Shown here piece after piece: positions 1 to 34,788 of a stretch of DNA of 34,788 nt. Position 1 is the stretch's first letter; every line of letters starts with the position of its first letter. The stretch covers positions 1 to 34,788 of the forward strand of contig JAESQP010000139.1 in assembly GCA_016765075.1 (NCBI GenBank), read 5' to 3'. Made by a program: the position numbers and the translations under genes. The DNA is from Gammaproteobacteria bacterium. Lineage in GTDB: Bacteria; Pseudomonadota; Gammaproteobacteria; GCA-2400775. The notes beneath the pieces were generated by a model, which saw only the letters and a list, made by a program, of their open reading frames with translations, did not search any database and had not been told where the DNA came from.

Positions 1-1890
<1,890 letters not shown>

Positions 1891-1896
1891 TTAATC

Positions 1897-2343
1897 ATGG
1901 CTAAAAAAGCTAAATCAGCAAAGATCATCCCGATCAAGCCTGAAATCACCCCCGAAAATAAATGCGGCTTTTGCCAAGGTAGCAAATGTTGCAGTTATGT
2001 CACACAAGAAATTGATACACCCAAGTCGAAGAAAGATTTTGATCACCTGATGTGGGTCATATCTCACGGTGATTTAGAGATTTATAAAGACGATGACGGC
2101 TGGTACTTAATGATTCCACAGAAATGTAATCATTTACTGCCTGATGGTCGCTGTGGCACTTACGACACACGGCCACAAATTTGTCGTGACCACACTAACG
2201 ATTTTTGTGAATATGACCAACCAGCAGAAGAAAGCTTCAAACTACACTTTCATAATGATAAAGAGCTCGACAAGTATTGCCGTAAACGTTTTAAAAAGTG
2301 GGACGGCCGCCACGAGCAATGGGCGAAAAAAAAGGCCAGTTAG
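1897..2343 (+). CDS. YkgJ-family cysteine-cluster protein
   Basis: Small soluble 148-residue protein of the YkgJ/UPF0153 class, a family of putative zinc or iron-sulfur proteins of unknown biochemical role. The cysteine signature CGFCQGSKCC (Cys23, 26, 31, 32) is followed by a second set in CNHLLPDGRCGTYDTRP and QICRDH, the usual family arrangement. The N-terminus is lysine-rich and there is no signal peptide or membrane segment. It starts 6 bases after the thiC stop on the same strand and is probably co-transcribed. A link to maturation or oxidative protection of the ThiC cluster is possible but rests only on position. Confidence 0.85.
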   Translation: MAKKAKSAKIIPIKPEITPENKCGFCQGSKCCSYVTQEIDTPKSKKDFDHLMWVISHGDLEIYKDDDGWYLMIPQKCNHLLPDGRCGTYDTRPQICRDHTNDFCEYDQPAEESFKLHFHNDKELDKYCRKRFKKWDGRHEQWAKKKAS

Positions 2344-2510
2344 TTTATTGCTGAACATAATTCTCCAAAATATTCGGCATACCTTATATTAAGTAACCTC
2401 CCTTGCTGGTTGTTATGAGCCTGGTTGGTTATAACAGCCTTAAAACAGCATCAACTTCATGCTAATAAACATACTGGTAAACTCATCAGTGTGAGGATAG
2501 CTCAAACACT

Positions 2511-3059
2511 ATGCCGAAGACGCTGCCACGTATCATCGATAAATCGACTCTTGCTAAAACGCGTTTGTTTGAAATTGAGTCCTTACAACTAAAGTTCAGC
2601 AATGGCATTACCGTCGAATATGAGCGCTTGCTCAGCTCATCAGTGGGTGCCGTCTTAATCGTACCTATGCTAGATAACGATACCGTTTTACTCATTCGCG
2701 AATACAATGCCGGGGTTCATCGATATGAATTGGCCTTACCGAAAGGCGGTGTTGAGGCTGGAGAGGGTTGGCTCGACGCTGCTAATAGAGAAATAAGAGA
2801 AGAAATTGGCTATGCAGCACATTCGCTAGAGCATTTACGTACTGTCAGTATTGCACCAAGCTACCTCAGCCATGAAACACATATTGTGTTGGCACAAAAC
2901 CTCTATGAGAGCCGCTTACAGGGCGATGAACCTGAAGAGATCGAAGTGATCCCCTGGAAGTTAAGCGAGATGACTAAGCTGCTCACCAGTGGTGAAATGA
3001 GTGAAGCACGTAGCATAGCTGCTTTATATATTGTGCGAGACAAATTAAAGGATATTTAG
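2511..3059 (+). CDS. nudE: ADP compounds hydrolase NudE (Nudix)
   Basis: Nudix hydrolase expected to cleave ADP-linked compounds such as ADP-ribose, Ap3A and NADH to AMP plus a phosphorylated product. The Nudix box GX5EX7REUXEEXGU is complete at residues 79-101 (GGVEAGE...REIREEIGY). The preceding ELALPKG and following SIAPSYLSH segments match NudE rather than NudF/ADPRase. Length is 182 residues, normal for NudE. The Shine-Dalgarno is weak. The stop codon is TAG and the cysQ start follows after one base, so the two genes are tightly coupled. nudE-cysQ is a conserved gammaproteobacterial pair in nucleotide housekeeping, as both remove toxic adenylate derivatives. Confidence 0.93.
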   Translation: MPKTLPRIIDKSTLAKTRLFEIESLQLKFSNGITVEYERLLSSSVGAVLIVPMLDNDTVLLIREYNAGVHRYELALPKGGVEAGEGWLDAANREIREEIGYAAHSLEHLRTVSIAPSYLSHETHIVLAQNLYESRLQGDEPEEIEVIPWKLSEMTKLLTSGEMSEARSIAALYIVRDKLKDI

Positions 3060-3060
3060 T

Positions 3061-3876
3061 ATGTCAAATGATGAGCTGAATAGTTTATTGCCTACGGTGA
3101 TAGCGATCGCCAAACATGCAGGAGAAAAAATCTTGCAGGTTTATAAGCGTGAGTTTGAGGTGACAGAAAAAGACGACAAATCACCATTGACTGAGGCTGA
3201 CATGGCTGCGCATCACTGTATTGTTGACGGCTTAAAAAAACTGACACCAGAGATTCCAATTTTGTCAGAAGAATCAGCAAAAATTTCTTTTGCCGAACGC
3301 CAGTCCTGGCAACGTTATTGGTTGGTGGATCCGCTTGATGGTACGCGAGAATTTATTAAACGTAATGGCGAATTCACGGTCAATATTGCATTGATTGATA
3401 ATCATGATTCTGTACTTGGCGTCATCTATGTTCCAGTACAAAATATTACTTACTATGCTACGCGTGGCAATGGTGCGTTTAAGCAGGAAGGTAGCGCAAC
3501 ACCTGTTAAAATTAACAGCAAAAAATGGCAAGGCGGTACGCTTAAAGTTGCCGGTAGTCGTTCACATCGTGGCGACTCACTTGATGGCATGCTGGAAAAA
3601 ATTGGTGATTACGAAATAATCAGCATGGGCAGTTCCTTAAAATTATGCCTGGTTGCCGAGGGCGTCGCTCATATCTACCCACGCTTTGGACTGACATCAG
3701 AATGGGATACTGCCGCTGCGCAATGTATTGTCGAAGAGGCTGGTGGTCGTTTAACTGAAATGTCATTCGAGCCACTCAAATACAACACTAAAGAGTCATT
3801 GTTGAACCCGTGGTTTTTTGTTGCAGGCGATTTAGATATCGACTGGCGGCAATATATTCCTGATGAAGCCGCTTAG
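3061..3876 (+). CDS. cysQ: 3'(2'),5'-bisphosphate nucleotidase CysQ
   Basis: Inositol-monophosphatase superfamily enzyme that hydrolyses 3'-phosphoadenosine 5'-phosphate (PAP), the by-product of sulfate assimilation, to AMP. Metal-binding motifs are all present: the acidic pair in LSEES (Glu70, Glu71), VDPLDGT (Asp90, Asp93) and SEWDTAAAQ (Asp216). The 271-residue length is typical (E. coli CysQ is about 246; longer versions are common). It is the second gene of the nudE-cysQ unit, starting one base after the nudE stop. It converges with the YHS-domain gene, and a terminator-like hairpin lies between them. Confidence 0.95.
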   Translation: MSNDELNSLLPTVIAIAKHAGEKILQVYKREFEVTEKDDKSPLTEADMAAHHCIVDGLKKLTPEIPILSEESAKISFAERQSWQRYWLVDPLDGTREFIKRNGEFTVNIALIDNHDSVLGVIYVPVQNITYYATRGNGAFKQEGSATPVKINSKKWQGGTLKVAGSRSHRGDSLDGMLEKIGDYEIISMGSSLKLCLVAEGVAHIYPRFGLTSEWDTAAAQCIVEEAGGRLTEMSFEPLKYNTKESLLNPWFFVAGDLDIDWRQYIPDEAA

Positions 3877-3903
3877 TTTTTTATTCAGAGGTTCCAATAA
3901 ATA

Positions 3904-3927
3904 GGGGAGTATAAAGCTATACCCCCC
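3904..3927. terminator. Hairpin between convergent cysQ and YHS gene
   Basis: A ten-position stem (3904-3913 with 3918-3927, one A-C mismatch) closes a four-base AAGC loop. The base of the stem is four to five G-C pairs. It lies between two convergent genes, where a shared terminator is expected. There is no clear T-tract on either side, so intrinsic termination is uncertain. Confidence 0.4.
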
Positions 3928-3946
3928 CTTGCTATTACCAATAGGT

Positions 3947-4435
3947 TTAACTGCTCACTGATTCCAGGTAAGCATCCGTTGAACCTTTCACTTCTGGCCA
4001 TATTTCTTCGGCAGATTCGATGTTGCCAGGCACATCTTTTAACCAAACCTTTTGAACTTTTTCATTAAGATTTAAATATAGCTTGCCATCGACTACGCGC
4101 CATGCTGTTGGGTCGACGTCGAATTTACGATGTTTGGTTAAGCCATAGGCACAAAAACCACCATATTGTGGCGCATATTTTTCAGGGTTTGCGCGAAATA
4201 AATCACGATTTTTTGCTGAAGTAAACTGATAGATTGCATCATTGTATGCTGCGGTATATCTAGCCTTGCCTTCGGTTGGTTTACTGTCGGTAAAATAGGC
4301 AACAGGATCGTAGCCACTGATTGCGGTATCGTTGTCGTTAGTGTTGATCTCCACACTCGCAGCAAATACACCGCTGCTGAGAGTGAGCAGTAGACCTGCT
4401 GTGAAGTGTTTCAATGAATTGAATGGTTTTTTCAT
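3947..4435 (-). CDS. Secreted YHS-domain protein
   Basis: Putative periplasmic protein of the YHS-domain (seleno)protein family; YHS domains are thought to bind metal and the family has no established reaction. The start at 4435 is chosen because AGAGGAA sits 6 bases upstream and the product then begins with a clear signal peptide (MKK...GLLLTLSSGVFA, cleavage near residue 25). The mature part carries SGYDPVAYF, the YHS hallmark, then YGGFCAYGLTKHRKF, where some relatives have selenocysteine and this one has cysteine. An upstream in-frame ATG at 4534 would put a charged stretch before the signal peptide and is rejected. The gene is divergent from the AraC-type regulator, a possible regulatory partner. 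Confidence 0.82.
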   Translation of the reverse strand: MKKPFNSLKHFTAGLLLTLSSGVFAASVEINTNDNDTAISGYDPVAYFTDSKPTEGKARYTAAYNDAIYQFTSAKNRDLFRANPEKYAPQYGGFCAYGLTKHRKFDVDPTAWRVVDGKLYLNLNEKVQKVWLKDVPGNIESAEEIWPEVKGSTDAYLESVSS

Positions 4436-4520
4436 CACGAATTCCTCTTTGGTGAATAAAATAGTAAGCCCAATAGTTTTATGCTTGATTGCATGGCTAT
4501 GACTATAGCGGTATGAGAAA

Positions 4521-4551
4521 TTGCGAGGTGTCAATTAGTCTGGTATATGAT
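4521..4551 (+). promoter_or_regulatory. Candidate sigma70 promoter for the AraC-type gene
   Basis: TTGCGA at 4521-4526 is separated by 17 bases from TATATG at 4544-4549, with an overlapping TATGAT at 4546-4551. This would give a leader of about 55 bases before the ATG at 4610. A short inverted pair (TCTGG ... CCAGA, about 4538-4565) spans the -10 region and could be an operator. Assignment is by eye. Confidence 0.3.
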
Positions 4552-4609
4552 ACTAAACGTCCAGAAAACCGCGTGCTGATCAAGCAGGCCGCATAGGGTT
4601 ATATTAAGC

Positions 4610-5479
4610 ATGGATAGATTGTCGGAAATATTAAATCATATGTCGATATCGACACGGGTATTTCATAGTGGGTCGATTTGTGGCGTGTTTGATTTTTCAG
4701 AGTCGCAATCGCATCATGGTTATATCCACTTAGTCAGTCGTGGTCGATTAACCTTGCAAAGACAAAATAAAGAAGCGCTTCTTATAGAAGAACCATCGCT
4801 GATATTTTACCCAAGGCCGACGACACATAGATTGGTAGCGGACGAATCAGCGGGCGCTGAGATTGTCTGCGCGACAGTCGAGATTGGTGCCGGACCCAAT
4901 AACCCAATTGCGAATGCTTTACCCGAGTCGATAGTGATACCGTTATCTACTTCGGACAATCTTGCTAAGGTGACACATTGGTTATTTGAAGAGGCTTTTT
5001 TAGATTTGGATGCACGACAAGTTATGCTTGATCGGCTTGCTGAAATCATTGTGATTCAATTATTGAGACTAGCCCTGACACAGGAAGAATCGCTAGCCGG
5101 TTTGTTACGCGGTTTGGTACACCCACAGCTTGGCAAGTTAATAAAAAATATTCATCGCTCTCCGGCACGGCAATGGCGTCTCGAAGATATGGCCAAGCTC
5201 TCTTTAATGTCACGCTCTAAATTCGCCCAGACGTTTAAAGATACCTTAGGTCAAACCCCTGCTGATTACTTGTTGGAATGGCGTATTAGTCTGGCACAGA
5301 CATATTTACGCAAAGGACACGCAGTAAACTTGATCGCGCATAAAGTGGGTTATCCGAATAGTTCGACATTCTCGCGAGCTTTTAAGAAAAAAACAGGGTA
5401 TTCACCAACGGATTGGCATCATGCTTTTTTGACAAAAAATGAAGAGGATCGTGGCGTGGTTGAACACTTATCGAAATAA
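4610..5479 (+). CDS. AraC-family transcriptional regulator, cupin-type sensor
   Basis: Transcription factor of 289 residues. The N-terminal half (about 1-165) resembles the cupin_6 type of AraC sensor domain (MDRLSEILN, FHSGSICGVFDF, LIFYPRPTTHRL). The C-terminal AraC double helix-turn-helix spans about 190-273 and includes the typical KVGYPNSSTFSRAFKKKTG second recognition region and the GYSP signature. It is divergent from the YHS-domain gene with about 175 bases between starts, so it may regulate that gene and itself. The ligand cannot be read from the sequence. It ends in a hairpin shared with convergent sohB. Confidence 0.88.
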   Translation: MDRLSEILNHMSISTRVFHSGSICGVFDFSESQSHHGYIHLVSRGRLTLQRQNKEALLIEEPSLIFYPRPTTHRLVADESAGAEIVCATVEIGAGPNNPIANALPESIVIPLSTSDNLAKVTHWLFEEAFLDLDARQVMLDRLAEIIVIQLLRLALTQEESLAGLLRGLVHPQLGKLIKNIHRSPARQWRLEDMAKLSLMSRSKFAQTFKDTLGQTPADYLLEWRISLAQTYLRKGHAVNLIAHKVGYPNSSTFSRAFKKKTGYSPTDWHHAFLTKNEEDRGVVEHLSK

Positions 5480-5488
5480 AGTGTTCAA
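5460..5488. terminator. Perfect hairpin between convergent araC-type gene and sohB
   Basis: Ten-base perfect arms at 5460-5469 and 5479-5488 enclose a 9-base loop. The structure overlaps the TAA stop of the regulator and lies 18 bases from the sohB stop. The position fits a bidirectional terminator, but no T-tract follows. Confidence 0.35.
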
Positions 5489-5505
5489 TGATTGAGGCCT
5501 TTAAT

Positions 5506-6519
5506 TTAATGTTTCCAACGCGTCGACATATCATTACTGAACTCTTCCCACATCCCTTTTGCGGCAGCGCCAAGTTTTTTGCCGAGTTTCTTCTTTTGTT
5601 GGTAGGTAATCTCAAAGAGATCAGCAACCTTACTTTTTTCTAATAAGTAATCATCGCTGGTCATCAGCTCATCAACAAGTTTAAGCTCTAATGCTTGTTG
5701 GCCATACCAATGCTCACCTGTAGCAACTTGTTCTATATCCAGCTCTGCACGGTATTGAGTAATGCTCGATTTAAACAAATCATGGATTTCTTCCAGGTCT
5801 TGTTTTAATTTTTCCCGATCTTCGTCGGTATTTTTACCAAACATAGTTATCGTACGTTTATATTTTCCTGCGGTGATTTGTTCAAAATCGACGCCGTGTT
5901 TTTCTAATATACGATGAAAATTAGGTATTTGTGCAAGCACCCCGATCGAGCCAATAATAGCAAATGGTGCCGCAATAATTTTGTTTGCGGTGCAAGCCAT
6001 AAGGTAACCACCACTTGCGGCCACCTTATCTACCGCGATAACCAGCGGTATCTCACGTTGGCGAATACGCAATAATTGTGAGGCTGCCAAGCCATGCTCA
6101 TGTACCGTGCCGCCGGAGTTTTCCAGGCACAACAAGACTTCATCTTCTTTGTTGGCAACGGTGAGTAGCGCAGTGACTTCTTCGCGTAATGACGCCACCG
6201 CTGTGGCGCGAATATCACCTTTAAAATTTAATACAAAGAGACGCTGTTTGGTTTTGTCAGCGCCTTCTTTTTTCTTTATTTTGTTTTCTTTTTTATGTTC
6301 TTTATTTGTCTTTTTAAGTAATTTTTTGTCCAGAACTTCATACTCCATCAATTGACGCATGGTGTCGTATTTTTGGTTAATATTTTTTATGATAAGACGT
6401 TCAGCGGTTTTGTCGCGACGACTGAGCGAAAAAATAAGGGTTAATGCAATAACCAGAGCGATCAATAAGGTCGCCGTTTTTGCAAAGAAGAGTCCGTATT
6501 CAATTAATGCTGAAATCAT
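5506..6519 (-). CDS. sohB: Inner-membrane serine peptidase SohB (S49 family)
   Basis: Membrane-bound Ser/Lys-dyad peptidase of the SppA/SohB family, involved in degrading membrane or signal-peptide-derived polypeptides. One N-terminal membrane segment (about residues 12-32) is followed by a lysine-rich linker (about 64-92) and the S49 peptidase domain. The nucleophile is Ser169 in VAASGGYLMA and the general-base lysine lies in AGKYKRT (219-221). SENSGG-like CLENSGGTVHEHG at about 131-143 matches the family's substrate-binding region. Length is 337 residues (E. coli 349). The small PDZ-like gene lies 51 bases upstream on the same strand. Confidence 0.93.
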   Translation of the reverse strand: MISALIEYGLFFAKTATLLIALVIALTLIFSLSRRDKTAERLIIKNINQKYDTMRQLMEYEVLDKKLLKKTNKEHKKENKIKKKEGADKTKQRLFVLNFKGDIRATAVASLREEVTALLTVANKEDEVLLCLENSGGTVHEHGLAASQLLRIRQREIPLVIAVDKVAASGGYLMACTANKIIAAPFAIIGSIGVLAQIPNFHRILEKHGVDFEQITAGKYKRTITMFGKNTDEDREKLKQDLEEIHDLFKSSITQYRAELDIEQVATGEHWYGQQALELKLVDELMTSDDYLLEKSKVADLFEITYQQKKKLGKKLGAAAKGMWEEFSNDMSTRWKH

Positions 6520-6570
6520 TATAATTCCTAGTTTATTCTATCCAGTCGGCGATAATGTTAGATGCAGTGG

Positions 6571-6969
6571 TTAATTAACTAATGGTGGTAGCGTGATTGT
6601 TCGCAATTCTCGCTGATTTAAAGGCAGCCCATCACCGCCATCAAGCACATTAAAGTGCAAGGTGTCAGAATTTTGGTGGTATAGCGCCTTATAAAAAGCA
6701 GTCATCTGATGTGACAGTAAAATATCATTCTCACGGAAGCCAGCAACGTATAGTAGGCCGTTTTTATTTGGCTGTATTGTAATTACCTGTCGGCGCCTGT
6801 CATCTACTCGTATTTGAGGAGTACTCACGGTAAAGCCATAAGTTGCTTCAACTTGTGGCGCCCTTTCGATTTGATAAAGTTGTGCTTGGTTATTGATCCA
6901 CCAGACCCAGCCGATGAAAGCAGCGCAGATGAAGGCGAAGGTGAGTAACAGGTAGCCAAGTGTTTTCAT
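6571..6969 (-). CDS. Small membrane-anchored PDZ-like protein
   Basis: A 132-residue protein not assigned to a named family. It has one N-terminal membrane segment (about 4-25, LLTFAFICAAFIGWVWW). The soluble region contains LLYVAGFRENDILLS, resembling the carboxylate-binding loop and second strand of a short PDZ fold, and ends in NVLDGGDGLPLNQRELR. An N-terminal anchor would put the domain in the periplasm. It is the gene just upstream of sohB on the same strand, so the pair may be an operon in which this protein presents or recognises substrates. That role is inference. The ATG at 6969 is directly followed by the membrane segment. Confidence 0.65.
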   Translation of the reverse strand: MKTLGYLLLTFAFICAAFIGWVWWINNQAQLYQIERAPQVEATYGFTVSTPQIRVDDRRRQVITIQPNKNGLLYVAGFRENDILLSHQMTAFYKALYHQNSDTLHFNVLDGGDGLPLNQRELRTITLPPLVN

Positions 6970-7088
6970 CGTAGCGTCAACCTCGAGGGATCGTGTTGTA
7001 TCTGACAGTAAAGCGGTGTATACGAGAAATACGGGCTAGCGCTGCGTGTCCCAGCACCGGGCGCAATCAAGATATTATGGCAAGGGAT

Positions 7089-7164
7089 TGGTGGCCAGGG
7101 ACGGAATCGAACCGCCGACACGGGGATTTTCAATCCCCTGCTCTACCGACTGAGCTACCTGGCC
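7089..7164 (-). tRNA. tRNA-Phe (GAA)
   Basis: The minus strand folds as a complete 76-base cloverleaf. The acceptor stem GGCCAGG pairs with CCTGGCC, discriminator A is followed by an encoded CCA end, the D-arm is AGCTCAGTCGGTAGAGC, the anticodon arm is GGGGATTGAAAATCCCC with anticodon GAA, and the T-arm contains GGTTCGATTCC. It lies downstream of yggX on the same strand, as in other gammaproteobacteria. Confidence 0.97.
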
Positions 7165-7214
7165 ATTTCACGTTTTTAGTTTTACAGCGCAGAATTACAT
7201 TTTGGGAAATAATA

Positions 7215-7268
7215 GATTTTCTATCCCCTGCCTACCCTGTCGCTGCGCGACCCCGCTACCTGGCCATT
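7215..7268 (-). pseudogene. Fossil copy of the 5' half of tRNA-Phe
   Basis: About 50 bases upstream of the real tRNA-Phe, the same strand carries AATGGCCAGGTAGC, identical to the 5' end and flank of the tRNA. An altered segment follows, with a GTCGC/GCGAC mini-hairpin in place of the D-loop. Then comes CAGGGGATAGAAAATC, matching the anticodon arm with one change. It stops at the anticodon arm and cannot form a tRNA. It looks like a partial tandem duplication. Confidence 0.7.
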
Positions 7269-7343
7269 ATGTCAGACCAGCGCGGAGCCGAGTATTAAAC
7301 GCGTTTGGGCTGTGTACGTCAAGCTGAACCAAGATGAATATGT

Positions 7344-7613
7344 TTATTCAGGAGCTACATAACCTTCAGGTTTAGCGCAGCCATCACCAAAAAAGAATTT
7401 TTCCATCTCTGCTTCAAGGAAGCTACGCGCCTTAGGATCAAGCGCGCTGAGACGATTTTCATTAATGAGCATGGTTTGGTGGCTTAACCATGCCTTCCAG
7501 CCTTCTATTGATACATTGTCAAAGATACGTTTGCCAAGCTCTCCAGGATAAGGGGCAGCTTTTAGACCTTCGGCTTCTTTTTTTAGGTGTACACACTGTA
7601 CTGTACGGCTCAT
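7344..7613 (-). CDS. yggX: Fe(2+)-trafficking / oxidative damage protection protein YggX
   Basis: Small cytosolic protein (89 residues, family about 90) that protects iron-sulfur clusters from oxidative damage and is implicated in iron trafficking. [17 protein letters not shown] with the conserved cysteine at position 7 is the family N-terminus, followed by [15 protein letters not shown] and the [11 protein letters not shown] region. The ATG at 7613 overlaps the mutY TAA by one base (TAATG), which decides the start over longer in-frame options and implies translational coupling. Pairing with MutY, an iron-sulfur enzyme, is conserved. Confidence 0.95.
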
Positions 7614-8677
7614 TATAGTTTTCCAAATAGTGCGTAATTTAACTGCTGCAGTAATTTGCTTACGGGTGCGGCCAAACCTAGTGATGCTGGCTGTTGGCGA
7701 TTGTACCAAAGCTGAGGTGCGCCCTCCATGACTGTTTCCGAGTTACCAGTAACTTGAGCATGTATTGGCGTGACATATAAACGGTAATGAGAGAAAGTAT
7801 GGCTAAATGGTATTCCATTTAAAATATTGTCTATGCCAAGGCCAAGCTGTTGCTGACACCATTGTGAAACATCAGTTTCAACATCGCATTGAGGAAAACA
7901 CCATAAACCGCCCCAAATACCACTTGGTGGGCGTTGCTGTAGCAAGATCTCATTTTGCTTATTGCGCAGCAATAGCATGATGGTATGTTTTTCAGGCAAA
8001 GTACGCTTAGGTTTTTTGCCTGGGTAGAGGGTGACAGATTCTGTTTTGAAAGCAACACAGTGTTTATTCATTGGGCAGAGGTGACACAGTGGTTTGCTGC
8101 GGGTACAAACCGTTGCGCCAAGATCCATAATTGCCTGGGTATAATTAGCGACTCTTCTTGTCGGCGTTTGTTGCTCTGATATATCCCATAGCCGTTGCTC
8201 AACGGCAGATATACCCGGCCAGCCTCTTATACCAAAGCAGCGTGATAGTACGCGTTTTACGTTGCCATCAAGTATTGGCTGGCGTTGGTTTTTTGATAAG
8301 GACAAAATCGCGGCGGCGGTAGAGCGGCCAATGCCAGGTAGATTAATCCATTGTTCTAAGGTATTAGGAAGCTTAGTATCATGCTCGCGGCAGATGATTT
8401 GCGCCGTGCGATGCAGATTGCGCCCCCTAGCGTAATAACCCAACCCGCTCCAATGATGCAATACCTCGTCGATTGAGGCAGCGGCCAGTTTTTTCACACT
8501 AGGGAAGCGTACGATAAAACGCAGATAATAAGGAATAACGGTTTTGACCTGGGTCTGCTGCAACATGATCTCCGACACCCAAACATGATAGGAAGATTGT
8601 TGTTGCCACGGCAGGTCTTTGCGACCGTACTGATCGAACCAGCTAAGCAGGCGGTCGCTAAATTTAGCTTCAGCCAT
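7613..8677 (-). CDS. mutY: A/G-specific adenine DNA glycosylase MutY
   Basis: Removes adenine mispaired with 8-oxoguanine or guanine in base-excision repair. The helix-hairpin-helix [13 protein letters not shown] (about 113-125) is followed by catalytic Asp137 in [12 protein letters not shown]. Glu36 in [10 protein letters not shown] is the second catalytic residue. The [4Fe-4S] site is CX6CX2CX5C at Cys191, 198, 201 and 207. The C-terminal Nudix-like domain (about 228-345) senses 8-oxoG. The 354 residues match the family. It lies 7 bases after asmA and overlaps yggX by one base, the conserved asmA-mutY-yggX order. Confidence 0.97.
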
Positions 8678-8684
8678 TTCCTGT

Positions 8685-10886
8685 CTAAAACAAGCTTTTA
8701 AATTTATCTTTCAGTTTATCTTCTAGCTTTTCTTTTGGTGCTTCTGTGGTTACACCAATTTCACCACTATCGTTAGCCGCGGCATTATCTTTTATGCCTA
8801 GCTTGTCGAGCAGCTTACCTTTGAGCCGGTCTTTCTCTTTATCGATTTTTTCTTTGGCTTTTTTCTTGGTTTCGTCACTAATCATGGCTTTAAAATCAGG
8901 CTTGAACTTAGGGTTGCTGAAGGTGCCACCAATTTTTACAGGTATTGTTAAGCCTTTGAGGCTGTCGAGCTCTTTACCACCTTGACCTTTCGAGGTTTCG
9001 ACGATCGCAACTTCAATAAAATAATCGATTGACTCGTTAACAAGATTAGCTTTGCCGCGACCAGCAATGCGGAAAAAAGGTGACTTCATTAAAAGATCCT
9101 GGTTTTGCAGGAGACCACTTTTGATATTGGCGGTACCACTGAGTTCGGCAAAATCAGTTTGTTGCGGCTCACCATCGCTACTGGTTTTTTTGCCAGATAA
9201 CGTTGCTTTCGCATCGCGAATGATCTTTGATATGTTAATGCCTTTCACTGCACCGTTAATAAAAGAAAACTGAATATCGCCATTGGCTGTTTTCTTTATT
9301 TGCTCTGGCGTCGAACCACGCATAGTCAGTTTGGCCTGAGCGTTGACAGTACCGATAATTTTGTCGTCATTCATTAAATCTTTGAGTAAGGCGCCAGCAT
9401 TAACATCCTTGAGGCTCTCATTGACCGAGATGATGGGCGTGTCAAGATTGCTATTGAGCTGAATATGGCCTTGATAGCTGCCATTATAAAGCGAGGCAGT
9501 TAATGGGTGTAGTGTGATTAAGCCGCCTTTTGCGGTCAATGTGGTGGCCAGTTGAGTGAGCGTCAGTTTATTGATTTTAAGTGCGCCGACATCAAATTGC
9601 GCCTTGGCAAGCAAGGTGCGCAAGGGGTGCATCCAGCTATTATCAACCGCTCCTGGTGTAGTAGCAGGGCTGTTGCCAGTGCCAGAGGCTGGCGTATTGG
9701 CAGCAGCACTATCTTCCACAGGCGGGGGTAGGTAGCGATCGAGGTCGATGCTATCTAATTTTAGTTTAGCGTTAATCATAGGCTTGCTAAACTCAGAGAT
9801 ACTGAAATCACCACTTAGCTGTGTATCATCCAGTTTAACGCCGAGACTGGTTAGCGACAGTTTATTAGTGTTGCCAGAAAAATCGACGTTAAGACTTGTC
9901 TTTGCTAAAACAGTGGGGTCAGCAGTTTCTATGGTGATGCCGAGCTTTGATAGCAACTCACGTAAAGAAAATTCATCGATATCAATCTGGCCTTTAAATT
10001 GCAGCGAACTAGATAATTGGCTAGCCGTTAATTGTCCTTTGGCTTGAATACCCAAGGTAGCAAAGACGAGGTTTTGCAGTGACAAGGCATCCTTTGCCAT
10101 GTCCAGGCTCAGATCACTGCTGAGCCTTACTTCCATCGCTTGCGTTGGCAACGCCGGCCCATTAAGTGTGCTAATGAAGTTGAAATCACTAATAGCAACC
10201 AGTTGATTGGCTAAATCGACGCTGGTAACGCCCTTTATGTTGATATGTCCGTCAATGATCCTAGGCTCACTATCGACATCGAAGTCAATTTTTAGCGCCA
10301 CAGGTTTGCCTGGCAAGATAGTACCGACGTTTAGATCAAAGCCACTAACCGTGAATTTTTGCGGCGTCTGCTGATCATCCCAGACAATCTCTGCATCACG
10401 GATATCAATACCACCAATACTGAATGCTGAAAGGCCAGCCAGCGCATTACTATTTTCAGGCTGTGATGTTTTTTCTGTGCTGGCTCCGGTCAGGTCGGCC
10501 CAGTTACTCACGCCTTGTTTATTAACGCCAAGGTAAAGTTTGAGTCCATGCAGGGTAATGGCATCGGCTTCGATTTCTTTACGGAAAACAGGTAATAGCT
10601 TGATAGCAAATTCAGCACGATCAAGACTGGCAAACGGTTTGTCACTAAATCCCTTGGCATTGCTAAGGCTAACGTTATTAGCACTGAGCCCAATCCACGG
10701 AAAGAGTGAAATATCGAGATCACCATCAATGGTTAATTCACGACCAGTAGCGTTGTGCACCTCGGTAATGATTTTTTGTTTAAATGCGTTGGCATCGATT
10801 AAAAAATAGGCAGCAACCAGCGCGACAATGACAAGTACAATCATTATCAGGAAGGCAAAGAATAAACGCTTGATCAGGGTGCTCAT
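8685..10886 (-). CDS. asmA: AsmA-family protein
   Basis: Large inner-membrane-anchored periplasmic protein of the AsmA superfamily, whose members are implicated in phospholipid transport and outer-membrane assembly. It has one N-terminal membrane segment (about residues 8-31) and an AsmA N-terminal domain with ATGRELTIDGDLDISLFPW. A long beta-rich middle follows, interrupted by a low-complexity Ala/Thr/Gly/Pro stretch (about 391-415). The conserved C-terminal AsmA block has TVNAQAKLTMRG and GAVKGINISKIIRDA. The tail is very lysine-rich. At 733 residues it is longer than E. coli AsmA (617) but usual for Pseudomonas-type relatives. First gene of asmA-mutY-yggX. Confidence 0.9.
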   Translation of the reverse strand: MSTLIKRLFFAFLIMIVLVIVALVAAYFLIDANAFKQKIITEVHNATGRELTIDGDLDISLFPWIGLSANNVSLSNAKGFSDKPFASLDRAEFAIKLLPVFRKEIEADAITLHGLKLYLGVNKQGVSNWADLTGASTEKTSQPENSNALAGLSAFSIGGIDIRDAEIVWDDQQTPQKFTVSGFDLNVGTILPGKPVALKIDFDVDSEPRIIDGHINIKGVTSVDLANQLVAISDFNFISTLNGPALPTQAMEVRLSSDLSLDMAKDALSLQNLVFATLGIQAKGQLTASQLSSSLQFKGQIDIDEFSLRELLSKLGITIETADPTVLAKTSLNVDFSGNTNKLSLTSLGVKLDDTQLSGDFSISEFSKPMINAKLKLDSIDLDRYLPPPVEDSAAANTPASGTGNSPATTPGAVDNSWMHPLRTLLAKAQFDVGALKINKLTLTQLATTLTAKGGLITLHPLTASLYNGSYQGHIQLNSNLDTPIISVNESLKDVNAGALLKDLMNDDKIIGTVNAQAKLTMRGSTPEQIKKTANGDIQFSFINGAVKGINISKIIRDAKATLSGKKTSSDGEPQQTDFAELSGTANIKSGLLQNQDLLMKSPFFRIAGRGKANLVNESIDYFIEVAIVETSKGQGGKELDSLKGLTIPVKIGGTFSNPKFKPDFKAMISDETKKKAKEKIDKEKDRLKGKLLDKLGIKDNAAANDSGEIGVTTEAPKEKLEDKLKDKFKSLF

Positions 10887-11047
10887 AGAGGGGTTCCGTT
10901 TTTATTCTATTAAATTTTCAGTCTATATAGAGTGCGCGAGAAGTATAGCATTTGCTATTCACAGCTATGTCAGCCCCAATCAACATGGCTGCGATCGATT
11001 CACGATATAATAAGTTTTATGAGAATAAAACAAGCTAACCCCCAATT

Positions 11048-11473
11048 ATGATGGCTCTACCTAAGGGTAAAACGTCGCAATTAGCGCTATTTTTTGATAA
11101 CGATAAGCATGGTCGTGGCCAAGGTATGTTGCATTACCGCGCATTTAACCATGGTGTGCGCGTGAATCGTGCGGTATTAATGCTTGCCTATTGCTGGTTG
11201 GCCGCCGCGCTGACTGCCCTGATTCCAATCCTGCATTTTATTACCGTACCGGGGTTTTTGATTGGCGGTATTGTTTTACTTGTTCAGCAGTTACGGTCAA
11301 AAACGCATGTTGAGCGTGCAGTCGGTTTGTGTCCAGTGCATAAAACGGAAGTCGATATTCACCTCGATCATCATCAATGGCCACCTGTGTGGATGCATTG
11401 TCCACAATGTCACGCCTCTTTGCATCTGGTAGCTGATATCAGCTACCAAGAACTCGAACAGAGTCTAGAGTAA
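11048..11473 (+). CDS. Small membrane protein with zinc-ribbon-like C-terminus
   Basis: A 141-residue protein not assigned to a family. The soluble N-terminus (1-40) is followed by two hydrophobic segments (about 42-60 and 62-82), then a soluble region with CPVH (Cys95, His98) and CPQC (Cys118, Cys121), spaced like a treble-clef or ribbon zinc site. A His-rich stretch (DIHLDHHQ) lies between the pairs. The ATG at 11048 is followed directly by another ATG and neither has a clear Shine-Dalgarno. It is divergent from asmA and lies upstream of the aroQ-accBC group. Redox chemistry at the cysteines is also possible. Confidence 0.6.
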   Translation: MMALPKGKTSQLALFFDNDKHGRGQGMLHYRAFNHGVRVNRAVLMLAYCWLAAALTALIPILHFITVPGFLIGGIVLLVQQLRSKTHVERAVGLCPVHKTEVDIHLDHHQWPPVWMHCPQCHASLHLVADISYQELEQSLE

Positions 11474-11478
11474 GCACC

Positions 11479-11714
11479 ATGCGCGCGTTTATGGCCTTGT
11501 TGGTGTTAGCTATGCTGCTTTGTTCGGCAGCAGCGATGATTTTTTTGCTGCTTTATTTACTAGGCATCCTATAGATTTGCTTGGTCGCAATTGCCTTCCT
11601 GCAAAAACCGTAATTGCTCTATTATTTCTACGCCTAACGAATAATGCCCCATTCATGAGCGCACAAAAAACACTAACTTCGTCAAAATGCTGCGATTTTC
11701 CTGTAAATTATTAA
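11479..11714 (+). pseudogene. Possible vestige of a secreted gene (dsbD position)
   Basis: An ATG at 11479 opens a 31-codon frame with an ideal signal-peptide core (MRAFMALLVLAMLLCSAAA), closed by TAG at 11572-11574. In another frame from about 11517, codons continue as LFGSSDDFFAALFT and on to a stop at 11714, so a single-base frameshift would join signal peptide and mature start. In Pseudomonas-type genomes the gene before aroQ is dsbD/dipZ, whose mature protein starts in a similar way. A dsbD remnant is therefore plausible but unproven. A functional 31-residue membrane peptide is the alternative. From 11715 to 11849 I see only AT-rich leader sequence before aroQ. Confidence 0.35.
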
Positions 11715-11849
11715 TAAATCACCAAGAAACCGCTAGACAAGCCAATTAATAGGGGGCAAACTCCTTCTCAGTTCAATTTTTGTAAGATGTCGGATTTTTA
11801 CCGAAATTCGCCTCTATTTAGCGAATAACTCTACTGAAAAGAAGAATCA

Positions 11850-12320
11850 ATGGCTAATATACTGGTCGTTAATGGCCCCAATCTTAATCTGCTCGGTGAT
11901 CGCGAACCGAGTATCTATGGCCGTACGTCGCTCAACGACATTATTGCTGAGCTTGAAACGAGCGCTACTAAACTTGGCCATCAGCTTAGCGCCTTTCAGA
12001 GTAATGCCGAACACGAGCTGATCGACAGGGTGCAACAAGCTAAAGTCGAAAAAGTCGATTTTTTAATTATTAACCCGGCCGCATTCACGCATAGTAGTAT
12101 TGCGTTAGCTGATGCGATCAGCGCGGTTGCCGTTCCCTTTATCGAAATTCACTTATCCAATATTTTTTCTCGCGAGTCATTTCGCCAGCATTCTTATTTT
12201 TCGGCCAAGGCGTTGGGCACGATTAGTGGCCTTGGTGCGCACGGTTACCAACTTGCCCTGAACGCCGCTGACAACTATCTAAAAGCAATGTCAGCAACAC
12301 CAACCACCAGACAGGCCTAA
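11850..12320 (+). CDS. aroQ: 3-dehydroquinate dehydratase, type II
   Basis: Third step of the shikimate pathway: dehydrates 3-dehydroquinate to 3-dehydroshikimate; forms a dodecamer in the cytosol. The type II signatures are all visible: NGPNLNLLG (8-16), catalytic Tyr23 in [31 protein letters not shown] and catalytic His101 in [16 protein letters not shown]. The 156 residues are slightly longer than average owing to an extended tail. accB follows after 7 bases. The aroQ-accB-accC order is conserved in many gammaproteobacteria. Confidence 0.97.
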
Positions 12321-12327
12321 CCCTCTT

Positions 12328-12774
12328 ATGGATATTAGAAAAGTTAAAAAACTCATCGAGTTACTGGAAGAATCGAGCGTTAACGAAATTGAGATTCACG
12401 AAGGTGAAGAATCGGTTCGCATAAGCCGCGGCAGTAGCGCCACCACCGCGGTTATCACCACGCCCGGTATACCTATGCCCATTGCCGCAGCTCCAACACC
12501 TGCCGCCGCAGTAGAAAGCGTGGCTGAAACCGTTGCCAGTGGGCACATTATGCGCGCACCAATGGTCGGTACTTTTTATCGTTCGGCTGCGCCCGGCGCC
12601 AAGCCTTTTGTCGAGCTTGGTGCTCAAGTCAATGCCGGCGACACGCTATGCATCATTGAAGCGATGAAGATGCTTAATCAAATTGAGGCTGACGCCAGCG
12701 GCACCATTAAAGAAATTCTCGGCGAAAATGGCCAGCCCGTCGAATTTGATCAACCGCTTTTCGTGATTGACTAA
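12328..12774 (+). CDS. accB: Biotin carboxyl carrier protein of acetyl-CoA carboxylase
   Basis: Carries biotin between the carboxylase (AccC) and carboxyltransferase of acetyl-CoA carboxylase, the committing enzyme of fatty-acid synthesis. The N-terminal helix ([16 protein letters not shown]) is followed by an Ala/Pro-rich flexible linker (about 47-70) and the biotinyl domain (73-148). The biotinylated lysine is Lys114 in EAMKMLNQI. Its 148 residues match the family. It precedes accC by 18 bases and is presumably co-transcribed with it for balanced subunit amounts. Confidence 0.97.
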
Positions 12775-12792
12775 ACACAGCGATAATCATTG

Positions 12793-14136
12793 ATGTTTGA
12801 TAAAGTTTTAATTGCCAACCGCGGTGAGATTGCGCTGCGTATATTGCGTGGCTGTCGCGAGCTCGGCATTCGCACTGTCGCCGTTCACTCAACCGCTGAC
12901 CGTGATCTTAAACATGTGCGCCTGGCTGACGAATCCGTCTGTATCGGTGGCGCCAATTCTGTCGATAGCTACCTTAATGTGCCAGCACTCATCAGCGCTG
13001 CCGAGGTTACTGATGCGATTGCGATTCATCCTGGCTACGGTTTTCTCTCTGAGAATGCTGATTTTGCTGAACGCGTTGAGCAAAGTGGCTTTACTTTTAT
13101 TGGCCCCCGGCCTGACACCATTCGGGCTATGGGCGACAAAGTATCTGCCATTGCGACGATGAAAAAGGCTGGTATTCCTTGCGTCCCTGGCTCTGATGGG
13201 CCGCTGGGCAACAACAACGAAACTAATTTACGTATCGCTCGCGAGATTGGCTATCCCGTTATTATTAAAGCGGCTGGCGGTGGTGGTGGCCGCGGTATGC
13301 GCGCCGTACATACCGAGGCAAGCCTACTTACGGCTATCTCACTGACACGTACCGAGGCGGCCAATGCCTTTGCTAATGACATGCTCTACATGGAAAAATA
13401 CCTGGAAAACCCGCGCCATATTGAAGTACAAATATTGGCGGATGAGCACGGTAATGCGATCCACCTTGGCGAGCGTGACTGCTCGATGCAACGCCGCCAC
13501 CAAAAAGTGATTGAAGAAGCGCCAGCACCCGGCATCGATGCCAAGACCCGAAAAAAAATCGGCTCACTCTGCACTAAAGCCTGTCGTGATATTAACTATC
13601 GGGGTGTCGGTACCTTTGAATTTCTTTACGAGAACGGTGAATTTTATTTCATCGAAATGAATACGCGACTACAAGTCGAACATACGGTAACGGAAATGAT
13701 TACCGGTATTGATTTAGTTAAACAACAACTGTTCGTCGCAGCAGGTGAAAAACTGTCCATACGACAAGATGACGTTGTGCTCAGTGGCCACGCTATTGAA
13801 TGCCGCATTAACGCCGAAGATCCTGAGAGTTTTATGCCGTCACCTGGCACTATAAAACAGTTTCATGTTCCTGGCGGTCCGGGTATTCGCATCGACTCCC
13901 ATCTCTACAGTGGCTATACCGTCCCGCCCTATTATGATTCGATGATCGCTAAATTAATTGCCCATGGTGAGGATCGAAAATCGGCTTTAGCGCGCATGCG
14001 TAATGCCTTAAATGAAATTGTCATTGACGGTATTAAAACCAATATAGCGCTACACCAAAGCCTGATTGATGACAGCAAATTTGCTATCGGCGGCACCAGC
14101 ATTCATTACCTCGAACGTAAACTCGGTATTAGCTAA
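12793..14136 (+). CDS. accC: Biotin carboxylase subunit of acetyl-CoA carboxylase
   Basis: ATP-grasp enzyme that carboxylates the biotin on AccB using bicarbonate. The biotin-carboxylase N-terminal domain opens with [15 protein letters not shown]. The ATP-grasp glycine loop [11 protein letters not shown], catalytic [15 protein letters not shown] and [14 protein letters not shown] follow, then the C-terminal domain ([13 protein letters not shown]). From the ATG at 12793 the product has 447 residues, as in E. coli (449). An in-frame TTG at 12790 adds one residue, but the ATG fits the family start better. The Shine-Dalgarno is weak, consistent with coupling to accB. Confidence 0.97.
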
Positions 14137-14179
14137 TTCAACGCCAAGCCCCAATGCAATGGTTTAGGTGGCCTGACTT

Positions 14180-15091
14180 ATGAATGCTCATGCCAAGTGG
14201 TTACAAATTATTGTTAGTGTCAACGCCAATCATAGTAATGCGGTTACGGAACACCTAGAGTCTATCGGCGCGCTTGCCGTAACATTGCAAGATGGCGCCG
14301 AAGAAGCGCTGTACGAAACCGTACCGCACAGTGAAAGCCAGTGGCAAAACACCAAGGTCGTTGGCTTGTTTACAGGCGACCAAGATCCAAGCACCTTAGC
14401 AAAGCAATTCAGCCAACTGTGCGGCGAACGCCTTGAGCCGACACCCGTTTTTACAATCGAAACCTTGCAAGATGAAGCTTGGCAACGGCGCTGTCTCGAA
14501 CACGTTAAGCCCATGCGTTTTGGCAAACGGCTGTGGATTATCCCCAGTTGGGGCGAACACACTGCGCCGCAGAATGCGCGCATCGTCAGCCTCGATCCCG
14601 GCCTGGCCTTTGGTACTGGCACACATGCCACCACCTCGCTCTGCCTGGAATGGATCGATAATTGCGATTTTGCTAACAAAGCAGTCATCGACTACGGTTG
14701 TGGCTCAGGCATTTTAGCCGTTGCAGCAGTCAAATGTGGTGCTAACCACGTCCATGCCATCGATCATGATGACCAAGCCATTATTGCCACTGCCGCCAAC
14801 GCAGAAAAAAACCAATGTCGGAGCCAAATCAACACATACTTACCGGACGAATTTAACAACCAGCCCAATAGCGAGCCTGTGGATATTGTTTTTGCCAATA
14901 TTCTTGCGCAGCCTTTAATTAATCTTGCCAAAACCTTGGCCGATCTGTGTAAACAAGACGCAAAACTGATACTGTCGGGGCTATTATTAGAACATCACGA
15001 TTGTATCCACAATGCCTATTCACCGTGGTTTCAACTTGCACCACCGCGCGAAAAAGAGGGTTGGCTATTAATAGAATGTACGAAATACTAG
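14180..15091 (+). CDS. prmA: Ribosomal protein L11 methyltransferase
   Basis: SAM-dependent enzyme that methylates lysines and the N-terminus of ribosomal protein L11. The N-terminal substrate-recognition domain is followed by a linker and a class I methyltransferase domain with motif I DYGCGSGILAVAA and motif II HAIDHDDQA. NILAQPLINLA is the PrmA-specific NxxxxPL segment (N-I-L-A-x-PL). Length is 303 residues (E. coli 293). It follows accC after 43 bases, the conserved order. Its TAG stop at 15089-15091 overlaps the first two bases of a long inverted repeat, yet the C-terminus looks full length. Confidence 0.95.
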   Translation: MNAHAKWLQIIVSVNANHSNAVTEHLESIGALAVTLQDGAEEALYETVPHSESQWQNTKVVGLFTGDQDPSTLAKQFSQLCGERLEPTPVFTIETLQDEAWQRRCLEHVKPMRFGKRLWIIPSWGEHTAPQNARIVSLDPGLAFGTGTHATTSLCLEWIDNCDFANKAVIDYGCGSGILAVAAVKCGANHVHAIDHDDQAIIATAANAEKNQCRSQINTYLPDEFNNQPNSEPVDIVFANILAQPLINLAKTLADLCKQDAKLILSGLLLEHHDCIHNAYSPWFQLAPPREKEGWLLIECTKY

Positions 15092-15256
15092 GGCTTGCTA
15101 ACACCGCTAAGGTCGCAGCGTTGCCGCCCAGAATCGAGCCAGGCGAGGCACGAGGAGAGAATTTAGTGGTTCTAAATAAACGACAAGTAACGACGGCTGG
15201 CTCGATTCTGGGCGCAACCCGAAGGGACTGCGACCTTAGCGGTGTTAACAAGCCCT
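15090..15256. repeat. 167-bp imperfect inverted repeat, MITE-like
   Basis: Arms 15090-15142 and 15197-15256 are inverted copies. The outer 29 bases match with one difference, and an inner 17-base block (15126-15142 with 15197-15213) is identical. Between these blocks the right arm carries several extra bases containing its own CCCGAAGGG mini-hairpin. The central 54 bases do not pair. The element starts inside the prmA stop and ends 3 bases before the next ATG. No transposase gene or target duplication is obvious. Confidence 0.85.
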
Positions 15257-15259
15257 GAT

Positions 15260-15829
15260 ATGACCAAACCTGTAGAACCCAAATACGACATTAAAGCAGC
15301 GCTGCGCAGGCAAACATTGCACCATCATAGCCAGCTTCATCTACCGCGTCGCTCGTACTGGGGGATAGCACTTGTTTTAATATTAATCGCCTTGCTCACC
15401 ATACAACTCAGCGTTAGCTTTCAGCAACAATTACGCGCCTATCCAGCAACGCAAGCCTGGCTATCGCTACTTTGCCAATGGCTGCCATGTGACCATAGCG
15501 CCAACGACCCATACCAGACGCTACGCATCGTTAGCCGCGAGGTGATTGCACACCCCGCCACCACTAACGCGGTGCAAGTCAATGTCACCATCATCCACCA
15601 AGGCACCCAGGCCATCGATTTTCCTGTACTTGGGCTAAGCTTTAAAAATATTGATGGGCAGGTGGTCGCACAGCGCCAATTCAGCCCACACGAGTATTTA
15701 GTAGACAATCTTGACCTCAACGCCGGTATACCGCCACAACAGTTGATACGCGTCTCACTTAACCTGGTTGACCCTGGCAACAGTGCCGTTGCCTTTGAAT
15801 TTCAATTTAGCACTCCCCCAAAAAAATAA
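15260..15829 (+). CDS. DUF3426 protein lacking its N-terminal zinc ribbon
   Basis: Membrane protein of the DUF3426 family, function unknown. From the ATG at 15260 it has 189 residues: a short basic cytoplasmic segment, one membrane helix (about 33-54) and the DUF3426 domain (about 75-185), with HPATTNAVQVNVTIIHQG, FPVLGLSFKN and FSPHEYLV matching family positions. Homologues at this locus usually begin with an MJ0042-type CX2C...CX2C zinc ribbon and a long linker, and both are absent here. A GTG at 15242 is in frame but lies inside the inverted repeat. No Shine-Dalgarno precedes either start, so expression is doubtful. The gene is either functional in short form or N-terminally truncated. Confidence 0.72.
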   Translation: MTKPVEPKYDIKAALRRQTLHHHSQLHLPRRSYWGIALVLILIALLTIQLSVSFQQQLRAYPATQAWLSLLCQWLPCDHSANDPYQTLRIVSREVIAHPATTNAVQVNVTIIHQGTQAIDFPVLGLSFKNIDGQVVAQRQFSPHEYLVDNLDLNAGIPPQQLIRVSLNLVDPGNSAVAFEFQFSTPPKK

Positions 15830-15913
15830 ACAAAGCTTCCATCGGCCAAGTAAAGTTTAGTATCATGTTTTCCCTTTTTTCCATTACTGAGGCCGCGCGC
15901 TCACGCCTTTATT

Positions 15914-16009
15914 AAGTGACCTCCCATCTATTCATGAACTCTAAAGTATCCAGCCAGGCGCCCGCGGAGCACTCTGTGCTCTTCGTCCTGAATAAATCAG
16001 AGGCTCCTT
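15914..16009. repeat. CCTCTGAT-type palindromic element upstream of dusB
   Basis: Terminal inverted arms of about 24 bases (15914-15937 and 15986-16009), with roughly 17 of 24 positions matching. The right arm ends ATCAGAGGCTCCTT, which also forms the right end of the element at 17292-17450. A smaller palindrome, GAGCACTCTGTGCTC, lies inside. The element ends 9 bases before the dusB ATG and therefore fills its leader. Confidence 0.6.
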
Positions 16010-16018
16010 AAAAACCCT

Positions 16019-17008
16019 ATGTTTCAAATTGGCCCTTACACACTACGCAACAACGTCGTACTCGCGCCCATGGCTGGCGTGACCGACCGTCCGTTTCGCC
16101 AACTATGCAAGAGTCTCGGTGCTGGCATGGCAGTGTCCGAGATGGTGTCATCAAATTCACTGTTATGGGGTAGCGAAAAAACCAAACGTCGCGCTAATCA
16201 CGACGGTGAAGTTGAACCATGCTCAGTGCAAATCGCTGGCACTGACCCAAAATTAATGGCTGAAGCCGCCAAACATAATGTCGATAATGGCGCACAGATC
16301 ATCGACATTAATATGGGCTGTCCGGCAAAAAAAGTCTGTAACGTCATGGCTGGGTCGGCGCTGCTGCAACATGAAGATAAAGTCGCAGCCATTTTAAAAG
16401 CCGTTGTACGTGCCGTCGACGTGCCGGTCACATTAAAAATTCGTACTGGTTGGGATACCGATCATCGTAATGGTGTCAATATTGCCCGCATTGCCGAAGA
16501 CTGTGGTGTGCAAGCGCTGGCTATTCATGGCCGCACGCGTGCTTGTGCGTATAAGGGCAATGCAGAATATGACACCATCGCTGCGATCAAAAGTTCAATC
16601 AATATTCCGGTTATTGCCAACGGTGATATCACCACACCACAAAAAGCACGCGAGGTGCTTGACTACACAAAAGCCGACGCGGTCATGATAGGCCGTGCCG
16701 CACAAGGTCGTCCTTGGTTGTTAGGAATTATCGATCACTATTAGCAACACAATGAATTATTGGATGACCCACCTGTACATAAAATCCGTGATATTATGAT
16801 CGCGCATCTCGAAAATCTATATGCCTTTTATGGCGAGTACAGCGGGGTGCGTATCGCGCGTAAACATATCTCTTGGTACAGTAAGGGGCAGCGAGATGGT
16901 GCTGCTTTTCGGCATGCAATGAACCATGTTGAAAGCACTAACGCACAGCTCGCTATGGCGCGATCGTTCTTTGATCAACTAGAAAATAAAATAGGTCAAG
17001 CCGCGTGA
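16019..17008 (+). pseudogene. dusB: tRNA-dihydrouridine synthase B, interrupted by an in-frame amber codon
   Basis: Flavoenzyme that reduces uridine to dihydrouridine in tRNA. Read through one TAG at 16742-16744, the frame would encode 329 residues, matching DusB (321 in E. coli). The part before the stop (241 residues, ending at 16744) is the complete TIM barrel: [13 protein letters not shown], catalytic Cys101 in NMGCPAKKV, and the FMN-phosphate loop [12 protein letters not shown]. The part after it is the helical tRNA-binding domain (DFYG-like FYGEYSGVRIARKHISWY). No other lesion is present and the 3' end overlaps fis by 4 bases. Options are a recent nonsense mutation, a sequencing error or leaky readthrough. 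An in-frame TTG at 16760 could restart the C-terminal part. Confidence 0.88.
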
Positions 17009-17292
17009 GTGCATTATCTGAAAACGTAATAAAAATAAACGAATTTGCCCATAAAGAAACACCGTTACCTTTAAATGGTCATGTCAAGACTGCTGTAGAG
17101 CACTATTTCAACGATCTCGATGGCCATATGCCTGAAGACCTTTACAAAATGGTTCTCAGCGAAGTAGAAAAGCCACTGTTTGAAGCCGTACTAGAACAGT
17201 GCGGTAGCAACCTCAGCCAGGCTTCGCGCCTATTAGGTATTAATCGCGCTACCTTACGCAAAAAACTATGTCACTACGGTATCCCACACTAA
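17005..17292 (+). CDS. fis: DNA-binding protein Fis
   Basis: Nucleoid-associated regulator that bends DNA and activates rRNA promoters and recombination enhancers. It has 95 residues (E. coli 98). The C-terminal helix-turn-helix NLSQASRLLGINRATLRKKL (about 70-89) is nearly canonical, and the preceding four-helix dimerisation part is also present (VEKPLFEAVLEQCGSN). The GTG start at 17005 overlaps the dusB TGA (GTGA), so translation is probably coupled to dusB. The premature stop in dusB 260 bases upstream could therefore lower Fis output. The dusB-fis order is the classical gammaproteobacterial operon. Confidence 0.95.
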   Translation: MSALSENVIKINEFAHKETPLPLNGHVKTAVEHYFNDLDGHMPEDLYKMVLSEVEKPLFEAVLEQCGSNLSQASRLLGINRATLRKKLCHYGIPH

Positions 17293-17450
17293 GGAACCTC
17301 TGATGTGTCATGGAACACGATCTTGCGCCTAAACTCTTCCAGCTCTTCGTTGCTAATCTTGCCAATAGCCCCACTATTGACTGCGATTCGCGTCTCGATC
17401 TGAAAAATTTTAGACACAATCTCACTGTCCCAGACACATCAGAGGCTCCT
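17292..17450. repeat. CCTCTGAT-type palindromic element between fis and purH
   Basis: Terminal inverted repeats of 18 bases (17292-17309 and 17433-17450), 17 of 18 matching. The ends read AGGAACCTCTGATGTGTC and the complement of GACACATCAGAGGCTCCT. They match the ends of the element at 15914-16009, but the interior is unrelated and longer. The left end begins on the last base of the fis stop. A short minus-strand reading frame inside has no recognisable product. Confidence 0.75.
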
Positions 17451-17491
17451 AAGCATATTTTTACCCTTTTTGGCTTGAGCTCTTAATCATT

Positions 17492-19054
17492 ATGAATATT
17501 CGTCGTGCTTTAATTAGTGTTTCTGACAAACGTGGTGTCATTGAGTTTGCTCGCGAGTTGAGCCAACTGGGTGTCAGCTTGCTATCCACTGGCGGCACTG
17601 CCAAGTTACTTGAAAAAAATGGTATCAATGTTACGCAGGTGTCGCAACATACTGGGTTTCCAGAGATCATGGGCGGTCGCGTCAAGACGCTGCACCCTAA
17701 AATCCACGGGGGTATTCTTGGTCGTCGTGGCATCGACGATAACGTCGCAAAAGAACAGGGTATCGATTACATCGATCTGGTTTGCGTCAACCTCTATCCA
17801 TTTGCTGCAACCATTGCTAAAAAAAGTTGCTCGTTTGATGATGCCATTGAAAATATCGATATCGGTGGCCCTGCGATGGTACGCGCGGCAGCGAAAAATC
17901 ACGCAGCAGTGACCATCGTCACTGACCCCGACGATTACGCTGCACTGATCGATGAACTAAAAAACAATGGTGGTAGCGTTAACGATGCTAACCGTTTGCA
18001 GTTAGCACAAAAAGCCTTTGCCCATACCGCCAACTATGATGGCGCCGTATCAAACTATTTGGGCAGCCTTAATCACGAACCAGCCGATCCTTTCCCGACC
18101 AGCTACAGCGTGCAATTTAAAAAAGCGCAGTCACTGCGTTATGGCGAAAACCCGCATCAACGCGCCGCGTTTTACCAAGACCTTGACACCACAACGGGTA
18201 ACATTGCTAACGCCACGCAAATACAAGGCAAGGCCTTGTCATTCAATAATATTGCCGACGCTGACGCTGCACTGGAATGTGTTAAAGCAATGAACAACTC
18301 GGCCGCATGTGTCATCGTTAAACACGCCAACCCCTGCGGCGTTGCTCATGGCGACGACTTGCTCAGCGCCTACCAGCGCGCCTTTAGCTGTGACCCCACC
18401 TCTGCCTTTGGCGGCATTATCGCCTTTAACCAAACACTTAATGAACAGACTGCACGTGCCATTATTGAACGTCAGTTTGTTGAAGTGATCATCGCGCCAA
18501 GCATCAGTGATAACGCCCGCACGGTGCTCGCTGAAAAGCCTAATGTCAGGGTTTTGACTTGCGGTGAATGGCTGGCGCCGACGACGCAGCAATACGACTA
18601 CAAACGCATCAATGGCGGTCTATTAGTACAAGATCGTGATTATGGCCAACTTGACGATGACATGATTAAAGTCGTAACCCAACGCACGCCCAGCGATGAT
18701 GAAATGCGCGATCTACGCTTTGCCTGGTCAGTAGCTAAATACGTTAAATCCAACGCCATTGTCTATGCCCGCGATCAATTTACCGTCGGTATCGGTGCTG
18801 GTCAGATGAGCCGTATTGATAGCGCGCGCATTGCCGCCAGCAAAGCACAGGATGCGGGCTTTGATGTCAGCGGTTGCGTCATGGCCTCGGACGCCTTTTT
18901 CCCCTTTCGCGATGGCCTCGATAGTGCCGCCAAAGTGGGTGTCACTGCTGTCATTCAACCCGGCGGTTCCATTCGTGATGATGAAGTGATAGAAGCTGCC
19001 AACGAACACAATATTGCTATGGTGTTTACCGGTATGCGTCACTTTCGTCACTAG
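17492..19054 (+). CDS. purH: Bifunctional AICAR formyltransferase / IMP cyclohydrolase PurH
   Basis: Catalyses the last two steps of IMP synthesis. The N-terminal MGS-like cyclohydrolase domain (about 1-150) starts [17 protein letters not shown] and includes [11 protein letters not shown] and the [13 protein letters not shown] loop. The C-terminal formyltransferase domain contains [20 protein letters not shown] with the catalytic Lys-His pair, and [11 protein letters not shown]. The tail ends [20 protein letters not shown] then GMRHFRH, as in the family. Its 520 residues are normal (E. coli 529). It is followed after 24 bases by purD. Its leader contains the palindromic element after fis. Confidence 0.98.
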
Positions 19055-19078
19055 CACAGGCCTTGGCGAGAACAATCG

Positions 19079-20359
19079 ATGAATATATTAATCATAGGCG
19101 GTGGTGGCCGCGAGCACGCATTGGCGTGGAAAGCTGCGCAATCTGAAAGCGTTAAAACCGTTTTCGTTGCACCAGGCAATGCTGGTACTGCACTTGAGCC
19201 CGGGGTAAAAAACATCGACATTGGCGTTGATGACCACCAAGCCCTACTGGGCTTTGCTCAAGAAAATAATATAGCGCTTACCATTGTTGGCCCTGAAGCG
19301 CCGTTAGTCGCCGGTATCGTTGATCTATTCCAGGCAAACAACTTAGCCTGCTTTGGCCCATCAAAAAAAGCCGCGCAACTTGAAGCGTCCAAGGCTTATA
19401 GCAAAGATTTTCTCCAGCGCCATAATATTCCTACAGCGTTTTACGCCAGCTTTACTGACGCTGACACTGCTATTGAGTATTTAAAACAACAAACACTTCC
19501 TGTTGTCATTAAGGCCGATGGCCTGGCGGCAGGCAAGGGCGTAGTGATTGTCGAAAACCTACAACATGGTGTCGAAACCATTCACAGCATGATGCAAGCC
19601 GGCAAGTTCGGCAGCGCTGGCGAACGTATTGTTATCGAAGAATTTTTGCAAGGCGAAGAAGCCAGCTTTATCGCCATGGTCGATGGCAAAAATATTTTGC
19701 CACTCGCCACATCACAAGATCACAAGGCGCGTGACGAAGGGGATAAAGGCCCTAATACCGGCGGCATGGGTGCTTATTCGCCAGCAGCCATCGTCGACGA
19801 GGCCTTGCATCAACGCATCATGAACGAAGTCATGATGCCCACTGTTAAAGGCATGGCCGCTGAAGGCGCGCCCTATACTGGTTTTCTTTATGCTGGCATC
19901 ATGGTCACTGCCGACGGCACACCTAAAGTATTAGAGTTTAATTGCCGTTTTGGCGACCCCGAAACACAGCCCATTATGATGCGCTTGCAAAGCGACCTGG
20001 TTGAGCTTTGCTTTGCTGCGCTCAATAAAAAACTAGACACTGTCAGCGCTGAATGGGATCCACGTGTTGCCCTTGGTGTGGTGCTTGCTGCCGGAGGCTA
20101 TCCAAATGATTATCGTAAAGGCGATATTATTTCAGGCCTAGATGCCGTGCAAGATGCCAAGGCATTCCATGCTGGCACAGCGACTAGTAATGGCCATATT
20201 GTCACTAACGGTGGCCGTGTGCTCTGTGTTTGCGGCCTAGGTGATGATGCGCTGCAAGCCCAATACGCCGCTTACGCCGCGGTTAATTCGATTGACTGGG
20301 CCGACATGCAATACCGCAAGGACATTGGCCACCGCGCCATTGCACGCCTAAGCCAATAA
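19079..20359 (+). CDS. purD: Phosphoribosylamine-glycine ligase PurD
   Basis: ATP-grasp ligase that joins phosphoribosylamine and glycine in step two of purine synthesis. The N-terminal domain opens NILIIGGGGREHALAWK. ATP-grasp elements include VIKADGLAAGKGVVI, RDEGDKGPNTGGMGAY and EFNCRFGDPETQ, the PurD signature. The C-terminal domain has VLAAGGYPNDYRKG. The 426 residues equal the family norm. The pair purH-purD forms a unit, with tsaC and hemF following on the same strand. Confidence 0.98.
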   Translation: MNILIIGGGGREHALAWKAAQSESVKTVFVAPGNAGTALEPGVKNIDIGVDDHQALLGFAQENNIALTIVGPEAPLVAGIVDLFQANNLACFGPSKKAAQLEASKAYSKDFLQRHNIPTAFYASFTDADTAIEYLKQQTLPVVIKADGLAAGKGVVIVENLQHGVETIHSMMQAGKFGSAGERIVIEEFLQGEEASFIAMVDGKNILPLATSQDHKARDEGDKGPNTGGMGAYSPAAIVDEALHQRIMNEVMMPTVKGMAAEGAPYTGFLYAGIMVTADGTPKVLEFNCRFGDPETQPIMMRLQSDLVELCFAALNKKLDTVSAEWDPRVALGVVLAAGGYPNDYRKGDIISGLDAVQDAKAFHAGTATSNGHIVTNGGRVLCVCGLGDDALQAQYAAYAAVNSIDWADMQYRKDIGHRAIARLSQ

Positions 20360-20389
20360 ACTGGCCTAATAATTAGGGAGCCTTTGATC

Positions 20390-21879
<1,490 letters not shown>

Positions 21880-21890
21880 AAGACGGCTTA

Positions 21891-21926
21891 AAACCGTTAA
21901 ACTGCCACCTGATTTCTTAACGGTTT
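21891..21926. repeat. Ten-base perfect inverted repeat after hemF
   Basis: AAACCGTTAA at 21891-21900 and TTAACGGTTT at 21917-21926 pair perfectly across a 16-base spacer. It lies 12 bases after the hemF stop and 33 before the FKBP gene. It could be a weak terminator, a processing hairpin or an operator; no T-tract follows. Confidence 0.45.
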
Positions 21927-21958
21927 GCTAACTAAGTAGCCACTAAAACTAGGTAAAA

Positions 21959-22465
21959 ATGATCATGGACAACGACATCACCATCGAAAAAAACCGCGTG
22001 GGTTATTTTCAATTCACCTTAAAAGACGATGATGACAATATTTTAATGGAGGTCGATGAAGATCGTAGCTATGTCCATGGTCATGGTGCATTGATCGTCG
22101 GCCTGGAAAACGCCCTGCAAGGCCACAAGAGTGGCGACGAATTTTCTGTTGCCATTGCGCCCGCTGATGCCTACGGTGAACACAGCCCGGAACTGCTGCG
22201 TATGTTTAGCATCGATAAGTTTGATATGGGTGACGAAGAACCTGAAATTGGTATGACCTTCGACCTGCCGAGCAATACTGGTTTTCACCGCTTTCGCGTT
22301 GTTGGTATTGAAGATGGCAACATAGCGGCTGATGGCAACCACCCTTGGGCGGGGATGACGTTACATTACGATATTAAAGTAACGGGGGTTCGCGACGCCA
22401 AGGCTGAAGAAATCGAACAAAAATCACCGATTGAAATTGAAGTGCCAGGCATTATCGGCGCCTAG
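21959..22465 (+). CDS. FKBP-type peptidyl-prolyl isomerase, SlyD-like
   Basis: Cytosolic prolyl isomerase and chaperone. Its 168 residues show the SlyD architecture: an FKBP core split by an inserted flap domain. GALIVGLENALQGHKSGDEFSVAIAPADAYGEH (about residues 44-75) spans the FKBP half and the entry to the flap, and HPWAGMTLHYDIKV marks the return. The His/Cys-rich metal-binding tail of E. coli SlyD is missing and the C-terminus is short and acidic. ATGs at 21959 and 21965 are in frame, and AGG at 21951-21953 is spaced best for the first. It converges with the chelatase gene 15 bases away. Confidence 0.88.
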   Translation: MIMDNDITIEKNRVGYFQFTLKDDDDNILMEVDEDRSYVHGHGALIVGLENALQGHKSGDEFSVAIAPADAYGEHSPELLRMFSIDKFDMGDEEPEIGMTFDLPSNTGFHRFRVVGIEDGNIAADGNHPWAGMTLHYDIKVTGVRDAKAEEIEQKSPIEIEVPGIIGA

Positions 22466-22480
22466 CGCCTAACAGCAAGC

Positions 22481-23293
22481 CTAGCTAGGGCGGCGCGGCC
22501 TCGAGATTTTTTTCAACTGTTCGAGAATATCGCCATAGCCACCGGTAATGACTTGGCGTAGATCTTCTCGCGCAGACTCATGCGTTCGCCCTGTCGCAGC
22601 CATTTGTGCCACCAACTGATCAAACTGCTCACGGCATTCACTCGCCAAATCACTATTGCCACGCCGACTATGAACCGGGCTCATGAGTATTGAACCACAC
22701 TGGCAATTGCGCAGCAGCTCGACAATAGCCTGCTCCTCGTCGTTAAAACCTTGTTTGAGTCCGGTTTCTGGCGTAGTAGAAACGGTGTCACGAATAAACT
22801 CACTCAAGGTTTGATAACTGCGCTGACAATTGCGGCACGTTTTGGGAAAGTCACTGTCGGCAACAGAACGCAAACCAACAACACGTATCTTTCGCTTAAC
22901 CTGCTTAGGCTCATTCTCAGACTGGGCACTCTCTCTAAGTATCGCTTGCACGACATCGGCAATAGCGGGCGACTGACCAAGATAAGGCGTCATTGTAATA
23001 TCGCAGGCATCATGCCGTGCTTGCGCGGCTGCGACCAAAGTTGCAACGTCTTCGCTAACATGGCGCCCCTCGCTAAGAAAATAAGGCAATATCACGACAC
23101 GCGTTGCACCAGCAACGACGGCTTGATCAATGGCGTCGGCAATACTGGGCTCAGCCAATTCAAGAAAGGCCGCGTTAACCTCATCAAACTCAACAGAGGT
23201 AGTTAAACGCTGACACAGTTCTGCCACCTCTTGGTTTGCGTTTTGACGCCGACTACCGTGAGCAACGAGCAATAAATGGGAGTGGTCTGCCAT
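22481..23293 (-). CDS. SirB/CbiX-type sirohydrochlorin chelatase with Cys-rich C-terminal extension
   Basis: Predicted to insert Fe or Co into sirohydrochlorin for siroheme or cobalamin. The N-terminal chelatase domain (about 1-120) has LLVAHGSRR with metal-binding His12 and ILPYFLSEGRHV with His78, both expected for CbiX/SirB. The product has 270 residues, about twice a minimal domain. The extension (about 130-270) carries CRNC (Cys153, 156) and CQC (Cys197, 199), which could hold an iron-sulfur cluster or zinc. A good Shine-Dalgarno (AGGAAA) precedes the ATG. No other siroheme or cobalamin synthesis genes are in the window, but the genome has a B12-dependent metH nearby. The metal is not determined by sequence. 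Confidence 0.82.
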   Translation of the reverse strand: MADHSHLLLVAHGSRRQNANQEVAELCQRLTTSVEFDEVNAAFLELAEPSIADAIDQAVVAGATRVVILPYFLSEGRHVSEDVATLVAAAQARHDACDITMTPYLGQSPAIADVVQAILRESAQSENEPKQVKRKIRVVGLRSVADSDFPKTCRNCQRSYQTLSEFIRDTVSTTPETGLKQGFNDEEQAIVELLRNCQCGSILMSPVHSRRGNSDLASECREQFDQLVAQMAATGRTHESAREDLRQVITGGYGDILEQLKKISRPRRPS

Positions 23294-23385
23294 AGTGTTT
23301 CCTGCTAATGCGTGGCTATTTTACACAATAGTAGTGTATCGACTTTACGGTAATGCGTATTGATTAACGCCAGGGATTCATACGC

Positions 23386-23967
23386 CTATTTCAACACAGC
23401 CTGGACACTCTTGCGAAACTCAGGAACCAGCTCACGCTCGTACCAAGGGTTCTTTTTCAGCCACCGTTGATTGCGCGGCGAAGGATGCGGCAAAGGCCAA
23501 TACTGTGGTGCATAGTCACGCCATTGCTTAACGGTATCGGTCAGGGTTTGGCCCTTAACATCAAGATAGTGCTTTTGCGCATACTGACCAATGAGCAAAA
23601 TGGATTGCAAATTGGGTAACTGTTGCAGAATACGCTGATGCCATTGCTCTGCACATTCTTTGCGTGGCGGCAAATCGCCCGATTTGCCCGTACCAGGATA
23701 ACAAAAACCCATGGGCATGATGGCAATCGCGGGATGCGTATAAAAGGTATTACGACCAACCCCCATCCATTCACGTAAACGATTTCCACTGGGGTCGTTC
23801 CAGGGAATGCCGGTGGCATGCACCTTACGCCCGGGTGCTTGACCAATAATGAGTAATCGCGCCGTTTTGCCAGCGACCAGAACAGGTCGCGGCGCATTAG
23901 GTAAGTGCTCTGCACAAATCTGGCAAGCACGCACCTCACGCAACAGTTTTGCCAATGTTTCTTTCAC
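23386..23967 (-). CDS. Uracil-DNA glycosylase family protein
   Basis: A 193-residue member of the UDG superfamily (COG1573-like). Motif 1 is LLIIGQAPGRKVHATGIPWND (about 39-59), where the active-site region is GQAPG, and motif 2 is LPHPSPRNQRW, matching HPSPxN. Four cysteines, CQIC (15, 18), GFCYPG and KECAEQW, are placed as in relatives and might bind an iron-sulfur cluster. Activity on uracil in DNA is predicted from the fold only. The start is GTG at 23967 with no clear Shine-Dalgarno. It lies 13 bases after the coiled-coil gene on the same strand and may be read from that transcript. Confidence 0.85.
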   Translation of the reverse strand: MKETLAKLLREVRACQICAEHLPNAPRPVLVAGKTARLLIIGQAPGRKVHATGIPWNDPSGNRLREWMGVGRNTFYTHPAIAIMPMGFCYPGTGKSGDLPPRKECAEQWHQRILQQLPNLQSILLIGQYAQKHYLDVKGQTLTDTVKQWRDYAPQYWPLPHPSPRNQRWLKKNPWYERELVPEFRKSVQAVLK

Positions 23968-23980
23968 AAGAAAGAGGCCG

Positions 23981-24235
23981 CTATGGCCATATCACCGCAG
24001 TGCAACGCCTTATAATTCTTATTATTCGTTTAGCATTTTCTCTACGCAATACCATAGTCTTTTTCTTTGGAGTTATCGCTTTAATTTTTGATACTTCAAC
24101 AAGCGTTTCGATACGGACAACACGTTTATCTATATCGATCATTCGATCAGATAGTTTTTCTGTTTGTGTATTGAGCCGTTTAACTTCATCTGTTAGCTTG
24201 AGCGTGTCCAGTAATATACTTTTCCAAGCAGCCAT
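23981..24235 (-). CDS. Small coiled-coil protein, partner of the RHH gene
   Basis: An 84-residue protein not assigned to a family. Residues about 12-50 form a heptad-rich helix (LTDEVKRLNTQTEKLSDRM and onward to ETLVEV), likely a coiled coil. The C-terminal third is strongly basic (KKKTMVLRRENAKRIIRIIRR), suggesting nucleic acid or membrane contact. There is no signal peptide. The ATG at 24235 shares one base with the TAA of the upstream ribbon-helix-helix gene (TAATG), so the two are translationally coupled. The arrangement resembles a toxin-antitoxin cassette, but no known toxin motif is present. Confidence 0.6.
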   Translation of the reverse strand: MAAWKSILLDTLKLTDEVKRLNTQTEKLSDRMIDIDKRVVRIETLVEVSKIKAITPKKKTMVLRRENAKRIIRIIRRCTAVIWP

Positions 24236-24531
24236 TAAGTGGCTTGCCCCGCTACTATCGGTGAAACTGGCGAACGTAATTGTTTTAACGTTTTTGCGAC
24301 AACGCGATTCGTCTTTTTGGTCGAATGAATAGCCTCTTGCAATCTTTCTGAGACAAGCTCCATGAGCTCAGTGGCTTCATGTGCATTGCTGTTCGGGTCA
24401 AATGCCTCTATGGCCAATCTAACAATTTCTGACTCTGACTTGCCTTGTGATGCAGATAACCTGGAAAGCTTGTTCCGTTGTTTCTGACCAAGCATGATTT
24501 GTTTTCTTGACATATTGACAGCGACAGACAT
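24235..24531 (-). CDS. Ribbon-helix-helix DNA-binding protein (antitoxin-like)
   Basis: A 98-residue protein. Residues about 7-45 fit a ribbon-helix-helix domain: a short strand MSRKQIMLGQ, then helix KQRNKLSRLSASQG and helix SESEIVRLAIEAF, as in CopG/Arc-type repressors and many antitoxins. A second, helical half (about 50-90) could be a partner-binding region. AGGT about 7 bases upstream supports the ATG at 24531, although MSRK at 24513 is an alternative. It starts 20 bases from a large palindromic element, a natural place for autoregulation. It is coupled to the coiled-coil gene by a one-base overlap. Confidence 0.68.
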   Translation of the reverse strand: MSVAVNMSRKQIMLGQKQRNKLSRLSASQGKSESEIVRLAIEAFDPNSNAHEATELMELVSERLQEAIHSTKKTNRVVAKTLKQLRSPVSPIVAGQAT

Positions 24532-24551
24532 ATTAAATACCTATGTGGTCT

Positions 24552-24835
24552 TATTAACCCGGCAACCATATAGATCATGTTCAGGACTTCAAGCATAGAC
24601 CAGATCAAGGCATCACTGGCAGCCAATGGTGGTTCCATTAGCAACAGTGATAACGCCGAGCGGGGCTACGCTTGAAGTCCCTAACCGATTGTTTTTTAAA
24701 AGACAGCCGCTGTGTGCCGCTGCGCAGGCTGCGTTATCAAAGCTTGCTGTAGAACCACTACAGCGGCGCTTTGATGCCTTGCTGCGCAGCGGCACACAGC
24801 GGCTGAACATGATCTATATGGTTGCCGGGTTAATA
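24552..24835. repeat. 284-bp compound palindromic element with two related hairpins
   Basis: The termini are perfect 33-base inverted repeats (24552-24584 and 24803-24835), with TA at both ends. Inside are two hairpins in opposite orientation. Hairpin 1 (24585-24680) has 10-base outer arms GACTTCAAGC/GCTTGAAGTC. Hairpin 2 (24704-24805) has perfect 24-base outer arms. Read on the minus strand, the core of hairpin 1 has the same unpaired bases as hairpin 2: GCGTT, TT, loop AACCA, a 3-base bulge ending GC, and GCCTTG. The stems between them differ by paired changes. No transposase is present. From 24836 to 24927 I see nothing further. Confidence 0.88.
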
Positions 24836-24927
24836 TATTAGACTGACTATACACATACACACCCGCCGACACAGCCATGTACGTTAAGAACGTGTGAGTT
24901 TGCATTGCCGTATATCCTCGCCTCTTT

Positions 24928-25980
24928 CTATAAAGTTTTTTGCCAACCTATGTGAAAAATGCTGTCGGTTTCTAACTGTGGACCATCGAGGTTTTGTTGT
25001 ATCGGGCGAGAATACTCAAGCGCTAAGCGGTGTCCTTTAAAGTAACCACTGCGTACCAAATAGTTAACACCCATGCCTAAATCGGTACGGCGGCCACCAC
25101 GTAAATCCGCTCGCGCTGTCGGCACAATATCAATGCCATTCATTGGGTTAGTCACCAATAAGTCAGGATCAGCGCCGTCGATATTATCCCATTGCGACCA
25201 CGCCAGACGTGCACTGACACTGAAGCTGGCATTGATACGTCTGGCGAACCAACCTGTCGCCTGATACCGATCACCCAGCGTGTAGTCTCGGCTGTTCTCA
25301 CCCAGACGCAGGGTTGCCATGCCCTGTGCGCCCCACGACCAGGAACCCGCAGACTGGCCTAAATAAGTGATACCCGGCATAATGTCATACGTACCCGAAC
25401 CCAAGCGCATGGGGTAAGGCAACAGACTGTTAGCCCCCATCGGGGTCGTATCTTTGGTATCAATATCACCCGTGGGCACACTCAACCCGAAATTGGTATG
25501 CCAACGCTGTCCGTCACGGTCAAAGAATTTATACATGCCACCGACACGAATATCACCAATGCCCTCTGCCTTGGTCGTAAAATTAGCACCGGTGCGAGTA
25601 ACGTGATCCATGCTTAATTTAACGTAAGGCAGCATCCCCATTAATGTCAACTTGTCGTTAACCGCATACATGGCACCAAACATATGCATTTCCATGGTCA
25701 TACTCAGTGGCGTGACGAGGAAACCATCGGTACCTGTGCGCGAACCATCAGTGCCATTCAATACTTGCTGGGCACTGAGACGGTTGCTGCCATCGCGGTT
25801 GCCGTCCATGTCCATGTTCATATAGCGGTATGACAACATCAGTTCACCCGTTTTATGGGTATGCTCAGCCATAACACCTATCGGTGCATGGCTATCTGGG
25901 ACAGCCAAATCCCAGTCATGGGCTTGCGCTACTGACGTACCAGCTAATACCAATACCACAAAAAGGCTTAATCTAGACAT
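24928..25980 (-). CDS. Met/His-rich outer-membrane transporter-like protein
   Basis: Predicted outer-membrane beta-barrel of the 'transporter' (phenol-degradation MetA-like) type. The start at 25980 has AAGGA seven bases upstream and gives a signal peptide MSRLSLFVVLVLAGTSVAQA; ATGs further upstream (25995, 26139) are rejected. The mature start HDWDLAVPDSHAP, AEHTHKTGELMLSYRYMNM and the MTMEMHMFGAMYAV segment are rich in Met and His, typical of relatives I recall beside copper-handling genes. Alternating amphipathic strands and the ALEYSRPIQQNLDGPQLE region with a terminal aromatic/Leu end fit a barrel. No copper gene is in the window. The role in metal transport is inference. Confidence 0.75.
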   Translation of the reverse strand: MSRLSLFVVLVLAGTSVAQAHDWDLAVPDSHAPIGVMAEHTHKTGELMLSYRYMNMDMDGNRDGSNRLSAQQVLNGTDGSRTGTDGFLVTPLSMTMEMHMFGAMYAVNDKLTLMGMLPYVKLSMDHVTRTGANFTTKAEGIGDIRVGGMYKFFDRDGQRWHTNFGLSVPTGDIDTKDTTPMGANSLLPYPMRLGSGTYDIMPGITYLGQSAGSWSWGAQGMATLRLGENSRDYTLGDRYQATGWFARRINASFSVSARLAWSQWDNIDGADPDLLVTNPMNGIDIVPTARADLRGGRRTDLGMGVNYLVRSGYFKGHRLALEYSRPIQQNLDGPQLETDSIFHIGWQKTL

Positions 25981-26113
25981 CAAACTTTCCTTCATATTAG
26001 GTTTATTAAATTTTATAGGAAATTGTAGGGTTGATGTGTAACCGCAACAATTTTCCGCCGGGTTCCAGAAATTGTTTTTAGCAAGCGCTGTGGCTACGTG
26101 CCTTGACACTCCA

Positions 26114-26944
26114 TCAAGGGTCTTGCATAGCATCAACACTTATTAAGACACCAGCACCATCTTTAGTACCATCCAGTGGTAAGGCACTGAGCCTATTACC
26201 CCAAACGCAACCCGTGTCCAGCGCCACCACCCCATTGCCGATATAACCACCTATGGTAGACCAATGGCCGAAAACAATGGATAAATCGCGGCTGGCACGG
26301 CCAGTCAAAGCAAACCAGGGTTCAAGCCCTGCGGCTTGTGTGCCGAATGTACCTTTTTCTTCCAGAGCCAATGCGCCTGCATCATCACAATAACGCAAGC
26401 GTGTAAAACAGTTAATGATGAAACGTCGACGTTCAGCATCATTTGTCAGCTCATCCCAATGATTGGGTTCATTACCATACATGGTGCCCAAAAACTCGCC
26501 ATAATCGCAGGCCTGTAAACACGTTTCGACTTCGCGCGCGCATTGCTGCGCTAGCGATAAATCCCACTGCGGTGGCAAACCGGCATGAAGCAAAGTAACG
26601 CCCAGATCATCATCGTGGTGAATTAATGGCCGATGTCGCAGCCAGTCCAGTAATTGGTCTCGGTCTGGCGCATCGAGCACGTCATGAAAAGTGTCTTTTT
26701 TGTGATAACGCAAATGACCATTGGCAACCGCCAGCATGTGCAGATCATGGTTGCCCAATACGCTGATAGCGCTATCACCCAAGCCTTTAATAAAGCGCAA
26801 CACGGCCAACGAATTAGGCCCGCGATTGACCAGGTCGCCGGCAAACCAGAGCGTGTCTTGCGCGGGGTCAAATTGAATTTTTTCAAGCAGTCGTTGCAAG
26901 GGCTCAAAACAGCCTTGAATATCTCCGATCGCATAAGTTGTCAT
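26114..26944 (-). CDS. apaH: Symmetrical diadenosine tetraphosphatase ApaH
   Basis: Metallophosphatase that splits Ap4A symmetrically into two ADP and can remove Np4 caps from RNA. The catalytic blocks are YAIGDIQGCFEPL (GDxxG), WFAGDLVNRGPNS (GDxVxRG) and VLGNHDLHMLAV (GNHE/D-type). The later metal ligands are in LLHAGLPPQW and VFGHWSTIGG. Its 276 residues match the family (E. coli 280). It is usually found near rsmA/ksgA or folA; here it stands alone. It is divergent from the lipoprotein gene, with an inverted repeat between them. Confidence 0.96.
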   Translation of the reverse strand: MTTYAIGDIQGCFEPLQRLLEKIQFDPAQDTLWFAGDLVNRGPNSLAVLRFIKGLGDSAISVLGNHDLHMLAVANGHLRYHKKDTFHDVLDAPDRDQLLDWLRHRPLIHHDDDLGVTLLHAGLPPQWDLSLAQQCAREVETCLQACDYGEFLGTMYGNEPNHWDELTNDAERRRFIINCFTRLRYCDDAGALALEEKGTFGTQAAGLEPWFALTGRASRDLSIVFGHWSTIGGYIGNGVVALDTGCVWGNRLSALPLDGTKDGAGVLISVDAMQDP

Positions 26945-26969
26945 ATCATAATATTCTTGTTAACGCCTA

Positions 26970-27089
26970 GTGCTCTATTCAATGTGAGTGTGCGAGTTCA
27001 GTTAGCTTGTCAATGTACATGGCAAGGCGCGTCTCGCTGCGAAATCCCACAGCAAGGCTGAACCCGTAATTATCACATTGATAGAGCAC
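26970..27089. repeat. 120-bp inverted-repeat element between apaH and the lipoprotein gene
   Basis: Arms 26970-26987 and 27073-27089 pair over 17 bases with one bulged T. A second, inner pair GTTCAG ... CTGAAC (26995-27000 and 27058-27063) extends the structure. The centre contains further short GC-rich matches. It lies in the divergent gap, 25 bases from the apaH start and 71 from the lipoprotein start. Confidence 0.65.
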
Positions 27090-27160
27090 CAGTGCTTGCA
27101 CCAAACTAAGGCAACAGTGATAATAGTCTGCCTATACACCTAATAAGAAGTGTTAATCCT

Positions 27161-27772
27161 GTGAATATACTGTCTTTGCACCACCCTCGTTCGGTTTATA
27201 TCGTCATTCTGTTCAGCATATTGCTGGCATTAAATGGCTGCTCTACGATTAAGAAATTAAATCCGTTCTCTAAAGACGGAGATGAAGTAGTAGCGCCCAT
27301 TGCCAGTGGTGAGTTTACCGGTCGCGGGTCTGTGGCACTGGAAACCAACCCACCCGGTGCGACCGTGATTATCCTGGGACATATTCTCGGTAAAACCCCT
27401 TTGCGGGTTGAAGAAAATGATATTTTTCCTTCGATTTATGCTAACGAACTGAAACCTATTTACGGCAAAGTACGCTTCAAGCTCAAAGGCTGTAAGCAAG
27501 TCACTCGCCAGATCACACCTGAAGATATCGCTGCCGGCGTTAAGATAGATTTAGAATGCGGCGAAACAGCAACACGTAAGACGGCGGATTCTGCCAACCG
27601 CAGTAGTGACAACGATAACTTTGATACCTCAATCAACGCACCGCTATACAGTGGTGACAACAACATTAAGGTGCGCTTACTCCGTGTCAAAAACCTACTT
27701 GCAGAAGGGTTGATTACGCAAGACGAAGCCAACACTATCCGTAGACGTATTTTGGAAGACCCTGGCCTTTAG
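27161..27772 (+). CDS. Lipoprotein with PEGA-like domain and SHOCT-like tail
   Basis: A 203-residue predicted lipoprotein. The GTG start at 27161 has AAGAAG upstream. The signal peptide ends in a lipobox LNGC with Cys27 (second half VILFSILLALNGC). Next comes a PEGA-like segment (about 57-80, GSVALETNPPGATVIILG then GKTPLRV), and KLKGCKQVTRQITPE follows. A polar, low-complexity linker (about 138-165) leads to a C-terminal short helical motif VRLLRVKNLLAEGLITQDEA, typical of SHOCT domains. Neighbours give no clue to its role. Envelope structural or signalling functions are possible. Confidence 0.72.
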   Translation: MNILSLHHPRSVYIVILFSILLALNGCSTIKKLNPFSKDGDEVVAPIASGEFTGRGSVALETNPPGATVIILGHILGKTPLRVEENDIFPSIYANELKPIYGKVRFKLKGCKQVTRQITPEDIAAGVKIDLECGETATRKTADSANRSSDNDNFDTSINAPLYSGDNNIKVRLLRVKNLLAEGLITQDEANTIRRRILEDPGL

Positions 27773-27885
27773 TCATACGCAAAAAAAGCGCCTCTAAGTA
27801 AACTTGTATAAAAACTCTACTGTTACATATCGGAAACCAGAAGGGCAATAGGCTTGCTCAGTGACGTCCTGATAATGCCATCGCA

Positions 27886-27984
27886 TATCCTAACACTAGG
27901 ATAGCGCAATACACGTAGCACACATATGGTTAATAACAGTAGGCAATAATCGGAGATATGCTAGCGTGTAAGTTATTCGCCTAC
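27886..27984. repeat. Cluster of overlapping, partly exclusive hairpins
   Basis: A perfect 7-base hairpin TATCCTA-ACAC-TAGGATA spans 27886-27903. TACACGTAGCA (27910-27920) pairs with TGCTAGCGTGTA (27959-27970) with one bulge. GTAGGCAATAA (27939-27949) pairs with TTATTCGCCTAC (27973-27984) with one bulge. The last two overlap in a crossed way, so they cannot form together as simple nested stems. CAGCGTA/TACGCTG at 28083-28089 and 28118-28124 is another pair nearby. Confidence 0.5.
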
Positions 27985-28056
27985 AAAAAATACTATCTTT
28001 TCCTGGCAGATATTTTTCAATGACGGAACGATACTACAAGGAATGGACGTCGCGTA

Positions 28057-28074
28057 GGACTCAAGGATGAGTCC
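28057..28074 (+). ncRNA. Hairpin with CAAGGATG loop (possible CsrA-type site)
   Basis: GGACTC pairs with GAGTCC around loop AAGGAT. The exposed CAAGGATG matches the core of the CsrA/RsmA consensus ACARGGAUGU. A second ACAAGGA lies upstream at about 28036-28042. It shares its core with the hairpin at 28460-28479. No promoter or transcript boundary is visible, so an RNA gene is only a suggestion. Confidence 0.25.
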
Positions 28075-28156
28075 AATTCTAACAGCGTAAACATTTCCCT
28101 AATTGTTATTTATTAACTACGCTGACATCAAACATAGACTCCTTATATTTCCGCAG

Positions 28157-28345
28157 CTATTCTTTTGAAATATCTTTTTCTGGAGTTATCGAAAACGCTA
28201 ATTCTTTGTCAAAAAAATCCACTATAAAACATGAACCACCAGAAAATCCCATAACTAACTTTTATTCTCTATACCGATAAATCTTATTAACAACCTTCCC
28301 TGTCAATAGCTTGGCAATAACTTCTTGTTCTTCATTTAAATTCAT
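28157..28345 (-). pseudogene. Decayed small gene, unknown product
   Basis: On the minus strand an ATG at 28345 opens a frame of 27 codons (MNLNEEQEVIAKLL ... KIYRYRE), interrupted by TAA at 28262-28264. It then continues in the same frame for 34 codons (KLVMGFSGGSCFIVDFF ... ITPEKDISKE) to TAG at 28157. The amphipathic, protein-like composition on both sides suggests one gene of about 62 residues with a nonsense mutation. No Shine-Dalgarno is visible. I do not recognise a family. A chance frame is possible. Confidence 0.4.
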
Positions 28346-28431
28346 TGTTGGCGGTTTCGAGTAATTTCATGCGTTTACGGACGTGAGTTGTCTGGTTTGT
28401 CCTACAACTAAATTGATTTTATTTTGGCATG

Positions 28432-28492
28432 ATAGCCTTCCGATGGAGCGGGAGGCTATGTCGCTCAAGGACGAGCGACTTTCTCTTCCATC
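28432..28492 (+). ncRNA. Tandem hairpins with AAGGAC loop (possible small RNA or repeat)
   Basis: The first hairpin pairs ATAGCC (28432-28437) with GGCTAT (28454-28459). It is directly followed by GTCGCTC (28460-28466) paired with GAGCGAC (28473-28479) around loop AAGGAC. GATGGA (28442-28447) can alternatively pair with TCCATC (28487-28492). The second stem-loop shares the CTCAAGGA(C/T)GAG core with 28057-28074 while its outer pairs differ. It could equally be a decayed intergenic repeat. Confidence 0.3.
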
Positions 28493-28589
28493 TTCAAACT
28501 AATCATCCCAAAAGTTTGCTCTTGGCTTATTCTAGTAAGCATAGCGGCCTGTCTACACCTCCCTGTAAGAACGCCAATGCAACAAAAGC

Positions 28590-31500
28590 TTAGGCTGGCT
28601 CGTAGCCCAGATTTGGCGCTAACCAGCGCTCCGCTTCTGCTAACGTCATGCCTTTACGTTGCGCATAGTCTGCAACCTGATCTCGATTAATAACGCCAAG
28701 ACCAAAATAACGTGCATCGGGATGGCTAATATACCAACCACTGACCGCCGCCGTCGGCACCATGGCAAAGCTTTCCGTAATGGTGATACCGGCATTGTTG
28801 AGCGGGTCAATTAATTGCCACAATAAGGTCTTTTCAGTGTGATCGGGGCAGGCAGGATAACCTGGGGCAGGCCGTATGCCTTTATACTGCTCAGCGATCA
28901 GTTGCGTGTTATCTAATTGCTCATCGCTGGCATAAGCCCAATCATGCTTACGCACGCGCTCGTGCAGGTACTCGGCATAGGCTTCGGCAAGACGGTCGGC
29001 CAACGCTTTAAGAATAATATCGGAATAATCATCATGCTCAGCGGCAAAACGCGCAATGTGTTGTTCGATACCAATACCTGTGGTGACAGCAAATGCGCCA
29101 ATATAATCGGCAATACCACTTTCTTTCGGCGCAATATAGTCACTCAAACACTGGTTAGGCCGGCCAGGGGGTTTTTGCAATTGCTGGCGCAGTTGGTGCA
29201 AGGTCATCAACACCTCAGTACGCGATTCATCGGTATAGACTTCAATATCATCATCGTTAACTGAATTAGCCGGGAACAAACCAAACACAGCACGTGCTTG
29301 CAGCCATTTTTCATCAATAAGCTTGTCAAGCATGGCCGTTGCATCAGCAAACAATGATCGTGCGGTTTCGCCCACCACTTTATCATCGAGCAATTTGGGA
29401 TAACTGCCAGCCAGCTCCCAGGCCTTAAAGAAGGGCGTCCAATCAATATAATCGCGCAATGCTGACAGGTTTTGGTCTTCTATTACTGTCAAACCTGATT
29501 GTTTAGGTTTGACAGGTTGATAGATTGACCAATCAACTTTAGCCTTGTTCGCGCGCGCATCAGCCAGACTAAGCCAATTGGTTTTTGCTTGCTTGCCTTT
29601 ATGACGCTCGCGCACTTGCTCGTATTCTTTATCGATTTGTTGCAGATATTCTGTGCGTAAATTTTCACTGACAAGGTTCTGGGCGACACCGACAGCGCGC
29701 GATGCGTCCTTGACGTAGATCGTTGCGCCTTTATAACCGGGGGCAATTTTGACCGCAGTATGCACGCGTGACGTGGTCGCGCCACCTATCAATAAGGGGA
29801 TACTTAAACCCAGACGCTGCATTTCTTTGGCTACGTGGCTCATCTCTTCCAGCGACGGTGTAATCAAACCGGACAAACCAATAATATCGACCTGCTCTTT
29901 GACCGCGGTATCAAGAATTTTTGCCGCAGACACCATCACGCCAAGATCAATAATCTCAAAGTTATTGCATTGCAACACGACACCCACAATATTCTTGCCT
30001 ATATCATGCACATCACCTTTAACCGTAGCCATTAGAATCTTGCCGTTATTACTGACTTCGGCTTGGCCTTCTTCAATAAAGGGTAATAGATACGCCACGG
30101 CCTGCTTCATGACGCGCGCGCTTTTCACCACTTGCGGTAAAAACATTTTGCCTTCGCCAAAGAGGTCGCCGACGACATTCATGCCATCCATTAATGGCCC
30201 TTCAATGACTTCAATCGGCCGCTCAAAGCCCTGCCGGGCTTCTTCGGTGTCGCCCTCAATAAACTTGTTAATGCCTTTTACCAAGGCATGCGCCAAACGC
30301 TCTCTGACCGGCAGTTTGCGCCATTCCATATCATTGACGTTAGCCTTTTTAACGCCATCACCACGATAATCCTCGGCGATTTCCAGCAAGCGTTCTGTGC
30401 CATCGTCACGACGATTGAGAATCACATCTTCGACGCGTTCTCGTAGCTCTTTAGGTAGATCGTCGTAGACCGCGAGCTGACCGGCATTAACGATACCCAT
30501 GTCCATGCCCGCTTTAATGGCATGATAGAGAAATACCGAGTGAATGGCCTCGCGCATCAGGTTATTACCGCGAAATGAAAATGACACGTTACTGACACCG
30601 CCGGATATTTTGGCATGTGGCAGGGTACGCTTTATTTCTCGCGTGGCTTCAATAAAATCAACCGCGTAATTGTTGTGTTCGTCAATACCGGTGGCGACGG
30701 CGAAAATATTGGGGTCGAAAATAATATCTTCTGGTGGAAAGCCAATTTCGTCGACTAATATTCGGTAGGCACGTGTGCAGATTTCAACTTTTCGCGCTTT
30801 GGTATCGGCCTGCCCTACTTCATCAAACGCCATGACAACGACGGCTGCACCGTAGCGTAAAACTGTTCGTGCTTGTTCTCTAAAGCTCTCCTCGCCTTCT
30901 TTCATGCTAATAGAGTTAACAATGCATTTGCCTTGCAGGCATTTAAGCCCAGCCTCGATGACACTCCATTTAGACGAGTCGATCATTATCGGTACACGTG
31001 AAATATCCGGCTCTGAGGCAATCAGGTTGAGAAATGTGTCCATGGCTTGCTCGCCATCGAGCAAGCCTTCGTCCATGTTGATATCAATGATCTGCGCACC
31101 GCTTTCAACTTGTTGGCGTGCAACATTCAGCGCTTCATCATAATCGTCATTTAAGATCAGCTTTTTGAAACGTGCCGAACCGGTTACATTGGTACGTTCA
31201 CCGATATTGACGAACAAGCTGTCGCTATCGATGTTGAGCGCCTCAAGGCCACTGAGACGTTGCTTATGTGTATTCTCAGCAGGGGTGCGTGGAGAATACT
31301 GGCTCACGGTCTGCGCTATCGCCTTAATATGCGCGGGGGTGGTGCCACAACAACCGCCTATAATATTCAAAAAACCACTTGCCGCCCATTCATCCAGCTC
31401 TTTGGCCATGGCCTCGGGGCTTTCATCATATTCACCAAACTCGTTAGGCAAACCGGCGTTAGGATGGGCGCTGACATAACAATCGGCATAGGCTGACAAC

Positions 31501-32285
31501 GATTCAATATACTGGCGTAATTCTTTTGCGCCCAAGGCACAGTTAAAACCGATGCTAAGTGGTTTGATATGGCGTAAGGAGTTGGCGAATGCTTCATCAG
31601 TTTGACCCGATAAGGTGCGGCCACTGGCATCGGCAATGGTGCCGGAAATCATCACTGGCAAAGACGTATTGTGTTCATCAAAATAACGCTTGATGGCAAA
31701 CACGGCGGCTTTGGCATTAAGTGTGTCAAAGATGGTTTCTACCAGGATGATGTCGGCGCCACCATCAACCAGGCCGCTGATTGCTTCAATATAAGCGTCA
31801 ACTAGCTCGTCAAAATTAACATTGCGAAAGCCGGGGTTGTTGACATCGGGTGAAATCGATGCGGTACGATTCGTCGGCCCAAGCACACCGGCGACAAAGC
31901 GAGTCTGGCCGGTTTTTTCTGCTACCGCATCGGCAGCTTCACGCGCAACCTTGGCGCTGGCAAAATTAAGCTCATAGGCCACTGACTCTAATTGATAATC
32001 GGCTTGCGCTATGGTGGTTGAGTTAAAGGTGTTGGTCTCGACAATATCGGCACCTGCCTCAAGGTAAGCGGCATGAATGTCGCGTATAATTTTCGGCTGA
32101 GTGATCGATAGTAAGTCGTTATTACCTTTAAGATCACAGGGGTGATCGGCAAAACGCTGGCCACGATAATCGGCTTCTTGCAGACCGTAGTCTTGAATCA
32201 TTGTGCCCATAGCGCCATCGAGAATAACAATACGATTTGCTAATAGCTGTGTGAGTGTTTTAGGCTGATTTGTTTGCAATGACAT
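28590..32285 (-). CDS. metH: Cobalamin-dependent methionine synthase MetH
   Basis: Transfers the methyl group of 5-methyltetrahydrofolate through cobalamin to homocysteine. All four modules are present in 1231 residues (E. coli 1227). The homocysteine domain has [15 protein letters not shown] and zinc cysteines in GFNCALG and [11 protein letters not shown]. The folate domain starts near [14 protein letters not shown]. The cobalamin domain has [15 protein letters not shown], whose His in DVHDIG ligates cobalt. The SAM-binding reactivation domain has [17 protein letters not shown] near the C-terminus. The start lacks a strong Shine-Dalgarno. No cobalamin riboswitch is visible in the 129-base gap upstream. 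The gene stands alone and diverges from the acyltransferase. Confidence 0.98.
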
Positions 32286-32414
32286 ACTACTCGTGGCTCT
32301 ATGAAAAAATACACTATGGGAACATAGTAAAATATTACTAAATAAACGATTTATTTTAGCATTAACTCACTCAACCCACTGAATGAATTAAACATATTCA
32401 CTTTTATATCAACT

Positions 32415-33302
32415 ATGCACTATATTCTTATCAAGATATTCATTCGCCTTATTGCCTTATTACCGCTGCGCGTTGCACAGGGTGTCGGCAGGTTCATAGG
32501 CCTCTGTCTTTATTGGTTTCCGACTCGACTACGGCGTAACACTCGCATCAATATTGATCTATGTTGGCCCGAACTTAATACTGTAGAAAAAACCAATCTT
32601 ACAAAACAAAGTCTTATGCATACCGGTATCTCAATACTGGAAACCGGCGCCATGCTGTGTTGGTCAAAACAACGTTTACTCTCTCTTATTCACTCCATTG
32701 AAGGTGGGGAACAGCTAGAACAGGCAGTCAAACAAAATCGTGGGGTAATTTTACTCACTCCTCATCTTGGTTGCTGGGAGATCGCCGGGCTTTATATTGG
32801 TAGCCAGTATCCGGCAACCTTCCTCTATAAACCACCAAAAATGAAAGCGCTTGCTCACTGGCTCACTGCGGCTCGACAACGTACTGGCGCAACACTCGTT
32901 GCTACCGATAAACTCGGTGCACGGCAACTGTTTAAATCGTTAAAGCGTAAACGCGAAATCATTGGGCTCTTACCCGATCAGGAACCACCTGCTGGTAACG
33001 GTATCTTTAGTCCCTTCTTTGGCATCGAAGCCAATACCATGACTCTGGCAGTCAAATTAGCAAGAAAGACTGGTGCACCGATTATTTTTGGCTTTGCTGA
33101 ACGTCTACCGCAGGGTCAAGGTTATAAGCTCTTTGCCATTGATGCTGATGATAAGGCCTATAACGATGACATCAATATCGCCGTCACTGCAATGAATCGT
33201 ACTGTCGAACAATGCATCCGTATGGCCCCCGAACAGTATCAATGGAGTTATAAACGCTTTCGACAACGGCCTGATGGTAGCCGCAGCCCCTATAACCTCT
33301 GA
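32415..33302 (+). CDS. LpxL/HtrB-family lipid A acyltransferase
   Basis: Inner-membrane enzyme that adds a secondary acyl chain to lipid A precursor from acyl-ACP. One N-terminal hydrophobic segment (about 5-35) is followed by the lysophospholipid-acyltransferase fold. The catalytic HX4E motif is TPHLGCWEIAG with His117 and Glu122. Later conserved elements are LLPDQEPPAGNGIFSPFFG and the PEQYQWSYKRFR signature that marks the LpxL/LpxM/LpxP family. Its 295 residues are slightly shorter than E. coli LpxL (306). Which acyl chain or position it serves cannot be told. There is no clear Shine-Dalgarno before the ATG. It converges with trkH. Confidence 0.92.
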   Translation: MHYILIKIFIRLIALLPLRVAQGVGRFIGLCLYWFPTRLRRNTRINIDLCWPELNTVEKTNLTKQSLMHTGISILETGAMLCWSKQRLLSLIHSIEGGEQLEQAVKQNRGVILLTPHLGCWEIAGLYIGSQYPATFLYKPPKMKALAHWLTAARQRTGATLVATDKLGARQLFKSLKRKREIIGLLPDQEPPAGNGIFSPFFGIEANTMTLAVKLARKTGAPIIFGFAERLPQGQGYKLFAIDADDKAYNDDINIAVTAMNRTVEQCIRMAPEQYQWSYKRFRQRPDGSRSPYNL

Positions 33303-33327
33303 ATTATGTGTCTCAATAAACGACACT

Positions 33328-34779
33328 TTATGCGCGCCAAAAAGCGGGAGTTAATAACACTAATAAAGTGAAAATTTCCAACCGGCCTAACAACATGGCA
33401 AAACAGAGAATACCCTTGCCAATCGGTGATACCGATGCATAATTCGACCCTACTTCGCCTAAACCAGGGCCAAGATTATTCATACACGCTGCCACCGCAG
33501 AAAATGCTGAGACAAGATCCAATCCTGTCGCAGCAAGCATTAAAGACATAAAACAAAAGGCCATCACGTAAAAAGCAAAAAATCCCCAAACGGATTGCAT
33601 AACACGGGGCGACAAACTGACTCCACCGACCTTGACTGGGATTTCGGCATTAGGGTGAATAAGGCGTAAAATTTCGCGCGAGCCTTGTTTTATAAGCAAT
33701 AAAACACGAATTACTTTCATGCCCCCACCGGTCGAACCAGCGCAACCACCGACAAAACTCAGCAACAATAACAATGCAGGTAAAAAGCCTGGCCAGGTAT
33801 GATAATCCGCTGTCGTAAAACCTGCAGTGGTACCAATCGATATCACTTGGAACAAGCCATGGTGGATGGTACTGCCAACGCTATCAAACGTGTGATTAAA
33901 ATAAAGATAGCTACAGGCAATCACCGCTACAATAAACAACACAGAGAGATAAGCACGAAACTCGGCGTCGGCCCAATAAGCGCTAACGCGCATATTTCTT
34001 ACTGCAACAAAATGCAAAGCAAAGTTAACCCCTGCCAGCAGCATAAATATAATGGCGACACCTTCAATAGCGGCACTATTAAAATAACCAATACTGGCAT
34101 CATGCGTTGAAAAACCACCAATCGCGACAGTGGAAAAACTATGACTAATCGCGTCGAACCCCGACTTGCCGGCAGCCCAATAGGCAAGGGCGCAACTCAC
34201 CGTCAGACCCAAGTAGATATACCATAATGCTTTAGCTGTCTCGGTAATACGTGGTGTTAATTTATTATCTTTCATCGGACCCGGGGTCTCGGCACGATAA
34301 AGCTGCATACCGCCGATACCAAACATGGGCAGTATGGCAACAGCCAAGACAATAATTCCCATACCACCTAACCACTGTAATTCTTGCCGATAAAATAACA
34401 GCGCCTTAGGCAAAGTGTCGATACCAATAATCACGGTGGCGCCTGTTGTCGTCAGGCCAGACATTGATTCAAAAAGTGCCTCGGTAAATGACATATTTAA
34501 CTCCGACCCTAACATAAACGGTAAGGAACCGAACAAGGCCAAGACACTCCAGAACATCACCACAATGATAAAGCCATCGCGCAAATGCAGATCACGAACA
34601 AAACGCCGCACTGGCAACCACAATAAAAATCCTGCCACAAAAGTCACTAAGAAACCGATAAGAAAAGCGCCAATAGCACCGTCACCATAAATCAAACCAA
34701 CCAATACCGGTGGCAACATGGTGACACTAAAGACCATTAGCAGTAGACCGAGGATGCGTTGAATGACGCGTAGTTGCAT
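33328..34779 (-). CDS. trkH: Trk potassium uptake membrane subunit TrkH
   Basis: Potassium-translocating subunit of the Trk system, working with the NAD-binding gate TrkA. The product has 483 residues as in E. coli. Four pore-loop repeats can be read: SGLTTTGATVI, STVAIGGFSTHD, VISIGTTAGFTTADY and CMNNLGPGLGEVG, each with the selectivity-filter glycine. They are separated by about ten hydrophobic segments starting at residue 9. FVGGCAGSTGGGMKVIR is the conserved TrkH loop that contacts TrkA. The gene is complete and starts 10 bases from the window edge; trkA, commonly just upstream, would lie outside. Confidence 0.96.
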   Translation of the reverse strand: MQLRVIQRILGLLLMVFSVTMLPPVLVGLIYGDGAIGAFLIGFLVTFVAGFLLWLPVRRFVRDLHLRDGFIIVVMFWSVLALFGSLPFMLGSELNMSFTEALFESMSGLTTTGATVIIGIDTLPKALLFYRQELQWLGGMGIIVLAVAILPMFGIGGMQLYRAETPGPMKDNKLTPRITETAKALWYIYLGLTVSCALAYWAAGKSGFDAISHSFSTVAIGGFSTHDASIGYFNSAAIEGVAIIFMLLAGVNFALHFVAVRNMRVSAYWADAEFRAYLSVLFIVAVIACSYLYFNHTFDSVGSTIHHGLFQVISIGTTAGFTTADYHTWPGFLPALLLLLSFVGGCAGSTGGGMKVIRVLLLIKQGSREILRLIHPNAEIPVKVGGVSLSPRVMQSVWGFFAFYVMAFCFMSLMLAATGLDLVSAFSAVAACMNNLGPGLGEVGSNYASVSPIGKGILCFAMLLGRLEIFTLLVLLTPAFWRA

Positions 34780-34788
34780 AATCCTGAA

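Follow-up and report, generated by a model that had tools for sequence, protein, structure and literature searches.

A compound palindrome of 284 bp, located at positions 24552-24835 of the window (the whole stretch of gammaproteobacterial DNA that was analysed, 34,788 nucleotides), is probably a full-length, non-autonomous, MITE-like element of about 280 bp. It is best read as a member of a superfamily in which the terminal inverted repeats (TIRs) vary, a structured core is kept, mobilisation takes place in trans, and the core is probably read as a folded strand. The core-bearing elements are MITE-like, with interchangeable ends and one conserved fold, as indicated by two size classes, about 24 TIR types, target duplications, an empty site, and a DDE insertion sequence with matching ends. 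Bacterial MITEs are usually seen as reduced insertion sequences, each recognised by its ends; in the core elements, genera and classes have the interior in common, preserved as a fold, and it is the ends that differ. These elements apparently form a large, undescribed family of tiny gene-free mobile elements in Proteobacteria.

The element consists of two inverted copies of a bulged two-stem hairpin enclosed by TIRs. The TIR arms (24552-24584, plus strand, sequence TATTAACCCGGCAACCATATAGATCATGTTCAG; 24803-24835, minus strand) are 33 bp in length and 100% complementary, as had been claimed in the preliminary description, and the identical TIR is present in 40 distinct full-length copies. The left end reads TA+TTAA (24552-24557), in which the candidate target duplication, TA or TTAA, is palindromic and the two are inseparable; the right end reads TTAA+TA (24830-24835). 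Hairpin 1 (24585-24680, minus strand) contains structured core copy 1 (24601-24656, minus strand; 81.5 bits, R1). Hairpin 2 (24704-24805, plus strand) has a perfect outer stem of 24 bp and contains core copy 2 (24731-24786, plus strand; 68.9 bits, R1). The linker between both hairpins (24681-24703) occupies the position of a CCC-NNN-GGG mini-hairpin in other two-core elements. The layout common to both hairpins is GCGTT, stem 1, TT, stem 2, a 5-nt loop, stem 2', TGC or GGC, stem 1', and GCCTTG. Hairpin 1 on the minus strand is GCGTT-ATCACTG-TT-GCTAATGG-AACCA-CCATTGGC-TGC-CAGTGAT-GCCTTG, and hairpin 2 on the plus strand is GCGTT-ATCAAAGC-TT-GCTGTAG-AACCA-CTACAGC-GGC-GCTTTGAT-GCCTTG; this is the arrangement initially proposed, with the addition of one G.T wobble in stem 2 of hairpin 1. 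When both strands were folded and compared with shuffled sequences, z-scores of -17.2 (DNA) and -19.4 (RNA) were obtained, and none of 200 shuffles folded as well.

A covariance model of the 56-nt core was built from five copies. At E<=1e-6 it gave at least 52 core matches in the 2-Mb source genome (G000), a lower bound since scoring covered 150 of 550 candidates, and many matches in congeners; blastn with the window element found three more partial copies in the source genome. With a second model (E<=1e-4), 107 of 369 genomes from throughout the class yielded the core. Across the phylum it was found in 59 of 398 genomes (E<=1e-6), 28 of which represent one family of another class. Plasmids carrying core elements include those of Pseudomonas aeruginosa PA83, Azotobacter chroococcum, Halomonas, and Comamonas. 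Core copies sit unannotated on public plasmids, including one of P. aeruginosa, and the three plasmid records with gene tables have no annotation at the position of the element.

Two hairpin copies alone are insufficient to demonstrate covariation, which was therefore assessed in the wider family. A total of 80 loci were fetched and, together with earlier loci, yielded 113 aligned core matches in 111 distinct rows. Among these 111 cores, 88.8% of cells were paired, compared to 63% in shuffled and at most 48% in slid versions of the alignment, and there were 391 double-change cells versus 121 after shuffling. All 15 core pairs covaried, with changes on both sides (0 of 500 shuffles). For 62 additional distinct cores, most of them from other genera, the covariation score was 0.723 versus 0.211 when shuffled, and double compensatory changes affected 63 of 108 pairs in an alignment of 23 window-type copies. 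Among 42 non-redundant cores, GTT was conserved at 100% and GCCTTG mostly at 97-100% while the stems varied freely, the mean entropy being 0.72 for loops and 1.14 for stems. The preliminary description, which had noted paired stem changes around fixed unpaired bases and had made its reading depend on further copies and on covariation among homologues, is thus borne out on the first point in more than 100 copies, and on the second both in the source genome and across the family.

The same description had concluded that selection acts on a folded strand. Paired changes and fixed loops agree with this, but constraint on folded RNA or single-stranded DNA as such does not follow from them, as template switching could homogenise long arms. 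In the extreme case the fold would be under no selection at all, with template switching at palindromes copying mutations from arm to arm and so keeping the stems paired. The covariation does extend through the long arms and TIRs, where symmetry at the DNA level suffices, and solo ends of the window type resemble palindrome-mediated deletions. Template switching would, however, erase internal loops, and the asymmetric loops GCGTT/GCCTTG and TT/TGC are maintained, in sequence as well as in position, in over 100 copies from many families; moreover, elements with unrelated TIRs have the same core spacing. The asymmetry and conservation of the internal loops speak against template-switch correction as the explanation of the core, and a fold free of selection is considered very improbable.

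The 154 core-bearing elements collected were mostly either about 165 bp long with one core or 260-285 bp long with two cores pointing apart, the latter often with a CCC-NNN-GGG mini-hairpin between the arms that would give a cloverleaf. The outer inverted repeats surrounding the cores differed strongly and fell into about 24 TIR clusters, a number based on crude clustering in which some clusters may be related, and the distance from core to end was constant across unrelated TIRs. The constancy of loops and spacing suggests that the fold is read by a shared factor, some component of the cell that recognises it. A repeat of a different kind in the complete genome G126 (L378:1514-1789) has a related TIR (TTAGCCCG..CGGGTTAA) and encloses a GTAG-type REP pair, which suggests an exchange of TIRs and inner modules.

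Evidence of mobility was obtained for the GGAACCTCTGA type, the commonest TIR type among the core elements. One such element lies within the window at 17293-17449 (plus strand); it has a single core (17347-17402, plus strand; 54.2 bits, R1) and an IS5-type TIR (GGAACCTCTGA...), and is positioned at the stop codon of fis with CTAA on its left and TAA on its right. An exact, uninterrupted empty site beside fis was found in a congener. In 24 of 56 copies of this type, the flanks matched over exactly 4 bp, compared to 4.5 in shuffled data (maximum 10 in 1000 shuffles), and the duplications were mostly CTAA, TTAA, CTAG, or TTAG (YTAR). G126 contains autonomous elements of 1.19 kb that are flanked by CTAG or CTAA duplications and combine GGAACCTCTGA-type ends with a DDE_Tnp_1 gene; they lack the core. 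No DDE_Tnp_1 gene was detected in the source genome. The 4-bp YTAR duplications and the DDE_Tnp_1 element constitute a behaviour that we take to be IS5-like, and IS5-like YTAR sites were also observed in most other subfamilies with a readable target. The GAGACCTTTGCACGA TIR type apparently has an autonomous element as well.

Among named gammaproteobacteria, the window element has about 40 distinct relatives of full length. Its TIR type, TTAACCCGGCAAC, is represented by 41 copies in G126, versus 0 for a reversed control pattern, and copies occur in Sedimenticola, Thiodiazotropha, Tenderia, and Chromatiales. TA..TA flanks were found in 30 of 40 distinct full-length copies, with no longer direct repeat. 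The initial suggestion of a Tc1/IS630-type MITE is compatible with these flanks, but the duplication could equally be TTAA, which is present at both ends and is palindromic. The general features of a MITE, namely TIRs, no coding capacity, and multiple dispersed copies, were all found; a target duplication was found for the GGAACCTCTGA type, and the window type shows only TA/TTAA flanks. Structured recognition element and MITE had been offered as alternatives; each is supported, but the choice between them is not, as the data indicate both at once.

No autonomous element with the exact TIR of the window element was found in the loci examined, nor any TIR pair around a convincing transposase. 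Locus L238 (G126:C1, about 2439000-2441300) was considered as a candidate and rejected; it is an insertion sequence with its own ends (CACTAGTGTCCGGA) and a 398-aa DDE_Tnp_1 transposase, inserted in a solo window-type TIR palindrome. The exact empty site of the window element was not recovered in congeners. Congeners G002 and G003 lack a larger segment (23967-24927) and have 101-131 bp at that place; the segment comprises the element and a ParD-like antitoxin gene (24235-24531, minus strand; below the Pfam cut-off). In the family of G126, loci orthologous to that of one window-type copy appear to be without it, but divergence of the intergenic sequence prevents alignment there. In G004, a GGAACC-type element adjoins the same downstream gene as the window element does. 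The window element had no match in plasmids, phages, or E. coli (blastn, 20,395 E. coli records), and a search of viral contigs by TIR pattern gave none. Solo ends and collapsed palindromes of the window type also exist, and the solo ends look like palindrome-mediated deletions. At L206:480-515 in G126, only two fused window-type TIR ends are present, as a perfect palindrome of 36 bp (40 bp with flanking TA). The window-type copy at L259:4116-4444 has its hairpin 1 core inverted, with an extra nested hairpin in the loop.

Under the favoured reading, the superfamily, present in Gammaproteobacteria and some other Proteobacteria, would have kept the core and its spacing from the ends, and its TIRs (about 24 types) would have been swapped among members or have drifted apart. 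Mobilisation in trans, through recognition of the TIRs by DDE transposases, is supported for the GGAACCTCTGA type, and we infer it for the TTAACCCGGCAAC type of the window. The core would probably be read as a folded single strand, either single-stranded DNA or RNA, and the factor reading it, which would be the same in all subfamilies, may help transposition or survival of the palindrome. The conserved interior fold points to an unrecognised requirement (a host factor, a transposition enhancer, or protection of the palindrome) common to elements with many different ends. A bolder version, possible if doubtful, is that the core is a novel kind of structured cassette, portable and itself under selection, that passes as a hitchhiker from one set of transposon ends to an unrelated one and is mobilised or protected by a host or HUH-type protein recognising the fold; the TIRs would then be replaceable and the core would define the element.

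The core could also be a structured RNA (a processing, stability, or termination element) in the transcripts of neighbouring genes, with transposition only spreading it. In tandem-gene contexts within the genus, the GCGTT..GCCTTG strand coincided with the transcript in 28 of 35 cases (p = 5e-4), a bias that was weaker in a small set from other genera (5 to 3). The element folds strongly as RNA, and tail-to-tail placement is known for Pseudomonas stem-loop repeats (PMC2718517). Opposed to this, mismatched cells read in the GCGTT..GCCTTG orientation were more often A.C (120) than G.U (54), the reverse of what selection on RNA predicts, although the copies are not independent. The wobble-type mismatches thus favour the CAAGGC..AACGC strand, which is suggestive; this strand test was not used as proof because the copies are related and because it conflicts with the transcription orientation bias. 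Two-core elements also present one core per sense on each strand, there is no Rfam family at threshold, and the genes flanking core elements had nothing in common, with no consistent neighbour. A structured RNA is accordingly judged distinctly unlikely.

By its anatomy the element is a MITE, and by its core it resembles REP/REPIN doublets minus their tags and transposase linkage. REP, BIME, and REPIN sequences associated with RAYT share imperfect palindromes, a conserved unpaired tag, inverted doublets, and compensatory changes with the core elements, and REP dimers nested in long palindromes are known elsewhere (PMC3733652, PMC3116915). The core might therefore belong to a third REP/REPIN-like palindrome superfamily, for which RAYT-type Y1 (HUH) transposases, working on folded single-stranded DNA, would provide the mobility, with the TIRs as secondary outer stems. 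The imperfect palindrome, the unpaired CGTT / GCCTTG tag, the occurrence of singlets and inverted doublets, and the cloverleaf option all fit such an origin, and Y1 genes were present in 15 of 17 core-bearing genomes examined. The tag (GCGTT / GCCTTG) is, however, neither GTAG nor CGTC, and the cores lie inside elements flanked by target duplications, the TIRs of which correspond to those of a DDE element. No linkage to Y1 genes was seen, with none near cores in 11 congener loci and one in 30 others, about the level of chance, and G002 has cores and no detected Y1 gene. We regard a REP/REPIN-like origin as unlikely.

Consistent with the element not having been recognised initially as a named family, Rfam contained no family above the gathering score at the element, and only sub-threshold matches of miRNA-type hairpins were obtained. 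The literature searched, including by TIR strings, contained no description of the element and only unrelated papers for the TIRs; many subscription papers were outside its scope, and a prior description is possible. ERIC, RU-type, and other long palindromic enterobacterial elements are likewise small, mobile, intergenic palindromes of about 100-280 bp (PMC2759123), but the window element had no blastn match in the 20,395 E. coli records, and the two-core cloverleaf differs. IS5-superfamily and similar bacterial MITEs (reviewed in PMC10969869; Coxiella QMITE1/2, PMC5896051) are also short and gene-free with TIRs and target duplications, and have many intergenic copies, strong folds, and mobilisation in trans. 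Described MITEs have one TIR and one parental insertion sequence, whereas about 24 TIR types in many genera here share one core with fixed loops and spacing. The Pseudomonas intergenic repeats R6 (177 bp, with a 34-bp inverted repeat) and R200 (320 bp) are comparable in size and in having inverted repeats (PMC2718517); compared by description, R6 or R200 may be unrecognised members. Integron attC sites were considered and rejected, as GTT is followed by R and then mostly Y, not RRRY, and the RYYYAAC partner is absent. A CGTC-type REP palindrome at locus L005 (about 1351-1420) has a core element nearby, and both kinds of repeat thus coexist in one genome.
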